Shown here: positions 1 to 62,291 of the stretch, piece by piece
Layout of the letters: the number at the start of each line of letters is the position of its first letter
Numbering within the stretch: position 1 is the stretch's first letter
DNA from: Olivibacter sitiensis DSM 17696
GTDB taxonomy: Bacteria > Bacteroidota > Bacteroidia > Sphingobacteriales > Sphingobacteriaceae
Length of the DNA: 62,291 nucleotides
Assembly (NCBI RefSeq): GCF_000427965.1
Contig: NZ_ATZA01000036.1
Span: 1-62,291 of the forward strand
Direction of reading: 5' to 3'
Notes under the pieces: model-generated
Seen by the model: only the letters and a program-made list of their open reading frames with translations
What the model was told of the DNA's origin: nothing
The model's database searches: none
Translations under genes and position numbers: made by a program

Positions 1-385
<385 letters not shown>

Positions 386-566
386 AAATCTGTTTCTCTT
401 GTTTTGTTCTTGATCACGAATCACTTCGTTTTGCATGAATGCTTGCTGTCTTTTCCAATATTCCAAAGAACCTTTTTGCCTCCGCTTCGCGCTTCGGCCT
501 CGTGAAATAAGCGCCTTCATTGGCTCCCCATTCCTGATTTCAGATCCGCAATTCCTTTCTTGCGGG
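386..566 (-). other. rRNA leader transcript region
   Basis: This is the sequence between the predicted transcription start (about 566) and the 16S 5' end. It contains GC-rich blocks, for example around 480-515, amid AT-rich DNA, as expected for rRNA leaders with processing and antitermination elements. Individual elements were not resolved. No open reading frame is supported here. Confidence 0.5.
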
Positions 567-569
567 CTG

Positions 570-601
570 CAAAGGTAACAACTTACATTATACCGTGCAA
601 A
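570..601 (-). promoter_or_regulatory. rRNA operon promoter (Bacteroidota primary sigma type)
   Basis: Read on the minus strand, TTTG (601-598) is followed after exactly 20 nt by TACCTTTG (577-570). This matches the Bacteroidota primary-sigma consensus TTTG / TAnnTTTG (-33/-7). The predicted start is about 566, giving a leader of roughly 180 nt before 16S. This is the cleanest promoter in the window and serves as the internal reference for the others. Confidence 0.75.
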
Positions 602-830
602 TGTTTTTTATTTTTTTATTTACACCATTCCATTATTTGTTGTCCATGGCCATTTTCCTCCTACTATCCGTGCACTATATATAATAGAACATATAATAAC
701 ATACAACCTAACACATCTCATAAATAACAAACATACCGACGTCCCTTATTTATCCCTTATATTATATTAAAGTTAGTCCATATTGCAAATCACCTGATCA
801 TAAAACAAACTTCATTCAGGAAAACAAAGG
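602..830. other. AT-rich intergenic region between rrn and dnaA, no gene seen
   Basis: Very AT-rich sequence with short homopolymer runs. I looked for DnaA boxes (TTATNCACA) here and up to 1145. Only one near match was found (TGTGGAAAA around 954), so an origin of replication is not supported. No gene, tRNA or strong hairpin is visible. Confidence 0.5.
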
Positions 831-1100
831 CTACCCATACAAAGTGCAAATGAAGTAAAACACTAATATATCAATAAAAGCATTTGCTAAATCCGTTTCA
901 AAAAACAGCGAAATAGCCGCCAAAAAATATTTAAATACAAGTCGATGTGGAAAAAAATGACTGCAAAAAAGCACTAGCAGTGCAAGGTAGCCGATAAATA
1001 TATAAATCACTGAAAAACTGAACGTTACATTTTTTTTTATTTTTAATTTTTTAAGTAGATTTTTTTTTTGAAATTCGAAACTCGGACAGGTTATTAACAT
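831..1100 (-). CDS. possible small membrane protein, divergent from dnaA
   Basis: An 89-residue reading frame of unknown family. It has a lysine-rich N-terminus (about residues 12-24) followed by two hydrophobic stretches (about residues 28-47 and 57-88), so it would be a small inner-membrane protein. It is kept rather than discarded because a full Shine-Dalgarno sequence, AGGAGG, sits 7 nt upstream of its ATG on the minus strand. That is unusual in Bacteroidota, where SD motifs are generally weak. The region is very AT-rich, which can itself create hydrophobic frames, so the gene may be spurious. It starts only 45 bp from the dnaA start codon, implying overlapping divergent promoters if real. 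Confidence 0.35.
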   Translation of the reverse strand: MLITCPSFEFQKKNLLKKLKIKKNVTFSFSVIYIFIGYLALLVLFCSHFFPHRLVFKYFLAAISLFFETDLANAFIDILVFYFICTLYG

Positions 1101-1145
1101 TTTGTCCTCCTATAATTGATAATCAGTTTATTAATGATATACAGT

Positions 1146-2576
1146 ATGGAAAAAACATGTACGAGTGTCTGGAATTGTTGTCTTGAAATCATAAAAGACA
1201 ACATACCGGCACAAAGTTTTAAGACGTGGTTTGAACCAATTAAAGCTTTACGTTTGGATGGAAATGTTTTAACCATACAGGTACCAAGTCTTTTTTTTTA
1301 TGAGTGGTTGGAAGAGCACTATGTGGGGTTATTGAGAAAAACAGTCAAAAAGCAACTTGGTGATGCCGGACGGCTGGAATACAACATCGTTGTTGAAAAA
1401 TCGTCAAAAAGCATGGCGCCCTATACTACCAATATGCCATCCAACGGCAACGGCGCCGAAGGAAAAAGGCAATCGATACCAGTTCCTGTCACCATAAATA
1501 AGGATATCAAAAATCCATTTGTCATTCCAGGACTAAAAAAACTACAGGTAGACCCCCAGCTGAACCAAAATTACACCTTCGACAACTTTATAGAGGGAGA
1601 ATGCAATAGGCTTGCTCGCTCTGCGGGATTTGCTGTTGCGCAAAAGCCCGGAGGAACTTCATTCAATCCTTTAATGATATATGGAGGTGTGGGCCTAGGA
1701 AAAACACATTTGGCACAGGCGATAGGAAATGAGGTAAAAAGGAATTTACCTGACAAATTGGTCATCTATGTGTCTTGTGAAAAATTCTGCCAGCAATTTG
1801 TCGACTCCCTTAAGAACAATACCATTAATGATTTCGTAAATTTCTACCAGGCAATGGATGTCATCATCATGGATGACGTGCACAATTTTGCGGGTAAAGA
1901 GCGAACACAAGATATTTTCTTCCATATATTCAACCACCTACACCAATCTGGTAAACAGGTTATACTGACATCAGACAAAGCGCCAAAAGATTTGGCCGGT
2001 CTAGAAGAGCGCCTACTAAGCCGTTTTAAATGGGGCTTATCTGCAGACATGCAGGTACCCGATCTCGAAACGAGGATGGCCATTCTCAAAAAGAAAATGT
2101 ATGCCGATGGCATCAACTTGCCTGAAGAAGTAGTAGAATATGTCGCTCACAACATTGACAATAATGTACGCGAACTTGAGGGCGCCATGGTTTCATTATT
2201 AGCCCAAGCAACCCTAAATAAAAAAGATATAGACCTCGGCTTGGCCAAATCCATGCTGCGCAATTTCATAAAGAACACCCAAAAAGAAATATCTATCGAT
2301 TATATCCAAAAGCTAGTTTGTGAATACTTTGAGGTGCCCGTGGACATGGTAAAATCCAAAACGCGCAAGCGGGAGATTGTTCAAGCCAGGCAAATTTCCA
2401 TGTATTTGGCAAAGAATCACACGAAGACTTCCTTAAAATCTATTGGTGCTTTCTTCGGCGGTCGGGACCATTCCACGGTGATATATGCCTGCCAAACGGT
2501 GGAAGACCTGATCGATACAGACAAAACATTCAAATCCTATGTTCAAGATATACAGAAAAAGTTGAAAATGGGATAA
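1146..2576 (+). CDS. dnaA: chromosomal replication initiator protein DnaA
   Basis: DnaA binds DnaA boxes at oriC and opens the duplex for DnaB loading. The 476-residue protein has the N-terminal domain I (residues 1 to about 80, opening MEKTCTSVW), a short linker, and an AAA+ domain with Walker A GGVGLGKTH (about 179-187) and Walker B VIIMDDVH (about 238-245). Its C-terminal domain IV has the DnaA signature GGRDHSTV (about 437-444). The start is set at the ATG at 1146, because the ten residues available upstream are not part of the family's N-terminus and 1146 gives the usual MEKT opening. It is monocistronic and ends at a strong hairpin terminator. No DnaA-box cluster is visible next to it. 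Confidence 0.98.
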   Translation: MEKTCTSVWNCCLEIIKDNIPAQSFKTWFEPIKALRLDGNVLTIQVPSLFFYEWLEEHYVGLLRKTVKKQLGDAGRLEYNIVVEKSSKSMAPYTTNMPSNGNGAEGKRQSIPVPVTINKDIKNPFVIPGLKKLQVDPQLNQNYTFDNFIEGECNRLARSAGFAVAQKPGGTSFNPLMIYGGVGLGKTHLAQAIGNEVKRNLPDKLVIYVSCEKFCQQFVDSLKNNTINDFVNFYQAMDVIIMDDVHNFAGKERTQDIFFHIFNHLHQSGKQVILTSDKAPKDLAGLEERLLSRFKWGLSADMQVPDLETRMAILKKKMYADGINLPEEVVEYVAHNIDNNVRELEGAMVSLLAQATLNKKDIDLGLAKSMLRNFIKNTQKEISIDYIQKLVCEYFEVPVDMVKSKTRKREIVQARQISMYLAKNHTKTSLKSIGAFFGGRDHSTVIYACQTVEDLIDTDKTFKSYVQDIQKKLKMG

Positions 2577-2589
2577 GTGTTCCAGTTAA

Positions 2590-2624
2590 AACAGAAAAGG
2601 GAGCTTTTAGCTCCCTTTTCTGTT
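2590..2624 (+). terminator. bidirectional intrinsic terminator between dnaA and hsp20
   Basis: Perfect 16-bp inverted repeat (2590-2605 with 2609-2624), 3-nt loop, with A and T tracts forming the outer part of both arms. It sits 13 nt after the dnaA stop codon and 31 nt beyond the end of the convergent hsp20 gene, so it can serve both. Confidence 0.85.
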
Positions 2625-2655
2625 AACATATCTCTATTTATTTATACGTAAATAC

Positions 2656-3099
2656 CTATTGTATCTCTATCGACTTTAAAACAGCTTTTTCTTCTTCCTT
2701 TTTAGATATTGAAACTTCCAATATACCGTTCTTGTATGCTGCTGAAATCTTGTTCACATCGGCAGATTCGGGCAAAGTAAATGACCTTGAAAAATTAGAA
2801 TAATTAAATTCTTTTCGATTATAGCATTTGCCCACTACCGTATCTTCTTCTTTTTTCTCTGCCGAAATAGTTAAGATATTTTTTTCCACTTGGATTTTTA
2901 TATCCTCCTTGTTAAAACCAGGAACAGCCATATCCACATGAAACCCTTCGTTGGACTCCGCCAAATTCACTGCTGGCACGTATTTCACTTTCTTATCAGA
3001 ATCATATTCGGCAAACAAACCATCGAACAAACTGTCTACCCAATTGTCTACACCCCTATTTTGGGACTTGTGATTAGCTACATATTTTGAAGCATTCAT
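2656..3099 (-). CDS. Hsp20/alpha-crystallin small heat-shock protein
   Basis: An ATP-independent holdase chaperone that binds unfolding cytoplasmic proteins. The 147-residue protein has an alpha-crystallin domain from about residue 45, including VDMAVPGFNKEDIKI and the late AYKNGILEVSI strand. It ends with an I-x-I type tail (KSIEIQ), the motif that docks into neighbouring subunits during oligomerisation. Length and order are standard for the family. A Shine-Dalgarno-like AAGGAG lies 8 nt before the ATG. It is convergent with dnaA and shares its terminator. Heat-shock control is expected but no operator was recognised. Confidence 0.95.
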   Translation of the reverse strand: MNASKYVANHKSQNRGVDNWVDSLFDGLFAEYDSDKKVKYVPAVNLAESNEGFHVDMAVPGFNKEDIKIQVEKNILTISAEKKEEDTVVGKCYNRKEFNYSNFSRSFTLPESADVNKISAAYKNGILEVSISKKEEEKAVLKSIEIQ

Positions 3100-3217
3100 T
3101 TTTTTATCTCCTTTAATTTTTCTTTAATTTTGAATTACACAAGCAACTCTTCAAAGCATATACCAATTAAGAACACAAAGAAAACAAAGACATTTTGACG
3201 CTTAAAACTCAAATAAA

Positions 3218-3673
3218 ATGACAAAAAGACACACGAACATAGATTTATCTCAATTTCACCATCATACCGATATCCAAATAAGGTTTGCAGATATGGACGC
3301 CTTTAATCATGTGAACAACGCAGTATACCTTACTTATCTGGAAATTGCACGAACCGACTACTGGCACAAAGTTATTGACTGGAACTGGGACGAGATGGGA
3401 ATCATAATTGCCCGATCCGAACTAGACTATATTCTTCCAATCACACTAACAGATCGACTAAAGGTATATGTAAAAACAACAAGAGTAGGAAAAAGCAGTT
3501 TCGACATCCATTATATATTGATTAGTACAAAAGGTACGAATACAAAAACACATGCCCTAGGAAAAACGGTATGCGTGTGCTTTGACTATAAGGCGAACAA
3601 CTCATGCGGAATACCTCAAAAGTACAAGGAAAGAATGGAAGAAGATGCCGCAGACTTTCAATTGTTTGGGTAA
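3218..3673 (+). CDS. acyl-CoA thioesterase, 4HBT/YbgC hot-dog family
   Basis: A predicted cytoplasmic thioester hydrolase acting on acyl-CoA or acyl-ACP. The 151-residue chain is a single hot-dog domain. The family motif IRFADMDAFNHVNNAVYL (about residues 21-38) contains the Asp used by 4-hydroxybenzoyl-CoA thioesterase relatives, followed by the YLEIARTDY helix. The substrate cannot be read from sequence. It lies upstream of the iscA-like gene on the same strand but with an 81-bp gap and a separate -7 box, so they are probably independent transcripts. Confidence 0.88.
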   Translation: MTKRHTNIDLSQFHHHTDIQIRFADMDAFNHVNNAVYLTYLEIARTDYWHKVIDWNWDEMGIIIARSELDYILPITLTDRLKVYVKTTRVGKSSFDIHYILISTKGTNTKTHALGKTVCVCFDYKANNSCGIPQKYKERMEEDAADFQLFG

Positions 3674-3718
3674 GGTCACAAACCTAGTTATTAAGACATA
3701 ATATCACGATATGTATGT

Positions 3719-3726
3719 TATATTTG
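3719..3726 (+). promoter_or_regulatory. -7 promoter box for the iscA-like gene
   Basis: TATATTTG fits TAnnTTTG. The predicted start is near 3730, giving a 25-nt leader. No convincing -33 TTTG is seen 20 nt upstream. Confidence 0.4.
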
Positions 3727-3754
3727 TACATTGAACTTTTAATTTTCTATTGAT

Positions 3755-4108
3755 ATGAGCACTACCGAATTGACAAGCGTAGCCCCTCTAACACTAACTG
3801 AGGGTGCTGTTAAAGAGCTTAATAAAATAAGGGAACAACAAGAAGTAGCAGAAGATTTTGGCCTGCGCGTGGGCGTACAAGGTGGGGGCTGCGCAGGCAT
3901 GAATTATATACTGGGGTTTGACCAGAAGAAAGAGGGCGATACAGAATATCTTATTTCCGGCATTAAGGTCTTTATGAATAAAGCCCATGGACTCTATCTT
4001 GCTGGCATGGAAATAGACTTTCAGAACGGACTGAATGCCAGAGGCTTCACGTTTAACAATCCGAACGCTACTAGCACCTGTGGCTGTGGCACGTCCTTCT
4101 CGGCCTAG
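3755..4108 (+). CDS. IscA/ErpA/HesB-type iron-sulfur cluster carrier
   Basis: An A-type carrier that accepts Fe-S clusters from a scaffold and passes them to apoproteins. The 117-residue chain shows the three invariant cysteines: one in GVQGGGCAGMNY (about residue 47) and the C-terminal TCGCG pair near the end. A short N-terminal extension (MSTTELTSVAP) precedes the domain. No suf or isc genes are adjacent, so this appears to be an orphan carrier. IscA, SufA and ErpA cannot be distinguished from this sequence, so no symbol is given. Confidence 0.93.
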   Translation: MSTTELTSVAPLTLTEGAVKELNKIREQQEVAEDFGLRVGVQGGGCAGMNYILGFDQKKEGDTEYLISGIKVFMNKAHGLYLAGMEIDFQNGLNARGFTFNNPNATSTCGCGTSFSA

Positions 4109-4154
4109 AAACACCTTATCAATAGTTAATGTACGGAAGGAAACTTTTTTGGCA

Positions 4155-5108
4155 TTAGCCTTGGTAAAAAGCGATTACTTTTTTAGCAAGCACATAGGCA
4201 ATCTTATAATACGATTCAAAGGTCCAACCGGCTACATGTGGAGAAAGAAGCACACGCTCGTTTGAAACTAGGTCATTGTACCAAGGAGCTTCCGAAAGAG
4301 CGGGAAATTTTTCTATTGGCAGCACATCGAATGCTGCTGCCTTTATTTTCCTTGATTCCAATGCCCTTACAACGGCAGCCACATTGACGATTTCTCCTCG
4401 CGCACCGTTCAAGAAATAAAAACTCTTTTTGAAGTTGGATATAAAATGATCATTGACGAGATTTTTAGTTTCAGCTGTGAGCGGGATATGTAAGCTCAAT
4501 ATTTCCGCCTCTGCAAACAATTCGTCCATCGATGCCTGCCTAGCATAGTGGTCAGTATAATCGGTCTTATATTTATCATAGGCCAAAACGTTGACACCAA
4601 AACCAGCCAGTTTCCTGGCCATTGCATGACCATTATTGCCGTAACCTATCAAACCAACGGTTTTCCCCATCAATTCTTCTCCCCTGTTTTCCTCCCGACG
4701 CCACAATCCGTTTCTTATCTCTTTATCGGCACGTACATAATTGTTCATCAGTGTCAAAAGCATGCCGAGCATGTGTTCGCCAACCGCATCGCGATTACCC
4801 TCAGGTGCATTCAACAGGGTGACCTCCCTTTCCTGAGCTTGATGTTCATCTATATTATCCATACCAGCTCCTCCCCTAGCTATCATTCTAAGTTGCGATG
4901 CGCAGTCTAAGAATTCCTTCCCAACTTTAAACTTAGAACGAATCACCAACCCATCGAAATCTCCAATTAAAGTCTTTGCTTCTTCCAGATCGATATCCGG
5001 TCTATAGACATACGGAATCCCAGCATCACTCAACATAGAAAGAAATATTTCATGAATATCATCTACAATCAACACATTTGGCTTCTCCAAAGGACGACCT
5101 TTTTTCAT
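4155..5108 (-). CDS. D-2-hydroxyacid dehydrogenase (phosphoglycerate-dehydrogenase-like)
   Basis: An NAD-dependent oxidoreductase of the D-isomer 2-hydroxyacid family, interconverting a 2-hydroxyacid and a 2-oxoacid in the cytoplasm. The Rossmann glycine motif is GLIGYGNNG. The substrate-binding Arg is in NGARGEIVN and the catalytic His in LSPHVAG. At about 317 residues it is a short form without the ACT/ASB regulatory domain of SerA, so it may be a phosphoglycerate, hydroxypyruvate or glyoxylate enzyme. A GTG at 5114 would give a GTGA overlap with the rsmA stop. The ATG at 5108 was preferred, and either way the two genes are translationally coupled. Confidence 0.87.
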   Translation of the reverse strand: MKKGRPLEKPNVLIVDDIHEIFLSMLSDAGIPYVYRPDIDLEEAKTLIGDFDGLVIRSKFKVGKEFLDCASQLRMIARGGAGMDNIDEHQAQEREVTLLNAPEGNRDAVGEHMLGMLLTLMNNYVRADKEIRNGLWRREENRGEELMGKTVGLIGYGNNGHAMARKLAGFGVNVLAYDKYKTDYTDHYARQASMDELFAEAEILSLHIPLTAETKNLVNDHFISNFKKSFYFLNGARGEIVNVAAVVRALESRKIKAAAFDVLPIEKFPALSEAPWYNDLVSNERVLLSPHVAGWTFESYYKIAYVLAKKVIAFYQG

Positions 5109-5110
5109 TT

Positions 5111-5893
5111 TCACTTTCTATTGGTATCTATAATATTGGTCAACACAACAAAATCAGCAACGGAGAGTCGTTCGGCACGTAGATCAAACAGCGGGCTCTC
5201 CCCCATCTTATCTTTGGGCAATAGCATGGAAAGCGCGTTGCGCAATGTCTTTCGTCTTTGATTAAATCCTGCCTTTACCACTTTCCAAAACAAGCTTTCA
5301 TTGCATGGCAATACCTGCACCTCGTTACGCTCCAAACGAATGACGCCAGAAAGTACCTTGGGCGGAGGATTAAAGGAACCTGCCTTCACGGTAAAAAGAT
5401 AATTAACACGATAATATGCTTGCAGAAACACACTTAGAATTCCGTACTCCTTAGTACCTGGCTGCGCAGTGCATCGCTCTGCAACCTCCTTCTGGAACAT
5501 ACCTACTACTTCTACTACTTGGTTTCTATTTTCTAATACCTTGAACAGTATTTGCGAAGATATATTATATGGAAAATTGCCGATGATAGCTAGCGGACCA
5601 ACAAACAATGTGGCTAAATCCATCCGTAAAAAATCGGCATGCAGCAAACGTTCTTCAAGTTCTGGATATTGACGCGACAAAAAAGCGATCGACTCCTCAT
5701 CGATGTCTACCGTATGGACAACAAACCTTTCGTCTCGAATCAAATGTTCCGTCAATATCCCCATTCCTGGCCCTACCTCCAATACTTGAGAGAATCTATT
5801 TGTAGGCTCAAGTGCTTCTACAATTCTTAATGCTATTCCCTTATCTGTTAGAAAGTGTTGTCCTAGGTGCTTTTTTGCTCTTACTTCTGCCAT
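5111..5893 (-). CDS. rsmA: 16S rRNA A1518/A1519 dimethyltransferase RsmA (KsgA)
   Basis: Uses S-adenosylmethionine to dimethylate the two adjacent adenosines in the 3' terminal hairpin of 16S rRNA during late 30S assembly. The 260-residue protein has an N-terminal KKHLGQHFLTD (about 7-17), the SAM motif LEVGPGMG (38-45) and the catalytic motif IV as NFPY (106-109; NLPY in E. coli). It is the first gene of a two-gene unit with the hydroxyacid dehydrogenase, which begins at its stop codon. A -7 box lies 18 nt upstream. Confidence 0.97.
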   Translation of the reverse strand: MAEVRAKKHLGQHFLTDKGIALRIVEALEPTNRFSQVLEVGPGMGILTEHLIRDERFVVHTVDIDEESIAFLSRQYPELEERLLHADFLRMDLATLFVGPLAIIGNFPYNISSQILFKVLENRNQVVEVVGMFQKEVAERCTAQPGTKEYGILSVFLQAYYRVNYLFTVKAGSFNPPPKVLSGVIRLERNEVQVLPCNESLFWKVVKAGFNQRRKTLRNALSMLLPKDKMGESPLFDLRAERLSVADFVVLTNIIDTNRK

Positions 5894-5910
5894 TACTATT
5901 GAATACGAGA

Positions 5911-5918
5911 CAAAGATA
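5911..5918 (-). promoter_or_regulatory. -7 promoter box for rsmA
   Basis: On the minus strand TATCTTTG (5918-5911) fits TAnnTTTG. The predicted start is near 5907, 14 nt before the rsmA ATG. No -33 TTTG is visible. Confidence 0.4.
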
Positions 5919-6001
5919 CATCATAGAAAAAGTAAAAAATAACATTTAAAATTTTATCCCACATGAATTGAGCCAACAGCGAAGGAATTGCATCCTCCAA
6001 A

Positions 6002-6033
6002 ATTGCAATCATCGTTTTTTTATATTAGGTTTG
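6002..6033 (+). promoter_or_regulatory. pdxA promoter
   Basis: ATTG (6002-6005) and TAGGTTTG (6026-6033) are separated by exactly 20 nt, the same spacing as at the rRNA promoter. The predicted start is near 6037, giving a 21-nt leader. This decides the pdxA start at 6058, because the longer upstream frame would overlap the promoter. Confidence 0.55.
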
Positions 6034-6057
6034 ACATTTGTATTACTGCAACGATAT

Positions 6058-7113
6058 ATGAGCGAAAAACTAAAGATAGGTATTAGTATCGGAGACATAA
6101 ACGGAATTGGACTGGAAATCATTATCAAATCATTAGCAGACAACCGCATTCTAGATTTCTTCACACCGATAGTATACGGCAACACTAAAGCAGCCTCTTT
6201 TCATCGCAAAACATTAGGCATTAACGATTTTAGTTTTCAGGTAATCAATACTCCTTCACAGGCGAACGACAAAAGGCCCAATATGATCAATTGCTGGCAG
6301 GAAGAGGTGAAGATAGATTTGGGAGTTGCCAACGAAATAGGCGGCAAATATGCACTAATCTCATTGGAAAGAGCAATGGAGGATCTACTTGCAGGTGAAA
6401 TTGATGCCCTCGTCACTGCCCCCATAAACAAACATGGGATACAATCTGATCGCTTTTCTTTCCCTGGCCATACCGAATATATACAAAGCAAATGTGGCGC
6501 CAGCAATTCCTTGATGTTCATGATCAGCGACGAGATTAAGATAGGTGTAGTTACAGGCCATATCCCCGTCAAAGACGTTAGTTCCAGCATCACTATCGAC
6601 AGCATTGTAGAGAAGTTGAAACTGATGGACAGCTCATTGAAACAGGATTTCTGGATTCAAAAGCCAAAGATAGCCGTCCTGGGGCTCAATCCGCATGCGG
6701 GGGACAATGGGCTAATTGGTACGGAAGAGCAAGATATCATTATCCCTGCAATAGAAAAAGCAAATGAACAGGGTATATTTACTTTTGGTCCTTATGCCGC
6801 CGACGGTCTATTTGCTGGCGATCATTATGCGAAGTTCGATGCTATACTTGCTATGTACCATGACCAAGGGCTTATTCCCTTCAAACAAATCGCATTTCAC
6901 AGTGGCGTCAATTTTACTGCTGGGCTACCTGTTGTGCGTACCTCTCCAGATCACGGTACGGGCTTCGACATCGCAGGACAAAACAAGGCAATTGAGACTT
7001 CGTTCGTAGAAGCCATTTTCTCGGCCATCCATATAGTCAAAAGAAGGAAAGAACAGGAAGAACTACTCATGAATCCCCTGAAAATCAGAAAACTTTCTAA
7101 GGACAGGGATTAG
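6058..7113 (+). CDS. pdxA: 4-hydroxythreonine-4-phosphate dehydrogenase PdxA
   Basis: Catalyses NAD-dependent oxidation and decarboxylation of 4-hydroxythreonine 4-phosphate in the DXP-dependent route to pyridoxal phosphate. The 351-residue protein opens with KIGISIGDINGIGLE and carries the three metal-binding His motifs: FPGHTEYIQ (H138), LNPHAGDNGLIG (about 225) and MYHDQGLIPFK (about 278). A further 30 residues could be read upstream from a TTG, but they lie over the promoter and are not family-like, so the ATG at 6058 is used. Its product supplies PLP, the cofactor of the exported aminotransferase downstream in this window, although no direct link is shown. Confidence 0.96.
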   Translation: MSEKLKIGISIGDINGIGLEIIIKSLADNRILDFFTPIVYGNTKAASFHRKTLGINDFSFQVINTPSQANDKRPNMINCWQEEVKIDLGVANEIGGKYALISLERAMEDLLAGEIDALVTAPINKHGIQSDRFSFPGHTEYIQSKCGASNSLMFMISDEIKIGVVTGHIPVKDVSSSITIDSIVEKLKLMDSSLKQDFWIQKPKIAVLGLNPHAGDNGLIGTEEQDIIIPAIEKANEQGIFTFGPYAADGLFAGDHYAKFDAILAMYHDQGLIPFKQIAFHSGVNFTAGLPVVRTSPDHGTGFDIAGQNKAIETSFVEAIFSAIHIVKRRKEQEELLMNPLKIRKLSKDRD

Positions 7114-7151
7114 TTAGTATATCCCAAGCTGAGACAACACGGCAACGACCA

Positions 7152-9317
7152 TTAATGTATGAACCGTTCAAAAAACTCGTAAGTCCGCAACATCTGATCT
7201 ATACGCTGCCTATTGTCGCCACTTCTGGTAATCTCGTGAGTTGCGCCCGGATGCCTTACGTACTCCACCGGCCTCCCCAGAACCTTAAGGCTCTTGTACA
7301 GCATTTCACTTTGGATGACCCCGGTACGTAGATCGTTTTCGCCATGAAATATCAAATATGGGGTATGGATATTCTGTACATAATTGATTGGCGACTCGCG
7401 ATATAAAACTTTCTCCACGTCTTTCTCCCAAGGATACCCTCCAAAATAATTTGGCACCAATCGCCATGCATTGCCTTCACCAAAAAAAGTTTTCAGATCG
7501 TACACACCTCTTTGACTGCATGCAGCCGCAAATCGTTGATCATGACCTATAATCCAACTCACCAAATATCCAGCATATGATCCCCCTGTTATAACCAATT
7601 TGGAGGTATCTGCCCACCCCTCAGCTACCGTTCTGTCCAATGCTTCCAACACGTCACTAGCCGGGCCTTCACCCCAATTATCCATATTGGCTCTCAGAAA
7701 ATCATTTCCGTATCCCCCCGACCCTCTTGGATTGCTATACACCACTCCATATCCCTGCGAACAGAAATATTGATATTCGTGCCACATGCTAAGCTCGCTT
7801 GGCCCCCACATTGCTGCCGGTCCACCATGTATCTCCAACAAAAGTGGGTACTTTTTTCCAGATTTAAATCCAACAGGCTTCATTACCCAATATTCCACAT
7901 CCATCCCTTCATCATTCGTAAAATGATGCTTCGTTGGCATACTCAACATTTTCCCGGCCAACCAGCTGGCGTTAAAAGAAGAAATGGGCTTGCTCTTTGC
8001 CATATCGCTATCTGCCACTTCTAACTCTGACGGGTTATTTACGGTTGTATGAACATATACGAGCTGCTCGCCACAAAGAATATAATCACTTATACCTTCG
8101 TCTTCCTTACTCAGCACCTCGACCTTTTTCTTACTTCCATCCAAATATTTTCTGCATAGATACAAACTTCCATTGGCCTGCTTGGTGAAATAGAGCACGC
8201 GCTCTTTATCATCCCATTTAAAGTTGGTCAAATTACGATCTTCGTCGAAAACCTCCTCACTTCCTCGTTTCCGATCTATTAGAGAATACACGGGAACATT
8301 AGGAGATCCCACCTCGGAACTCGAGACTATTAGGTAATTACCCGAATGAGACGCCGCAACAACATTAAAGCTTTTGCCAGGAGCTCCATATATTCTCTTC
8401 AGCTGTCCAGTTGAAATGGTCATTTCATAGACTTCATTTTCAAGCACTTTATCTGGATGCGATAGGGTATCTGCTTTGACATGAACGAGTAGGTGATCAT
8501 CATCCAAAAAGTAAGCATTGCTAAAAGTCCTGAAACCTTTTGTCAAAGCAACGGGCCGTTCTTCTGATGCGAAATTCCATCTCATTAAATGACCGATCCG
8601 CATTTCGGATGTGGTATTTGCCTCTCCTTGAAATTGTAATTTATTGATGACTTTTGCTTTACTATCGTGGACATTTTTTTGGAGATAGGCTCTGATTTCG
8701 TCTAAATTACCATCGGGATTTGCCTTTTCTTTATTTGGCACCAACGACTCATCACCTTTATAACCAGGTTTTTCGTCTGACCAAGTAGGCAACGCTCCAT
8801 GTGAATTAAACACTGTGTCCTCTACCAGGTCCTCAACGTTCATGGACACCGAAAAAATCATGGTTTGACCATTTGGACTCCATATCGGGTTACTTACTCC
8901 ATAGGAAAAATCTGTCATTTGCTTGGCTTCACCACCGTCTAATGGCAAGGAAAAAAGTTGATTTTTGCCATCCACTCGCTTCAGGAACAATATGCAACTG
9001 CCGCTTGGATCAAAACCAATCATATTTTTACTTTCATCGGCATAAGTCATTTGCCTGATAGACGTTTTATCTCTCAAACTCCCTATCCACAATTGACTAT
9101 CATAATCAAAATCTACTTCACTCCCTTTACGAGGCTTTATGCTATTTACTTCGAAAGCAAACATGGATTTGTCTTGAAGATTGACCTGAAGATTCCCTAC
9201 CCTCTGAAGCTTAACCATGTCGGTTACTTTGATGAGTTCCTTTTCTTGTCCTATAGCAGGAACAACCAATAAGAATACAGCAAAAAAAGAGAAAAATGAA
9301 AATTTAGTTTTGGTCAT
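7152..9317 (-). CDS. exported S9-family prolyl oligopeptidase (acylaminoacyl/dipeptidyl peptidase type)
   Basis: A serine peptidase predicted to cleave short peptides in the periplasm or at the cell surface. The 721-residue chain begins with a signal peptide (hydrophobic core FFSFFAVFLLVVPAIG, cleavage near residue 23). A beta-propeller of about 430 residues follows, then the alpha/beta-hydrolase domain. The catalytic Ser is in GGSYAGY (about 577), Asp in HGENDLRTG (about 659) and His in GATHE (about 691). It is convergent with pdxA across a 38-bp gap and has no obvious operon partner. It may act with the peptidases further along the same strand. Confidence 0.92.
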   Translation of the reverse strand: MTKTKFSFFSFFAVFLLVVPAIGQEKELIKVTDMVKLQRVGNLQVNLQDKSMFAFEVNSIKPRKGSEVDFDYDSQLWIGSLRDKTSIRQMTYADESKNMIGFDPSGSCILFLKRVDGKNQLFSLPLDGGEAKQMTDFSYGVSNPIWSPNGQTMIFSVSMNVEDLVEDTVFNSHGALPTWSDEKPGYKGDESLVPNKEKANPDGNLDEIRAYLQKNVHDSKAKVINKLQFQGEANTTSEMRIGHLMRWNFASEERPVALTKGFRTFSNAYFLDDDHLLVHVKADTLSHPDKVLENEVYEMTISTGQLKRIYGAPGKSFNVVAASHSGNYLIVSSSEVGSPNVPVYSLIDRKRGSEEVFDEDRNLTNFKWDDKERVLYFTKQANGSLYLCRKYLDGSKKKVEVLSKEDEGISDYILCGEQLVYVHTTVNNPSELEVADSDMAKSKPISSFNASWLAGKMLSMPTKHHFTNDEGMDVEYWVMKPVGFKSGKKYPLLLEIHGGPAAMWGPSELSMWHEYQYFCSQGYGVVYSNPRGSGGYGNDFLRANMDNWGEGPASDVLEALDRTVAEGWADTSKLVITGGSYAGYLVSWIIGHDQRFAAACSQRGVYDLKTFFGEGNAWRLVPNYFGGYPWEKDVEKVLYRESPINYVQNIHTPYLIFHGENDLRTGVIQSEMLYKSLKVLGRPVEYVRHPGATHEITRSGDNRQRIDQMLRTYEFFERFIH

Positions 9318-9403
9318 GGCATAAAAAAATTATATAATAAAGATAGCACATTAGCTCCCAAAAGAGAAAAAGTAACGAAAATTTTATCTATGCAAATAGC
9401 TAC

Positions 9404-10561
9404 TCAGCTGAACTGCTCACTGGGGAAAAAAGTTTGTTCTTTCCTTTCCAGGTCGCCATTTTTATATGCTTTATATTTTGACTTACGTTTATACCATTTT
9501 ATAACTACCGGAATGGCAGATAAAATGATCAAGCCAATACCTACAAAGAAAATATTCGGAATATGGGTAAAGAAAGCGCCACTAGTAAATATGGACAAAA
9601 CCATCAAGGTAGAAAATGGGAGAGAAAGCGCCAACACATTCATTGCCAATTGCATGTTAAACACTTTTGGAGATGAGCTACTTCCTTCCTTCTTGCTCAA
9701 AACCTCCACGGCAGCCATATGTGCCAAAGGCCAAAAACTACAAGAACTTTGAGGAAATACGACGGCCAATAATATAGCCATATGGCTTGCACCAGGAATA
9801 AACAGTAAGAAAATACCACTAACGATAAAAGTCATGCCCGCCCGAAACAAAAGTAATGTGCCTATTTGTTTAAATTCATCCCATTTAAAAACCACGGCTA
9901 TCCCGATAAACAGCAATATGAGTGGAGTCATTAGGTCAGCGAGCAACTTGGCGGCATCCTGAAGGAATAGAGGCAAATCTTCAAAATATACATTACAACA
10001 CAACAATACGATCGCCAAGGCCATCACCACATTAATAGGTTCGTTTAGCATACCTATAAACAAGGATTTAATCTTTGCATGGCCGGAATGTTTCACATGG
10101 CTATTCAGCTTATAGAACCAATGCATTGCCAGCATATAACTAAAAATCAACACGGCTATTTTATTACCCACATCCGCCAGAGCGCCTCTGGCTAGGGCCT
10201 CTTCACCAATGTATTCACTAATGAAAGGAAAACAGGACAGACCTGGAGCCAGAGAAGGCATTAAGAGCATCAAGGTACGTATTTCCGCGCTATTCTTTCT
10301 AAGTCCATAAAAAGGAAGTGCCAGCCATGAAATCAACAGAAACAAGCCATTGTAGCAAAGTACCAACAGCGGGAGGATTAGTAATTCGGCCTTTACATGA
10401 AGCTTCATCAGTGCGATAAATATCACTGCAGGCAAAGCAATATTAAGAATGATGACTTTGAGAGATTGTTGATGTTCTGGCTTAACGAGCTTCTTCTTCA
10501 AGAATAAACCAATACACAGTATTAATAGTAAGGATAATGTTTTCTGAACGGCGGGATTCAT
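9404..10561 (-). CDS. AEC-family (auxin efflux carrier type) transporter
   Basis: An inner-membrane carrier of about 385 residues with roughly ten hydrophobic segments split into two halves by a hydrophilic stretch around residues 160-180. It fits the AEC family, whose bacterial members move malonate, malate and other organic or amino acids. It ends in a basic tail (KWYKRKSKYKAYKNG). The substrate is unknown. It lies between the S9 peptidase and the exported aminotransferase, so a role in moving amino-acid-derived oxoacids is conceivable but unproven. Confidence 0.8.
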   Translation of the reverse strand: MNPAVQKTLSLLLILCIGLFLKKKLVKPEHQQSLKVIILNIALPAVIFIALMKLHVKAELLILPLLVLCYNGLFLLISWLALPFYGLRKNSAEIRTLMLLMPSLAPGLSCFPFISEYIGEEALARGALADVGNKIAVLIFSYMLAMHWFYKLNSHVKHSGHAKIKSLFIGMLNEPINVVMALAIVLLCCNVYFEDLPLFLQDAAKLLADLMTPLILLFIGIAVVFKWDEFKQIGTLLLFRAGMTFIVSGIFLLFIPGASHMAILLAVVFPQSSCSFWPLAHMAAVEVLSKKEGSSSSPKVFNMQLAMNVLALSLPFSTLMVLSIFTSGAFFTHIPNIFFVGIGLIILSAIPVVIKWYKRKSKYKAYKNGDLERKEQTFFPSEQFS

Positions 10562-10696
10562 CTAAATATAAAATAAAATTCAAGCACAAGGGAGAAAAAG
10601 CAAAAACATTGGAGAAAAACATGGCAGCCCTCATTTTGAGCTTGAGTCGCTGCCACGTATAACACAAAACAAAAACAAGAAAAATATTGAAAATTT

Positions 10697-11875
10697 CTAA
10701 GCAGTCACCTTCTTAAAGGCGTCCGTAAAGATTTGCATTTCCTCCATAGTCCCCATACTCACCCTACACCAAGGTTCATCTTTAAAAGAATACATTCTCA
10801 CGCCAACTCCCTGTTCGGTCAACGCTTTCGAGAACGCTCTGCCATCGGTATCTTTCTTGAGCGGGAATATAACAAAATTCGTATACGAGGGAATGTATTT
10901 ATAGCCCAACTTATCCAGTTCCTTGCAAAGATATTCCCTTGAGGCCGTGTTCAACACTTTACACTGGTCACAGAACTCCTTGGACTGCATGCTGGCGATA
11001 GCACCTTTCACAGACGTAACACACAGTCCCATAGTACCTCTCACCATGTCCGTAATGCTCTTGATACGCTCTGGAGTAGCTACAATATAACCAATACGCA
11101 GACCGGCCATAGAGTGTATTTTTGAGAACGTGCGTGCCACGATGACATCATGTCCTTCCGATACCAATCCTACCATGGTATTGGTATCCGGATCTTCCAA
11201 AAACTCCAGATAGGCTTCATCTACGAAAATAGGCACCTTCTTGGACACTGTTTTACAAAAAGATTTTAGATCTTCCGCATTGGTTATAGAACCAATTGGA
11301 TTATTGGGATTACAAACATAGATCAATTGCGTTTCCGAATCCACCGCCTTTTCCATTGCCGGCAAATCATGAGCGTAATCGCTGGTAAGCGGAACGGGCT
11401 TCCAGGTAGCTCCCACAGCTTGTGCCGTATTGATCAATGACATATAAGAAGGGTCTGCCGACACGATATTCCCGCCTTTGATAAAACGACTAATCGCTGT
11501 TTTCTCCAACAAGTCTGTAGAGCCAGGCCCCAACATAACGCACTCTGGAGAAACACCTTCTTTTTCGGCGATCATGCCTATAAGGGTGAAGGCGTCACCA
11601 TGCCCATAACGATTACCTGAAGAAATCGCATCGGCAATAGCTTTTTTTACTTCTGGTGATGGGCCGTGCGGGTTTTCATTGGCATTTAGCCTAGCCCTCA
11701 TAGCTGGCGCATCATTTAAATAGGACGGGTGATCCACTTCCCAAATTATGCTTTGTGGATTCACGCGTTTTGAGTCTGCGGAAGAAGCCCAGCTCAACTT
11801 GGGAGCAAGTGTAATACCACCTGCTGCGATTAAACCTGATTTAATCCAATTCCTGCGGTTAATAGTCGTTGACAT
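10697..11875 (-). CDS. Tat-exported PLP-dependent aminotransferase, histidinol-phosphate-aminotransferase-like
   Basis: Fold-type I aminotransferase of class I/II with HisC-like sequence. The core contains ARLNANENPHGPS, VCNPNNPIG and the PLP-lysine motif ARTFSKIHSMAG (Lys about residue 248). What is odd is the N-terminus: NRRNWIK followed by a hydrophobic run and a likely cleavage site near LSWASSA. This is a twin-arginine signal, so a folded, PLP-loaded enzyme should be exported. It is therefore unlikely to be the biosynthetic HisC, and no his genes are nearby. It is separated from susD by two terminators and a possible own -7 box (TATTTTTG at 11990-11983, minus). Confidence 0.88.
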   Translation of the reverse strand: MSTTINRRNWIKSGLIAAGGITLAPKLSWASSADSKRVNPQSIIWEVDHPSYLNDAPAMRARLNANENPHGPSPEVKKAIADAISSGNRYGHGDAFTLIGMIAEKEGVSPECVMLGPGSTDLLEKTAISRFIKGGNIVSADPSYMSLINTAQAVGATWKPVPLTSDYAHDLPAMEKAVDSETQLIYVCNPNNPIGSITNAEDLKSFCKTVSKKVPIFVDEAYLEFLEDPDTNTMVGLVSEGHDVIVARTFSKIHSMAGLRIGYIVATPERIKSITDMVRGTMGLCVTSVKGAIASMQSKEFCDQCKVLNTASREYLCKELDKLGYKYIPSYTNFVIFPLKKDTDGRAFSKALTEQGVGVRMYSFKDEPWCRVSMGTMEEMQIFTDAFKKVTA

Positions 11876-11982
11876 ATTATTTTAATTTTTGTTGTTGGAT
11901 AATTTTGATCGTGCGATATATTTCTTACACTAAGATAGTAAACTGAATGACGAATAATCTCTAAACAAACACGAATATTAGC

Positions 11983-11990
11983 CAAAAATA
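11983..11990 (-). promoter_or_regulatory. possible -7 box for the exported aminotransferase
   Basis: TATTTTTG on the minus strand fits TAnnTTTG. The predicted leader is about 104 nt. No -33 match is present at the usual 20-nt spacing, so this is weak. Confidence 0.25.
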
Positions 11991-12118
11991 ACTTAATTTT
12001 TGTTAAAAATAGAAGCAAAAAGCAATCAAACACCCATGATAAAGAAAATATTACACACATAATAACCATAAGCAACACAAAGACATCATTCATTTCAAGC
12101 AATAGGATCAGAATTTAC

Positions 12119-12153
12119 AAAAAAACTCCTGATGAGTTCAAAATCACCAGGAG
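12119..12153 (-). terminator. second terminator downstream of susD
   Basis: On the minus strand, 10-nt arms (12153-12144 with 12135-12126, one A:C mismatch) are closed by an 8-nt loop and followed by seven T residues. It lies about 90 nt beyond the susD stop codon. With the hairpin at 12191-12222 it forms a double terminator isolating the susCD transcript from the aminotransferase gene. Confidence 0.75.
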
Positions 12154-12190
12154 CTGATCTTTTAATTATATTGACCGACACATAAAAAGA

Positions 12191-12222
12191 TAAAAATCCC
12201 CGACAGCAATGCATCGGGGATT
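12191..12222 (-). terminator. first terminator downstream of susD
   Basis: On the minus strand, AATCCCCGA (12222-12214) pairs perfectly with TCGGGGATT (12203-12195) across a 10-nt loop, followed by a T-rich run. It begins 22 nt after the susD stop. Confidence 0.75.
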
Positions 12223-12243
12223 AATGAAGAGAAATTTCAAATT

Positions 12244-13701
12244 TTAATTTCCGATCAAACTATTGGTCAAAAGCTCGTTATTAGACATTGGCCAGATGTA
12301 ATTTGAAGCGGAAGGAGCCACGGCATTTGTCGAAAACGATGGACCTATTTTCTCAGGAAAAGGACGTACTCGACGCGTAATATCCCAAGACCTAAATCCT
12401 TCACCCAGTAACTCAATTCTTCTCTCGGTTTCGATGCTTTCAATTAATGCAGCGCTTGTTGCCGTAGCCGAAGCGGGAAATTCATAAACAGGATCAGAGC
12501 GGTGGTGCACAGCTTCCAGTAGCGCTTTAGCCAAAGCGAGATCCCCTGTTTCAGCGGCGGCCTCGGCATAATTCAACAATATTTCTGCATAGCGAATTAC
12601 CGGCATATATCTTAAGTATGGTGCACCTTGACCAAACTTTGCCAAATAATTTCTACCACCTGCGTTTCTTAATAGGCCCCACCTTGCATCGTCTGGTCCC
12701 CATTGAGCATTACCAACAATTTGCGCTGGATTTAAGAAATATTCCTCGTTTCCATTATACAGATAACCCAATGCAGACTGACCAGAAAGCATATTTAGAT
12801 TAGTGAATGGCATTGAAAAAATTGACTCTGTAGTCGTATAATTCGTAGCGAACAAGCCAACTATATCCTCCTGCAAAGCGTGCAGAACACCTGTTGGAGA
12901 GGCAAATTCTGTATCACCCGAACAAATTTTGCTTGCCTCAGCTACTACTGCCGGCCAGTCCCCCTGACTCAAATAGACACGTGTTTTCAACGCTATCGCC
13001 GTGTTCTTGTGTGCACGCGTAGTATTTAACAGCGCATTGCTTCTAGACGACGGTAGCTCTGCTTCCGCATCATTTAAATCTTGCAATATTTGTTGATAAA
13101 CTTGCGCTACAGTACTTGGTGCTAGATCATTGTTTTCAGTATCCGTTTCTGCCAATAAACGCAATGGAACACCAGAAGCAGATCCGTTGCTTTCAGCATA
13201 CGGTCTAGCAAACAAGGTAACTAAGGTGTAATAAGATAAAGCTCTTATAAATTTAGCTTCACCAACGTACCCTGCAGCTACCTCGGCAGTAACAACATCT
13301 GGATTATCTGCTAACCCTTGTATTAAGATATTCGCTCTATTTATTGCGGTGTAGCCATTCGACCATACATTTATAATGTCACTTGACCCGGAATTATAAC
13401 TATGGTTCCATGCATCGAACCCGGTAAAGGAATTCGAAGTTGTATTAATAAAATCCTCTCCACGTACATCCATGAACATCAACAATCGGCCGCCGTAAAA
13501 ATTAGCGTCCTTAATAGCAGCGTACATCCCATTGGCCAATCCTTCAATACGATCTGGTGTACTGAAAATGTCACTGGCACTTAATTGAGTGGGCGGAACT
13601 TGATCAAGATATTCGGCTTCATCACATGAATGAAGCGAGAGCATCAATGATAGTCCGACTACCCCACCAAACATCTTTACTGATTTATATATCATATTCA
13701 T
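12244..13701 (-). CDS. RagB/SusD family nutrient-uptake outer membrane lipoprotein
   Basis: The surface-exposed lid and binding lipoprotein that forms a pedal-bin complex with the SusC barrel. The 485-residue chain has a lipoprotein signal (LSLHSC, lipid Cys at about residue 26) and the SusD-type TPR-helical body. It has the usual N-terminal YLDQVPPTQLSASDIF segment and the C-terminal ETERRIELLGEGFRSWDITR motif. The ligand cannot be predicted from sequence. The neighbouring peptidases and absence of glycoside hydrolases suggest peptides rather than glycans. It is transcribed directly after susC (46-bp gap). Confidence 0.95.
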   Translation of the reverse strand: MNMIYKSVKMFGGVVGLSLMLSLHSCDEAEYLDQVPPTQLSASDIFSTPDRIEGLANGMYAAIKDANFYGGRLLMFMDVRGEDFINTTSNSFTGFDAWNHSYNSGSSDIINVWSNGYTAINRANILIQGLADNPDVVTAEVAAGYVGEAKFIRALSYYTLVTLFARPYAESNGSASGVPLRLLAETDTENNDLAPSTVAQVYQQILQDLNDAEAELPSSRSNALLNTTRAHKNTAIALKTRVYLSQGDWPAVVAEASKICSGDTEFASPTGVLHALQEDIVGLFATNYTTTESIFSMPFTNLNMLSGQSALGYLYNGNEEYFLNPAQIVGNAQWGPDDARWGLLRNAGGRNYLAKFGQGAPYLRYMPVIRYAEILLNYAEAAAETGDLALAKALLEAVHHRSDPVYEFPASATATSAALIESIETERRIELLGEGFRSWDITRRVRPFPEKIGPSFSTNAVAPSASNYIWPMSNNELLTNSLIGN

Positions 13702-13747
13702 ATTTTGCCGATTAATAATTTAAATTTTTTCTGAGTCATTATAATTT

Positions 13748-16700
13748 TTAGAAAGCAACATTCACACCGAATGTAATCGTTCTACCATTACCTATAGAGT
13801 TATATTCAACACCTGGAGATGTATTTCTATTCCCGTTAATAGATGACTCAGGATCTAACCCTGTATATCCTGTAATTAAGAATACGTTTGTAGCTTGCGC
13901 ATATACACGAATGTTACTTATGCCTGAAGTACCGAACAGACGACTAGGCACTTTGTAACCCAACAGTACATTTTGTAAACGTAAGAAATCAGCTTTTTCA
14001 ATGTAGGCAGAAATATTTGGAATATTTCCACTTGCGAAATTGTCATTATACACTAATCTAGGCACATCGGTTACGTCACCTGGATTTTGCCACCGATCCA
14101 AAACTTTCACAGAGTTATTAAAATAACGCTGATCTAGCCAAGTACCAGTATTACCATTTAGAATCTTGTTCCCGCCGGAGAACGAAAAATTAATTCCCAA
14201 ATCGAAATTAGCATAACGGAAAGTATTTTGGAAACCGCCATACCATTTAGGCAGGGCATTTCCTAATGGTTCATAATCAGCAGCAGTAATTGCAGCTGCT
14301 GGGGAGCCATCCAAATACTGCCATTGGGATTCACCAGACGCAACAGCTGCAGAATACTGGATCTGTTCTCCAGCAGCGTTAATAAATATACGACGCCCGT
14401 TTTCTGGATTAATACCGTTGGTAACTGCGCCGTAGAGAGTTCCCACTGAGTAACCTGCCTCCGTCATATTAAACGGATTTCCAGACGAGTTGCTCACGAT
14501 ACGATCTCCTTCACCTGCAAGCGAAATAACTTCATTTTTATTATAAGTAAAATTCAAAGAGGACGTCCATGTAAATTTACTCTTGCGCATAATATCGCCA
14601 CTTAAACCTAACTCAACACCTTTATTATAAAGTGATCCGACATTTTGGTAAATAGAGTTCCCAGGGATTCCTTTAGAGGGCGCTTGCGGAACTTGTAGGA
14701 TTAATCCGTCAACATTATTTTTATACCAGCTAAAATCAACTTGTAAGCGATCATGGAATAAGCCCATATCAGCACCGATGTTAATCTGATCACCAGTCTC
14801 CCATCCTAAAGCCGGGTTACCAGCTTGACTAATTGCCCATGTGGCGGCGCTACCATATAAATTAGATGAGTAAAGGGCCAATGATGCATAAGGATCCAAG
14901 TTACCATTACCTACTCTACCCCAACTTCCTCTCAACTTTACATTATTCAACACGGAACTTAAACCACTTTCTTTATAGAAACTTTCATCTGACAATAGCC
15001 AACCAGCAGATACACCACCAAAATTCCCCCATTTAGTATCAAACCCTAACGCTGAGTTCCCATCGCGTCGAAAATTAACGGTGATAAAATATTTTGAATC
15101 GTAATCATAGCCAACACGAGTCAAATAAGAAATGATAGATGCCTTTGATAGGATATTTCCTGAAGAAGAAATCTGTCCCCAACTACCTTGAAAATCGGTA
15201 AAATAAGGATCCGCAGCTTGTTGCACATTTGCTCCCCAACGATTTACGTTGAACTCTTGTACATCCATACCTGCCAATGCCGAAATATGATGTTCATCAA
15301 ATCGTACGTCATAATTTAACGTATTCGCAAAATTCCAGTTATTATTTAATCTAGTGATATTTGTCACTGAACCACCAGATGCTGCTGCAGAAGATCCTGG
15401 CAACGCGCTCGCGGAACTAATATCTTCTGTACGCATTCTGTCAACCGAATACTTCGTATCAAAAGTTAATCCTTTTATAAAGGTAATTGTCGCACCCACA
15501 TTTGCTAAAACACGATCGTTTGCAGATGTATATTTCGCCAATTCAAATAACGTTAATGGGTTATAGTAAACGCTAACGACGTCGTTATTGCCGTTACCGA
15601 TAGTTCCATTTATATTGTTATTCAAATGTGGAGTACCATCAGCATTTCTGGCAGGCACGTTTGGATTCAACGTCCAAGCCATACGTGCAGCACCAACAAT
15701 TAATTGTGCATTACCATCTCTAGATCCAGAATTTGGTGACCGGTTTTCAGATTTTGAATAATTTAATCCTCCAGTCAATTTTAACCAATTGGTCGCTTCA
15801 TGATCAATATTGAAGCGTACACCTGCACGATCAAATTCATTTTTCTGCAAAATTCCAGATTGCTCAGAAAGGTTTGCAGAGAAAAAATACTTCGTTTTTG
15901 GACTACCACCACTGATACTCACTGCATGATTATGAGACTGCCCGGTTTGGAAAATATAATCTAACCAATTAGTATTCACTAACGAGCCATCCGCATTATA
16001 GCTTGGAAAATAAAGTGCGGACGCAACGTTTGGATTATCTGCTTGACCAGAAAGAATCTTACGATTCATTTGCGCTTCATTTTTAATATCCATAAACTGC
16101 TGTGCATCCAGTAATTTTGGCAAACGAACTGCGTTCGTGATACCGTACCAACCGTCATAGGTAACGCGGGCATTGCCCTCTTTCCCCCTTTTGGTTGTCA
16201 CTAAAATCACACCGTTAGCACCTCGAGATCCATAAATCGAAGTAGATGCAGCATCTTTCAACACGTCAATTGATTCAATATCCGAAGGGTTGATGTCTGC
16301 TAAGGGATTATTAGGAACAGTAGCGTTTGAAGACACATCGCCACTAGTTACAGGGATACCGTCAATTACGAAAAGTGGATAAGAACTCAAAGAGATAGAG
16401 TTAACACCGCGAATCCTAATAACCGGTGCATTATTCAATTGCCCATTTGGCAATGAAACATTTACACCAGAAGCTCTACCAATGAGTGCCTGGTCAAAAC
16501 TTTGTACAGGAATATCTTTTAAATCTTCCTGGAGTACACGAGACGCAGCACCAGTAAATTCTTTTTTAGTCTGGGTTCCGTAGCCCACTACTAACACTTC
16601 TCCCAATTCCTGCGCATCAGAAACTAAGCTAACATTAATAACCGTTCGGTTCCCTACAACAATCTCTTGTGATTTGTAGCCCAAAAAGGAAACGACCAAC

Positions 16701-16930
16701 GTGGCATTATCTGACACAGTCAGCGAAAACCGTCCGTCTCCATCAGTATGGGCTCCTTTTGTGGTGCCTTTCTCAATCACGGATACACCGGGAAGTACCT
16801 CCCCCGTCTCTGCATCTTTTACGATACCGCTTACAGTACGGTCAATCAATAGTTCATTGGCCCACAATGAAGGGACAAATACCCACATCAGCGCCAATAA
16901 GCTTAATAATCTTAATAGATTTTTTCTCAT
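13748..16930 (-). CDS. SusC/RagA family TonB-linked outer membrane transporter
   Basis: A TonB-dependent barrel that imports ligands captured by SusD. The 1060-residue protein has a signal peptide (LLRLLSLLALMWVFVPSLW) and a carboxypeptidase-regulatory-like domain (about 34-110). A plug follows with the family motif VVGYGTQTK and the SIYGSRGANGVILVTTKRG stretch, then a 22-strand barrel ending TFGVNVAF. There is no STN domain, so it is not wired to a FecR/FecI surface-signalling pair. The start was set at the ATG at 16930, which gives a normal signal peptide; 14 further residues upstream are possible but not signal-like. It forms a two-gene unit with susD. Confidence 0.96.
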   Translation of the reverse strand: MRKNLLRLLSLLALMWVFVPSLWANELLIDRTVSGIVKDAETGEVLPGVSVIEKGTTKGAHTDGDGRFSLTVSDNATLVVSFLGYKSQEIVVGNRTVINVSLVSDAQELGEVLVVGYGTQTKKEFTGAASRVLQEDLKDIPVQSFDQALIGRASGVNVSLPNGQLNNAPVIRIRGVNSISLSSYPLFVIDGIPVTSGDVSSNATVPNNPLADINPSDIESIDVLKDAASTSIYGSRGANGVILVTTKRGKEGNARVTYDGWYGITNAVRLPKLLDAQQFMDIKNEAQMNRKILSGQADNPNVASALYFPSYNADGSLVNTNWLDYIFQTGQSHNHAVSISGGSPKTKYFFSANLSEQSGILQKNEFDRAGVRFNIDHEATNWLKLTGGLNYSKSENRSPNSGSRDGNAQLIVGAARMAWTLNPNVPARNADGTPHLNNNINGTIGNGNNDVVSVYYNPLTLFELAKYTSANDRVLANVGATITFIKGLTFDTKYSVDRMRTEDISSASALPGSSAAASGGSVTNITRLNNNWNFANTLNYDVRFDEHHISALAGMDVQEFNVNRWGANVQQAADPYFTDFQGSWGQISSSGNILSKASIISYLTRVGYDYDSKYFITVNFRRDGNSALGFDTKWGNFGGVSAGWLLSDESFYKESGLSSVLNNVKLRGSWGRVGNGNLDPYASLALYSSNLYGSAATWAISQAGNPALGWETGDQINIGADMGLFHDRLQVDFSWYKNNVDGLILQVPQAPSKGIPGNSIYQNVGSLYNKGVELGLSGDIMRKSKFTWTSSLNFTYNKNEVISLAGEGDRIVSNSSGNPFNMTEAGYSVGTLYGAVTNGINPENGRRIFINAAGEQIQYSAAVASGESQWQYLDGSPAAAITAADYEPLGNALPKWYGGFQNTFRYANFDLGINFSFSGGNKILNGNTGTWLDQRYFNNSVKVLDRWQNPGDVTDVPRLVYNDNFASGNIPNISAYIEKADFLRLQNVLLGYKVPSRLFGTSGISNIRVYAQATNVFLITGYTGLDPESSINGNRNTSPGVEYNSIGNGRTITFGVNVAF

Positions 16931-17063
16931 AAAAAAATAATTTGGTATGGTTGGAAAATTGTGTTTGTTCATGAGTTGAATGGCGAGCCATAAGCTACGT
17001 CACACAAATCACCTCATTTAAAACTAAGTAAACAAACCATCAAAAAACCTCCAATTATTTATT

Positions 17064-17086
17064 ATTTTTATCATTTTGATAAAAAT
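17064..17086. repeat. perfect 10-bp AT-rich inverted repeat upstream of susC
   Basis: Arms ATTTTTATCA and TGATAAAAAT separated by three T residues. It is centred about 145 bp upstream of the susC start codon. It could be an operator for a dimeric regulator or an RNA hairpin in the leader; the absence of GC pairs argues against a terminator. Confidence 0.55.
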
Positions 17087-17241
17087 CAATCAACAAAATC
17101 AGTTTTAACAAAAAAAGCGCAGCCACGCAAGCCCTATAGTGAATTAAGATAAAAACGCATTAAATAAGCATTAAAACAGCCTTTGAAAAGAGTGAATGTT
17201 ACACCAAAAGCAACCTGACCAAGACCGATCTTGGAAATCTT

Positions 17242-17249
17242 CAAAAATA
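17242..17249 (-). promoter_or_regulatory. possible -7 box for susCD
   Basis: TATTTTTG on the minus strand, with TTTC (3 of 4 to TTTG) 20 nt upstream. The predicted start is near 17238. It is the only TAnnTTTG match on the correct strand in the 545-bp gap. Confidence 0.35.
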
Positions 17250-17475
17250 GATGCTCGTTAATAGCTCAGGAAAATAAGTTTGGGAGACAACCGTTTCTGG
17301 CGGCCTCCCGTCGACATAAATCAATCGCCTCTAGCGAATAAATATTTATCCCTTGGTAGGACACACAATTGGATCATATTTTAAATCAATTGATGCAACG
17401 GAAAATTACTATTGTATAGGTATAGGTGTGCTAACGTCATTCAAATCCTGAACGATTTGCCAAATCATTTAGAAA

Positions 17476-18948
17476 TTAATCTCGATAATTTAAAGCTGGT
17501 GCTCTTTCGCCCAATAAGGGAACATATTGAAAATCCGGTCCTCGCATCTTCTCCAATTCTGCTCGTGCCGCTTCTCGGAGGTCGCTATCTGCAAACAAGT
17601 CTATCCCCATCATGGCCATAGTCTTTGCAGCGACCATCATACCTTTGGCACCAATGTTCATTCCACTTGCCGCTACTGCCTGCCAACTATGCGCTGGCGT
17701 GCCCGGCACCCACGTAGCAGCTGCTAGACCGACAGTGGGTACCACCCAACTCACATCCGCCACATCTGTGGAGCCTCCAGTAGCGTCATTCAAAGTAATG
17801 GCAAAGGGTTGGATGGTCCCAGCAGTATTAATTTCTGGATACTCATGCGTAAAGCTTGTCTGGATTTGCTCGGCAAAGGCAAGCTCCGATGCATCGTAGG
17901 ATACGCCGCCTACCTGTTGAAGATTATCATACATCCTCTTTGCTAGGGGTACATTGGCAAGCACATTGTACACGCCCCCGATAATCTCATAGTCTACTTG
18001 AGTATCTGTACCTAAGCTAGCCCCTTTTGCCGCATTGACCACTCTTTCAAAGACACTACGTACAATCTTTGGGTCCACATGGCGTACATAATAATATACC
18101 TCTGCAAAATCGGGAACGACATTTGGAGCTTTACCTCCATCCGTGATAATGTAATGAATGCGGGTAGCGGAAGGAATGTGCTCGCGCATCATATTGACCA
18201 TATTATTCATAGCTTCTACTCCATCAAGTGCAGACCGTCCTTTATCCGGAGCACCTGCAGCATGTGATGCCAGCCCCTTAAAGCGGAATTTTGCACTGAT
18301 ATTGGCAAGGCTACTACTGGCAGATGCACTATTTTGAGACGATGGATGCCAATGCAAAACCGCATCGACACCGTCAAACAGACCTTCTCTTACCATATAT
18401 ACCTTACCCGATCCCCCCTCCTCGGCAGGGCATCCATATACTTTAACAGTACCCTGGATCTGCTTGCTTTCAATAAGCTTCTTCAGCTCTATTCCAGACG
18501 CCACTGATGCAACCCCAAACAGGTTATGACCACAACCATGCCCTGCAAGTCGCCCTGCTACCTCTTTTTTTATCGGCAAGCTATCCTGAGAAAGACCTGG
18601 TAATGCATCGTATTCTGCCAAAATGCCTATTACCGGTTTTCCTGTACCGTAAGTAGCCACAAATGCCGTTGGTATCCCTGCAACACTAGCTTCTATCTGA
18701 AAGCCTTCTTCCTCTAGCATGCCTTGCAGTAGGGCCGAACTCTCCTTTTCTTTATAGCCTACTTCACTGTAAGTCCATATGGCTTGTTCCGCCTGCTTCA
18801 ATTGATCAAATTTACCATCGAGCGAATGCATGATATGCTCTTTCAACTGTACATTTTTGGTGCCCTTTTTTTGTGCCATGAGAAAGGCTGGAAAACATAA
18901 AAATACACATAATGATCCTACCCAAAATATATACATCAAATTGAACAT
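17476..18948 (-). CDS. exported M20D-family amidohydrolase (AbgB/IAA-amino-acid hydrolase type)
   Basis: A dinuclear-metal hydrolase predicted to cleave N-acyl or N-aroyl amino acids; relatives act on p-aminobenzoyl-glutamate, indole-acetyl-amino acids and N-acyl amino acids. The 490-residue protein has a hydrophobic N-terminal signal ending near FPAFLMAQ. Metal-site motifs are AEYDALPG, AGHGCGHN (about 134) and GCPAEEGGSGK (about 174), with a lid domain after residue 215. The ATG at 18948 was chosen over a TTG eight codons upstream. It follows the M14 gene by 33 bp, so they are probably co-transcribed. Substrate is inferred only from the family. Confidence 0.9.
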   Translation of the reverse strand: MFNLMYIFWVGSLCVFLCFPAFLMAQKKGTKNVQLKEHIMHSLDGKFDQLKQAEQAIWTYSEVGYKEKESSALLQGMLEEEGFQIEASVAGIPTAFVATYGTGKPVIGILAEYDALPGLSQDSLPIKKEVAGRLAGHGCGHNLFGVASVASGIELKKLIESKQIQGTVKVYGCPAEEGGSGKVYMVREGLFDGVDAVLHWHPSSQNSASASSSLANISAKFRFKGLASHAAGAPDKGRSALDGVEAMNNMVNMMREHIPSATRIHYIITDGGKAPNVVPDFAEVYYYVRHVDPKIVRSVFERVVNAAKGASLGTDTQVDYEIIGGVYNVLANVPLAKRMYDNLQQVGGVSYDASELAFAEQIQTSFTHEYPEINTAGTIQPFAITLNDATGGSTDVADVSWVVPTVGLAAATWVPGTPAHSWQAVAASGMNIGAKGMMVAAKTMAMMGIDLFADSDLREAARAELEKMRGPDFQYVPLLGERAPALNYRD

Positions 18949-18981
18949 GATAATCTTATTAACTTTAAACAAATCAGTTAA

Positions 18982-21732
18982 CTATTTCGATGGTATGTAG
19001 AGCGTGTTGAACAATAGTTTGAATGTGCTGTGCGCCTGCCCCCTGAATGTGATCTCTGGACCAAATGCATATAACTTTCCTTTACCTACGTTCGCTTCAA
19101 AAGCCACTATGTGATCTTTCAAGTGGTGCTGTCCCCAAGCCCAGCCACTGCGCAAAGGTGTGGCACTGTCAAACCAGGACAGCACTTTGATTGCATCTGT
19201 AGGTTGTTGCTGATCTAACTTAAAAACAGGACTGTTATTGAAAACGATGTCCATATAATCGGTCATTCCCCAATTGGCTTCTTGTTCCAAATCAACCTTT
19301 GCCTTCAAAATGCTTCCGGGCACATAAAAATCTGTATTTGGCAATGGCACTTCCTTACCTTCTTTATTTACCGTTACCATTGCATCCTTGATGGGCAAAC
19401 CTATCAATTGGGCCAAACTAACGCTACTGCCAACGGTCACCACTTCACCTCCCTTGTCCATAAATTCCTTCAGCTTAGGGATAGATTGCTCTACCGTAAT
19501 GGTTCCCAGCCAAGCGTGGTATTCTTCCGGTATTCCATCCGGATCGGGCATCCGGGACAAACGTCTATCAGGCCTTCCCGATGCGTCTGGGATACCACTG
19601 CCGATAAATAGAATAGCATCATACTTTTTATTTAGATCTCCGCCATCAATTTCCTGAGGAAAAATGAGCTGAAATGAAAAATGGAATTGTTCCATCAACC
19701 ACCTTACCCAACCCGATGGCATGGATCCCCCATAATGATCAAACAAGGCAATACGGGCTGGTTTTATACGTACTGCGTCCTTGGGTTTTTCCTGTGCAGC
19801 AACTACATCGACACCTTGTTCTTCAGCAGCCGATTTCAAAGCTTGGTAAGCTTTTGGTGTTAGATAAAATGACCCTTTGGATAATCCCTGGATGGGTGTT
19901 TTCACCCTAGACACTTCCACTCCTTGCTTTAATAGGTCGTTGACAATTAAGAAGGAGGCGTTTGTGGCGGCACTAAGCAAATAACCGGTTTTGTTCTTTT
20001 CGGGCATTGCCTTCTTGGATGGCGATTGCAAGTCTCCTTTAGCAACGCGTTCAAATGGACCAGTAAACGACTCCATCACACGATCAAACTTCACTCCCAT
20101 CTGATAGGCCAGTGTCCACCCCGCAGCATCATATGGCCTGATAGGGGGGCCGCCGGGATATTGAAAATCATTTGGGTAATCTTGGGGCTCAAACATGTCT
20201 AAAAGATGAGGCCTAAACGCCTGGTCGGCTTTCACCACATAGGAACCAGCGGGATATTTTTTTGTGCCAATAGTGAAATCAGCGTTTGACTTGTGTACGG
20301 TGATGCCTGTCTTCAATAAGGCATTGACAAAAGATATCGCTGTAGGAAAATCGCTTTGATCTGAAGGAATCACATATGCCCGTGGATCGCGATATTCTGG
20401 GTTTTTGAATACATTATCATAATAGCTCATTGGCACGTTATCCCGCGAGCCGAAAAATTCTTGGGTAGGTTCTGGAGCCTTTCCGGCTTTTTTATCGCGC
20501 TCAAAGGCCACTTTTATGGAGTCAATATACCTGGGATAATGTGTCCAATGATCCTTACTGCCACGCTCAATGTTGTTCTTGCCCATCCGGTATATATTGA
20601 ACAGCACTTCGTCTTTATACCTGGCCGCATAATCCAGTACGGCATAGTTGAGCGAAACGGAATAGTCGATAGATTGCCTGAAATGCCATTCCTGAGGAAC
20701 AACAGGATTGGGGGTAGCACCCGTAGGCTGTAGGCGATCAGGCACCAAGGGAATTGTCGTAGGCGTAGGGTTGCCTATGATCTCCGTTAGCAGGCCTATC
20801 ATGTTATGGTATTGAGTGGTGGTCCGCAAACCACCATTGTACCATGTGCTGAAACTGGAGCCCGTCAGCCTGGTAAAGCCCGGCTTATTCTCTGCATTCA
20901 AGCGGCTGTACATGGCGGCACCCAAGGCATCTATACCCGTCACCATCAATGGGTCGAACACGTAATTGAAGGGATCGCGATAGGGCGGACCCGCCAATAC
21001 CGTACCCGCAGGCCCAGTCTGGTGATGGTTGTACATGATCTGTGGATACCATTCGAGATAGAGCTGCCTATTCATGTTCCACGACTCCTTCATATTGGCT
21101 ATGTAAAAATCACGGTTATTGTCATGACCAATGTACTTTTGGTACAACTTAGGGATATTTGTATTTCTTTTCTTAACATCGGCATCTTTCATGTACCAAT
21201 TGCCCACCAATGAATGCCCATCGGGATTAGCATTGACCAACAATACAATGACATTGTCCAAGATCCGCAAGGTTTCCTCATCATTCCGACTCAACAGCTG
21301 GTACGCGGTTTCGATCAACTGATTTGTGCCGACCACTTCCGTACTGTGAAGCCCTCCGTCAATCCATACGACGGCTTTACCGTCTAGGGCCAATGCCTTG
21401 GCCGCATTGTCGTCCAGGTTTTCGGCCAAGGCCAATTTTTCTGAAATGGATTTATATTTTTTCAGATCCTGGATATTCTTGGGAGACGATATAATCAGCA
21501 TGTACTGCTTCCTTCCCTCCTCGGTCTCGCCAATATTTTCTAAAGAAAGCCTATCGGACACAGCTGTCAATTTTTTATAATAAGCTTCCGTCTGCTCATA
21601 ATTGGTGAGCTGATAATCATCCCCTATAGCGAAACCAAAATGGCTTTTGGGACTGGGCACGGGCTGCTGTGCTACAACAAATGCACTCAGTAGCGATAGA
21701 ATAAGTGATGTTAGGTGTTTTTTGATTTTCAT
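18982..21732 (-). CDS. exported M14-family zinc carboxypeptidase, long form
   Basis: Zinc metallopeptidase of the carboxypeptidase A superfamily, expected to release C-terminal residues from peptides outside the cytoplasm. The 916-residue chain has a cleavable signal (LTSLILSLLSAFVVAQQ). The zinc motif HSTE is in DGGLHSTEVVG (H129, E132), followed by an HH-containing segment MYNHHQTGPAG and the catalytic-Glu segment GLLTEIIGNP. A C-terminal extension of about 500 residues includes a glutamine-amidotransferase-like region (LFDHYGGSMPSGW, LFIGSGIPD). This composition recurs in long Bacteroidota M14 proteins. It lies 52 bp after the upstream M20 gene and is likely in the same operon. Confidence 0.9.
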   Translation of the reverse strand: MKIKKHLTSLILSLLSAFVVAQQPVPSPKSHFGFAIGDDYQLTNYEQTEAYYKKLTAVSDRLSLENIGETEEGRKQYMLIISSPKNIQDLKKYKSISEKLALAENLDDNAAKALALDGKAVVWIDGGLHSTEVVGTNQLIETAYQLLSRNDEETLRILDNVIVLLVNANPDGHSLVGNWYMKDADVKKRNTNIPKLYQKYIGHDNNRDFYIANMKESWNMNRQLYLEWYPQIMYNHHQTGPAGTVLAGPPYRDPFNYVFDPLMVTGIDALGAAMYSRLNAENKPGFTRLTGSSFSTWYNGGLRTTTQYHNMIGLLTEIIGNPTPTTIPLVPDRLQPTGATPNPVVPQEWHFRQSIDYSVSLNYAVLDYAARYKDEVLFNIYRMGKNNIERGSKDHWTHYPRYIDSIKVAFERDKKAGKAPEPTQEFFGSRDNVPMSYYDNVFKNPEYRDPRAYVIPSDQSDFPTAISFVNALLKTGITVHKSNADFTIGTKKYPAGSYVVKADQAFRPHLLDMFEPQDYPNDFQYPGGPPIRPYDAAGWTLAYQMGVKFDRVMESFTGPFERVAKGDLQSPSKKAMPEKNKTGYLLSAATNASFLIVNDLLKQGVEVSRVKTPIQGLSKGSFYLTPKAYQALKSAAEEQGVDVVAAQEKPKDAVRIKPARIALFDHYGGSMPSGWVRWLMEQFHFSFQLIFPQEIDGGDLNKKYDAILFIGSGIPDASGRPDRRLSRMPDPDGIPEEYHAWLGTITVEQSIPKLKEFMDKGGEVVTVGSSVSLAQLIGLPIKDAMVTVNKEGKEVPLPNTDFYVPGSILKAKVDLEQEANWGMTDYMDIVFNNSPVFKLDQQQPTDAIKVLSWFDSATPLRSGWAWGQHHLKDHIVAFEANVGKGKLYAFGPEITFRGQAHSTFKLLFNTLYIPSK

Positions 21733-21784
21733 ATATGTTGGAATAAATAATTGGTTTGTTAAAAACAGAAATGTACCGGTATGT

Positions 21785-23110
21785 TCACTCCCCCAGCCCT
21801 GCCTCGGCTAGCAATATTACCAAAGCGTTACGTATACCCAAGTAGCCATCTTTATTGACATACCACTCATCTAACGAATGCGCACCCGCTCCTATCCCTC
21901 CGGAACCTATTGTAATAGATGGCTTTCCAAGGGATAAAGGAACGTTGGAATTGGTAGAACTCGCGCCCAGTTTTGGCTGGAATCCAGCCAACTCTATAAC
22001 AGCCATCATACGCTGCACTAAAGGCGAAGTCAGCTCAGCCGTACCTACTGGCCTATCGCCTATCATTTCCATCGTCACTTCTAGGTCTTTACCCTGCCTT
22101 TTGGAAGCATTTACTTCTTTTGCCGCTTTTGAGACGGCTTCCTTCAGAAAGGCATCCACCTTCTCCAGCCGATCTTTGTCCTCCGAACGCATATCTACTT
22201 CCATCCACGATTCAAAAGGGATGGAATTGACCGATGTACCACCACCAAGCACGCTCACACTATAAGTCGTTTTGGGACCAGGTACATTATTCAGGAATTC
22301 ATCGGCCGCCATACTCCAATAATTGATGGCCTTGCCCATCGCAACATGTGTATTGACCATGCCAAAACTGCCGTAAGAATGGCCGCCTGTGCTTTTAAAC
22401 GTGACACGGTATCGATGCGATCCAACGCCTCTATTCACGATGCGCTCATGGGAAGTACCATCCAGTGCAATGTGTGTATCTATCTTTGGCCCCTGTAGTC
22501 CAAAAAGTTCCTTCATGCCCCGAAGATCGCCTTGCCCTTCCTCACCTACGGTACCGATGAACAGCACATCCGCTTCTGTCTTTATGCCGGCCAAGTTCAT
22601 GGCTTTTAGCATGGTAAGCAAAGCTGCCAAAGACCTTGTGTTATCTGCAACACCTGGTGCTGCGAGAGTATCTCCTTTCAGCTTCACGGTGACGTCCGTG
22701 CCTTCCGGAAAAACCGTATCCAAATGCCCCTCAATGGCTATCGTCTTGTCCCCTTTGGTCCCTTTTCGCTTTGCAATGACGTTACCCGCTGCATCGATCC
22801 AAACCGAATCTACTCCTATTTCCCGAAGCATAAGTGAATATTGATCTGCCCTTTTCTCTTCCTGAAACGGTGGTGCAGCGATCTCATTGAGCAAAATGTG
22901 ATTTGAACGGGTTTCTTCTTCGAGTTCATCTATATGCTGAAATGCTTTTTCTACTTTTTTATTTTTATAGATAGCTGCTATTTGCTTTTTGTATGGCTCT
23001 TGCGCAGTAGTGTCCTGAAACGCCTTTGTTGCCGCAAAATCACTTTGCGGCAACAAAAACAAGGCAAGTACAGCTACAGATGAAAATAATTTTGTATTGT
23101 TCTTTATCAT
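21785..23110 (-). CDS. exported M20/M25/M40-family metallopeptidase
   Basis: A second M20 enzyme, distinct in sequence from the M20D gene two positions downstream and closer to peptidase T or di/tripeptidases. The 441-residue protein has a signal peptide (VAVLALFLLPQSDFA). Its metal motifs are IEGHLDTVFPEG (His about 127) and GTVGEEGQGD (about 187), with a dimerisation domain after residue 230 and a late ALDEWY-like segment (GAHSLDEWY). It is predicted to complete hydrolysis of short peptides released by the M14 and S9 enzymes. It is the probable first gene of the M20-M14-M20D unit. No clear promoter box was found in the 252-bp gap before it. Confidence 0.9.
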   Translation of the reverse strand: MIKNNTKLFSSVAVLALFLLPQSDFAATKAFQDTTAQEPYKKQIAAIYKNKKVEKAFQHIDELEEETRSNHILLNEIAAPPFQEEKRADQYSLMLREIGVDSVWIDAAGNVIAKRKGTKGDKTIAIEGHLDTVFPEGTDVTVKLKGDTLAAPGVADNTRSLAALLTMLKAMNLAGIKTEADVLFIGTVGEEGQGDLRGMKELFGLQGPKIDTHIALDGTSHERIVNRGVGSHRYRVTFKSTGGHSYGSFGMVNTHVAMGKAINYWSMAADEFLNNVPGPKTTYSVSVLGGGTSVNSIPFESWMEVDMRSEDKDRLEKVDAFLKEAVSKAAKEVNASKRQGKDLEVTMEMIGDRPVGTAELTSPLVQRMMAVIELAGFQPKLGASSTNSNVPLSLGKPSITIGSGGIGAGAHSLDEWYVNKDGYLGIRNALVILLAEAGLGE

Positions 23111-23362
23111 TAAATGTATTTATAAAAAAAATGAAAACTTAATCTCAACAAAACCAAATCTTTTCTAAAGACCCCGGAAAGCCTAATAGGATTTACACCG
23201 TTCTTGACAAAAAAACTTTCCCAAAAACAAAAACAATCTCTTTCAGCACTAAAATTGATTATTTTTTTTCACAAATAACAATAAAAACAACAAAGTAATG
23301 AACTATTTACACTAAGCAAGCACATTTTATTATGTATTTCTATTCAACAAGCATCGAAAAGG

Positions 23363-24496
23363 CTATACCTTCATATTCCACACCACTTCGTTAACCGCAC
23401 TTGCCATTTTTAAGCTATCCTCTCTGATGGGAATGGTGTCCCAGCTTCCTTTTTTGGCGGTCCCCCCCATCACTAAACCATCCTTTCTAGGTATGATATA
23501 CCCTTCTGGTGTGCTTAAGCGATAAGTAATCTCTGGTTGCGGAATAAAAAATGCCAATTGTCCCGATATGGGCACAAGTTCATCATCATCGAACAGAAGT
23601 TTTGAGCCCAAAGAGGTACAGTTAACGAGACATTTATATGGAAGTTGTTCCAACTCGTCTCTATTCTTAAATTCCTTGATTTCTATCTTACCACCAAAAA
23701 GCATCACGTCATCAAGTAACTTCTGAAGATAAGAGGGAATATTGAATACCATGGTAGGTTGGATGGTGACATTTCGCTCTCGGAACGGGTGCTGATTAGG
23801 TTTTAGGATCACCTGCTCAGGCACTAAGCCTTTGATATGCAATATAGGATCTTCGTGATGCACACGTCCCCCCACGCTGTAATGATCAATCCATTGCACC
23901 AAGTCCCCAAGCCCCAATAAGTTTTGATAAGACCTAAATGAAAACAAACAGGCATCTTCCCACAGCTTCTTAAAATCAACTGTTATGCGATCATTCTCAC
24001 AGACCAAATGCGATGGAGACCAGGTTCCCGTAGCCTTTGAGGAGGTGTGATTGGGAAACATATCCTTGGCATATATTTTCACGCGATATCCTTTTTCTTG
24101 CAACATGCGTGCGGAGGTAAGCCCCATAATACCGCATCCTATTACCGCTACCTCCTCTCCTATATGACAAACATTGCCCACCAGCCTAGTGGCCAAGTTC
24201 GCCGAACCCCAAGACAATGAAAAGCCGCTTCCCCCATGGCCATAGTTGTGCACTACATGCTTGCTGCCAAGTTGTTCCAGTGCAATTCGGGGACCGGACA
24301 AGCGGTAAGGCCTTAGCCCTACCGTTTCTTTTACAATGCGGTCCGTAGACAATTTAGCCACTGGTAGTCTACGCTGGCCTATGCTCTGTCCCGTTGGGGA
24401 AACTCCTGTTGATTTTTGCGTGCTACACCCGGCCGCACCTAGGCTGGCAGCAAGCCCTGCCAGCCCCACGGACGATAAAAAATTTCTTCTGTCCAT
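23363..24496 (-). CDS. Tat-exported, circularly permuted D-amino-acid-oxidase-like FAD enzyme
   Basis: A flavoenzyme related to D-amino-acid oxidase (DAAO), which oxidises D-amino acids to imines with O2 reduction. The N-terminus carries a twin-arginine motif (DRRNFLS) and a lipobox (GAAGC), so it should be a folded, exported lipoprotein. In normal DAAO the FAD-binding GxGxxG is first, and the GLRP and HNYGHGG...GWG-type motifs are last. Here VGLRPYRLSGPR (about residues 57-68) and HNYGHGGSGFSLSWG (about 80-94) come before AVIGCGIMGLTSARML (about 115-130). The chain ends just after GYIIPRKDGLVMGGT. The order is therefore a circular permutation. Activity and substrate are inferred. Confidence 0.85.
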   Translation of the reverse strand: MDRRNFLSSVGLAGLAASLGAAGCSTQKSTGVSPTGQSIGQRRLPVAKLSTDRIVKETVGLRPYRLSGPRIALEQLGSKHVVHNYGHGGSGFSLSWGSANLATRLVGNVCHIGEEVAVIGCGIMGLTSARMLQEKGYRVKIYAKDMFPNHTSSKATGTWSPSHLVCENDRITVDFKKLWEDACLFSFRSYQNLLGLGDLVQWIDHYSVGGRVHHEDPILHIKGLVPEQVILKPNQHPFRERNVTIQPTMVFNIPSYLQKLLDDVMLFGGKIEIKEFKNRDELEQLPYKCLVNCTSLGSKLLFDDDELVPISGQLAFFIPQPEITYRLSTPEGYIIPRKDGLVMGGTAKKGSWDTIPIREDSLKMASAVNEVVWNMKV

Positions 24497-24797
24497 CTAA
24501 TTAATTTACTGTAAAAAGCTTCCTAAAGTTAACTCCGTTATAATTACCGGACCATATTATCCATACTAGTAATCCCAAAAACCAAGAATAATATCCATCC
24601 GCTCAACTATTCCCGAGCGTCCTTTATAAATTCAATAACTTGTGTGTAGCGTCGAACATATCTTGAGATTTTCTTGGCTGGTTCTTTCTATTAAAATAAG
24701 TGAACAAAAAAAAGACCCCATACAACAAATGCTATTAAAAAGCTGCTTAAATAAAGCCAGAATATTAAACAAAAAACACACTTTAGAAAGCAACATG
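24497..24797. other. intergenic region between the ECF sigma gene and the DAAO-like gene
   Basis: 301 bp without a supported gene. A weak 5-bp hairpin (CGCTC/GAGCG, 24600-24619) is present. No TAnnTTTG box is found on the minus strand, so if the DAAO gene has its own promoter it is not of the standard type; it might instead be read through from the sigma gene or use the ECF sigma. Confidence 0.4.
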
Positions 24798-25364
24798 TCA
24801 ATAGTTAGCAAAAAAAAATCTCAACTTTTCATGAATGATCCTTAAGGCCTTGATCATATGCTTTTCTACTGTACTGATAGAGATATTCAGTTCTTTTGCA
24901 ATTTCCGCATAGCTCATAGACTTATCATAGCGCATGAGGTATACCTTTTGAGGTTGGCCAGGCATCGTGGATACACACCGATTAAATGCCAATTGAAGCT
25001 CTTTGTAATTTAAGTCTTCATCTGTAGACGAAGAATATTCATGATTTAGGGTACTTTTTTTTGCATCTAGGTATTTTTCCTTTACTATTTGTGATTTGTA
25101 ATAATTAAACACCTTGTATTTTAAGGCACTGTGCAAATAAGACAGTAATGAATCACGTACATTTAGCTTGTCTCGCCTGATCCATAGCTCGGTAAAAAGT
25201 TCCTGAATCATGCCTTTTACCAGTTCTTCATTTTTCACACGTTTATAAGCTTGATTAAACAAAACCAGCCAACACTTTTGGTAAAGTATTTCAAATGCAG
25301 ATTGATTACCCAACTTAATTTGTTCAAGCAATTTCTTTTCTTCTTCTTTATTGAATACCGACAT
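24798..25364 (-). CDS. ECF-type RNA polymerase sigma factor (Bacteroidota expansion family)
   Basis: Sigma-70 family factor with only regions 2 and 4. Region 2 covers about residues 15-95 (QSAFEILYQKCW, MIQELFTELWIRRD). Region 4 covers about 125-185, with the helix-turn-helix MSYAEIAKELNISISTVEKH. The 188-residue length is normal. There is no FecR anti-sigma gene beside it, and neither TonB-dependent transporter in the window has the STN domain needed for FecIR signalling, so its activating signal is unknown. Its position directly upstream of the exported oxidase and peptidase genes makes them candidate targets, which is inference. Confidence 0.92.
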   Translation of the reverse strand: MSVFNKEEEKKLLEQIKLGNQSAFEILYQKCWLVLFNQAYKRVKNEELVKGMIQELFTELWIRRDKLNVRDSLLSYLHSALKYKVFNYYKSQIVKEKYLDAKKSTLNHEYSSSTDEDLNYKELQLAFNRCVSTMPGQPQKVYLMRYDKSMSYAEIAKELNISISTVEKHMIKALRIIHEKLRFFFANY

Positions 25365-25546
25365 ACCAACGGACTTTTAATTGTCACATGAAACATAATC
25401 CCTTAGCAACAGTATAATATGGTTTCGAAATTGGCATCGATTTGCAATACAAACCAACAAAAAAATAACCTAAACAGCAAGAAAAATGTTACAAAAAACA
25501 CGAAATACCCGATCAAAACCGCAAAGACAAGTGAGTTTAACAAGAA

Positions 25547-26770
25547 TTATTTAAATCGAATAGCTTTTATTGGGTCTATTTTTGCAACCAATGCCGAAGG
25601 TATTATTAACGACACGATACAAACGAACAATGTCCCAACGTTGAGCAAAAGTACGTCTGTCCATGATAGCATAATGGGCACATAAGAGACATAATAGGAG
25701 GATTCATCCAAACCAAATAGATGGGTGTAGTGCTGCAATAGACATAAGCCTATTCCCAATACATTGCCCAAGAGCATCCCTATGCCTATGAGATATATGG
25801 CATGGTAGACAAACATACGCCTAATACCTCGATTTTTCATACCAAGTGCCTTCAGTACGCCTATCATGTTGGTACGCTCCAAAATAATTATCAACAAAGC
25901 GGAAATCATATTAATGGTAGCTACCACTATCATCAATACCAAGATAATAATAGTATTAATGTCCAATAGCCCTAACCAAGAAAATATCTCTGGAAAACTC
26001 TCCATAACTGTCTGCGCATATAGATCTCCCGGTAATAAGTCGAGTATCCGTTCATTAACTAAATCTAATTGCGAAAAGTCATCCAAAAACACCTCATAGC
26101 CCCCTATCGATTCCTCTTCCCAGTTATTTAACCTCCTGATGACTCCGATATCGCCTATCACAAATGTTTTATCAACCTCCTCCAATCCCAGATTATAGAT
26201 GCCCACAATCGTGAATTTTCTTTTTCTCAGCGGTTCTTGTACAAAAAACATCAAGAAGTCATCGCCTACATCCAAATGCAATCTGTTTGCGGTATAAGAA
26301 GAAATGATTATCTGCCCGCTAGAAGGAACACTATCATTTCGAAAATCAATCCCTTTCCCTTTTATTAGCATGGCATCAATGCGCGACTGCTCATACGTGG
26401 AATCAATTCCTTTCAGCACCACCCCTTCCACCTCATCGTTCACATTGATAATACCTGGTTTCGTGGCATATGCCTCCAATTTTGCAACACCATCTATATC
26501 TAACAACTTTTCAAGTCCTTCTTTATCAATCGAAAAAGGACTAATTTCGTATCCCTCATTAAGATTTTGGGCAAAGATGCTTATGTCACCGTTAAAATTG
26601 CGTTCTTTCTGTATAATCTCTGCCTTAAAACCTTTTAGAACCGCAATGGAGAGAATCATTACCGCCAAACCCAGCACAATACCGGCAATGGCCACACGAA
26701 CGATGAGCTGCGAAAAGCGCCTATGGCTTCCTCGGGTAATTCTCTTTGAAAGGAAATAGGGAAAATTCAA
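25547..26770 (-). CDS. FtsX/LolE-like ABC transporter permease
   Basis: Integral membrane subunit of the MacB/LolCDE type. It has one N-terminal transmembrane helix (IAGIVLGLAVMILSIAV), a large periplasmic MacB_PCD domain (about residues 50-260), and three C-terminal helices forming an FtsX domain (NTIIILVLMIVVATINMISA onward). Relatives extract lipoproteins or move other substrates from the inner membrane; no cognate ATPase gene is adjacent. The start is uncertain. The TTG at 26797 lies inside a predicted -7 box, so the TTG at 26770, giving LNFPYFLSKRI, is preferred. It is divergent from the muramidase gene. Confidence 0.85.
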   Translation of the reverse strand: MNFPYFLSKRITRGSHRRFSQLIVRVAIAGIVLGLAVMILSIAVLKGFKAEIIQKERNFNGDISIFAQNLNEGYEISPFSIDKEGLEKLLDIDGVAKLEAYATKPGIINVNDEVEGVVLKGIDSTYEQSRIDAMLIKGKGIDFRNDSVPSSGQIIISSYTANRLHLDVGDDFLMFFVQEPLRKRKFTIVGIYNLGLEEVDKTFVIGDIGVIRRLNNWEEESIGGYEVFLDDFSQLDLVNERILDLLPGDLYAQTVMESFPEIFSWLGLLDINTIIILVLMIVVATINMISALLIIILERTNMIGVLKALGMKNRGIRRMFVYHAIYLIGIGMLLGNVLGIGLCLLQHYTHLFGLDESSYYVSYVPIMLSWTDVLLLNVGTLFVCIVSLIIPSALVAKIDPIKAIRFK

Positions 26771-26778
26771 GGCTAAAT

Positions 26779-26786
26779 TATTTTTG
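26779..26786 (+). promoter_or_regulatory. -7 promoter box for the NamZ-type gene
   Basis: TATTTTTG fits TAnnTTTG; the predicted start is near 26790, with a 55-nt leader. It interleaves with the divergent permease promoter. Confidence 0.4.
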
Positions 26787-26794
26787 TACCTTCG

Positions 26795-26802
26795 CAAAGG
26801 TA
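26795..26802 (-). promoter_or_regulatory. -7 promoter box for the FtsX-like permease
   Basis: TACCTTTG on the minus strand, identical to the rRNA -7 box. The predicted start is near 26791, so the first TTG at 26797 cannot be the translation start of this transcript. Confidence 0.45.
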
Positions 26803-26844
26803 ATTAATGATATCCAAAATAAAACACTAGCAAGCACAAAGCTC

Positions 26845-28083
26845 ATGTTAAATCACTTCATTCAGGCATCCCTTATCCTTTGGGGTAGTTTAAATTCATG
26901 CCAACAAGCCCAGACTCCCAAAAAGGAAATGCATGCTCAGGAGGAGATAGCAGTGCCAAGTTCCAATCTACGATTAGGTGCCGATCGCGTAGACGCTTAT
27001 TTACCAAAACTCAAGGGCAAGAAAGTGGCTATGGTGGTCAATCCCACTTCCCAAATAGGCAATAGAAGCAGTGTGGACAGCCTCTTGGCTCTTGACATCC
27101 ATATAGTAAAAGTTTTTGGTCCCGAACATGGCTTTAGGGGGGAAGCCGATGCAGGATCCAAAGTGGACAACAGCGTAGACAGCAAGACGGGACTGCCTAT
27201 CATCTCCCTTTATGGAAAAAACTATAAGCCAAAGGCAGACGACTTGAAAGACGTAGACATCGTCGTTTTCGACATACAGGATGTAGGGACACGTTTCTAC
27301 ACCTATATTTCCACATTGCACTATGTGATGGAAGCATGCGCCGAAAACAACAAGCCCCTGCTATTGCTAGACCGTCCTAACCCCAATGGCTTTTCCATTG
27401 ATGGGCCTATATTAGATCCTTCTTTCAAATCTTTCATAGGTATGCACCCCATCCCTATCACCCATGGGATGACCATTGGCGAGTATGCTAAAATGATAAA
27501 TGGGGAAAAATGGCTTGATAATGGCGTTCAATGTAGGTTGGAAGTGGTCAAAATGGAGAACTACCGCCACGACATGGAATATATCCTCCCCATTAAGCCC
27601 TCTCCCAATCTCAATACGCAGCAATCTATCTTACTGTATCCCTCACTTTGTTTGTTTGAAGGAACCATCATCAGCCAAGGTCGGGGCACCACCTTTCCAT
27701 TCACCGTTTTGGGCGCTCCCGCTTTGAAAGGGAAATACCCGTTTTCTTTTACTCCTACAAGTATACCAGGTATGAGTACCACCCCCTTGCACCAAAACGA
27801 AGCCTGTTACGGATTGGACCTCAGAAATTTTGACACCTCGGTATTCAGAGACGGGCAGATAAACCTCGCTTGGCTTATTGAATTGTACAATGCCTACCCC
27901 CGAAAGCAAGATTTTTTCGATAATAGTCTTAGCAAACAGATAGGAAGCTTCGATAAATTGGCAGGAACAAAAACACTGCGTGAACAAATCATTGCTGGCA
28001 AAACCGAAAGCGAAATAAGGGCCACATGGAAGACAGGGTTGGAGAACTTTAAGAAGACAAGGGAAAAATATTTGTTGTATTAA
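26845..28083 (+). CDS. DUF1343 lipoprotein, exo-beta-N-acetylmuramidase NamZ type
   Basis: The DUF1343 family includes NamZ of Bacillus subtilis and its Tannerella forsythia relative. These remove N-acetylmuramic acid from the non-reducing end of peptidoglycan fragments. The 412-residue protein opens at the ATG at 26845 with a short hydrophobic segment and a lipobox (SLNSC). The DUF1343 body then starts near LRLGADRV, with VAMVVNPTSQIG, VFGPEHGFRGEADAG, VDSKTGLPIISLYG and FDIQDVGTRFYTY. An upstream frame of 33 residues is not signal-like and overlaps the promoter. It probably acts outside the cytoplasm in cell-wall recycling. L,D-transpeptidase and M23 genes follow within 4 kb. Confidence 0.9.
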   Translation: MLNHFIQASLILWGSLNSCQQAQTPKKEMHAQEEIAVPSSNLRLGADRVDAYLPKLKGKKVAMVVNPTSQIGNRSSVDSLLALDIHIVKVFGPEHGFRGEADAGSKVDNSVDSKTGLPIISLYGKNYKPKADDLKDVDIVVFDIQDVGTRFYTYISTLHYVMEACAENNKPLLLLDRPNPNGFSIDGPILDPSFKSFIGMHPIPITHGMTIGEYAKMINGEKWLDNGVQCRLEVVKMENYRHDMEYILPIKPSPNLNTQQSILLYPSLCLFEGTIISQGRGTTFPFTVLGAPALKGKYPFSFTPTSIPGMSTTPLHQNEACYGLDLRNFDTSVFRDGQINLAWLIELYNAYPRKQDFFDNSLSKQIGSFDKLAGTKTLREQIIAGKTESEIRATWKTGLENFKKTREKYLLY

Positions 28084-28088
28084 TTTAG

Positions 28089-28173
28089 ATATGAGACTGG
28101 GAATATGAGACTGAAGTCCAAAGCTGAAAGACGGAAGCATCGCATAGTCAAACAGCTTTAGTCTTTCTGCTTT
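28089..28173. repeat. direct repeat and stem-loop between namZ-like and fmt
   Basis: ATATGAGACTG occurs twice (28089-28099 and 28103-28113). It is followed by an imperfect 13-bp inverted repeat (28120-28132 with 28161-28173, one mismatch, 28-nt loop). A short TTGACAC repeat follows near 28189-28201. No T tract directly follows the hairpin, so a terminator role is not clear. Confidence 0.5.
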
Positions 28174-28212
28174 GAGCCTATATAAAGTCTTGACACTTGA
28201 CACTATAAAAAA

Positions 28213-29130
28213 ATGAAAATCATCTTTATGGGTACGCCTGATTTTGCGGTAGCGTCCCTTCAGGCTTTGCTTCAAACCAATCACCAAGTAGTTGCTGTAG
28301 TCACTGTTCCAGACAAACCAGCGGGCCGAGGTCAAAAACTACATCAATCGGCCGTAAAGCTATTTGCTCTTAAGCAAGGATTACCCATCATGCAGCCGGA
28401 AAAGCTGCGAGATCCAAAGTTTCTGGAAGAACTGGCTAGCTATCGCGCGGACCTACAAGTCGTGGTAGCTTTCAGGATGCTACCAGAAGTGGTATGGAAC
28501 ATGCCGCCACTAGGCACTGTCAACCTGCACGCATCTCTATTGCCTCACTATCGAGGGGCCGCCCCCATCAACCATGCGATCATCAATGGCGAAACAGAGA
28601 GCGGCGTCACCACTTTTCTACTTCAGCAGGAAATAGATACGGGCAATATTCTGTTTAGCGAAAAGGTTGTCATTAAACCAGATGACACGGCGGGAGACTT
28701 GTATGACAAACTAATGGAAGTAGGCGCAAAATTGCTGGTAAAAACCGTAGACGCATTGCAAGAAGGAAACGTTTGCGAGCAAGCACAGCAAGAGCTGCTT
28801 GGTGAACAAGTGGCAAAACATGCACCGAAAATCTTTAAGGAAGATTGTCGCATATACTGGAACCAGCCGACCGAACAGGTCTATAACCTCATCCGTGGGT
28901 TGAGCCCTTACCCTACCGCCTTTACCACTTTTCTGGGTAAGAATCTAAAGTTATTCACCGTAGAAATGGAAAAAGCCACACCAAGTACCTCTCCTGGAAA
29001 CTACCTAAGCGACAATAAGACCTACTTGAAATTCGCTACAAAAGACGGCCACATATTGGTCAAGGAATTACAACTAGAAGGGAAAAAGCGTATGGGTATA
29101 GAGGAATTCCTAAGAGGCATTAGGCTATAG
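28213..29130 (+). CDS. fmt: methionyl-tRNA formyltransferase
   Basis: Transfers a formyl group from 10-formyltetrahydrofolate to initiator Met-tRNA. The 305-residue protein has the N-terminal KIIFMGTPDFAV. The active-site segment NLHASLLPHYRGAAPI holds the catalytic Asn and His, and the catalytic Asp is in FLLQQEIDTGNI. The C-terminal OB-like domain begins near VYNLIRGLSPYP. Length and domain order are normal. The usual def partner is not adjacent. It is convergent with the L,D-transpeptidase gene and shares a hairpin with it. Confidence 0.97.
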   Translation: MKIIFMGTPDFAVASLQALLQTNHQVVAVVTVPDKPAGRGQKLHQSAVKLFALKQGLPIMQPEKLRDPKFLEELASYRADLQVVVAFRMLPEVVWNMPPLGTVNLHASLLPHYRGAAPINHAIINGETESGVTTFLLQQEIDTGNILFSEKVVIKPDDTAGDLYDKLMEVGAKLLVKTVDALQEGNVCEQAQQELLGEQVAKHAPKIFKEDCRIYWNQPTEQVYNLIRGLSPYPTAFTTFLGKNLKLFTVEMEKATPSTSPGNYLSDNKTYLKFATKDGHILVKELQLEGKKRMGIEEFLRGIRL

Positions 29131-29141
29131 TCTAAAATTAA

Positions 29142-29165
29142 AGCGACGCATCAAGATGCGTCGCT
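29142..29165 (+). terminator. hairpin between fmt and the L,D-transpeptidase gene, overlapping the latter's stop codon
   Basis: Perfect inverted repeat AGCGACGCATC (29142-29152) with its complement at 29155-29165. The last codons and the TGA stop of the minus-strand gene (ending 29151) form part of the stem. T-rich sequence lies on both sides, though not as an immediate run, so it probably works in both directions. Confidence 0.6.
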
Positions 29166-30074
29166 AGTAGACTCTTTTTCTACCGTTTCTCTTTTCTTCT
29201 GCTCCTCCAAGATCTTTGCGATATGAGGTTGCAGCTCTTGATTCAACTCATCAACGGAAATATCGTTGGCCTTGGGGTTTCCAGCCAGTGCCATCCAAGG
29301 CTTGCGCCCTTCGAAATCGTATGCACCGTACACAAGCACTGGTGTGCCCTGTGCCAAGATGTTATCAGTCCCCTCAATGAGCCACATATCTGCAAAAGAA
29401 TACAAGTATTTGGCATCTTCTTCCAGAAGACGAAGGCAGGAATGTGAAGCAGGTATTCCAGGCAGCGCATATAAATGCCATCCTACTCCTTCCTTGTTCA
29501 TGATATTAAAATTCCATTTCAATAACCACTCATCGTCCACCGTACTTATGTGTTCCTCTTTTTTCCAATTGGCAAAATGCAATCCCGTAGGTGTTTGAGC
29601 ATCCTTTCTCCCCATGCTGGTAGGCCCCCATCGAAGTAGCTTGCCATGTACATAGGCCGCGAAGGCCTGCAATGGATAGGAGAAGATCACTATCTTGTTC
29701 ACATCCTTTAGTGTTTCTAACTCTGAAGGAAAGGGGCTATAGGACTTGATGTCCGACCAAGTACTATCTGGAACCACCAAGCTATCAACCGACCTATACC
29801 GATAACCGTCCAGTCTATTCAAAGCCAATATAACATACCGCTGCTCATCGGTATAACGATTGTCAAAAACATTGGTCAAGCTGTCGTTACCTTTAACGGC
29901 AATTGTACGGTATCCACCATCATACTTCTCCACAACAGATATACTATCTAAAGGATCTGGCTGTCCATCCTCAGTGACGGTCTCGTCTTTTTGTTTATCA
30001 GATCGACAAGATTCCAGAAATAGGCCCAATACAGCAAAAAATATGCAAAACAGAATGATGTTTCTTTTCTTCAT
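29151..30074 (-). CDS. YkuD-type L,D-transpeptidase lipoprotein
   Basis: A cysteine transpeptidase expected to form 3-3 peptidoglycan cross-links or attach proteins to the wall. The 307-residue protein has a lipobox (LFLESC, about residue 23) and a conserved helix-poor N-terminal part. The YkuD domain has its active-site signature in GIPASHSCLRLL (catalytic Cys about residue 213) preceded by the conserved upstream His region (WHLYALPG). The start is set at the ATG at 30074, giving a lysine-rich n-region (MKKRN); 14 residues can be read upstream but destroy the signal. The C-terminus is acidic and lysine-rich, without an obvious binding module. Confidence 0.9.
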   Translation of the reverse strand: MKKRNIILFCIFFAVLGLFLESCRSDKQKDETVTEDGQPDPLDSISVVEKYDGGYRTIAVKGNDSLTNVFDNRYTDEQRYVILALNRLDGYRYRSVDSLVVPDSTWSDIKSYSPFPSELETLKDVNKIVIFSYPLQAFAAYVHGKLLRWGPTSMGRKDAQTPTGLHFANWKKEEHISTVDDEWLLKWNFNIMNKEGVGWHLYALPGIPASHSCLRLLEEDAKYLYSFADMWLIEGTDNILAQGTPVLVYGAYDFEGRKPWMALAGNPKANDISVDELNQELQPHIAKILEEQKKRETVEKESTSDAS

Positions 30075-30312
30075 AGGATATATGTTTTCAGCTTCAATAA
30101 CACACAACAAACACAATTGTTAGTGACAGATCACTAAAAGACCATTAAAAACTTGATCCTGATTGAAGAAAATTTCATTCTTTGGGCAATAATCCCGACT
30201 TTTTTTTGTTCTTATATTACAAAACCATTAACTTAGTGGAATTTAAAATTTTTTTCAAAGCGAATCAACCCCGACATATGTATATATGCTGGCCAAAACA
30301 CAATTTAATTAG

Positions 30313-31635
30313 ATGAAATTCAACAAACATACCCTGTTCGTATTAGGCGCTCTTGTCTTTATCCTAGGTTTAGGTTTCTTTGCATTTTCAGCTTTCAACG
30401 TCGAAAAAACCAAAAACAAAAAAGAATCCGCTGTACAAATAGAAGTGCCAAAGAAGGTATCCAAAGTGGAATTTGGTTTAATTGTCGATTCATTTTTGGT
30501 AGAGCAAAGAACCGTGCAACGCAATGAATTGTTGGGCAGCATGCTTGGTTCCGAATTCAATGCTCAGCAGATTGACGAAATAGCTAAGAAATCAAAGGAC
30601 GTTTACGACGTGCGCAGAATTGCCGCAGGCAAGCCATATAGTCTGTATTATGCCAATGACAGCAAAAGGCTAGCATATATGGTATATCAACCAAATGCGA
30701 TAGACTACGTCGTATATGACTTAAGGGATTCCATACAAGTATTTTCTGGCAAGAAAGAGGTGGAAACGAAGATTGAAACCTTATATGGTAGTATCAATGG
30801 ATCGCTGCATGAGGTCTTTAGCCAACAGGGAGCCGATCCAGCCTTGGCCTTCCAGCTCGCTCAAATCTATGGTGGCACCATAGATTTCTATCGCCTCAAC
30901 AGAGGTGATTGGTTCAAACTAGAATACGAAAGGCAATACGTTGAGGGAGAATCTATTGGACAAGGAAAGATCTTGGCTGCAGTTTTCGGACATAGAAACA
31001 AGGAGTTTGAAGCCTATTATTTCAAACCCGAAGGGGAGAAACAAGGCAGCTACTACGATGCCGAGGGAAACAGCTTACAACGTGCCTTCCTGAAAGCGCC
31101 GCTCAAATTTAGCCGCATTTCCTCCAGATTTTCACTGCGCAGGCTTCATCCCGTGCAGAAGACCTGGAAGGCACATCTGGGCACCGACTATGCCGCCCCA
31201 ACGGGAACACCTATCATCGCAACTGCCAATGGCGTCGTATCCGAATCGGGTTATAGTGGAGGCAATGGCAACTACGTGAAGATACAGCACGACAAAACCT
31301 ATGCTACCCAATATCTACATATGAGCAAGCGTGCCGTAAGTCGCGGTCAGCGTATCCGCCAAGGCCAAGTGATCGGCTATGTGGGAAGTACAGGCTTGGC
31401 TACGGGGCCTCATGTCTGCTACCGATTCTGGAAAAATGGCAAACAGGTAGACCCACTTCGTCAAAACTTCCAAAATGCCGGCATTCCGCTGGATAAAAAA
31501 TATCTCACTGCCTTTAAACAGACCATTGAAAACAAACAGCAACTCTTAGCACAAATACAGATAGGCGAGCAAGAAGACCATACACTGCTAAGTGCCAATG
31601 CCGAAGAAGAGGAAACAGCAGAGAAAAAGCTGTAA
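30313..31635 (+). CDS. M23-family peptidase (LytM/gluconase type) with non-standard metal motif
   Basis: A predicted periplasmic peptidoglycan endopeptidase or regulator of the lysostaphin/LytM class. The 440-residue protein has an N-terminal signal anchor (LFVLGALVFILGLGFFAF) and a central OapA/LysM-like region. The M23 domain runs from about residue 265, with the first metal motif in AHLGTDYAAP (about 286-295). The usual second motif HxH appears here as GPHVCYRFW (about 364-372), so the last zinc-ligand His is Cys. Whether it is active is open, since Cys can also bind zinc. It ends at a strong terminator. Confidence 0.9.
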   Translation: MKFNKHTLFVLGALVFILGLGFFAFSAFNVEKTKNKKESAVQIEVPKKVSKVEFGLIVDSFLVEQRTVQRNELLGSMLGSEFNAQQIDEIAKKSKDVYDVRRIAAGKPYSLYYANDSKRLAYMVYQPNAIDYVVYDLRDSIQVFSGKKEVETKIETLYGSINGSLHEVFSQQGADPALAFQLAQIYGGTIDFYRLNRGDWFKLEYERQYVEGESIGQGKILAAVFGHRNKEFEAYYFKPEGEKQGSYYDAEGNSLQRAFLKAPLKFSRISSRFSLRRLHPVQKTWKAHLGTDYAAPTGTPIIATANGVVSESGYSGGNGNYVKIQHDKTYATQYLHMSKRAVSRGQRIRQGQVIGYVGSTGLATGPHVCYRFWKNGKQVDPLRQNFQNAGIPLDKKYLTAFKQTIENKQQLLAQIQIGEQEDHTLLSANAEEEETAEKKL

Positions 31636-31685
31636 CCCCATGATTCGAAAAATTGATCGCAATATCAATCTTTGTGAAATAAAGC

Positions 31686-31718
31686 AAATGGAGACCCCAA
31701 AAACGGTCTCCATTTTTA
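31686..31718 (+). terminator. intrinsic terminator after the M23 peptidase gene
   Basis: 11-bp stem (31686-31696 with 31705-31715), 8-nt loop, ending in a T run. It lies 51 nt after the stop codon. Confidence 0.85.
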
Positions 31719-31765
31719 ATTTGGTAGTTTGTTTTTTTGACAGGTGCCCCTCTTTTTTTTCGTAG

Positions 31766-31888
31766 ATGTACATCTATCTAATATATACATGTACATCTAT
31801 AGGATACGGACATGTACATCTATAGAGTATATACATGTACATCTATAGGCCATAGACATGTACATGTATGAGCCTCAAAGATGTACAT
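31766..31888. repeat. six ATGTACAT palindromes at exact 23-bp spacing
   Basis: The octamer ATGTACAT begins at 31766, 31789, 31812, 31835, 31858 and 31881, every step exactly 23 bp. The four to six bases after each octamer are also conserved (CTATAG in units 2-4). The rest of the 23-bp unit is variable but purine-rich, with TATAC or GGAC before the next octamer. The first and last units extend to a 12-bp palindrome (AGATGTACATCT). It is not a CRISPR, since the unit is too short and has no spacer pattern. Confidence 0.9.
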
Positions 31889-32167
31889 CTCTAAACAAAT
31901 CTTTGCTTATTCAGCACGAAATTGAGGCTCAATATCCTTTTTTTTCCACCGTCATTATTAGTACCGAAGGCCTTGTTTCAGGATAAATTCTGCTTTCCGA
32001 TTCTTATCATAATGTTCTTAAACAGCGATGTCTATAGGCCACGATTTGCCAGAAACAAAAAAGCTAATCCAACACATGCCTTCGTCCGTAATTGTTAATA
32101 TGGAGGTATCCGAGGCAACGTCGTTCGGATGGCAATCCCTTTTGTGCTTTTAGTTAACGCAAAAAAT

Positions 32168-32200
32168 AAAGCCGCCCTATCTTGATGATAGAGCGGCTTT
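32168..32200 (-). terminator. terminator after the beta-helix lipoprotein gene
   Basis: Outer arms AAAGCCGC (32168-32175) and GCGGCTTT (32193-32200) with an inner CTATC/GATAG stem (32177-32181, 32187-32191), T-rich on the minus-strand 3' side. It lies 41 nt past the stop codon. Confidence 0.75.
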
Positions 32201-32240
32201 GCCTTTATTTTATTTTTTGTTATGTGATATTACTTTAATA

Positions 32241-33401
32241 CTAGAAAGTATAACCTGTCCAGGCAAATACTGAAGTATTGGCACCAGTCTGTGTAGCATT
32301 TCTAGTGATCGTTGCTCCTTGAGCCTTTACTAGCGCTTCATTAAACAATGATTCCGGTGAAAAAGTATAGGTAATGTTAGAGTTTGCATTTCCCGCACCA
32401 GCATTGTCAGTAAAGTCGATAATGTCTGTAAATTGAGCATTGGTTTCAATCAAAAGATTGGTGATTGTGGCAGTAGCACCCCTTCTAATCTTTACGATAT
32501 CCTGCATGATACCAGATGCAGTTGTAGAGCGGTTCACGATGGTCATACCGTCAATGGTAAAATTGGATTGTGCAACATCACTTGGATTTACGCCATCTAA
32601 GTTACCATCAGCTTCTATACCCCTAGGGTCTGCTTCGTTAGTGGTAAAACCTGCCTCCCAAATACCGTAAGAATTGGTCAGCGTACCAGTGTAACCTTGC
32701 GTAAAATCGAACATATCATCTTCAGAATTTACAACCAACAGGTTAGTCACGTTAACAGAACCACCAAAGAATTCAATGGCATCATCCGCTCCATCCTTGA
32801 TGAAAATGTTACTGATTTTCGTGCCATTTCCCACACCGTTCAGGGTCAAGCCATTGTGCTCAGCAGCATCATTGATGTTGGCACCAGAGTATTCAATGAT
32901 GATATAATCCAATTCACCAGAATTATCCGCAGCATCACTGCCTCCGTAAAGGATATTTGGACTGATCTCTGTTTGTCCAGTACTTGCAGAAGCTTCCGTA
33001 GGACGAGATAGCGGAGCATAGCCATTGATGATCAAACCGCCCCATGAACCAGATCTTTGCGTAGACGAAGTAAACTTGATCGGAGCAGATGCTGTTCCTT
33101 TTGCAATGATTTTTGCACCTCGCTCTACCAAGATAAATGCACTGGTTCCTTCTGTTGTGGCCGTAATGGTGGTACCAGCTGGGATAGTTAGTGTAGCTCC
33201 CTCTTTCACATATGTAGGTCCTGTAAGGTTAATTGTTGATCCACTTACAATTGCATCTCCGGTAATATTACCGTTGAAAACGGTCAATTCAGTTGCTCCC
33301 CCAATCGGGTTGTCATCGTCATCACTACAAGAAGTGAGTGCAAATACGAAAACCGCGAAAATGGTAAATAGTTTTGCTTTCATAAACAGTTTTGTTTTCA
33401 T
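32241..33401 (-). CDS. surface lipoprotein with parallel beta-helix repeats, partner of a TonB-dependent receptor
   Basis: Function unknown. The 386-residue protein has a lipoprotein signal with lipobox (FALTSC) and a run of acidic residues immediately after the Cys (CSDDDDN). This resembles the Bacteroidota surface-export signal for lipoproteins. The remainder is rich in G, N, T and I in short repeating strands (GSTINLTGPTYVKEGATLTI, GSVNVTNLLVVNSEDD), typical of a right-handed beta-helix. The start codon could also be six codons later, because the N-terminus is duplicated (MKTKLF-MKAKLF). It follows the TonB-dependent receptor by 74 bp with no promoter box between, so it is probably its co-transcribed surface partner. 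Confidence 0.75.
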   Translation of the reverse strand: MKTKLFMKAKLFTIFAVFVFALTSCSDDDDNPIGGATELTVFNGNITGDAIVSGSTINLTGPTYVKEGATLTIPAGTTITATTEGTSAFILVERGAKIIAKGTASAPIKFTSSTQRSGSWGGLIINGYAPLSRPTEASASTGQTEISPNILYGGSDAADNSGELDYIIIEYSGANINDAAEHNGLTLNGVGNGTKISNIFIKDGADDAIEFFGGSVNVTNLLVVNSEDDMFDFTQGYTGTLTNSYGIWEAGFTTNEADPRGIEADGNLDGVNPSDVAQSNFTIDGMTIVNRSTTASGIMQDIVKIRRGATATITNLLIETNAQFTDIIDFTDNAGAGNANSNITYTFSPESLFNEALVKAQGATITRNATQTGANTSVFAWTGYTF

Positions 33402-33475
33402 TTTCTTTTGTTTAATTATGTTACAATATTAGCTTCTTGATTCAACCTGACTATTAAGGGTATGTTATCAAATTG

Positions 33476-36208
33476 TTAAAACCTGTACGACACACCTAGG
33501 CTAGCGTCAATCCCCCTTTTATAGGACTCAAGGACAATATTCTCATTTGAGTCTGTCTCTCGTTCTAGATTTATGTTGGGATTTAACATATTTCGTACCC
33601 GAAGATTAATCCCCCATTTATTGGCTATACTGGCGTTTCCGACAAAATCCAAAGTAGGCACACCTTTCTCTATTACATTTTTAAATAAACCAGTACCAAT
33701 TAGGAAGATGCGATCGCTAAAATAATTTGCTACTACGGAAGAAGTGACATTCCAATTGCGGCCATTATACAAATAACTTAGATCAGCATTTGCCAACAAT
33801 GGCGATGCACCCTGCAAAGCGCTATTTGTCTTTTCACCAAATTGTACCGCAGCGGTTTTCAATTCTTGATCGGAGTACAAATAGGAAACATTCGCACCTG
33901 CAGACAAAACATTTTCACCATTATTGGTTGCCTTTTTCAATAGATTTTTCTTCATTTCTATTTCAGCACCGGCAACTTCTGCCGTCGAACCTATATTGAT
34001 ATAGTTCATTAGGTTATTGATTGATTCGACACGTGCAATGGGATTTTTCATGTTTTTATAAAATACACCTGCAGAAATCAACTCCCCATTACTTGGAAAC
34101 CATTCCCATTTCAGATCAAAATTTGTGTTTTCTACTGGCACCAAATTGGGATTCCCCTCCGATCTGAACGTGGCAAAAGTATTTTGGAACGGTGCCAGTT
34201 CAATAAATTGAGGCAAGGTATAACTCATACTGGCTGATGCCCTAAGGTTGCTTTGTTCATTAAGCTCGTACTTCAAGTTCAAACTAGGCAGGATATAACT
34301 TTTATCAATAATCGATGGATCTACAGCACTGCTTCGAAGCTGTATTCTATAATCGATCTCCTGATCAATTTTATCGTACCTTACACCTACAATACCGGTG
34401 AATTTTTCTGAGAATTGATAGGTACCTACAGCTAGAGCCGAGTGAATATCTTTCCTTGCACTGTACCAGTTTGGATCCAAAGAAGTGGCCCCCCAGTTCG
34501 TTTCCAACCGAAAATAGTTAGCTTGCAGGGTACTATTATTAAAACTACTGCTGATATCATCTATACCATTGCTAACAGTTGGATCTCCCAGTACATTGTG
34601 ATAAAACATCCTGACGTCAAAATCTCTGGTAATCAGATTTCCGTTGTACCCAAATTCGATCTTTCGATCCAGATCTTGCGCATTATCAAATCTATAGGTA
34701 GCTATGGCTTTTAATGCCCACCCTCTCTCCGATATCTCCGAATAATAACGTTCATTATCGGCCCCACCGGCATTGTTGTAGAAACGATAGGATCCATTGC
34801 GAACCAAGAGATTCGTGGTACGGCGGTCAGGTTCGTTCGCGTTGACATAATTGTAGCCTACGCCCAAATCCAGTTTCCAGTTGTTTGTCAGATCAAGCTT
34901 AGAAAGCAGCTGATTGACCAATAAATGGTTATCTACTACGTGTTGCCTTCTCCAAAGTCTTAGATCACCATCCTCTTCTGGCGTGTTTATGCCATAATTC
35001 TGGCTATAATCCTGTCCTTGGTCGCCGATGTACATCGAGTTAAAGGCAACATAATGATTACCAAAAACATATTTCAAATTGGCCATGGCCGTCTTGGAGA
35101 CATTATATTGCGATCGCTCCATCTCCTGATCCAAAATAAGCGCTCCATTGGTACTCGTCTGACGAATAACCCCATCAAAGTAGCGATATTCCGAGTCCAT
35201 GTTTCCCGTAATAAATAAGTTCAGAGTTCCATTAGGCAAGTAAAACCGCTTTCCACCCGACAAGGAGAAGCTCGAGTTGATGGGCGTATTTATCTGCGAA
35301 GTATTCCAGCTATTTCCAAAATCATATTGCGACAGCGTGGTGATAGGCGATTTCCGCTCCCGCAAGGTACCAAACCAGTTTGTCCCATCTATCTTCTTGA
35401 AATCATCAGCAGAAATTGCCTGAGAGTTAATTCCAGAAGCAGCACCTATCTCAAAAAAGTCTCTTCCCGACAGTTCCTTAGACACAATGTCGATATTTGC
35501 TCCTGCCACATCTCCCAACAAAACAGGATTGAATGTTTTGTTTACCGCAATATTATCGATAACCGATGTCCCGAAGAAGTCTAGGGAGATATTCTTGTTC
35601 AGCGGATCCTCCGACGGAAGAGCCAGGCCGTTCAAAGTCGTACTATTATACCGATCGCCCAAGCCTCGCACAAATACATTGGCTCCCGCTCCAGATTTGG
35701 TCACCCCGCTCATTTTGGTCAATGCACCCTCTGCATCGCGCACTCCCTTTCTGGACAGCTCCTGTGCGCCTATGAGCTCCACCGTCAAATTGGACTGACG
35801 GCGTATGTCCAACAATGCGATTTCGCTAGCACGTTCCCTGCGGGTGGTGATCACCACTTCGTCCAATACCGAACTCTTGCTCAACAGGGCCAAGCTCACA
35901 ACTTCCACGTCATTGGCAAACACCTTAAAGGTGGTCGAATCTGTGTCATATCCCACCATCGACGCCACCATCACATATTCTTTATCTTTGTCTTTTGGCA
36001 AGGCAATAAAAAATTCCCCTTTAGCGTCCGTTCTGGCACCATAGGATGAGCTAAGTATTTGCAGGGTAACACCCTCCATTGGCTTCAAGGTTTCCACGTC
36101 AATAACGACACCCTTTACACCGGTCTGCTGCGCCTTTACGACATTGGAAAAACCAAATGTAAGAGACGTAAAAATCAACGCACAGAGAAATTGTTTTAGA
36201 AAATTCAT
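33476..36208 (-). CDS. TonB-dependent outer membrane receptor
   Basis: Gated barrel for energised uptake across the outer membrane. The 910-residue protein has a signal peptide (FLCALIFTSLTFGFSNVVKA) and a carboxypeptidase-regulatory-like domain (about 28-110). The plug carries VFVRGLGDRYNSTTLNG and EDPLNKNISLDFFG, and the barrel ends GVSYRF with the terminal Phe. It is a classical TBDR rather than a SusC. The ATG at 36208 was chosen because it starts the signal peptide; 32 upstream residues in frame are not conserved-looking. The substrate is unknown. Upstream lie GTTAAC sites in an 11-bp register. Confidence 0.93.
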   Translation of the reverse strand: MNFLKQFLCALIFTSLTFGFSNVVKAQQTGVKGVVIDVETLKPMEGVTLQILSSSYGARTDAKGEFFIALPKDKDKEYVMVASMVGYDTDSTTFKVFANDVEVVSLALLSKSSVLDEVVITTRRERASEIALLDIRRQSNLTVELIGAQELSRKGVRDAEGALTKMSGVTKSGAGANVFVRGLGDRYNSTTLNGLALPSEDPLNKNISLDFFGTSVIDNIAVNKTFNPVLLGDVAGANIDIVSKELSGRDFFEIGAASGINSQAISADDFKKIDGTNWFGTLRERKSPITTLSQYDFGNSWNTSQINTPINSSFSLSGGKRFYLPNGTLNLFITGNMDSEYRYFDGVIRQTSTNGALILDQEMERSQYNVSKTAMANLKYVFGNHYVAFNSMYIGDQGQDYSQNYGINTPEEDGDLRLWRRQHVVDNHLLVNQLLSKLDLTNNWKLDLGVGYNYVNANEPDRRTTNLLVRNGSYRFYNNAGGADNERYYSEISERGWALKAIATYRFDNAQDLDRKIEFGYNGNLITRDFDVRMFYHNVLGDPTVSNGIDDISSSFNNSTLQANYFRLETNWGATSLDPNWYSARKDIHSALAVGTYQFSEKFTGIVGVRYDKIDQEIDYRIQLRSSAVDPSIIDKSYILPSLNLKYELNEQSNLRASASMSYTLPQFIELAPFQNTFATFRSEGNPNLVPVENTNFDLKWEWFPSNGELISAGVFYKNMKNPIARVESINNLMNYINIGSTAEVAGAEIEMKKNLLKKATNNGENVLSAGANVSYLYSDQELKTAAVQFGEKTNSALQGASPLLANADLSYLYNGRNWNVTSSVVANYFSDRIFLIGTGLFKNVIEKGVPTLDFVGNASIANKWGINLRVRNMLNPNINLERETDSNENIVLESYKRGIDASLGVSYRF

Positions 36209-36323
36209 ATTATTAAATAAGCTTTTTTTGTAGAAGATAGTGGGACTTTCAATTAAGATTAAAGGTTGCCAAGTCAGTAAATTACCTCCAGATTTGCATT
36301 TCATTATAGCTGTAGAGTTTCTG

Positions 36324-36331
36324 CAAAAATA
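36324..36331 (-). promoter_or_regulatory. -7 box for the TonB-dependent receptor gene
   Basis: TATTTTTG on the minus strand; the predicted start is near 36320, with a 112-nt leader. The place where a -33 TTTG should lie (36352-36355) is instead occupied by the start of a GTTAAC site, suggesting activator dependence. Confidence 0.4.
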
Positions 36332-36352
36332 TCACCAAGGTGTTATAGGGGA

Positions 36353-36402
36353 GTTAACTGAATATTATATAAAAGTGACGTTTATGTTAACCCAACGTTA
36401 AC
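36353..36402. promoter_or_regulatory. GTTAAC sites in 11-bp register (candidate OmpR/PhoB-type operator)
   Basis: GTTAAC occurs at 36353-36358, 36386-36391 and 36397-36402, i.e. offsets of 33 and 11 bp. A related GTGACG sits in register at 36375. Repeats spaced 11 bp are the format bound by PhoB/OmpR-type winged-helix regulators. The identity of the regulator is not known. Confidence 0.4.
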
Positions 36403-36574
36403 AATTAGTTTCGATTGAGGCTATTCAGTTTATGTAAAACGCAAGTGTATTAAAATTTACGTAAAGCTTATATTAAATAAGCATTAAGGGTATATACCAT
36501 GACCTCACTTTCCACTTTATCACCTATATGTTGCACACTTTCCATTATGCAAAAATGATGTTTATGTAAAAAAA

Positions 36575-36586
36575 TGACCAAGGTCA
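36575..36586. promoter_or_regulatory. TGACC-AA-GGTCA dyad, candidate CRP/FNR-family site
   Basis: Five-bp arms with a 2-nt centre, equivalent to TGAC-N4-GTCA, the half-site geometry of CRP/FNR-family regulators. Its centre is about 62 bp upstream of the start predicted from the TACCTTTG box at 36632-36639, the standard class I activator position. Confidence 0.45.
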
Positions 36587-36631
36587 ATCTTTAAGCTGGA
36601 AATCCTCATTACGCATTCTGCCAAAAATAGA

Positions 36632-36639
36632 TACCTTTG
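36632..36639 (+). promoter_or_regulatory. -7 promoter box for the universal stress protein gene
   Basis: TACCTTTG, identical to the rRNA -7 box; the predicted start is 36642-36643 with a leader of about 23 nt. No -33 TTTG is seen, consistent with an activator-dependent promoter. Confidence 0.5.
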
Positions 36640-36665
36640 TATTGAAATCAATTATATAGAGTATC

Positions 36666-37496
36666 ATGAAAACAGCCATTGTCTTAACTGATTTTTCCGA
36701 AAGCGCCACCTGTGCGGCGAAGTACGCTGCTACCGTAGCCAAAAGCCTAGGCATAGAGGATATCCTACTGTTCCATGCTGCGCATATTGTCACGCAAACG
36801 GCCGCTGCTCAAGTTGTTGTCCTGGAAGGCATCAACAGAAAGGAGGAAACGGAAATGCTGCTGGACGAGCTGGCCGATGAACTCAAAAAAATTGATGGAT
36901 CGCTTCATTACAGGACCAAATATGAAGAGGTGTATGTTTCCAATGTCATTAACGGACTTGTCCGGCAATACGACCCCTATATGGTATTTATTGGCCTGAG
37001 TGGCAAAAGTAATGCTGAAAAGTTCGTGGTGGGCAGCAACACCTTGAAATTGATCAACACTTGTCAAGTCCCATTAATGGTTGTCCCAAGAAAAGATTTC
37101 GCCCTCCCCAAGGATCTTATCTATGCAACCGACTTAAAGAAAGTTGCAAGCACCAGTCCCATCCACCTCATTAAGGAATTGATTTCAAAATTACATGCTA
37201 ACTTGCATATTGTGAATGTGAGCAGCAGTGGTATTCGGTTGAAAAATACTGATTTTGACGAAATAGGTGATCTTCACGAACTGTTTGACAATGAACATGC
37301 CATCTATCATTACTTAGATAATAGCAGTACAGTAGAAGGCTTGCTCAGCTTTGCCGAAAGCAAAGCTAATGCAATCATCTTGGCCGTGGCCAAAGAGCAT
37401 GGATTCTTCAGCAAACTAATCAAAGGAAGTATAACGGAAAAATTAGCAGCCATAAGCAAGAATCCTTTACTGATAGTTAAAAATGATAATTTTTGA
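36666..37496 (+). CDS. tandem-domain universal stress protein
   Basis: A cytoplasmic stress protein with two UspA folds in one chain (about residues 1-140 and 145-276). The first domain opens KTAIVLTDFSESATCAAKYA and has a VGSNTLKLINTCQVPLMVV segment. This resembles the GS-rich nucleotide-binding end of UspA but is not a full G-2x-G-9x-G[ST]. The second, DLIYATDLKKV onward, ends KGSITEKLAAISKNPLLIV, closer to that motif. ATP binding is possible in the second half. The upstream CRP/FNR-like dyad suggests control by redox, nitric oxide or nucleotide signals. It is monocistronic. Confidence 0.9.
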   Translation: MKTAIVLTDFSESATCAAKYAATVAKSLGIEDILLFHAAHIVTQTAAAQVVVLEGINRKEETEMLLDELADELKKIDGSLHYRTKYEEVYVSNVINGLVRQYDPYMVFIGLSGKSNAEKFVVGSNTLKLINTCQVPLMVVPRKDFALPKDLIYATDLKKVASTSPIHLIKELISKLHANLHIVNVSSSGIRLKNTDFDEIGDLHELFDNEHAIYHYLDNSSTVEGLLSFAESKANAIILAVAKEHGFFSKLIKGSITEKLAAISKNPLLIVKNDNF

Positions 37497-37746
37497 ATTA
37501 TAACATAATTATCACATCGTTAAATGGAACTTCTTTCGCGTATTTCACCAAAAACGACTAAATTGTTGCACATATGAAACTTATTAAATAGATTTGTCAA
37601 AATAAAAGCAAACAAAGTCAGAAAAAACAACTTTCAAAATAAGACCATCTTTTTATTTGTACAACATTATATTATAAATTGGTTTATTCACCAGTTTATC
37701 GTCATTTGCCAACCCGTCGTCATTTCAACGAAAAAATGGAGGTAGT

Positions 37747-37983
37747 ATGGAAACATCCGTTAATTCAGTCCAACACCTGATAAAGGTACCCATCCATAAC
37801 CATGAATTTAGCGCAAGGTTCAAAAACGTGTGCAAGGAAAAAAAATTCGGATGCATCAAGGACATATTGGATACTGGTACAAAGCGCATTATCTACCAAA
37901 AAGATTTTGATGGCGAATGGTTTGAAGAATTGTTGGACTTTTTGGGGAAGCACCATATTCTTTACCTATTCAGAGGGCAATAA
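37747..37983 (+). CDS. small stand-alone protein resembling the RNA polymerase alpha C-terminal domain
   Basis: A 78-residue cytoplasmic protein. From residue 22 the pattern SARFKNVCKEKKFGCIKD, an intervening turn and EWFEELLDFLGKH follows the helix layout of the RNA polymerase alpha-subunit C-terminal domain. That domain normally begins with an LSVRxxNCLxxxxIxTIxDL motif and ends in a helix of the GxKSLxEL type. A strong GGAGGT precedes the ATG by 3 nt, supporting the start. If the resemblance is real it could bind UP-element DNA or regulators without being part of the core enzyme. The assignment is by eye and uncertain. Confidence 0.6.
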   Translation: METSVNSVQHLIKVPIHNHEFSARFKNVCKEKKFGCIKDILDTGTKRIIYQKDFDGEWFEELLDFLGKHHILYLFRGQ

Positions 37984-38025
37984 GATTTGCAGATCCACAA
38001 TAAGACTTAAACCGCAAACGATTAA

Positions 38026-39399
38026 CTATAGAGACAGAATTGACGAAGCAACGGAGAAATAGATCATTAAGCCTGTCACATCGACCAATGTGGCGACAAA
38101 AGGGGCCGAAGATGTAGCTGGATCCGCTCCTAAGCGCTTCAAAACAAATGGCAACATGGCTCCCACTAACGATCCCCACAAGATGACACCAACCAATGAG
38201 AAACCGATAACTAGACTCACCATAAACCAATCGTTACCATATTCTTCTCCCATCAGATGATAACCAAAAACTCTTACTAAGCCCAGTAGGCCAAGAATAA
38301 TCCCTAAGATAAATCCCGAAACCAGTTCTCGCTTGAACACTTTCCACCAATCGGATAGGGTCACCTCCCCCATAGCCATGGCCTGAATGATTAAAGCAGA
38401 CGCTTGTGATCCCGTATTCCCACCGCTAGACGTAATGAGTGGCATGAAAGTGACCAGAAAAAGAGCGACGCTAAACTGGGTTTCAAAGCCCTCAATTACA
38501 GTGGTCGTAAACAGCTGCCCTATAAAGAGCACCACCAGCCAGGGGGCTCGCTTCCTGACCAAATGCCATATAGATACATCTAGATACGGCTCGTCCAGCG
38601 CTTCCGACCCACCCATACGCTGAATATCTTCCGTATATTCTTCATTGGCTATCCACAACACATCATCTACCGTGACTATCCCCAACATGATGCCCTGCTT
38701 GTCAGTTACCGGAAGCGCCACCCTATTATTCATCCTAAAAACATTGATAGCCTCTTCTTGTGGATCAAAAGCATTGAGAGCAATAAGCCGATTGTCCATT
38801 AAATCACTGATCTTTGTATCTGGCGTGTTCAATATGATTTCCCTGATACGTATATCGTCCAACAAAACTCCCTTTTCGTCGATGACATAGATGACATCAA
38901 TTGTCTCAGAGTCTTTCCCAAACTTGCGTATATGGGCGAGTGCTTGCTCCACGTTGTAGGATTCCTTGATGGTGACATAATCAGGCGTCATCAACCTGCC
39001 TACACTATCCTCCGGGTAGCCAAGCAAAGTCAAAGCTTCTTTGCGCTCACTGGCGGGCATCAGGATGATCATCTTTTTCACGGCGTCTCCATGCAGCTCG
39101 CCAAAAAAAGCAGTACGATCGTCAGGAGGAAGCTCATTAATGAGTTCCGTAATCTTAGGGCCAGAAAGCTTTTTGATAATACGCTCTTGCGTGGGAAAAT
39201 CCAGAATACGAAACACATTGACAGCCCGATTGATGCTCATCGTTTCAATGAAAGTGGCACCATACTCTGGCAATTCGTCAATAAGGCTCTCCACTTCGGA
39301 GATATTAAGGTTGTCCAAGTATTCCTGTAGGTGCTCCTTGTTTCCCTCTGTCAGCAGCAACTCTATTTGATCTACCAAGACATCAATGTTGTCTTCCAT
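38026..39399 (-). CDS. mgtE: magnesium transporter MgtE
   Basis: Inner-membrane Mg2+ channel gated by intracellular Mg2+. The protein (about 457 residues) has a cytoplasmic helical N domain (1-125) and two CBS domains (about 130-255) followed by a plug helix. Five C-terminal transmembrane helices include the signature SSGGNTGSQASALIIQAMA. The start is set at the ATG at 39399 because AAAGGAGGG lies 3-4 nt upstream of it. Translation from 39468 would add 23 residues and cannot be excluded. No riboswitch-like structure was recognised upstream. Confidence 0.95.
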   Translation of the reverse strand: MEDNIDVLVDQIELLLTEGNKEHLQEYLDNLNISEVESLIDELPEYGATFIETMSINRAVNVFRILDFPTQERIIKKLSGPKITELINELPPDDRTAFFGELHGDAVKKMIILMPASERKEALTLLGYPEDSVGRLMTPDYVTIKESYNVEQALAHIRKFGKDSETIDVIYVIDEKGVLLDDIRIREIILNTPDTKISDLMDNRLIALNAFDPQEEAINVFRMNNRVALPVTDKQGIMLGIVTVDDVLWIANEEYTEDIQRMGGSEALDEPYLDVSIWHLVRKRAPWLVVLFIGQLFTTTVIEGFETQFSVALFLVTFMPLITSSGGNTGSQASALIIQAMAMGEVTLSDWWKVFKRELVSGFILGIILGLLGLVRVFGYHLMGEEYGNDWFMVSLVIGFSLVGVILWGSLVGAMLPFVLKRLGADPATSSAPFVATLVDVTGLMIYFSVASSILSL

Positions 39400-39520
39400 T
39401 CTCCCTCCTTTTAGGATATCATACACCTCTTCCGTAAAACCTGCGCTAAAATCGCCTTTTTTTCTCAATTCCTAAAGACAATTGGCTGCTTATTTGTTCA
39501 GCGATAGGACGTAAAAAAAC

Positions 39521-39547
39521 AAAAAGGCCCTCCGAATAGGACGGCCT
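39521..39547 (-). terminator. terminator after the bestrophin gene
   Basis: On the minus strand a 9-bp stem with one mismatch (39547-39539 with 39533-39525), 5-nt loop, then TTTTTG and a further T run. It ends 41-67 nt past the bestrophin stop codon. Confidence 0.75.
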
Positions 39548-39587
39548 CAGGTGTAAAGAACATTTTTGTTTTTAGCACTCCCGCCTT

Positions 39588-40517
39588 CTACATAACGAAG
39601 AAGTTTCCTTTCTCATCAAAGGATGGAATATTCTGATCGAAAGTAGATACATCTTCGTGTAACATTTGTTTAAGATCTTTTTCAATCTTGGCGGAGATGG
39701 TAGACATAGAGGTATCCGTCGGTTTATTTTCAAATGGGTCTTGCAAATGAATAGCCATCTTTTCTATAAGGAATAACAGTACGCTGACTGCTAAACAGAT
39801 GGGAATAGACACATAGCCAAATAGATTCATCAAACTAAAAGGCAACATAACGACAAACATCAAAATGGCAACACGAATATAGAGCGTATAGGTTTCTGGA
39901 AATATGGTGCTTTTTATTCGCTCACACTTGCCCATGTGATCAGAAAATTTGGAAAGCGTTTCCTCCATCAACACGTGCTGATAATCGTTCATCCAGCCAT
40001 CCCTGTGTGCTCTGTGCAAGTCGAAGCCTTGCAGCTTTAACAAGGCATTGTGTTTGTTGTCATAATTACTCAAAGCATCAATCTCACCTGGAGTAAGTAA
40101 GCGCTCTATCTGCGACATTACATCTTGCCCACGGAGTGCTCCTTTGAGCGCATACAACCAAGCAATATGCCTATAGACCAACCGCTTTTTCATATAGGAC
40201 ACGTGTTCATCCGGATCGTCCAGCCTGCCAATAAATGTGAGCACTTGCCTTGTCCAGCTGCGCGAGTCATTGACAATTCCTCCCCATATGATACGCGCTT
40301 CCCACCAACGCTCATAAGCCTGATTAGACCTAAAACCCAGCAGGAGAGACAGAATGGTAGCGATCATGGCAGGAATTGCAATCGGAATCTCCAAAGAAGA
40401 AAAAACGTCCGTCTGATGCATTACCACCGTAAGCCCCGCGTAAAGAGCAACAAATAGCATTTCATATTTTACCTTTCCAATCACATAACCCAAAGGTATA
40501 TTCTTCCTCAATAGCAT
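39588..40517 (-). CDS. bestrophin family (UPF0187/YneE) ion channel
   Basis: A pentameric membrane channel homologue; characterised bacterial members conduct cations, whereas animal bestrophins conduct chloride. The 309-residue protein has hydrophobic segments near residues 15-60 and 200-245. The family hallmark is GFRSNQAYERWWEARIIWG (about 61-79), and the C-terminal cytoplasmic region is charged. It lies downstream of a two-component system with a 207-bp gap, so functional coupling is only a possibility. It ends at a strong terminator. Confidence 0.9.
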   Translation of the reverse strand: MLLRKNIPLGYVIGKVKYEMLFVALYAGLTVVMHQTDVFSSLEIPIAIPAMIATILSLLLGFRSNQAYERWWEARIIWGGIVNDSRSWTRQVLTFIGRLDDPDEHVSYMKKRLVYRHIAWLYALKGALRGQDVMSQIERLLTPGEIDALSNYDNKHNALLKLQGFDLHRAHRDGWMNDYQHVLMEETLSKFSDHMGKCERIKSTIFPETYTLYIRVAILMFVVMLPFSLMNLFGYVSIPICLAVSVLLFLIEKMAIHLQDPFENKPTDTSMSTISAKIEKDLKQMLHEDVSTFDQNIPSFDEKGNFFVM

Positions 40518-40724
40518 AATTCTCTAATTAATCAATCTACATTCAATCAAAAAAAAACGATCGAAAGCAACTAAATCACCTGTATAAAACATATTTAAGC
40601 TGTTTTGTTTTCAAAAACCACATGATCTCTAAAAGCAAATAAAAAAAAGTTGCCTTAGCTACAAATATGCATAGGGAATTTGAAACTAATGCAATATTTA
40701 GCATTAGAATAGCATTAAAAACCA

Positions 40725-42101
40725 TTAATTTGACGGTAAGACTACCCTTATATGGGTTCCCTCACCGCCCTCCAGATGATTTTTGCTGATATAGATATCT
40801 CCTCTATGAAGACGGATGATTTTTTGAGCCAAAGGGAGCCCCACGCCATAACCTTCATAGGCCGAGGTATTACTTGCTCTGAAGAAGGGTTCAAAGATGT
40901 GTTTCACTTCCTGTTCGGGAATCCCAATTCCTTCATCATATATGTCCACCACAATCTGGTTGAGCTCACTTTTCAGCTTCAGCAACACGGGTTTGTTGTC
41001 CGAATATTTACATGCATTGCTCAGGATGTTTGAGAATGCCAACTGCAAAAGATGTGAATTGCCCTGTAATGAAATCGCATTTTCGTTTTCAGGCATTTCG
41101 TCAAATTGAAAATTTATCTTTGACTCTGGGTTGAGATGGCGTAAGATCATCACAGACTCAAATAGCAATTCGTCTAACCTGATCAATTCTTTGGACCGCG
41201 ACTCTTCATTGAACGAAGCACGAGCAAGATTCAGCAACCCATCTATGATTTGTTGCAATCTGGCTGCTTGGCCATGTATCATCTGCAAGGATTTGTGAAG
41301 ATCTTCGTCTAGCTCTTTGGAACTAAGAGCAAGTTCTGCTTCTGCTGAGATAACAGCTATGGGCGTTTTGAGTTCATGCGACGCATTGCCTATAAAATTA
41401 TTCTGCGTTTCAAAAGATGTCTGCAATCTGTCCAACATGTCATTGAAACTTTGGGAAAGTTCAGTTATTTCATCCTGATTTTTCCCGATGACGAGTCTCA
41501 AATCCAAGCTGTCCGCCCTAATCTTGCTGATATTTTTATTTACTCTAACAATAGGCGCCATGATATGCCTACTAAAGGATTTTGCAACGAAGTAAACGAT
41601 CAGCAGATAAACAAGGAAAGAAAAAACCAATGTTCTTTTGAGCATAGCAAGCTCCCTAAATCCAGAAGGGTCATTGGCATATACCACCACCAAGACTTCC
41701 TTATTTTCGATAGCAAATTTCTGACCGGCAAAAAAATCATTATCCTGACTAAAGCGACCCTTACCCGTTTGGAGAATCTGCCGCAAGAAGGATTTTGGCA
41801 CCAAGTTGTCCCCCTTCTCGTTCCCATCTATGACCTCACCATTTTCGACCTTATAGAAAAACTCCACCTGGCCTGGCAATTTCCCCAAATAACGATCCCT
41901 TATCTCGCGATATACATCAATATGCTGCTCATCTTCCTCAAATGCCATTTTCCCTGCCATGCTCACCCGAGCCTCTATACGTTGATAGAAATCCTCAAAA
42001 GCATAGCTCTGGAGAAAATAAAAGACACTCCCCATCAACAGTATCATAATAATGACGCTGAGGCAAAAGAATACTACAAAAATCTTGGTTTGGATACGCA
42101 T
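40725..42101 (-). CDS. sensor histidine kinase of an OmpR-type two-component system
   Basis: Membrane-bound sensor kinase of 458 residues. It has TM1 (residues 8-32), a periplasmic sensor of about 130 residues and TM2 (about 155-175). Next come a HAMP domain (about 176-230), HisKA with the phospho-accepting His in NASHELKTPIAVI (about 242), and an HATPase_c domain with N box FSNILSNACKYSDN, G1 DEGIGIPEQE and G2 GYGVGLPLAQKI. The architecture matches the CusS/QseC-like group. The signal is unknown. It begins 19 bp after the response-regulator gene and is co-transcribed with it. Confidence 0.95.
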   Translation of the reverse strand: MRIQTKIFVVFFCLSVIIMILLMGSVFYFLQSYAFEDFYQRIEARVSMAGKMAFEEDEQHIDVYREIRDRYLGKLPGQVEFFYKVENGEVIDGNEKGDNLVPKSFLRQILQTGKGRFSQDNDFFAGQKFAIENKEVLVVVYANDPSGFRELAMLKRTLVFSFLVYLLIVYFVAKSFSRHIMAPIVRVNKNISKIRADSLDLRLVIGKNQDEITELSQSFNDMLDRLQTSFETQNNFIGNASHELKTPIAVISAEAELALSSKELDEDLHKSLQMIHGQAARLQQIIDGLLNLARASFNEESRSKELIRLDELLFESVMILRHLNPESKINFQFDEMPENENAISLQGNSHLLQLAFSNILSNACKYSDNKPVLLKLKSELNQIVVDIYDEGIGIPEQEVKHIFEPFFRASNTSAYEGYGVGLPLAQKIIRLHRGDIYISKNHLEGGEGTHIRVVLPSN

Positions 42102-42120
42102 ACAAGACGCGATTGGTCCG

Positions 42121-42798
42121 TTATTGGTCTTTCAAAACATATCCGATACCAATCATGGTATGAATAAATTTCTTATCGAATTGCTTATCTACCTTTTTAC
42201 GCAGGTAATTTACATAGACATCCACTACGTTGGTTCCCATATTGAAGCTGATGTCCCATACGTTTTCCAATATTTCCATTCTTGTCACCACCTTGTTTTT
42301 GTTTTTCATCAAAAATTCCAGTAAGCGGAATTCCGTAGCGGTCAGGGTGATTTCGGTACTAGCCCTACTTGCAATCCTACGATCGAGGTCCAGTTTTAAA
42401 TCGCCCACTTGCAAAACATTGCTATTTAGCTGCGCTTGGCTATTTCTCCTGCTAAGCGTACGCAACCTCGCGTTCAGCTCCTCAAACGTAAAAGGCTTGC
42501 GCATGTAATCGTCGGCTCCAGAATCCAGCCCATCCACCACATGCTCTGTAGTACCAAGAGCCGTAAGCATTAGTATAGGTGTATCAATTTGCTCCTTGCG
42601 AAGTGCCTTGCAGACCTCTATTCCGCTCATCTGGGGCAGCATAATGTCCAAAATAATCAAGTCGTACATGTTCTCCAGAGCCATATCTAGTCCTACAGGC
42701 CCATTTACGCCACATTCGACCTGATATCCCGAATCGCTTAGTCCTCTTTTTATTACCGATGCCAAGTTAGGATCATCTTCTACTAACAAAACCTTCAT
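42121..42798 (-). CDS. OmpR/PhoB-family response regulator
   Basis: A 225-residue transcription regulator. The receiver has the phospho-Asp in LIILDIMLPQMSG (about residue 51), the conserved Thr in LTALG and the Lys in KPFTFEEL (about 101). The C-terminal winged helix contains LTATEFRLLEFLM and the recognition region NVVDVYVNYLRKKVD, ending GIGYVLKD. The ATG at 42798 was chosen because KVLLVEDDPN is the canonical opening; the upstream ten residues are not conserved. It is a plausible candidate for binding the 11-bp-register GTTAAC sites at 36353-36402, but nothing in the sequence proves this. Confidence 0.96.
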   Translation of the reverse strand: MKVLLVEDDPNLASVIKRGLSDSGYQVECGVNGPVGLDMALENMYDLIILDIMLPQMSGIEVCKALRKEQIDTPILMLTALGTTEHVVDGLDSGADDYMRKPFTFEELNARLRTLSRRNSQAQLNSNVLQVGDLKLDLDRRIASRASTEITLTATEFRLLEFLMKNKNKVVTRMEILENVWDISFNMGTNVVDVYVNYLRKKVDKQFDKKFIHTMIGIGYVLKDQ

Positions 42799-42825
42799 AA
42801 ATTGATACTTTAGTCTTCTAAGATA

Positions 42826-42833
42826 CAAAATTA
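42826..42833 (-). promoter_or_regulatory. -7 promoter box for the two-component operon
   Basis: TAATTTTG on the minus strand (42833-42826); the predicted start is near 42822, a 24-nt leader. It lies just after the rpsJ terminator in the direction of transcription. Confidence 0.45.
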
Positions 42834-42862
42834 TGTCTAATAGGAACGGTCAATCATAAAAA

Positions 42863-42892
42863 AAGCGGCCACCTTAATAGGGATAGCCGCTT
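42863..42892 (-). terminator. terminator of the str operon after rpsJ
   Basis: AAGCGGC (42863-42869) pairs with GCCGCTT (42886-42892), with CCT/AGG pairing possible inside, followed on the minus strand by a T-rich run. It lies about 26 nt after the rpsJ stop and confirms that transcription ends here rather than continuing into rplC. Confidence 0.75.
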
Positions 42893-42917
42893 CTTTAACG
42901 TTTTTTAATTGAAGTCC

Positions 42918-43223
42918 TCAGACCTTGATTTCTACCTCAACCCCACTAGGAAGTTCAAGTTTCATCAAGGCGTCAACTGTTTTGGAGTTAGAACTATAAA
43001 TATCCAGCAAACGCTTGTAAGCACATAATTCGAATTGCTCACGAGCTTTCTTGTTTACGTGCGGCGAACGCAATACCGTATAGATCTTTTTCTGAGTAGG
43101 CAATGGAATAGGACCACTTACTACCGCACCCGTAGGCTTTACAGTTTTTACGATTTTTTCAGCTGACTTGTCAACCAGATTGTAATCGTAGGATTTCAAT
43201 TTAATTCTAATTCTTTGGCTCAT
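42918..43223 (-). CDS. rpsJ: 30S ribosomal protein S10
   Basis: Component of the 30S head, also a NusB partner in antitermination. The 101-residue protein has the normal length and the motifs [18 protein letters not shown] and [20 protein letters not shown]. It is the last gene of an rpsL-rpsG-fusA-rpsJ unit and is followed by a terminator and a two-component system. In most bacteria rpsJ is instead followed by rplC and the rest of the S10 operon, so the cluster is split here. Confidence 0.98.
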
Positions 43224-43245
43224 GTTATTTGCTATTTTAAGTGAT

Positions 43246-43279
43246 AGCCGACTGTTAGAGCTATTATCAACGGTCGGCT
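43246..43279. other. 11-bp hairpin in the fusA-rpsJ spacer
   Basis: AGCCGACTGTT (43246-43256) pairs with AACGGTCGGCT (43269-43279), with one G:T. In the sense (minus) RNA no U run follows it, so it is not a terminator of the str operon and may be a processing or stability element. On the opposite strand it is followed by CTTTTTGTTTTTT and would terminate antisense transcription. Confidence 0.55.
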
Positions 43280-43310
43280 CTTTTTGTTTTTTACTTTTTA
43301 ATTTTACTTT

Positions 43311-45419
43311 TTAGGCGTTTACCTTACCCTTGGATTTGGCAATTACTTCATCCTGCACGTTCTTTGGTGCAGCTTCATAATGATCAAACTCCATCGTAGA
43401 GGTAGCACGTCCAGAGGTAATCGTACGCAACTGCGTAACGTAACCAAACATTTCGGAAAGAGGCACCAATGCTTTGATAACTTGAGAACCATTACGGCTA
43501 TCCATACCTTGCAATTGGCCACGGCGACGGTTCAAGTCACCCATTACGTCACCCATGTTTTCCTCTGGTGTCAACACTTCGATCTTCATGATTGGCTCCA
43601 TCAACACAGGTTTACACTTTGGCAGGGCCTCACGGAACGCTGTACGAGCTGCAATTTCAAATGAAAGGGCATCAGAGTCGACATTGTGGAACGAGCCATC
43701 TACCAAACGCACTTTCATGCCTGTAAGCGGGAAACCAGCAAGCACACCATTTACCATGGCAGACTCGAAGCCCTTCTGTACGGAAGGAATAAATTCCCTA
43801 GGAATAGCTCCACCCACAATCTCATTGACGAATTGTAAGTTTCCTTTGTCGTAGTCCTCATCCTTAGGAGATATAATCACTTGTATATCGGCAAACTTAC
43901 CACGACCACCTGTTTGTTTCTTGTATACTTCGCGGTGAGAAGCTTCACCAGTAATGGCTTCTTTGTAAGCTACCTGAGGAGCTCCTTGATTGACCTCGAC
44001 CTTAAACTCGCGTCTCAAGCGGTCTATCAAAATATCCAAGTGCAGCTCGCCCATTCCCCTGATAACGGTTTGACCTGTTTCTTCATCCGTTTTTACCACG
44101 AAAGTAGGATCCTCTTCGGCCAACTTACCTAAGGCAATACCTAATTTATCCACATCAGCTTGTGTCTTAGGTTCTATTGCCAAGCCAATTACCGGCTCTG
44201 GGAAAGTCATGGATTCCAACACAATTGGGTTCTTTTCGTCGCAAAGCGTATCACCAGTTTTGATATCCTTAAACCCAACTACGGCACCAATGTCTCCAGC
44301 GCTGATATTGGGGATAGGGTTTTGCTTGTTGGCGTGCATTTGGAAAATACGCGAGATACGTTCTTTGTTCTCCGAACGCGCATTGTACACATAAGATCCT
44401 GCATCCAAATTTCCAGAATACACACGGATAAAACAAAGGCGACCTACGAATGGATCGGTAGCGATTTTAAATGCCAAAGCAGCAAAAGGATCGCTCACGG
44501 AAGGCTTACGAATAATCTCGTTTCCATTTCTCGGATCAGTACCTTTTACAGCCTCTTGGTCAAGCGGCGAAGGCAACAATTCCATCACTAAGTCCAACAT
44601 GGTCTGTACACCCTTGTTCTTGAAGGATGAACCGCACACCATGGGTACGATCGCATTGTCGATAACCGCTTTACGAAGCGCATCCAATACTTCACGTTCC
44701 GTGATAGAGTCCGGATCCTCGAAGAATTTCTCCATCAATGACTCGTCATAACCGGCTACCGATTCCAGCAATTTCTCTCTCCACTCAGCTACTTCCTCTA
44801 CCATATCCTCGGGAATCGGCACTTCAGTAAAGGTCATTCCCTTGTCTTCCTCATTCCATATGATACCACGGTTATTGATCAAGTCAACCACTCCCTTGAA
44901 ACTGTCTTCAGCACCAATAGGTAATTGCAATGGAATAGCATCTGCGCCCAGCATTTCCTTCACTTGTTTTACCACCTTTAGGAAATCTGCTCCGGAACGG
45001 TCCATCTTATTGACAAATCCGATACGTGACACTTTATAGTTATCGGCCAAGCGCCAGTTGGTTTCGGACTGAGGTTCTACACCATCTACAGCCGAAAACA
45101 AAAACACCAAACCATCCAATACGCGCAAAGAGCGGTTTACCTCCACGGTAAAGTCTACGTGTCCGGGAGTATCTATGATGTTCACCTGATATTTGTTATC
45201 ACGGTAATTCCAGAAAACCGTGGTAGCTGCGGATGTGATGGTTATACCACGCTCTGCTTCCTGAACCATCCAGTCCATCGTGGAGGCTCCTTCGTGTACT
45301 TCACCAATCTTGTGATTTACACCTGCGTAATAAAGGATACGCTCGGTAGTAGTGGTCTTACCGGCATCGATGTGCGCAGCAATACCAATGTTTCTTGTAT
45401 ATTTTAGATCTCTTGCCAT
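43311..45419 (-). CDS. fusA: translation elongation factor G
   Basis: GTPase that drives ribosomal translocation and, with RRF, recycling. The 702-residue protein has G1 [10 protein letters not shown] (about 16-25), G3 [10 protein letters not shown]4 NKMDRSGAD, the G' insert, domain II, and domain IV with the conserved tip region ([20 protein letters not shown]). It ends in domain V with [20 protein letters not shown]. Length and placement in the str operon indicate the main housekeeping EF-G rather than an EF-G2 paralogue. It is flanked on both sides by hairpins in the mRNA. Confidence 0.98.
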
Positions 45420-45515
45420 TTTTGTCTTTCTACACCGCCTACCAGCGGTTATTTTATTCTCTTTCTACGATCAATTTTTGAACGTTATACCATTTAACAA
45501 GATGGGAAAACAAAA

Positions 45516-45584
45516 AACACAGATTAAAGTATGGACGCATCGTTCTGAAACGAAACTTATGCGTGCAAAACTCCAATCTGTGTT
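45516..45584 (-). promoter_or_regulatory. large stem-loop with T tract between rpsG and fusA (possible attenuator)
   Basis: The outer 10-bp perfect stem AACACAGATT/AATCTGTGTT (45516-45525, 45575-45584) encloses an inner ACGCAT/ATGCGT stem (45535-45540, 45559-45564) and an apical CGTT/AACG hairpin. In the sense (minus) RNA the outer stem is followed directly by TTTTTTGTTTT, so it has the form of an intrinsic terminator inside the operon. Confidence 0.6.
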
Positions 45585-45599
45585 GCCATTTCCTTCCTG

Positions 45600-46067
45600 T
45601 TAGAATCTGAAATGAGAGAATGCCTTATTGGCTTCTGCCATTTTATGGGTATCCTCTTTTTTCTTCACTGCCGCACCTTCACCTTTGGAGGCAGATATGA
45701 TTTCACCGGCAAGCTTTTCAAACATGGTTTTTTCCCCACGTCTACGGGCATAACTGATTAACCATTTCATTCCTAGGGCAATCTTGCGCTCAGGACGAAC
45801 TTCGGTAGGCACCTGAAAATTAGCACCACCTACACGACGTGACTTCACCTCTACGGCCGGCATCACATTGTTAAGGGCTTTCTTCCAAGTTTCCAATCCG
45901 TTTTCGCTCGTTCTCTTCTCAACTAAATCAACTGCGTTGTAAAAAATGCTATAAGCAATGGATTTCTTGCCATCGTACATCATATTGTTTACAAAACGTG
46001 TTACCTGAACATCATTAAACTTTGGATCAGGCAAAATGATTCTTTTCTTTGGTTTTGACTTTCTCAT
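45600..46067 (-). CDS. rpsG: 30S ribosomal protein S7
   Basis: Primary-binding protein that organises the 30S head. The 155-residue chain shows [23 protein letters not shown] (split here into the N-terminal arm), [18 protein letters not shown] and the C-terminal NKAFSHFRF. It lies 19 bp after rpsL. In E. coli S7 represses its own operon by binding the str mRNA; whether the hairpin after this gene plays an analogous role is not known. Confidence 0.98.
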
Positions 46068-46086
46068 CTCTCTTTCCTCCGTTTAA

Positions 46087-46500
46087 TTATTTCTTCTTTC
46101 CTTTTGCAGGTGCAGCCGCTGGCTGTCCTGGTTTCGGACGTTTTGTACCATACTTAGAACGACGTTGGTTACGACCGGCTACACCGGAAGTATCCAAAGC
46201 ACCACGGATGATGTGGTAACGAACACCTGGCAAGTCCTTTACACGACCACCACGAATCAATACGATCGAGTGCTCTTGCAGGTTGTGTCCTTCACCAGGG
46301 ATGTAAGCATTCACTTCTTTTCCGTTGGTCAAACGAACACGGGCTACCTTACGCATGGCTGAGTTTGGTTTCTTAGGGGTAGTGGTGTATACACGTGTAC
46401 ACACGCCTCTTCGCTGTGGACTGCTGTCCAACGCTGGAGATTTACTCTTATCTTCCAGAGCTACTCTACCTTTTCTAACTAATTGTTGAATAGTAGGCAT
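46087..46500 (-). CDS. rpsL: 30S ribosomal protein S12
   Basis: Decoding-centre protein and first gene of the str operon. The 137-residue protein has the invariant [18 protein letters not shown] and [13 protein letters not shown] segments. Lysines are present at both classical streptomycin-resistance positions (43 and 88 in E. coli numbering), so no resistance allele is seen. The C-terminus carries a short Bacteroidota-style basic extension ([13 protein letters not shown]). Confidence 0.98.
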
Positions 46501-46545
46501 TTAACGTTTTTTAATTTGCTTTTTATCCTATTTATTTAAGGTCTG

Positions 46546-46553
46546 CAAAAGTA
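46546..46553 (-). promoter_or_regulatory. str operon promoter, -7 box
   Basis: TACTTTTG on the minus strand, with TTTA (3 of 4 to TTTG) 19 nt upstream at 46576-46573. The predicted start is near 46542, giving a 42-nt leader to rpsL. Confidence 0.5.
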
Positions 46554-46663
46554 TGAAAAGTTTTCCGCTTTGTAAAGCCTTGAAGCAAAATTCTTTATTT
46601 CTTTCCAATCTTCTTTTGTATAACACGTTTTTTTCTCAATTTAGGCTAATATCAATGGGGTTT

Positions 46664-47203
46664 ATGACAAATAAAAAGCAGCAAAACCTAGAAGTATGGA
46701 TGCGAGGCCCAATAGCCGACATCCCTCCCTTGCTACAACCCGTGGCACATGCCCTCCTGCAAGCGCAAGAGGAAATTCATTTATGTATGATAGATTTTCC
46801 AAAAGAGAAGCTATGGATTAAGCGATTTGGGTTGGCATCTACCGCTTTTCACCTGCAACATATAGCTGGCGTCTTAGACCGGATGGCTACCTATGCCCGA
46901 CAGGAGATGCTCAATGAAAAGCAGCTTCAGGAATTAGCACAGGAAGGAAAAGAGAACACAGCTATCAGCGTCAAAGAATTGCTCAGCAAATTAGATGCGC
47001 AAACAATGGATTTCATACTGCAACTACGCCATACCGATAGCCGAGAATTGACAGCTGCAAGGGGTATAGGACGAAAACAAATCCCTACCACTTTAATCGG
47101 ATTACTTTTCCATGCCGCAGAGCACACGCAAAGACACGTCGGGCAACTTTTAGTCACCGTTAAGGCCATTAAAAACAACGAAATCATTAAAAACACCGAT
47201 TAA
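46664..47203 (+). CDS. DinB-superfamily (YfiT-like) putative metalloenzyme
   Basis: A four-helix-bundle protein of the DinB superfamily, many members of which are thiol- or bacillithiol-dependent metal enzymes of unknown substrate. About 179 residues. Conserved His residues are in FHLQHIAGVLDRM (about residue 52) and FHAAEHTQRHVGQLLVT (about 152-165), consistent with a three-His metal site. The longest frame starts at 46553 over the str promoter, so one of the ATGs at 46655 or 46664 is used. Function not assignable. Confidence 0.8.
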   Translation: MTNKKQQNLEVWMRGPIADIPPLLQPVAHALLQAQEEIHLCMIDFPKEKLWIKRFGLASTAFHLQHIAGVLDRMATYARQEMLNEKQLQELAQEGKENTAISVKELLSKLDAQTMDFILQLRHTDSRELTAARGIGRKQIPTTLIGLLFHAAEHTQRHVGQLLVTVKAIKNNEIIKNTD

Positions 47204-47296
47204 GAGAGGCAAGAATCCAAAAAAACAAACAAATGGTGATAAGTTTGTAACTATTTTGCCATTATTCCCAAATATTAACAATATTTCACGATTGGT

Positions 47297-47328
47297 GTTG
47301 CCTAAACAACGGACAATACTTAGTTTTG
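47297..47328 (+). promoter_or_regulatory. promoter for the small exported protein at 47337
   Basis: GTTG (47297-47300) and TAGTTTTG (47321-47328) are separated by 20 nt, as at the rRNA and pdxA promoters. The predicted start is near 47332, so the mRNA is nearly leaderless and the start codon at 47337 is favoured. Confidence 0.5.
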
Positions 47329-47336
47329 CCCCCAAG

Positions 47337-47759
47337 ATGGTGAAGTGGTTAATAAGGTTTCTATCGCTTTGTATATTCCTGCTAATTGGGACTGCCCTGC
47401 TATCTGCTCGTCCACATCAGGGAAATGAGCACTATCCCATATTAAAAAGCCAAGGTAATCGACAGCATCTAGCTTTCGGGGCGGGAACACACAACAGCCA
47501 TTTCTTGGTTGTTAAACATCCCTCATCTGACATATATAAAGAAAAAGAAAAGCTAACGGCTGAAGATAGCAAAGACGAAGACGACGAATTATCTTCTTTT
47601 CGCCGGTACTCAGAAATTGGCAACTACTTTTGCAGCATATTCTATAACCAGACATTGGCATATCTGAGCAAAAGTCATCAATCCAGCTTGCCGCTCTGTA
47701 CACATTTTTCTTATTACGCTCCCCATTCCTATCTCCTATTTCAGGTTTTTCGGATTTGA
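47337..47759 (+). CDS. small exported protein of unknown function
   Basis: Not assigned to a named family. The 140-residue chain has a signal peptide (WLIRFLSLCIFLLIGTALLSA), a charged low-complexity middle (KEKEKLTAEDSKDEDDELSS) and a conserved-looking aromatic C-terminus (HFSYYAPHSYLLFQVFRI). Small proteins with such tails occur upstream of RND pumps in Bacteroidota as I recall, but I cannot verify that. A promoter with 20-nt spacing directly precedes the ATG. It is followed after 172 bp by the efflux operon. Confidence 0.6.
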   Translation: MVKWLIRFLSLCIFLLIGTALLSARPHQGNEHYPILKSQGNRQHLAFGAGTHNSHFLVVKHPSSDIYKEKEKLTAEDSKDEDDELSSFRRYSEIGNYFCSIFYNQTLAYLSKSHQSSLPLCTHFSYYAPHSYLLFQVFRI

Positions 47760-47931
47760 TTTTGCAAAGCTTACGCAGGTATCTATCCTATAGTTGACCT
47801 GCCTCCCCACTAATTCATTTTCACGTCGTAACATCCCATTAGCTATTGGAAAGGATGTGTTCTCGCGTGATGTGCTTGCATTTTTTTAAATTATTTTCAA
47901 CGAAATCACATTGCTCAAAAAGCAAATTCTT

Positions 47932-49014
47932 ATGAAGAGATTGTTCATGTTCATGAGCTGTTGCGTCCTACTGTGGCATAGCAGCTGCCAGTCAAAAAGT
48001 GAAGAAAAAGAAGAAGAAAACCAGTTTCTCGTCACTAGCCCCGTCCAGATGGACACGTCTATCACCAAAGACTATGTTTGCCAAATTCGTGCTATACAGC
48101 ATATCGAACTAAGGGCTCAAGAGAGAGGCTACCTACAGCAGATTTTTGTGGATGAGGGACAATTTGTCAAGAAGGGACAGCTGCTGTTCCGCATCATGCC
48201 CAAACTGTATGAAGCAGAAATGCAACGGGCAAAAGCCGAAGCCGATTTTGCCGAAATAGAATATCAAAACACCCAGAAACTGGCAGACAGCAATATCGTA
48301 GCACCCAATGAGCTAGCCATGGCCAAGGCCAAATTGGACAAGGCCAATGCCGAGTTGTCCTTATCCCGTGTGCATCTCGAATTTACAGAGATACGGGCAC
48401 CTTTTGACGGCATCATAGATCGGTTTCACGTGAGGCAGGGAAGCCTTGTAGACGAAGGAGATTTGCTGACCGAGCTTTCGGACAACAGCAAAATGTGGGT
48501 ATACTATAATGTTCCCGAGGCCGAATACCTAGACTACCGAACGGCAGTCAAAAAGGACAGCTTGGTAAATGTCAGCTTGCTAATGGCCAACAACAAACTA
48601 TTTGAATATCCGGGGGTAGTGGAGACCATAGAGGCCGATTTCAACAACGAGACCGGCAATATCGCCTTTAGAGCCGCCTTTCCCAATCCAAAGGGATTGT
48701 TGAGACATGGTGAAACAGGTAGCATACGGATGATCGAGTCGATTGGGAATGCGCTTATTATTCCGCAAAAGACCACTTTTGAAGTCCTCGAAAAGAAATA
48801 CGTTTATACAATAGACAAAGATAACATCGTCAAAGCGAGACCCATAACCATCGCCGCGGAATTGCCCCACATCTACATTGTGCAAGATGGCCTCGACAAA
48901 AACGAAAAAATTCTTTTAGAGGGCCTCAGTAAGGTCAATGAGAACAGCAAGATCAGCTACGATTTTATGGATCCCAAAAAAGTGATATCCAACTTAGAAT
49001 TGTACGCCGAGTAG
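47932..49014 (+). CDS. RND efflux periplasmic adaptor (membrane fusion lipoprotein)
   Basis: Bridges the inner-membrane RND pump and the outer-membrane channel. The 360-residue protein has a lipobox (LLWHSSC, about residue 19). The lipoyl half-motifs are EDEG-type VDEGQFVKKGQLLF and RAPFDGIIDRFHVRQGSLVDEG, separated by a coiled-coil hairpin (about 95-140). Beta-barrel and membrane-proximal domains follow. The ATG at 47932 gives a normal lipoprotein signal; a TTG seven codons upstream is less likely. It is the first gene of a three-gene pump operon, but a structured 173-bp spacer separates it from the pump gene. Confidence 0.93.
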   Translation: MKRLFMFMSCCVLLWHSSCQSKSEEKEEENQFLVTSPVQMDTSITKDYVCQIRAIQHIELRAQERGYLQQIFVDEGQFVKKGQLLFRIMPKLYEAEMQRAKAEADFAEIEYQNTQKLADSNIVAPNELAMAKAKLDKANAELSLSRVHLEFTEIRAPFDGIIDRFHVRQGSLVDEGDLLTELSDNSKMWVYYNVPEAEYLDYRTAVKKDSLVNVSLLMANNKLFEYPGVVETIEADFNNETGNIAFRAAFPNPKGLLRHGETGSIRMIESIGNALIIPQKTTFEVLEKKYVYTIDKDNIVKARPITIAAELPHIYIVQDGLDKNEKILLEGLSKVNENSKISYDFMDPKKVISNLELYAE

Positions 49015-49040
49015 TCGGTGTTCGTCTATCATGTTGCTTG

Positions 49041-49123
49041 GCTTTGTGGTAAGCATTCACAAAATGCTCATCCCGACATAGGTCGGGACCTCGCCATTTT
49101 CAATTTCATGTACCCCACAAAGC
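49041..49123. repeat. multi-branched inverted-repeat element inside the efflux operon
   Basis: The outer stem GCTTTGTGG/CCACAAAGC (49041-49049, 49115-49123) encloses an AGCAT/ATGCT hairpin and a 7-bp TCCCGAC/GTCGGGA hairpin (49071-49077, 49082-49088). The element occupies half of the spacer between the adaptor and pump genes and contains no open reading frame. It looks like a REP/MITE-type insertion or an mRNA structure. Confidence 0.55.
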
Positions 49124-49187
49124 ACCATCTGATTTGACCTCCGATCATATCGACATACGTTAATTAAATACTTATAAAAAACATCAT

Positions 49188-52100
49188 ATGTTTAGCAAAA
49201 TCATTCATAGGCCAGTATTTGCGATAGTAATTTCGGTCATCATTGTCTTCGTGGGTACGCTGGCCATCAAGCAGCTGCCTACTTCACAATTCCCCGATAT
49301 TGCGCCCACAACGGTCAATATATTTATCGCTTACCCCGGTTCCAGTGCAGACGTACTGGTAAAGACATCTCTGATCACACTGGAAAATGCCATCAACGGA
49401 GTTCAAGGCATGCGCTACATCGCTACCGATGCTACCAGCGCCGGCGAGGCGACCTTACGTATCATTTTCGAACCGGGTACAGACCCCAACGAGGCCGTTG
49501 TGCTGGTAAAGACAAGGGTAGACCAGGTGATGCCGCTCTTGCCCGAACTGGTCCAACGTGAAGGGGTCATCGTTACGCCCATCCAGCCCAGCATGTTGAT
49601 GTACGTCAACCTATACAGTACGGATGAACACATCGACGAAAAGTTCCTATACAACTATGCCACCGTCAATATGATTCCCGAGATAAACCGCGTCAAAGGT
49701 ATTGCGCGGTCGCAGATATTGGGCAGCCGCCGGTATGCCATGCGCGTTTGGCTGAACCCCGACCGCATGCGGGCATACCATATTTCCGTGGACGAAGTAA
49801 TGGATGCCATGGCCGAACAAAGCATCGTGGGGCGCCCGGGCAGGATAGGCCAGAGCTCGGGCATAGCCGCTCAATCGCTGGAATACGTGCTCACCTACAA
49901 GGGATGGTACAACAAGCCTGAAGAATATGAGGACATCATCATCCGGGCCAACTCCAAAGGCGAGAGCATTCACCTGAAAGACATCGCCAAGGTAGAACTG
50001 GGTAGTGAGTTTTTTGACATCTACTCCAATCTGGACGGACACCCTTCGGCCTCCATCATGCTGAACCAAAACTACGGAAGCAATGCCAGTGAGGTCATCG
50101 AACAAGTGAAGGCCTCCCTCGAAGAAATGAAAAAAGATTTTCCTCCAGGGGTAGATTATAAGATCAGTTACGACGTTTCCCAATTCCTGGATGCCTCTAT
50201 AGAACAGGTGGTGCACACGTTGCGAGATGCGTTTATTCTGGTGGCGCTGGTAGTATTCATCTTTTTGGGCGACTGGCGGTCAACGCTCATACCCATTCTG
50301 GCCGTTCCGGTGTCGCTTATCGGCGCCTTTTTCGTCATTCAGCTATTTGGGCTGTCCATCAACCTGGTCACCTTGTTCGCTCTGGTACTGGCCATCGGTA
50401 TCGTTGTGGACGATGCCATTGTGGTGGTCGAGGCCGTACATGCCAAGATGGAAGAAAAGCACCTCTCCCCCTATCATGCGGTCAGGGAGGTAATGAAAGA
50501 AATCAGCGGAGCCATTATAGCGATCACGGCCGTTATGGTTTCCGTATTTCTTCCCATTTCGTTTATGACGGGGCCAGTGGGCACCTTCTATCGCCAATTT
50601 TCCATTACCATGGCCAGTTCCATTGTCATTTCGGCACTGATTGCGTTGACCCTAACACCGGTCTTATCGGCCATGTTGCTGAAAAATAATCATGGCAAGC
50701 CAAAAAAGCACAACCTCTTTACCCGGTTTATAGACGGTTTCAACAGGTTGTTCGACAAGCTGACGGGAAAATACGTGGGTCTTTTAAGAAGGATCGTCGA
50801 CCGAAAAACAGTGACCTGGGTAGTCCTATTGGCTTTTTGCGTGGGTATATACGTACAAAATAAGGTCTTGCCTGGAGGCTTCATCCCCAGTGAAGATCAG
50901 GGTACCATTTATGCGATCATCCAAACGCCCCCGGGATCGACATTAGAAACGACCAATGACGTGGCAAGAAAGCTCCAAAAGATCTGCGAGGAGATAGAGG
51001 GTGTAGAATCTGTTTCCTCATTGGCAGGTTATGAGATCATGACCGAAGGCCGCGGTTCCAATGCCGGCACCTGTCTCATCAACCTCAAAAGCTGGTCTGA
51101 GAGAGAACATGCCGTTACGGAAATCATGGAAGAGCTGGAAGAAAAGTCCAAAGGCCTTGGCGCCATTATTGAGTTTTTTGAGCCTCCAGCTATTCCCGGT
51201 TTTGGTTCTTCAGGTGGTTTTTCATTGCGTTTGCTGGAAAAAAAGGCTTCCGATGATTATCAAAACTTTGACAAGGTAAATAAGGAGTTTATGGCCAACC
51301 TAAGGAAACGCAAGGAGCTAACGGGTATCTTCACCTTCTTTGCGGCCAACTATCCGCAATATGAATTGATCATAGACAACAAAGCGGCCATGCAAAAAGG
51401 CGTGTCCATAGGCAAGGCCATGGAAAACCTGGACATCTTGATCGGTAGTACCTACGAACAGGGTTTTATCCGCTTTGGGCAGTTTTTCAAAGTATACGTC
51501 CAGTCGGCACCCGAGTTCAGACGGCTCCCTTCTGATGTACTCAACCTTTTCATCAAAAACGAAGAGGGCGAAATGGTCCCTTATTCCTCTTTCATGAAGC
51601 TCAGGAAAACACAGGGGCCTAATGAGATCACCCGCTACAACATGTACAATTCGGCGGCAATACGCGGGCTCCCGGCATCGGGCTATACTACGGCAGAGGC
51701 TATCCAAGCCATTAAGGAAACGGCCGACGAGACCTTGCCCAATGGCTATGGTATCGCCTGGGAAGGCCTTTCGTATGACGAGGCCCAAAGAGGCAATGAG
51801 TCACTCTATATTTTCATGGTCGTACTGGTATTTGTCTATCTCGTATTGGCCGCACAATACGAAAGCTTTATCCTGCCCTTGGCCGTAATATTATCGCTGC
51901 CCATTGGCGTATTTGGTTCTTTGTTTATGCTTAAAGCCATGGGCTTGGCCAATGATATCTATGCGCAGGTTGGGTTGATCATGCTGGTAGGCTTGTTGGG
52001 CAAGAATGCCGTATTGATCATCGAGTTTGCCGTCCAGCGGCATCAGCAGGGAGCTACCATTTTAGAGGCGGCCATAGAAGGTGCAAAAGTCCGTTTTAGG

Positions 52101-52331
52101 CCGATCTTAATGACCTCATTTGCCTTTGTCGCTGGAATGATTCCATTGATTTTCGCCTCTGGCGCTGGTGCTATCGGAAATCATACTATTGGCTCGGCCG
52201 CCGCTGGAGGCATGCTGTTCGGCACCGTGTTCGGAGTTATAATTGTACCTGGCCTGTATTACATTTTTGGAAAACTAGCTGCCCGCCGCCAGCTAATCAA
52301 GGACGAAGACGAGAATCCATTAACTGAATAA
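49188..52331 (+). CDS. RND multidrug efflux pump, HAE1 family permease
   Basis: Proton-driven inner-membrane pump of the AcrB/MexB class. At 1047 residues it has the usual two halves, each with a large periplasmic loop and twelve transmembrane helices in total. The N-terminus reads HRPVFAIVISVIIVFVGTLA. Proton-relay residues are present in LAIGIVVDDAIVVVEAVH (about 400-417). The second half includes DIYAQVGLIMLVGLLGKNAVLIIEFA. The motifs are those of drug pumps rather than heavy-metal (CusA) pumps. Codon use is more GC-rich than in neighbouring genes. Confidence 0.97.
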   Translation: MFSKIIHRPVFAIVISVIIVFVGTLAIKQLPTSQFPDIAPTTVNIFIAYPGSSADVLVKTSLITLENAINGVQGMRYIATDATSAGEATLRIIFEPGTDPNEAVVLVKTRVDQVMPLLPELVQREGVIVTPIQPSMLMYVNLYSTDEHIDEKFLYNYATVNMIPEINRVKGIARSQILGSRRYAMRVWLNPDRMRAYHISVDEVMDAMAEQSIVGRPGRIGQSSGIAAQSLEYVLTYKGWYNKPEEYEDIIIRANSKGESIHLKDIAKVELGSEFFDIYSNLDGHPSASIMLNQNYGSNASEVIEQVKASLEEMKKDFPPGVDYKISYDVSQFLDASIEQVVHTLRDAFILVALVVFIFLGDWRSTLIPILAVPVSLIGAFFVIQLFGLSINLVTLFALVLAIGIVVDDAIVVVEAVHAKMEEKHLSPYHAVREVMKEISGAIIAITAVMVSVFLPISFMTGPVGTFYRQFSITMASSIVISALIALTLTPVLSAMLLKNNHGKPKKHNLFTRFIDGFNRLFDKLTGKYVGLLRRIVDRKTVTWVVLLAFCVGIYVQNKVLPGGFIPSEDQGTIYAIIQTPPGSTLETTNDVARKLQKICEEIEGVESVSSLAGYEIMTEGRGSNAGTCLINLKSWSEREHAVTEIMEELEEKSKGLGAIIEFFEPPAIPGFGSSGGFSLRLLEKKASDDYQNFDKVNKEFMANLRKRKELTGIFTFFAANYPQYELIIDNKAAMQKGVSIGKAMENLDILIGSTYEQGFIRFGQFFKVYVQSAPEFRRLPSDVLNLFIKNEEGEMVPYSSFMKLRKTQGPNEITRYNMYNSAAIRGLPASGYTTAEAIQAIKETADETLPNGYGIAWEGLSYDEAQRGNESLYIFMVVLVFVYLVLAAQYESFILPLAVILSLPIGVFGSLFMLKAMGLANDIYAQVGLIMLVGLLGKNAVLIIEFAVQRHQQGATILEAAIEGAKVRFRPILMTSFAFVAGMIPLIFASGAGAIGNHTIGSAAAGGMLFGTVFGVIIVPGLYYIFGKLAARRQLIKDEDENPLTE

Positions 52332-52341
52332 TTAGAACATC

Positions 52342-53778
52342 ATGCTTAGACACAGAAAGTATAAACACCTACTAGGTTTTATTTGCATTTCCCTGGCATA
52401 TTCGGCCTGCAAGGTACCTGTCCTAGTAGAAAAAACAGCGGATAGGACCGTTCCTGCGAGTTACAACAACTCGCAGGACACCACCAATATAGCAAAGGCA
52501 AGCTGGAAGGAATACTTTACCGATCCCGACCTCAGCGCACTGATTGACACCGCATTGAAAAACAACCAGGAACTGAACATCACCTTGCAGGAAATAGAAA
52601 TTGCCCGCAACGAGATTAGGGCACGGAAAGGAGAATACCTGCCATTCGTGGGGATAAAAGGGGGTGCCGGCTTCGATAAAGTAGGGCGTTATACAAGCCG
52701 TGGGGCTAGCGAGGCCAACCTAGACATCAAGCCGGGAAGGGAGACGCCAGAACCGCTGCCAGATTTCCTGGCAGGCGCCTTTGCAAGTTGGGAGATCGAC
52801 ATTTGGAACAAGCTGCATAATTCGAAGAAAGCAGCAATAAACAAGTATCTAGCTACCGTAGAGGGAAAAAATTTCGTCATTACCAACCTCATTGCCGAAA
52901 TTGCCAATTCCTATTACGAGCTGCTGGCGCTAGATAATCAACTGGCCATTGTGACGCAAAATATCGAAATTCAAAACAACGCACTCAAAGTGGTTAAACT
53001 GCAAAAAGAGGCCACTCGGGTAACGGAATTGGCGGTACGTAGGTTTGAGGCAGAAGTGCTCAATACCACCAGCCTGCAATATGATATCCAGCAGCAGATA
53101 GTCGAGACGGAGAACAGGATTAATTTTCTTTTGGGGAGGTATCCGCAACCGATACCGCGAAATCGAGAAGCATTCGAACGCCCTTTGCCCTCCTCCATCC
53201 ATGCTGGTCTTCCCGCACAGTTACTAGACAACCGTCCAGATATCAAGCAAGCAGAGATGGAATTGGCGGCATCCAAACTAGATGTAAAAGTAGCCAAGGC
53301 GGCGTTCTACCCATCCTTAGGGATATCGGCAGGCATTGGCTATCAAGCCTTCAATCCCAAGTACCTAATACGGACGCCCGAGTCGCTCCTCTACTCTCTG
53401 GGAGCTGATTTAGTAGCCCCTCTGGTCAATAAAAATGCCATCAAGGCAGACTATTCCAGTGCCAATGCCAAGCAGATACAGGCTGTTTACCAGTACGAGC
53501 GAACCATCCTAAATGCGTATATCGAAGTCGCCAACCAGTTGGCCAAAGTGGACAATCTAAAACAGAGCTATGACCTTAAAACAAAACAGGTACAAGCGCT
53601 CATGCAGTCCATTACCATTTCCAACAACCTGTTTGGCTCGGCTAGGGCAGATTATATGGAAGTCCTGCTTACTCAGAGAGACGCATTGGAATCGAGGTTT
53701 GAACTAGTAGAAACGAGGATGAAACAGATGCATGCACTGGTAGATATCTATAAAGCGCTTGGCGGTGGCTGGAATTGA
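52342..53778 (+). CDS. NodT/OprM-type outer membrane efflux lipoprotein
   Basis: Trimeric outer-membrane channel of the tripartite pump. The 478-residue protein has a lipobox (SLAYSAC, about residue 22) and the duplicated TolC repeat, each with long helices. Motifs include DPDLSALIDTALKNNQELNI in the first half and LLDNRPDIKQAEMELAASKLDV in the second. It lies 10 bp after the pump gene, confirming a three-gene operon. Confidence 0.95.
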   Translation: MLRHRKYKHLLGFICISLAYSACKVPVLVEKTADRTVPASYNNSQDTTNIAKASWKEYFTDPDLSALIDTALKNNQELNITLQEIEIARNEIRARKGEYLPFVGIKGGAGFDKVGRYTSRGASEANLDIKPGRETPEPLPDFLAGAFASWEIDIWNKLHNSKKAAINKYLATVEGKNFVITNLIAEIANSYYELLALDNQLAIVTQNIEIQNNALKVVKLQKEATRVTELAVRRFEAEVLNTTSLQYDIQQQIVETENRINFLLGRYPQPIPRNREAFERPLPSSIHAGLPAQLLDNRPDIKQAEMELAASKLDVKVAKAAFYPSLGISAGIGYQAFNPKYLIRTPESLLYSLGADLVAPLVNKNAIKADYSSANAKQIQAVYQYERTILNAYIEVANQLAKVDNLKQSYDLKTKQVQALMQSITISNNLFGSARADYMEVLLTQRDALESRFELVETRMKQMHALVDIYKALGGGWN

Positions 53779-53782
53779 GTGA

Positions 53783-55456
<1,674 letters not shown>

Positions 55457-55463
55457 CACTATA

Positions 55464-56048
55464 TCATTTTATGAAAAGACCTACAGTGAGCATCAAGCTA
55501 TGTTGCTGTAGGTCTTTTGCTTGATAAGGCAAAACTATTTGCTGTATGCCGTATAACAAACTTAAATTGACCGTACTTCCATTGCGTTCAGGCGACAACG
55601 GATAGCCGTAGCTCAACCCAAGGTGCCCAAGGCCTCCCCGGAAGGTATCGTTTCCCAAGCGAGGGGCATAACCTGCGCTGCCAAGGACAAAGAGCTCTCC
55701 AGAAACAAAATTTTCCGACAGTTTAGCCCGCAAATCGGCAAAGAAAGGCAATACCCTGAACCTGCTGCTAAAAAGTCCCTCTGGGCGCCGACCTGCGCTA
55801 TATACCTCATTTCCCAGACCGAAGCCCAGAAAAAAGCTGTCGTTGAAATTCCTTCCTAATGCCAGTCGCATCCTATAACCACTCAGCACCTGCCCGTCAA
55901 TCGGTTCTTGCTCATTGAGTCCCAAGATGCCACCTGCTTCCAACACCGTATATACCTTTCGCTCCTGAGCCACAGCAGGTATTCCAAAAACAAACAGTCC
56001 CAATAGGCTCAATAGCATATATCTCCATGCAAATCTGTAGTTATTCAT
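55464..56048 (-). CDS. exported beta-barrel-like protein of unknown function
   Basis: A 194-residue protein with a signal peptide (YMLLSLLGLFVFGIPAVAQ) followed by alternating-residue strands and turns (GYRMRLALGRNFNDSFFLGFG, GTVNLSLLYGIQQIVL), ending in FIK. This resembles a small outer-membrane beta-barrel, but no specific family was recognised. It lies 19 bp after holA and is probably co-transcribed with it. Its last codons lie inside the terminator hairpin shared with the convergent ABC-F gene. Confidence 0.7.
   Translation of the reverse strand: MNNYRFAWRYMLLSLLGLFVFGIPAVAQERKVYTVLEAGGILGLNEQEPIDGQVLSGYRMRLALGRNFNDSFFLGFGLGNEVYSAGRRPEGLFSSRFRVLPFFADLRAKLSENFVSGELFVLGSAGYAPRLGNDTFRGGLGHLGLSYGYPLSPERNGSTVNLSLLYGIQQIVLPYQAKDLQQHSLMLTVGLFIK
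55474..55518 (+). terminator. bidirectional terminator overlapping the 3' end of the beta-barrel gene
   Basis: Perfect 13-bp stem AAAAGACCTACAG (55474-55486) with its complement at 55506-55518, T or A runs at both ends. It lies 18 nt past the ABC-F stop codon and inside the coding end of the minus-strand gene (stop at 55464). Confidence 0.8.
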
Positions 56049-56067
56049 CCTGTATTTAATCCGTTTT

Positions 56068-57075
56068 TTAATGTAAAATCTTAAACATCAATTCCTTGTA
56101 TAAATCCGCCATTTCCATATTTTGCGCGCCTACTCCTTTCGATTTGAGATCGTACTCGCGCAAGTACCCTATGATCTGAGCCAATTTTCCGGAGTGGTAA
56201 TTCCTGGCCGCCAGCTCATAATCTTTAATAAAGAAACTATGCATACCCAATGCTTTTGAAGCAACCGCAGGGTTCTTGTCAGGAAGCGCGTGATACTTGA
56301 GCACCTTGACAAAATAGGAATACAAGAATCCCATAACCACCACGAAGGGATTCGACTTGGGATTGGCGGCAAAATAGTCCACGATCTGATTGACCTTGAA
56401 CACATCCCGTCGACCCAGCGCAGCCTGTAATTCAAATACGTTGAAATCCTTGCTGATGCCGATGTTGTTTTGTACGTCGGCCATGGTAATTTCACGGTCT
56501 CTTGGTACATTGAGCAAAAGTTTGTCCAGCTCGTTGGCCACCTTGGAAAGTTCCGTACCCAGGTATTCTCCCATCAAGGCCCCTGCCTGTGGGTGTATCC
56601 GTGCACCATGCTCCAGTACATAGTCGTTGATCCATGCCCCCAGTTTATTGTCATATATCTTGGCCGATTCCAAGACTACACCTTGTTTCTCTATTGCCTT
56701 ATAAATCTTTTTCCGTTTGTCGAACTTCCCATATTTATAAGCAAAAACCAAGACCGTGCTGTTCAGTGGCTTCTCTACATAGGATTGCAGCAGTTCATCC
56801 GCTTTATCCCATTTGAGATTTTGCGCTTCCTTGACCACGATGACCTGGTAATCGCTCATCATGGGATAACGCTTTGCGGCATTGACCACGGTTGCCCAAT
56901 CTATATCCTTACCGTACAATATCGTTTGGTTAAACCCTTTTTCCGCGTCGCTCAGGATATTTTTCTCGATGTAATCGCTCAGTAGATCAATGTAATAGGC
57001 CTCCTCTCCATGAAACAGATAGACGGGCTTTAGCTTACGCTGTTTCAGATCGGAAAGGACTTGTTGTACGCTCAT
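56068..57075 (-). CDS. holA: DNA polymerase III subunit delta
   Basis: Clamp-loader subunit that opens the beta sliding clamp. The 335-residue protein begins MSVQQVLSDLKQRKLKPVYLFHGEE, the usual HolA opening with the degenerate P-loop region (YLFHGEEAYYID). The AAA-like domains and the C-terminal collar domain follow (ALGRRDVFKVNQIVDYF). Length is normal. It is divergent from the HsdR_N-type gene across 44 bp containing an inverted repeat. Confidence 0.96.
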   Translation of the reverse strand: MSVQQVLSDLKQRKLKPVYLFHGEEAYYIDLLSDYIEKNILSDAEKGFNQTILYGKDIDWATVVNAAKRYPMMSDYQVIVVKEAQNLKWDKADELLQSYVEKPLNSTVLVFAYKYGKFDKRKKIYKAIEKQGVVLESAKIYDNKLGAWINDYVLEHGARIHPQAGALMGEYLGTELSKVANELDKLLLNVPRDREITMADVQNNIGISKDFNVFELQAALGRRDVFKVNQIVDYFAANPKSNPFVVVMGFLYSYFVKVLKYHALPDKNPAVASKALGMHSFFIKDYELAARNYHSGKLAQIIGYLREYDLKSKGVGAQNMEMADLYKELMFKILH

Positions 57076-57077
57076 GT

Positions 57078-57108
57078 ATTGTTATTTTTAAAACAGCAAA
57101 ATAACAAT
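57078..57108. repeat. 11-bp perfect inverted repeat between holA and the HsdR_N-type gene
   Basis: ATTGTTATTTT (57078-57088) and AAAATAACAAT (57098-57108) flank a 9-nt centre. It fills nearly all of the 44-bp divergent spacer and is a candidate operator for both genes. Confidence 0.6.
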
Positions 57109-57116
57109 TAATTTTG
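57109..57116 (+). promoter_or_regulatory. -7 promoter box for the HsdR_N-type gene
   Basis: TAATTTTG ends 3 nt before the ATG at 57120, predicting a leaderless mRNA. This favours the ATG over a TTG two codons upstream. Confidence 0.4.
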
Positions 57117-57119
57117 GAA

Positions 57120-57578
57120 ATGTTTAAGCCGGTTCCCTTGAATTTACCCCCTTACCCCTTTTCCTTAAAACAGGATGCCGATAGATTGCTGATTTTCGAT
57201 GAACTGCGCAAAAAGCATTTGCTGCTCACGCCCGAAGAGTGGGTGAGGCAACATTGGATACAGCACCTCATTTCCAATAAAAATTTTCCAAAAGCACTTA
57301 TACAGGCCGAAGGCGGCCTCAGGCTGAACAGCTTGCAAAAACGTACCGATCTAGTGTTATTTAACAGGGATGGCAATCGGCTGCTTATTGCCGAGTTCAA
57401 AGCTCCCACCGTAAAGATCACCCAAAAGGTTTTTGACCAAATTGCCCGCTACAACATGGTACATCGCGTGAAATACCTCTTGGTAAGCAACGGATTGGAG
57501 CATTACTATGCCTTGGTCGATTTTAACTTGCAATCGTATCGCTTCCTTCCAGAGCTACCCGTATACGAAGAGCTATAG
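57120..57578 (+). CDS. HsdR N-terminal-like (PD-(D/E)XK fold) protein
   Basis: A 152-residue protein resembling the N-terminal nuclease domain of type I restriction subunit R (HSDR_N_2 type). The catalytic pattern is visible: the Asp in QKRTDLVLF, E-x-K in LLIAEFKAP, then a Gln and Tyr in KVFDQIARYNM. It is far too short for a restriction enzyme and has no hsdM or hsdS nearby, so a stand-alone nuclease-fold role, perhaps in DNA maintenance beside holA, is more likely. That role is inference. An imperfect copy of its last 15 codons lies at 58425-58469. Confidence 0.85.
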   Translation: MFKPVPLNLPPYPFSLKQDADRLLIFDELRKKHLLLTPEEWVRQHWIQHLISNKNFPKALIQAEGGLRLNSLQKRTDLVLFNRDGNRLLIAEFKAPTVKITQKVFDQIARYNMVHRVKYLLVSNGLEHYYALVDFNLQSYRFLPELPVYEEL

Positions 57579-57799
57579 AAGCAATGGGTTGTTTAATCTA
57601 AAAGGCCGCCCATACAAACAACCCCATACCTGCACACATCGGTGATCATGCGTATCACACCTATGCCGCTGCCCTCGATATATACCAAGTGGCTGATTAT
57701 GTTTACCCACATGAGTCATCCATTTACGGAGTGGCCAAGTATGACAACAAATGGCCAGGCGCAAGAATTAAAAAAACGATTAACTTTACGAAAAAAAAC

Positions 57800-58387
57800 A
57801 TGCAGCGCATTTTCTTAAAAGCATGGACATTTCTATTTCTGGCCTTGGCGCTGCTGATCGCCTGGCTGCCTTGTAAATCACAGGATTTCAAGAGCCGCCC
57901 CAGAGAAGTAATGATCTATAACGTGGTGGCCCATACGACCATGGGCAAGGTAAAGGGGATATTCGAACGGAATACCGGAGACAGGATATTCATCACTACC
58001 AAGAAGGGCGAGTACGTGACCATCAACGTGACCGACCTGAAAAAGCTAAAGGTGAAGGACAGGCCAAAGAAGAGGGTACTACGTCCCTTTGACTACATGC
58101 GTCCCACTTCGGACGACTATAACCCCAACGGTACGCTCAAACAAAGCTATCTGGACGATCCGCCTAGCCTGGGCGAGCAGCTTTTCGTGGCGGGTACGCT
58201 TACGTTCTTAGAAGTGACCTACTATGCGATATACGACAAATTCGTGAACCTGGCCAAATTCAAGATCAACAGGGACATGGATACCTATCACAGCCTATTG
58301 GACGAGATAAGCCCCTATGCTCTTTACTATCAATCCGCTCCACAATATGAACTGGAACTGCTCAACAAACTGAGCAAAAAGCCATGA
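57800..58387 (+). CDS. exported protein of unknown function
   Basis: Not assigned to a family. The 195-residue chain has a signal peptide (WTFLFLALALLIAWLPCKSQ). A small strand-rich domain follows (VMIYNVVAHTTMGKVKGIFE, RIFITTKKGEYVTINVTDLK), then a proline- and basic-rich middle and a helical C-terminus. The ATG at 57800 begins the signal peptide; 37 residues could be read upstream but are not signal-like. It lies between the HsdR_N-type gene and a decayed copy of that gene's 3' end, so it may have been inserted there. Confidence 0.65.
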   Translation: MQRIFLKAWTFLFLALALLIAWLPCKSQDFKSRPREVMIYNVVAHTTMGKVKGIFERNTGDRIFITTKKGEYVTINVTDLKKLKVKDRPKKRVLRPFDYMRPTSDDYNPNGTLKQSYLDDPPSLGEQLFVAGTLTFLEVTYYAIYDKFVNLAKFKINRDMDTYHSLLDEISPYALYYQSAPQYELELLNKLSKKP

Positions 58388-58400
58388 GCTGGACTTTGGA

Positions 58401-58469
58401 GCCAACGTTGAGAAAGCAGGTGGCTCGTATCGCTTTCTTCCAAAGCTCCCCGTATACGAAGGGTTATAA
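58401..58469 (+). pseudogene. remnant duplicate of the 3' end of the HsdR_N-type gene
   Basis: 58425-58469 matches 57534-57578 at 39 of 45 positions, in the same codon phase. It encodes SYRFLPKLPVYEGL and a stop, against SYRFLPELPVYEEL and a stop in the intact gene. Similarity fades upstream of about 58401. The remnant's stop codon abuts the terminator at 58468. It has no start and cannot be functional alone. Confidence 0.75.
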
Positions 58470-58509
58470 AACAACAAAGGCGGACCATGAAATCCGCCTT
58501 TGTTGTTTT
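58468..58509 (+). terminator. bidirectional terminator downstream of the remnant
   Basis: Perfect 17-bp stem (58468-58484 with 58493-58509), 8-nt loop, A and T runs at the ends. It serves the HsdR_N/exported-protein unit and possibly the convergent lipoprotein gene. Confidence 0.85.
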
Positions 58510-58526
58510 GTCACATCTGACAATTA

Positions 58527-59168
58527 CTATTTATTTCCTACGCTCAATTCAACTACCTTGGTATAGATGAACTCCATCGCCTTATGCGAAGACTTCACCG
58601 GATTTTCCTTTTTGAAATCCTCCAATAGATTCACGTCGATATTATCTGTGCGTTCGATATCCAGTTTGCCGCCAAGGCAGGGGTATTTCGTAGTAATATC
58701 GCCTTCTTCGTTGAAGTCCTGAATAACAGCAAAACCATCATCAGCCGCATAGAAATTGCTGAACGTAATGGGCAAGAAGTTATTCAACTTCACTAAATCC
58801 TTCAAGGTGGCCCCTACGCCTATACCCTCTTCCAAGTGGTAATCGCCAAACTCCTGTGCAACGCTCAGTTTCTCCGCTTTACTAAACGGCGCATCGTTTT
58901 CCGTCCATGTCACGATCACTTCTTGAGGAGTACCTTCCCAAAGATAAGTTGTTTTCACTCCGCCCGTCAAGGTAGAGTCTTTCACATTCTCGGCGCCAAA
59001 TTCGTTTACCAAATCATCATGGCTATAGCTCAATTTCACCTTGCCAATTCCTTCACAGGTAATCAAATTGGGGTCTTGCGTAGTTTCGTCAGTTTCTTTC
59101 TTTTCGTTCGAATTACAGGAAGCCACAACAAGTGCTATCAGTGCCATTCCAATAAGTTTCTTCTTCAT
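58527..59168 (-). CDS. lipoprotein of unknown function
   Basis: A 213-residue protein with a clear lipoprotein signal (LIALVVASC, Cys at about residue 18) followed by an acidic linker (NEKKETDETTQDP). The remainder is a strand-rich soluble domain (GKVKLSYSHDDLVNEFGAENV, TTYLWEGTPQEVIVTW) that I do not recognise. It is predicted periplasmic or outer-membrane anchored. It lies 61 bp downstream of valS on the same strand and may be read through from it. Confidence 0.75.
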   Translation of the reverse strand: MKKKLIGMALIALVVASCNSNEKKETDETTQDPNLITCEGIGKVKLSYSHDDLVNEFGAENVKDSTLTGGVKTTYLWEGTPQEVIVTWTENDAPFSKAEKLSVAQEFGDYHLEEGIGVGATLKDLVKLNNFLPITFSNFYAADDGFAVIQDFNEEGDITTKYPCLGGKLDIERTDNIDVNLLEDFKKENPVKSSHKAMEFIYTKVVELSVGNK

Positions 59169-59229
59169 GTCTAATCGTTTTTAAAATTATGGTTTATTGT
59201 AAATAGTTATCGGCATTAATTATCGCTTT

Positions 59230-61938
59230 TTATTGGGCAAGAGCACTCAAACTTTCTTTCAGCATCTGTATCTTAGCTTCCGCATCCGCTTTCTTGTTCC
59301 GCTCGTTTTCCACTATCTCTGCCTTGGCATGCTGTACAAATCGCTCATTGTTCAGTTTTTTATCCACAGACGCCAAGAAACCTACCAAATAGGCTATCTC
59401 TTTCTCTATTCTTTCTTTTTCGGCCTCAATATCTATATTTTGAGCTATAGAAACAAAAAATTCGTCCCTTTCCACTATAAATGATACAGCAGCGGTTTGC
59501 TTTTCCTCCACCGCCTGCAGTTCGCTAACGTTACCAAGTTTTTTGATCAGTTCCTGATAAAGGCTATAGTCTACATCACCATTACGCTTTACCGCCAGTG
59601 GCAATGCCTCCTTGGGAGAGAGCTGCTTGCTGTTGCGTACATTACGTATTTCTGATATGATATGCTTGAGGATGGAAAAATCCTTGATCAACTTGGCATC
59701 CACATCGCCCGCCAAAGGATAGCGGGAAACTATGCAGCAATCCAGTTCGCTACGCGGGCCAAAAAGTTCATCATGCCACAGCTCTTCCGTGATGAAAGGC
59801 ATGAAAGGATGCACCAATGAAAGTATCTGTTCAAAGAAGTCCTTAGTGGCTTCAAATAGCTCCCTTGGAATAGGCTGTTGATAGGCTGGCTTCACCATTT
59901 CCAAATACCAGGAACAAAAATCGTCCCACACCAATTTATAAATACTCATTAGGGCATCAGAAAGGCGATATTCGGCAAAATGACCATCTATTTCGAGCAC
60001 AGCCTCATTGAAGCGATTGGCAAACCATGCTACCGCTTTCTTCTCTCCTTCATTGGCTTTGCTGTCCGTCACCTCCCATCCTTTCAACAAGCGGAAGGCA
60101 TTCCAAATCTTATTGGCAAAATTGCGCCCTTGCTCGCAATAGGAAACATCGAACATAAGGTCGTTGCCCGCTGGTGATGAAAGCAGCATGCCCACGCGGA
60201 CACCATCCGTACCATATTGCTTCATCAGTTCTATGGGATCTGGTGAGTTGCCCAATGATTTGGACATCTTGCGGCCGAGCTTATCGCGAACTATCCCTGT
60301 GAGATATACATTCTTAAATGGTGCCTGCCCCCTGAACTCGTGTCCGGAAATAATCATCCTTGCCACCCAGAAAAAGAGGATTTCTGGAGCCGTCACCAAA
60401 TCGTTGGTCGGATAGTAATAATTGATATCCGCCCCATCGGGATCCTTAAAGCCATCGAAAACGGAGATAGGCCACAGCCCCGAGCTGAACCAAGTATCCA
60501 ATACGTCCTCCTCTTGGCGTAGCCCATCGGCGCTTTTCGACTGACTCTCCAATTCCTTGCGGGCTTCGGCCTCCGTCTTGGCAACTACCCACTCCCCTTT
60601 GTCGTTGTACCAAGCGGGAATGCGCTGTCCCCACCACAGTTGACGTGATATGTTCCAATCCTTCACGTTCTCCATCCAATGGCGATAGGTATTGATAAAT
60701 TTGTCGGGTATCAGCTTCACCTCGCCATTGAGCACGTAGTCCAAAGCTGGTTTGGCCAACTGCTCCATCTTCAAGAACCACTGCATGGATAGCTTTGGCT
60801 CTATGGCGGCATCCGTGCGCTCCGAAAAGCCCACTTGCGACTTATAGTCTTCCACTTTCTCCAGTTGACCCGTTTCTTCCAAAAGTTTAGCTACTTTCTT
60901 CCGGGCAATGAATCGGTCCTCCCCTACCAAGATCTGTGCTTTTTCATTGAGGGTACCATCGTCGTTTAGGATGTCGATTACCTCCAACTGGTGCTTTTGC
61001 CCAAGCTCGTAGTCATTTAAGTCGTGAGCTGGTGTCACTTTCAGGCAACCGGTACCGAAATCCATTTCCACGTACTCGTCCTCGATGATCGGAATTACTC
61101 TGTTGACGAGTGGTACCAGCACCTTCTTACCCTTCAACCAGGCATATCGCTCGTCATTGGGATTGATACACACCGCCGTATCGGCCATGATGGTTTCCGG
61201 TCTTGTCGTCGCAATCACTATATAAGGTTGTGAGTTGCCAGTTGTGGGTTGTGAGTTGTCTGTTGTGGGTTGTGAGTTGTGGGTTGTGGGTTGTGAGTCG
61301 TCAGCCATCTGATGTCCGATGTCTGCTACCTCATACCTAACATAATATAGCTTCTGATTGACTTCCTTACGAATCACCTCTTCATCCGATACCGCCGTTT
61401 TTCCCTGTGGATCCCAGTTTACCATGCGGATACCCCGATAGATAAGTCCTTTCTTATAGTAATGGATGAAGGTATCTATTACGGCATCGCTCAAATCGGG
61501 CTCCATGGTGAAACGTGTACGATCCCAGTCGCAAGAAGCACCCAGTTTTTTTAACTGCTCCAGGATAATACCACCGTATTTTTCCTTCCATTCCCAAGCG
61601 TAGGTCAAAAATTCCGTTCGAGTGAGGTCTTTTTTACTGATACCTTTTTCCTTGAGCATCGCCACCACCTTGGCCTCCGTGGCAATGGACGCATGATCCG
61701 TACCCGGTACCCAGCAAGCATTTTTCCCTTGCATGCGAGCACGGCGAATCAGCACATCCTGAATGGTATTGTTCAACATATGCCCCATATGCAACACACC
61801 GGTCACATTGGGCGGGGGCATCACGATGGTATAAGGCTCTCGGTCATCAGGAACTGAACGGAAAAATTTCTTCTCCAGCCAATAGGCGTACCACTTATCT
61901 TCCGCTTCTTGCGGACTGTAGGTTTTTGCTATGCTCAT
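59230..61938 (-). CDS. valS: valyl-tRNA synthetase with a repeat insertion at the editing domain
   Basis: Charges tRNA-Val in the cytoplasm. The 902-residue class I synthetase has the HIGH motif as HMGHM (50-54) and KMSKS (about 555-559). The CP1 editing domain opens at [11 protein letters not shown], and a C-terminal coiled coil runs from about 830-900. Residues 215-238, just before ATTRPET, consist of three and a fraction copies of a SQPTT[HDG]N heptad. This is a low-complexity stretch not expected in this enzyme. The frame is intact across it, so the protein is probably functional. Confidence 0.97.
61225..61296 (-). repeat. in-frame 21-bp tandem repeat inside valS
   Basis: 72 nt made of three 21-nt units plus a partial fourth, each beginning TCACAACCCACAAC on the coding strand and differing in the last 7 nt. 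It encodes [21 protein letters not shown] and SQP. It sits between the strand YEVADI and the editing-domain motif. Confidence 0.85.
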
Positions 61939-61951
61939 TTCTACGCTTGTA

Positions 61952-61959
61952 CAAAAATA
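61952..61959 (-). promoter_or_regulatory. -7 promoter box for valS
   Basis: TATTTTTG on the minus strand; the predicted start is near 61948, 10 nt before the valS ATG. No -33 TTTG is seen. Confidence 0.4.
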
Positions 61960-62028
61960 TAAGAGGCCAAAAATAAGAAAAATAAGGGCTTTGGAGTAAA
62001 AACAAGCACAAAATAGCTGTGGGTAGAT

Positions 62029-62291
62029 TCAACTCACCAATGCAACTTTTTTGTCTAAGGTAGCATAAAAAATGTTCTTGGGGTTCTGGTAATCTAGTTT
62101 TTTTCTTGGCCTTGCATTGATTTTGTGCTGTATCTTTCTGATATCCTGTTCATTGAATTGTTCAAAGGGCTGCTTTTTCGGTATATACTGCCTGATAAGC
62201 TTGTTGGTGTATTCGTTGAGTCCCCTTTCCCAAGAGGAATAGGGGTGGGCGAAGAAGAAATCGGCCTCCAGTTTCTTTGCGATGAGCTTGT
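62029..62291 (-). CDS. IS30-family transposase, C-terminal part (cut by window edge)
   Basis: Minus-strand frame ending at a TGA (62031-62029) and open to the right edge. It encodes the 3' part of the IS30 DDE integrase core, including FFFAHPYSSWERG and LNEYTNKLIRQYIPKKQ, with the catalytic Glu in NEYTN. The tail is ARPRKKLDYQNPK. The DDE first and second Asp and the DNA-binding domain are beyond the window. The frame is intact as far as it goes. The inverted repeat at this end of the element could not be fixed; it should lie between the stop codon and the valS promoter (61960-62028). Confidence 0.93.
   Translation of the reverse strand, partial: KLIAKKLEADFFFAHPYSSWERGLNEYTNKLIRQYIPKKQPFEQFNEQDIRKIQHKINARPRKKLDYQNPKNIFYATLDKKVALVS
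62029..62291 (-). mobile_element. IS30-family insertion sequence, one end
   Basis: Inferred from the transposase fragment, which occupies the last 263 bp. The element's terminal repeat is expected just left of 62029, so it ends within about 70 bp of the valS promoter. Its insertion may have replaced or modified upstream valS control sequence. Confidence 0.75.

What the first reader, a model, noticed from the sequence alone, without database searches (positions are those of the whole stretch)
31766..31888. Six ATGTACAT palindromes phased at exactly 23 bp in a convergent intergenic gap
Octamer starts are 31766, 31789, 31812, 31835, 31858 and 31881, with no deviation from 23 bp. The sequence between octamers varies much more than the octamer and its CTAT flank, so both the motif and the spacing appear to be constrained. 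The array is bounded by two terminators of convergent genes, so it is not in a promoter. It could be an iteron-like protein-binding array, a nucleoid or segregation site, or a young variable tandem repeat.
Basis: seen in the sequence. Interest (0 to 1): 0.75.

Follow-up and report, generated by a model that had tools for sequence, protein, structure and literature searches.

The report
Private DNA arrays of HU-like proteins
The six evenly spaced palindromes are one copy of a kind of DNA array that, in relatives of this bacterium, often sits beside genes for unusual HU-type DNA-packing proteins, mostly with a motif of its own for each gene, which suggests that these proteins bind chosen addresses on the chromosome.

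Summary
In detail: six exact ATGTACAT palindromes at exactly 23 bp in a convergent gap. The own genome has one other array, five copies at 23 bp with unrelated spacers, directly upstream of an HU-HIG (PF18291/TIGR01201) gene. In own + 17 of 29 array-bearing genomes such an array lies on the 5' side of an HU-HIG gene; in the other 12 not all paralogues were inspected. The rule is wider: 65 of 120 HU-HIG genes have a phased array beside them, mostly at 22 bp and mostly with differing motifs, against 66 of 562 control genes. Units are dyad-symmetric beyond chance; some gene-side motifs recur as dispersed arrays. Best explanation: an HU-HIG homodimer recognises a ~22-bp palindromic site; arrays tile dimers about two helical turns apart, autoregulate the gene and mark other loci; the window array is a trans copy. 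Binding is inferred, not shown. Tandem-repeat, hairpin, iteron, CRISPR and viral readings fit worse. I found no description in the papers searched.

The parts
31766..31888 (.). Array of six 23-bp units, each centred on the palindrome ATGTACAT
   Evidence: dyad profile over 11 units
31766..31773 (.). octamer 1 of 6
31789..31796 (.). octamer 2 of 6
31812..31819 (.). octamer 3 of 6
31835..31842 (.). octamer 4 of 6
31858..31865 (.). octamer 5 of 6
31881..31888 (.). octamer 6 of 6
30313..31635 (+). Left neighbour: M23 peptidase (PF01551), 3' end facing the array; the best homologues in 4 of 4 congeners have no phased array behind them in the stretch held
32241..33401 (-). Right neighbour: 386-aa protein without a Pfam match at E 1e-5, 3' end facing the array; TonB-dependent receptor gene upstream of it

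Best explanation
The array is a set of tiled binding sites for one particular HU-family protein, an HU-HIG paralogue (PF18291/TIGR01201; gene at contig C67:121732-122109 of the same genome, L010 9430-9810 minus strand). A homodimer with the HU fold recognises a palindromic site of about 22 bp centred on ATGTACAT. Successive dimers sit about two helical turns apart, bend DNA in nearly the same direction and form a short cooperative filament. The paralogue's own gene carries a five-site array just upstream, which most likely autoregulates it. The window array is a second, trans site of the same protein, not at a promoter, and probably serves local chromosome structure (bridging or marking) rather than transcription of a neighbour. 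In related bacteria the same arrangement recurs with many motifs: an HU-HIG paralogue, its own phased palindrome array, and dispersed copies. Shown: array anatomy, recurrence beside HU-HIG genes, dyad symmetry, dispersed copies of some motifs. Inferred: binding, filament, autoregulation, architectural role.
For: 1) ORFs near arrays of 41 genomes were clustered: an HU-HIG cluster recurs in 6 genomes, 6 of 6 members directly beside an array and with the array on the 5' side; an HMM gives 9 genomes. With later calls, an ATGTACAT-type array lies upstream of an HU-HIG gene in own + 17 of 29 further array genomes. 2) Wider rule: a phased array within -400/+350 of 46 of 80 HU-HIG genes, shuffled mean 0.1, maximum 1 over 30 rounds; 19 of 40 in a second set; together 65 of 120 against 66 of 562 control genes from two genomes, Fisher p 2.4e-22; G451 9/15 v 38/293, G464 9/13 v 28/269. 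2 of 2 HU-HIG genes that fell in a 400-kb sample have arrays at 49 and 75 bp. 3) Pitch: of loci with hits 36 at 22 bp, the others mostly 20-24, although 15-30 was allowed. 4) Dyads: 12 of 65 unit consensuses hold a perfect 6+6 dyad, 1.1 expected; without TGTACA arrays 9 of 53 v 0.75. 5) Dispersed copies: a 15-mer of G464 HU L215's array recurs phased at L316:4072; an 11-mer of G451 HU L232's array at L298:17338. 6) Near-identical or orthologous proteins share motif: L214/L385, L265/L371; ATGTACAT labels cluster on the HU-HIG tree (1 of 500 shuffles as low). 7) Of 5 genomes of the genus only the own one has the arrays; the one other congener with an HU-HIG over the cut-off (G003) has the other paralogue: 49.6% identical to own C58, 32.7% to L010. 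8) HU fold: profile hits solved HU; model pLDDT 86.3, pTM 0.64; Foldseek to HU, IHF, 4fmr.
Against: No binding data. 55 of 120 HU-HIG genes show no array by the strict test, among them 4 of 5 examined in G447 and 5 of 6 in G454. G447, with 460 ATGTACAT pair-steps, showed no such array beside the 5 HU-HIG genes examined of 8 matches; G452 none beside 10 of 13. A histidine-kinase cluster also lies beside arrays in 4 of 6 genomes, on varying sides. The octamer is used by several HU-HIG clades (10 changes on the tree), so motif does not simply follow protein. Motif matching between dispersed and HU-side arrays is only moderately specific: in G464 4 of 18 arrays match own HU arrays (9 available) and 2 of 18 those of other genomes (32 available), but in G451 4 of 19 match own (7) and 9 of 19 other genomes' (34). 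17 of 65 HU-side arrays lie only downstream of the gene, which autoregulation does not explain. The other HU-HIG of the own genome (C58) has only an imperfect 3-unit repeat at 21 bp on its 3' side, and a two-unit pattern for it occurs nowhere else in the genome. Controls came from two genomes only and did not leave out the two HU-HIG genes of the sample.
Confidence: 0.74

Rival explanations
1. Young or drifting tandem repeat (VNTR) made by replication slippage, with no function.
For: 46-bp higher-order unit scores best; in other genomes adjacent spacer cores are alike in direct orientation (75% in G447, 65% elsewhere); the arrays are absent from congeners.
Against: Second array in the genome with the same octamer and pitch but unrelated spacers; 11 of 11 octamers intact while adjacent spacer cores are 56% (window) and 33% (second array) identical; similar pitch and dyads beside HU-HIG genes of other genomes.
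Confidence: 0.07
2. RNA or cruciform hairpin element: the array acts as a long fold-back structure (terminator, mRNA stabiliser, or HU target as a junction).
For: Some arrays are near-perfect inverted repeats (L046, L088). The own second array scores above its shuffles in the nested-spacer test (0.67 v 0.58). P. gingivalis HU PG0121 was studied on a 77-bp inverted repeat and bound loops and bulges best (PMC3969353, passages).
Against: As a rule spacers do not pair more than order/orientation shuffles (0.43 v 0.69 over 37 arrays of G447, 0.49 v 0.62 over 54 others; window array 0.44 v 0.58) and resemble each other more in direct than inverted sense. Exact pitch is not needed for folding.
Confidence: 0.07
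3. Sites of another DNA-binding protein (for example an unlinked repressor or recombinase); HU-HIG genes are merely among its targets.
For: No binding data exist; palindromes at two turns suit many dimeric regulators; a histidine-kinase cluster also adjoins arrays in 4 genomes.
Against: The linkage is to HU-HIG genes whatever the motif (65 of 120), and motifs differ between paralogues of one genome, which a single other protein cannot explain.
Confidence: 0.08
4. A spreading (selfish or mobile) repeat family which HU-HIG proteins evolved to coat or silence, in line with the proposal, recalled from Burroughs et al. 2017 and not readable here, that expanded Bacteroidetes HU proteins recognise invasive DNA. 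It shares the binding partner with the best explanation and competes only on purpose.
For: In G451 ATGTACAT arrays share flanks and array ends; G447 has 460 pair-steps; patchy distribution.
Against: The two own arrays share no spacer sequence; no transposase cluster recurs in 3 or more genomes near arrays; arrays lie beside the HU-HIG gene itself.
Confidence: 0.2
5. Plasmid- or phage-derived iterons or centromere left in the chromosome.
For: Iteron-like pitch of two helical turns; HU homologues on 10 plasmid and 9 phage records, all under 37% identity; 6 viral contigs hold the triple, two of them (L306, L310) as three units at 21 bp.
Against: No Rep or Par cluster recurs in 3 or more genomes near arrays; no HU-HIG in the stretches held of the 6 viral contigs, four of which are other repeats, mostly at 24 bp; window and second array lie among chromosomal genes.
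Confidence: 0.04

Closest known systems
HU/IHF nucleoid proteins (DNABII) and their sites
   Same: Same fold; dimer; IHF has specific sites and HU-DNA contacts span about 20 bp (recalled), close to the 22-bp pitch; E. coli HU regulates hupA and hupB (passage of PMC3969353)
   Different: Here each paralogue seems to have its own palindrome in phased arrays; up to 32 PF18291 matches in one genome, though PF18291 also rings on ordinary HU; HU is described as binding without sequence specificity (PMC5683647, start of abstract in the listing)
HU-HIG family (PF18291 / TIGR01201)
   Same: The gene beside the arrays is a member
   Different: Pfam describes the domain only; searches showed no described DNA target
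Rep-iteron origins and parS/ParB centromeres
   Same: Binding-protein gene next to an array of sites, pitch about two turns
   Different: No initiator, ParA or ParB found; many dispersed arrays per chromosome in some genomes; several motifs per genome
REP/BIME and other intergenic repeats; TAACTGA direct repeats of Beggiatoaceae and five Bacteroidetes (PMC4679880, abstract read)
   Same: Short dispersed intergenic repeats
   Different: Strict 21-23 bp phasing of dyads and linkage to a DNA-binding protein gene; TAACTGA is one heptamer, in the BOGUAY genome mostly just upstream of start codons
P. gingivalis HU PG0121 and the 77-bp inverted repeat of the capsule locus (PMC3969353, passages read)
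   Same: Bacteroidota HU protein encoded in the same locus as a long repeat, which it binds in preference to an unrelated 77-mer
   Different: Ordinary ~10-kDa HU; one inverted repeat studied for structured DNA, not a phased array

Membership tests
HU-HIG (PF18291/TIGR01201), the protein beside the arrays | Profile match over the curated cut-off | tested here: met
   6 of 6 proteins over the Pfam cut-off; 5 of 6 over the TIGR01201 cut-off, L045 66.8 v 68.6
HU-HIG (PF18291/TIGR01201), the protein beside the arrays | HU fold | tested here: met
   Profile to 5eka E 3.5e-9; model of L073 pLDDT 86.3, Foldseek to HU, IHF and 4fmr; own protein itself was not modelled
Rep-iteron origin | Adjacent replication initiator gene | tested here: not met
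   No such cluster in 3 or more of 41 genomes (ORFs of 90 aa or more); none among ten Pfam-scanned neighbours of the two own arrays
Rep-iteron origin | Direct repeats at about two helical turns | tested here: met
   21-23 bp
ParABS centromere | ParA/ParB next to the sites | tested here: not met
   As above; own second array lies between a seryl-tRNA synthetase gene and the HU-HIG gene
CRISPR or other spacer-guide array | Linked effector genes and unique captured spacers | tested here: not met
   No effector cluster recurs (PADLOC not run); spacers are 13-15 nt, and in G447 a few modules reused in both orientations
Neutral VNTR | Mutations spread evenly over the unit | tested here: not met
   Octamer 11/11 and +/-2 11/11 while other columns vary; arrays were found by the octamer, which favours this
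Classical operator | Sits at promoters of regulated genes | tested here: inconclusive
   Upstream only in 46, both sides in 2, downstream only in 17 of 65 HU-HIG genes; dispersed arrays are rare in divergent gaps: 2 of 20 v 30 of 100 gaps in G451, 5 of 48 ATGTACAT arrays
Sequence-specific nucleoid-associated protein with its sites | Demonstrated binding and effect on chromosome structure | not testable with these tools
   -

The most novel reading that the evidence does not exclude
Bacteroidota have turned the HU fold, usually seen as non-specific, into a large set of mutually orthogonal address-readers: up to dozens of HU-HIG paralogues per genome, each with a private 22-bp-phased palindrome array beside its own gene and scattered along the chromosome, where dimers polymerise and bring like arrays together, giving a multi-colour chromosome-folding or self-marking code.
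Probability: 0.4. Interest if true: 0.95.

Novelty: categorically new. Interest (0 to 1): 0.87.

Why it matters
I found no described DNA target for the HU-HIG proteins, which are numerous in some of these genomes. A cis-linked, easily recognised array beside about half of the members examined gives each such protein a predicted binding site, so specificity, autoregulation and chromosome folding become directly testable with short oligonucleotides, ChIP-seq and Hi-C. If true, the HU fold can evolve many orthogonal sequence specificities, a natural series for learning its recognition code. It would also explain a class of intergenic repeats that, in one MAG at least (G447), lie at many contig ends.

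Tried and rejected
Paper search for the octamer itself: 423 papers hold the letters, 30 listed, none on such arrays by title. Searches listed no description of HU-HIG arrays; 10.1080/15384101.2017.1315494 (HU superfamily, recalled) is not held. PMC5771137 has no passage on 22/23-bp or tandem repeats.

Mismatch scan of the own genome: 41 against 36 in control. Phylum sample of 395 genomes: only the own genome has the triple.

Hairpin reading: folds looked striking but the spacer test went against it as a rule. The specificity test with two-unit 8-mers was too noisy (G451 4 of 8 own v 10 of 32 other; G464 5 of 7 v 10 of 33); the stricter test supports pairing in G464 and not clearly in G451.

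Mistakes found on the way: loci returned by the genome search are not turned to the match, so several 'upstream' stretches printed are downstream; of 19 rows added, 11 were dropped before the tree of 94 rows. One search stopped on an error after its main counts; the rest was rerun. I had first read as showing no other family beside arrays; the recount shows a histidine-kinase cluster beside arrays in 4 of 6 genomes. The filter that skips two-letter motifs misses AT-only repeats such as one that seems to lie upstream of L246, so 65 of 120 may be low. In one search, 3 of 25 arrays lacked a neighbour and were dropped, of 87 arrays at 22/23 bp, 28 lacked a neighbour and 11 lay inside an ORF.

Full report
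WHAT IS THERE. The window holds six exact ATGTACAT octamers at exactly 23-bp steps, 31766-31888, in a 605-bp convergent gap between an M23 peptidase gene and a gene for a 386-aa protein without a Pfam match, behind which lies a TonB-dependent receptor gene. By a simple detector nothing else in the window is phased (pitch 15-30, six letters in three copies) except a G-rich repeat at 61226-61304. The own genome has exactly one more array: five octamers at 23 bp at C67:122200-122299. The two arrays share the octamer, the pitch and the immediate dyad flanks, not the spacers. Over the 11 units the octamer and positions +/-2 are invariant, and positions out to about +/-7 show dyad-related preferences. 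That is what a palindromic protein site of about 22 bp would leave.

RELATIVES. None of four congeners has an array, nor a repeat behind its best homologue of the M23 gene (0 of 4), and 394 other genomes of a phylum sample lack the triple. Among these, steps of 22 bp (225), 23 (57) and 21 (30) dominate; many come from one MAG (G447), and most of the 22/23-bp ones bear Bacteroidota titles (exceptions such as L070, L109 and L124 are titled Bacilli or Moraxellaceae). So octamer and pitch are a recurrent combination, patchily distributed.

THE LINKED GENE. I listed ORFs around the arrays and clustered them over 41 genomes. An HU-HIG cluster recurs in six genomes, and all six members are the gene directly beside an array, with the array on the 5' side. 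An HMM raises this to nine genomes. The recount also shows a histidine-kinase cluster beside arrays in four of its six genomes, on varying sides; kinases are a large family, and I did not follow this. In the own genome the second array lies 90 bp upstream of the HU-HIG gene and downstream of a seryl-tRNA synthetase gene. The proteins match PF18291 over the cut-off in 6 of 6 cases and TIGR01201 in 5 of 6, hit solved HU structures over residues 30-120, and a model of the L073 relative has the HU fold with added N-terminal strands. Of 29 further array-bearing genomes (30 asked for, L027 not held), 17 show an ATGTACAT-type array upstream of an HU-HIG gene (in G455 one of the three units is degenerate, in G460 the HU gene is frameshifted). 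In the other 12 only some or none of the paralogues were inspected; in G452 10 of 13 were, without success. All 29 have PF18291 matches, but that model also rings on ordinary HU in 9 of 14 control genomes. Within the genus only the own genome has the arrays; the one congener with an HU-HIG over the cut-off has the other paralogue (49.6% identity to own C58, 32.7% to the array-linked one).

THE RULE IS WIDER THAN THIS OCTAMER. Reading the surroundings of HU-HIG genes in other genomes showed phased palindromes of other sequence. The detector (six or more identical letters in three copies at one pitch, 15-30 bp allowed) finds an array within -400/+350 of 46 of 80 HU-HIG genes from 11 genomes, against a mean of 0.1 and a maximum of 1 in 30 rounds of dinucleotide shuffles; 36 loci have pitch 22. 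In 40 further HU-HIG genes fetched afterwards it finds 19. Control genes from 400-kb samples of two of the genomes give 66 of 562, the two HU-HIG genes of the sample not left out; HU-HIG 65 of 120, Fisher p 2.4e-22, and the contrast holds inside each of the two genomes. The two HU-HIG genes that lay in the G464 sample both have an array, 49 and 75 bp away. Unit consensuses are dyad-symmetric beyond composition: 12 perfect 6+6 dyads among 65, 1.1 expected. Motifs mostly differ between paralogues of one genome; two pairs of close relatives in different species share theirs (L214/L385; L265/L371).

DISPERSED ARRAYS. A 400-kb sample of G451 (2.4 Mb) holds 27 phased arrays by the seven-letter detector, of pitch 22 (14), 21 (10), 23 (1), 15 (1) and 18 (1), in ten or more motif families. 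The G464 sample holds 19 (22: 11, 21: 3, 23: 3, 24: 1, 18: 1). Some repeat the motif of an HU-HIG gene of the same genome, most clearly a 15-mer (HU L215, place L316:4072) and an 11-mer (HU L232, place L298:17338). A count of such matches favours the own genome in G464 (4 of 18 arrays match one of 9 own HU arrays, 2 of 18 one of 32 others) but not in G451 (4 of 19 against 7 own, 9 of 19 against 34 others), perhaps because short AT-rich cores and shared motifs match by chance. Dispersed arrays are rare in divergent gaps (2 of 20 against 30 of 100 gaps in G451; 5 of 48 ATGTACAT arrays with both neighbours known, many from one genome), so they do not look like ordinary operators. The window array lies between two 3' ends.

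HOW IT MOST LIKELY WORKS. A homodimer of HU fold reads a two-fold symmetric site. Proteins of this family kink DNA at two places about 9 bp apart (recalled, and stated in a passage of PMC3969353), which fits an 8-10-bp invariant core with weaker flanks. Sites at 21-23 bp are about two helical turns apart, so neighbouring dimers sit on nearly one face and could polymerise. An array upstream of the protein's own gene suggests feedback control. Elsewhere the array would be a nucleation or contact point. Binding, cooperativity and function are inferred. The idea that expanded Bacteroidetes HU proteins deal with invasive DNA is recalled from a 2017 paper that is not held; it remains possible that the arrays are spreading elements that these proteins coat.

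AGAINST. 55 of 120 HU-HIG genes have no array by the test. G447 has 460 ATGTACAT pair-steps, but the five HU-HIG genes looked at, of eight matches, have no such array. The octamer occurs with several HU-HIG clades: on a tree of 94 domains the label needs 10 changes (mean of shuffles 13.3; 1 of 500 as low). 17 of 65 HU-side arrays are only on the 3' side. Several array families in G451 have no HU partner among those inspected. The own second array, unlike most, pairs its spacers slightly better than shuffles (0.67 v 0.58).

NOVELTY. I found no description in the searched library; most subscription papers and all preprints are missing from it. The rival known kinds each fail on a tested feature, within the limits given in the membership table. 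I therefore rate the arrangement, an HU-HIG paralogue plus its own phased palindrome array plus dispersed copies, as a new kind, while the single biochemical step proposed, an HU-fold dimer bending DNA at a preferred site, is of a known sort.

Noticed in passing
window 61226-61304: G-rich tandem repeat GGTTGTG / 21-bp unit, the only other phased repeat of the window by the detector.
   Followed up: no
L025 151-224, L059 1413-1484, L067 187-258, L084 939-1009, L098 5365-5436, L111 6866-6939, L114 1344-1410: Records titled Clostridia, Lachnospiraceae, Anaerotignum or Tenericutes carry three or four ATGTACAT octamers at roughly 25-29 and 34-38 bp (L098 in the other order; L084 with a fourth at 21), in several with a GACAAA-like stretch between; perhaps a promoter with operators of an unrelated regulator.
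   Followed up: no
L062 3444-3663 and L079 2528-2747: Two loci of one Bacteroidales MAG with seven octamers in mirrored spacing (57,30,38,11,19,57 and 57,19,11,38,30,57), as if one element lies in both orientations.
   Followed up: no
G447 (CAMAMB MAG), e.g. L012, L039, L106, L115: 460 ATGTACAT pair-steps in 2.3 Mb; spacers are a few modules used in both orientations; many of the contigs listed end in arrays.
   Followed up: partly
L046 6933-6986, L088 5318-5391: ATGTACAT arrays that are also near-perfect long inverted repeats.
   Followed up: partly
L040, L090, L096, L103: Members of a histidine-kinase cluster lie directly beside ATGTACAT repeats in four genomes, array on the 3' side in three and on the 5' side in one.
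   Followed up: no
G451 sample L303 6392, L304 11433 and 18041, L293 10755, L292 15317: Dispersed arrays of an AAACGAAGAAAGAATTT type at 21 bp; a similar stretch lies upstream of the HU-HIG genes L235 and L240.
   Followed up: partly
own genome C58:3050-3083 (L147, L393) and G003 L142 near 1919: The other HU-HIG paralogue of the genus has short imperfect repeats on its 3' side, with different motifs in the two species.
   Followed up: partly
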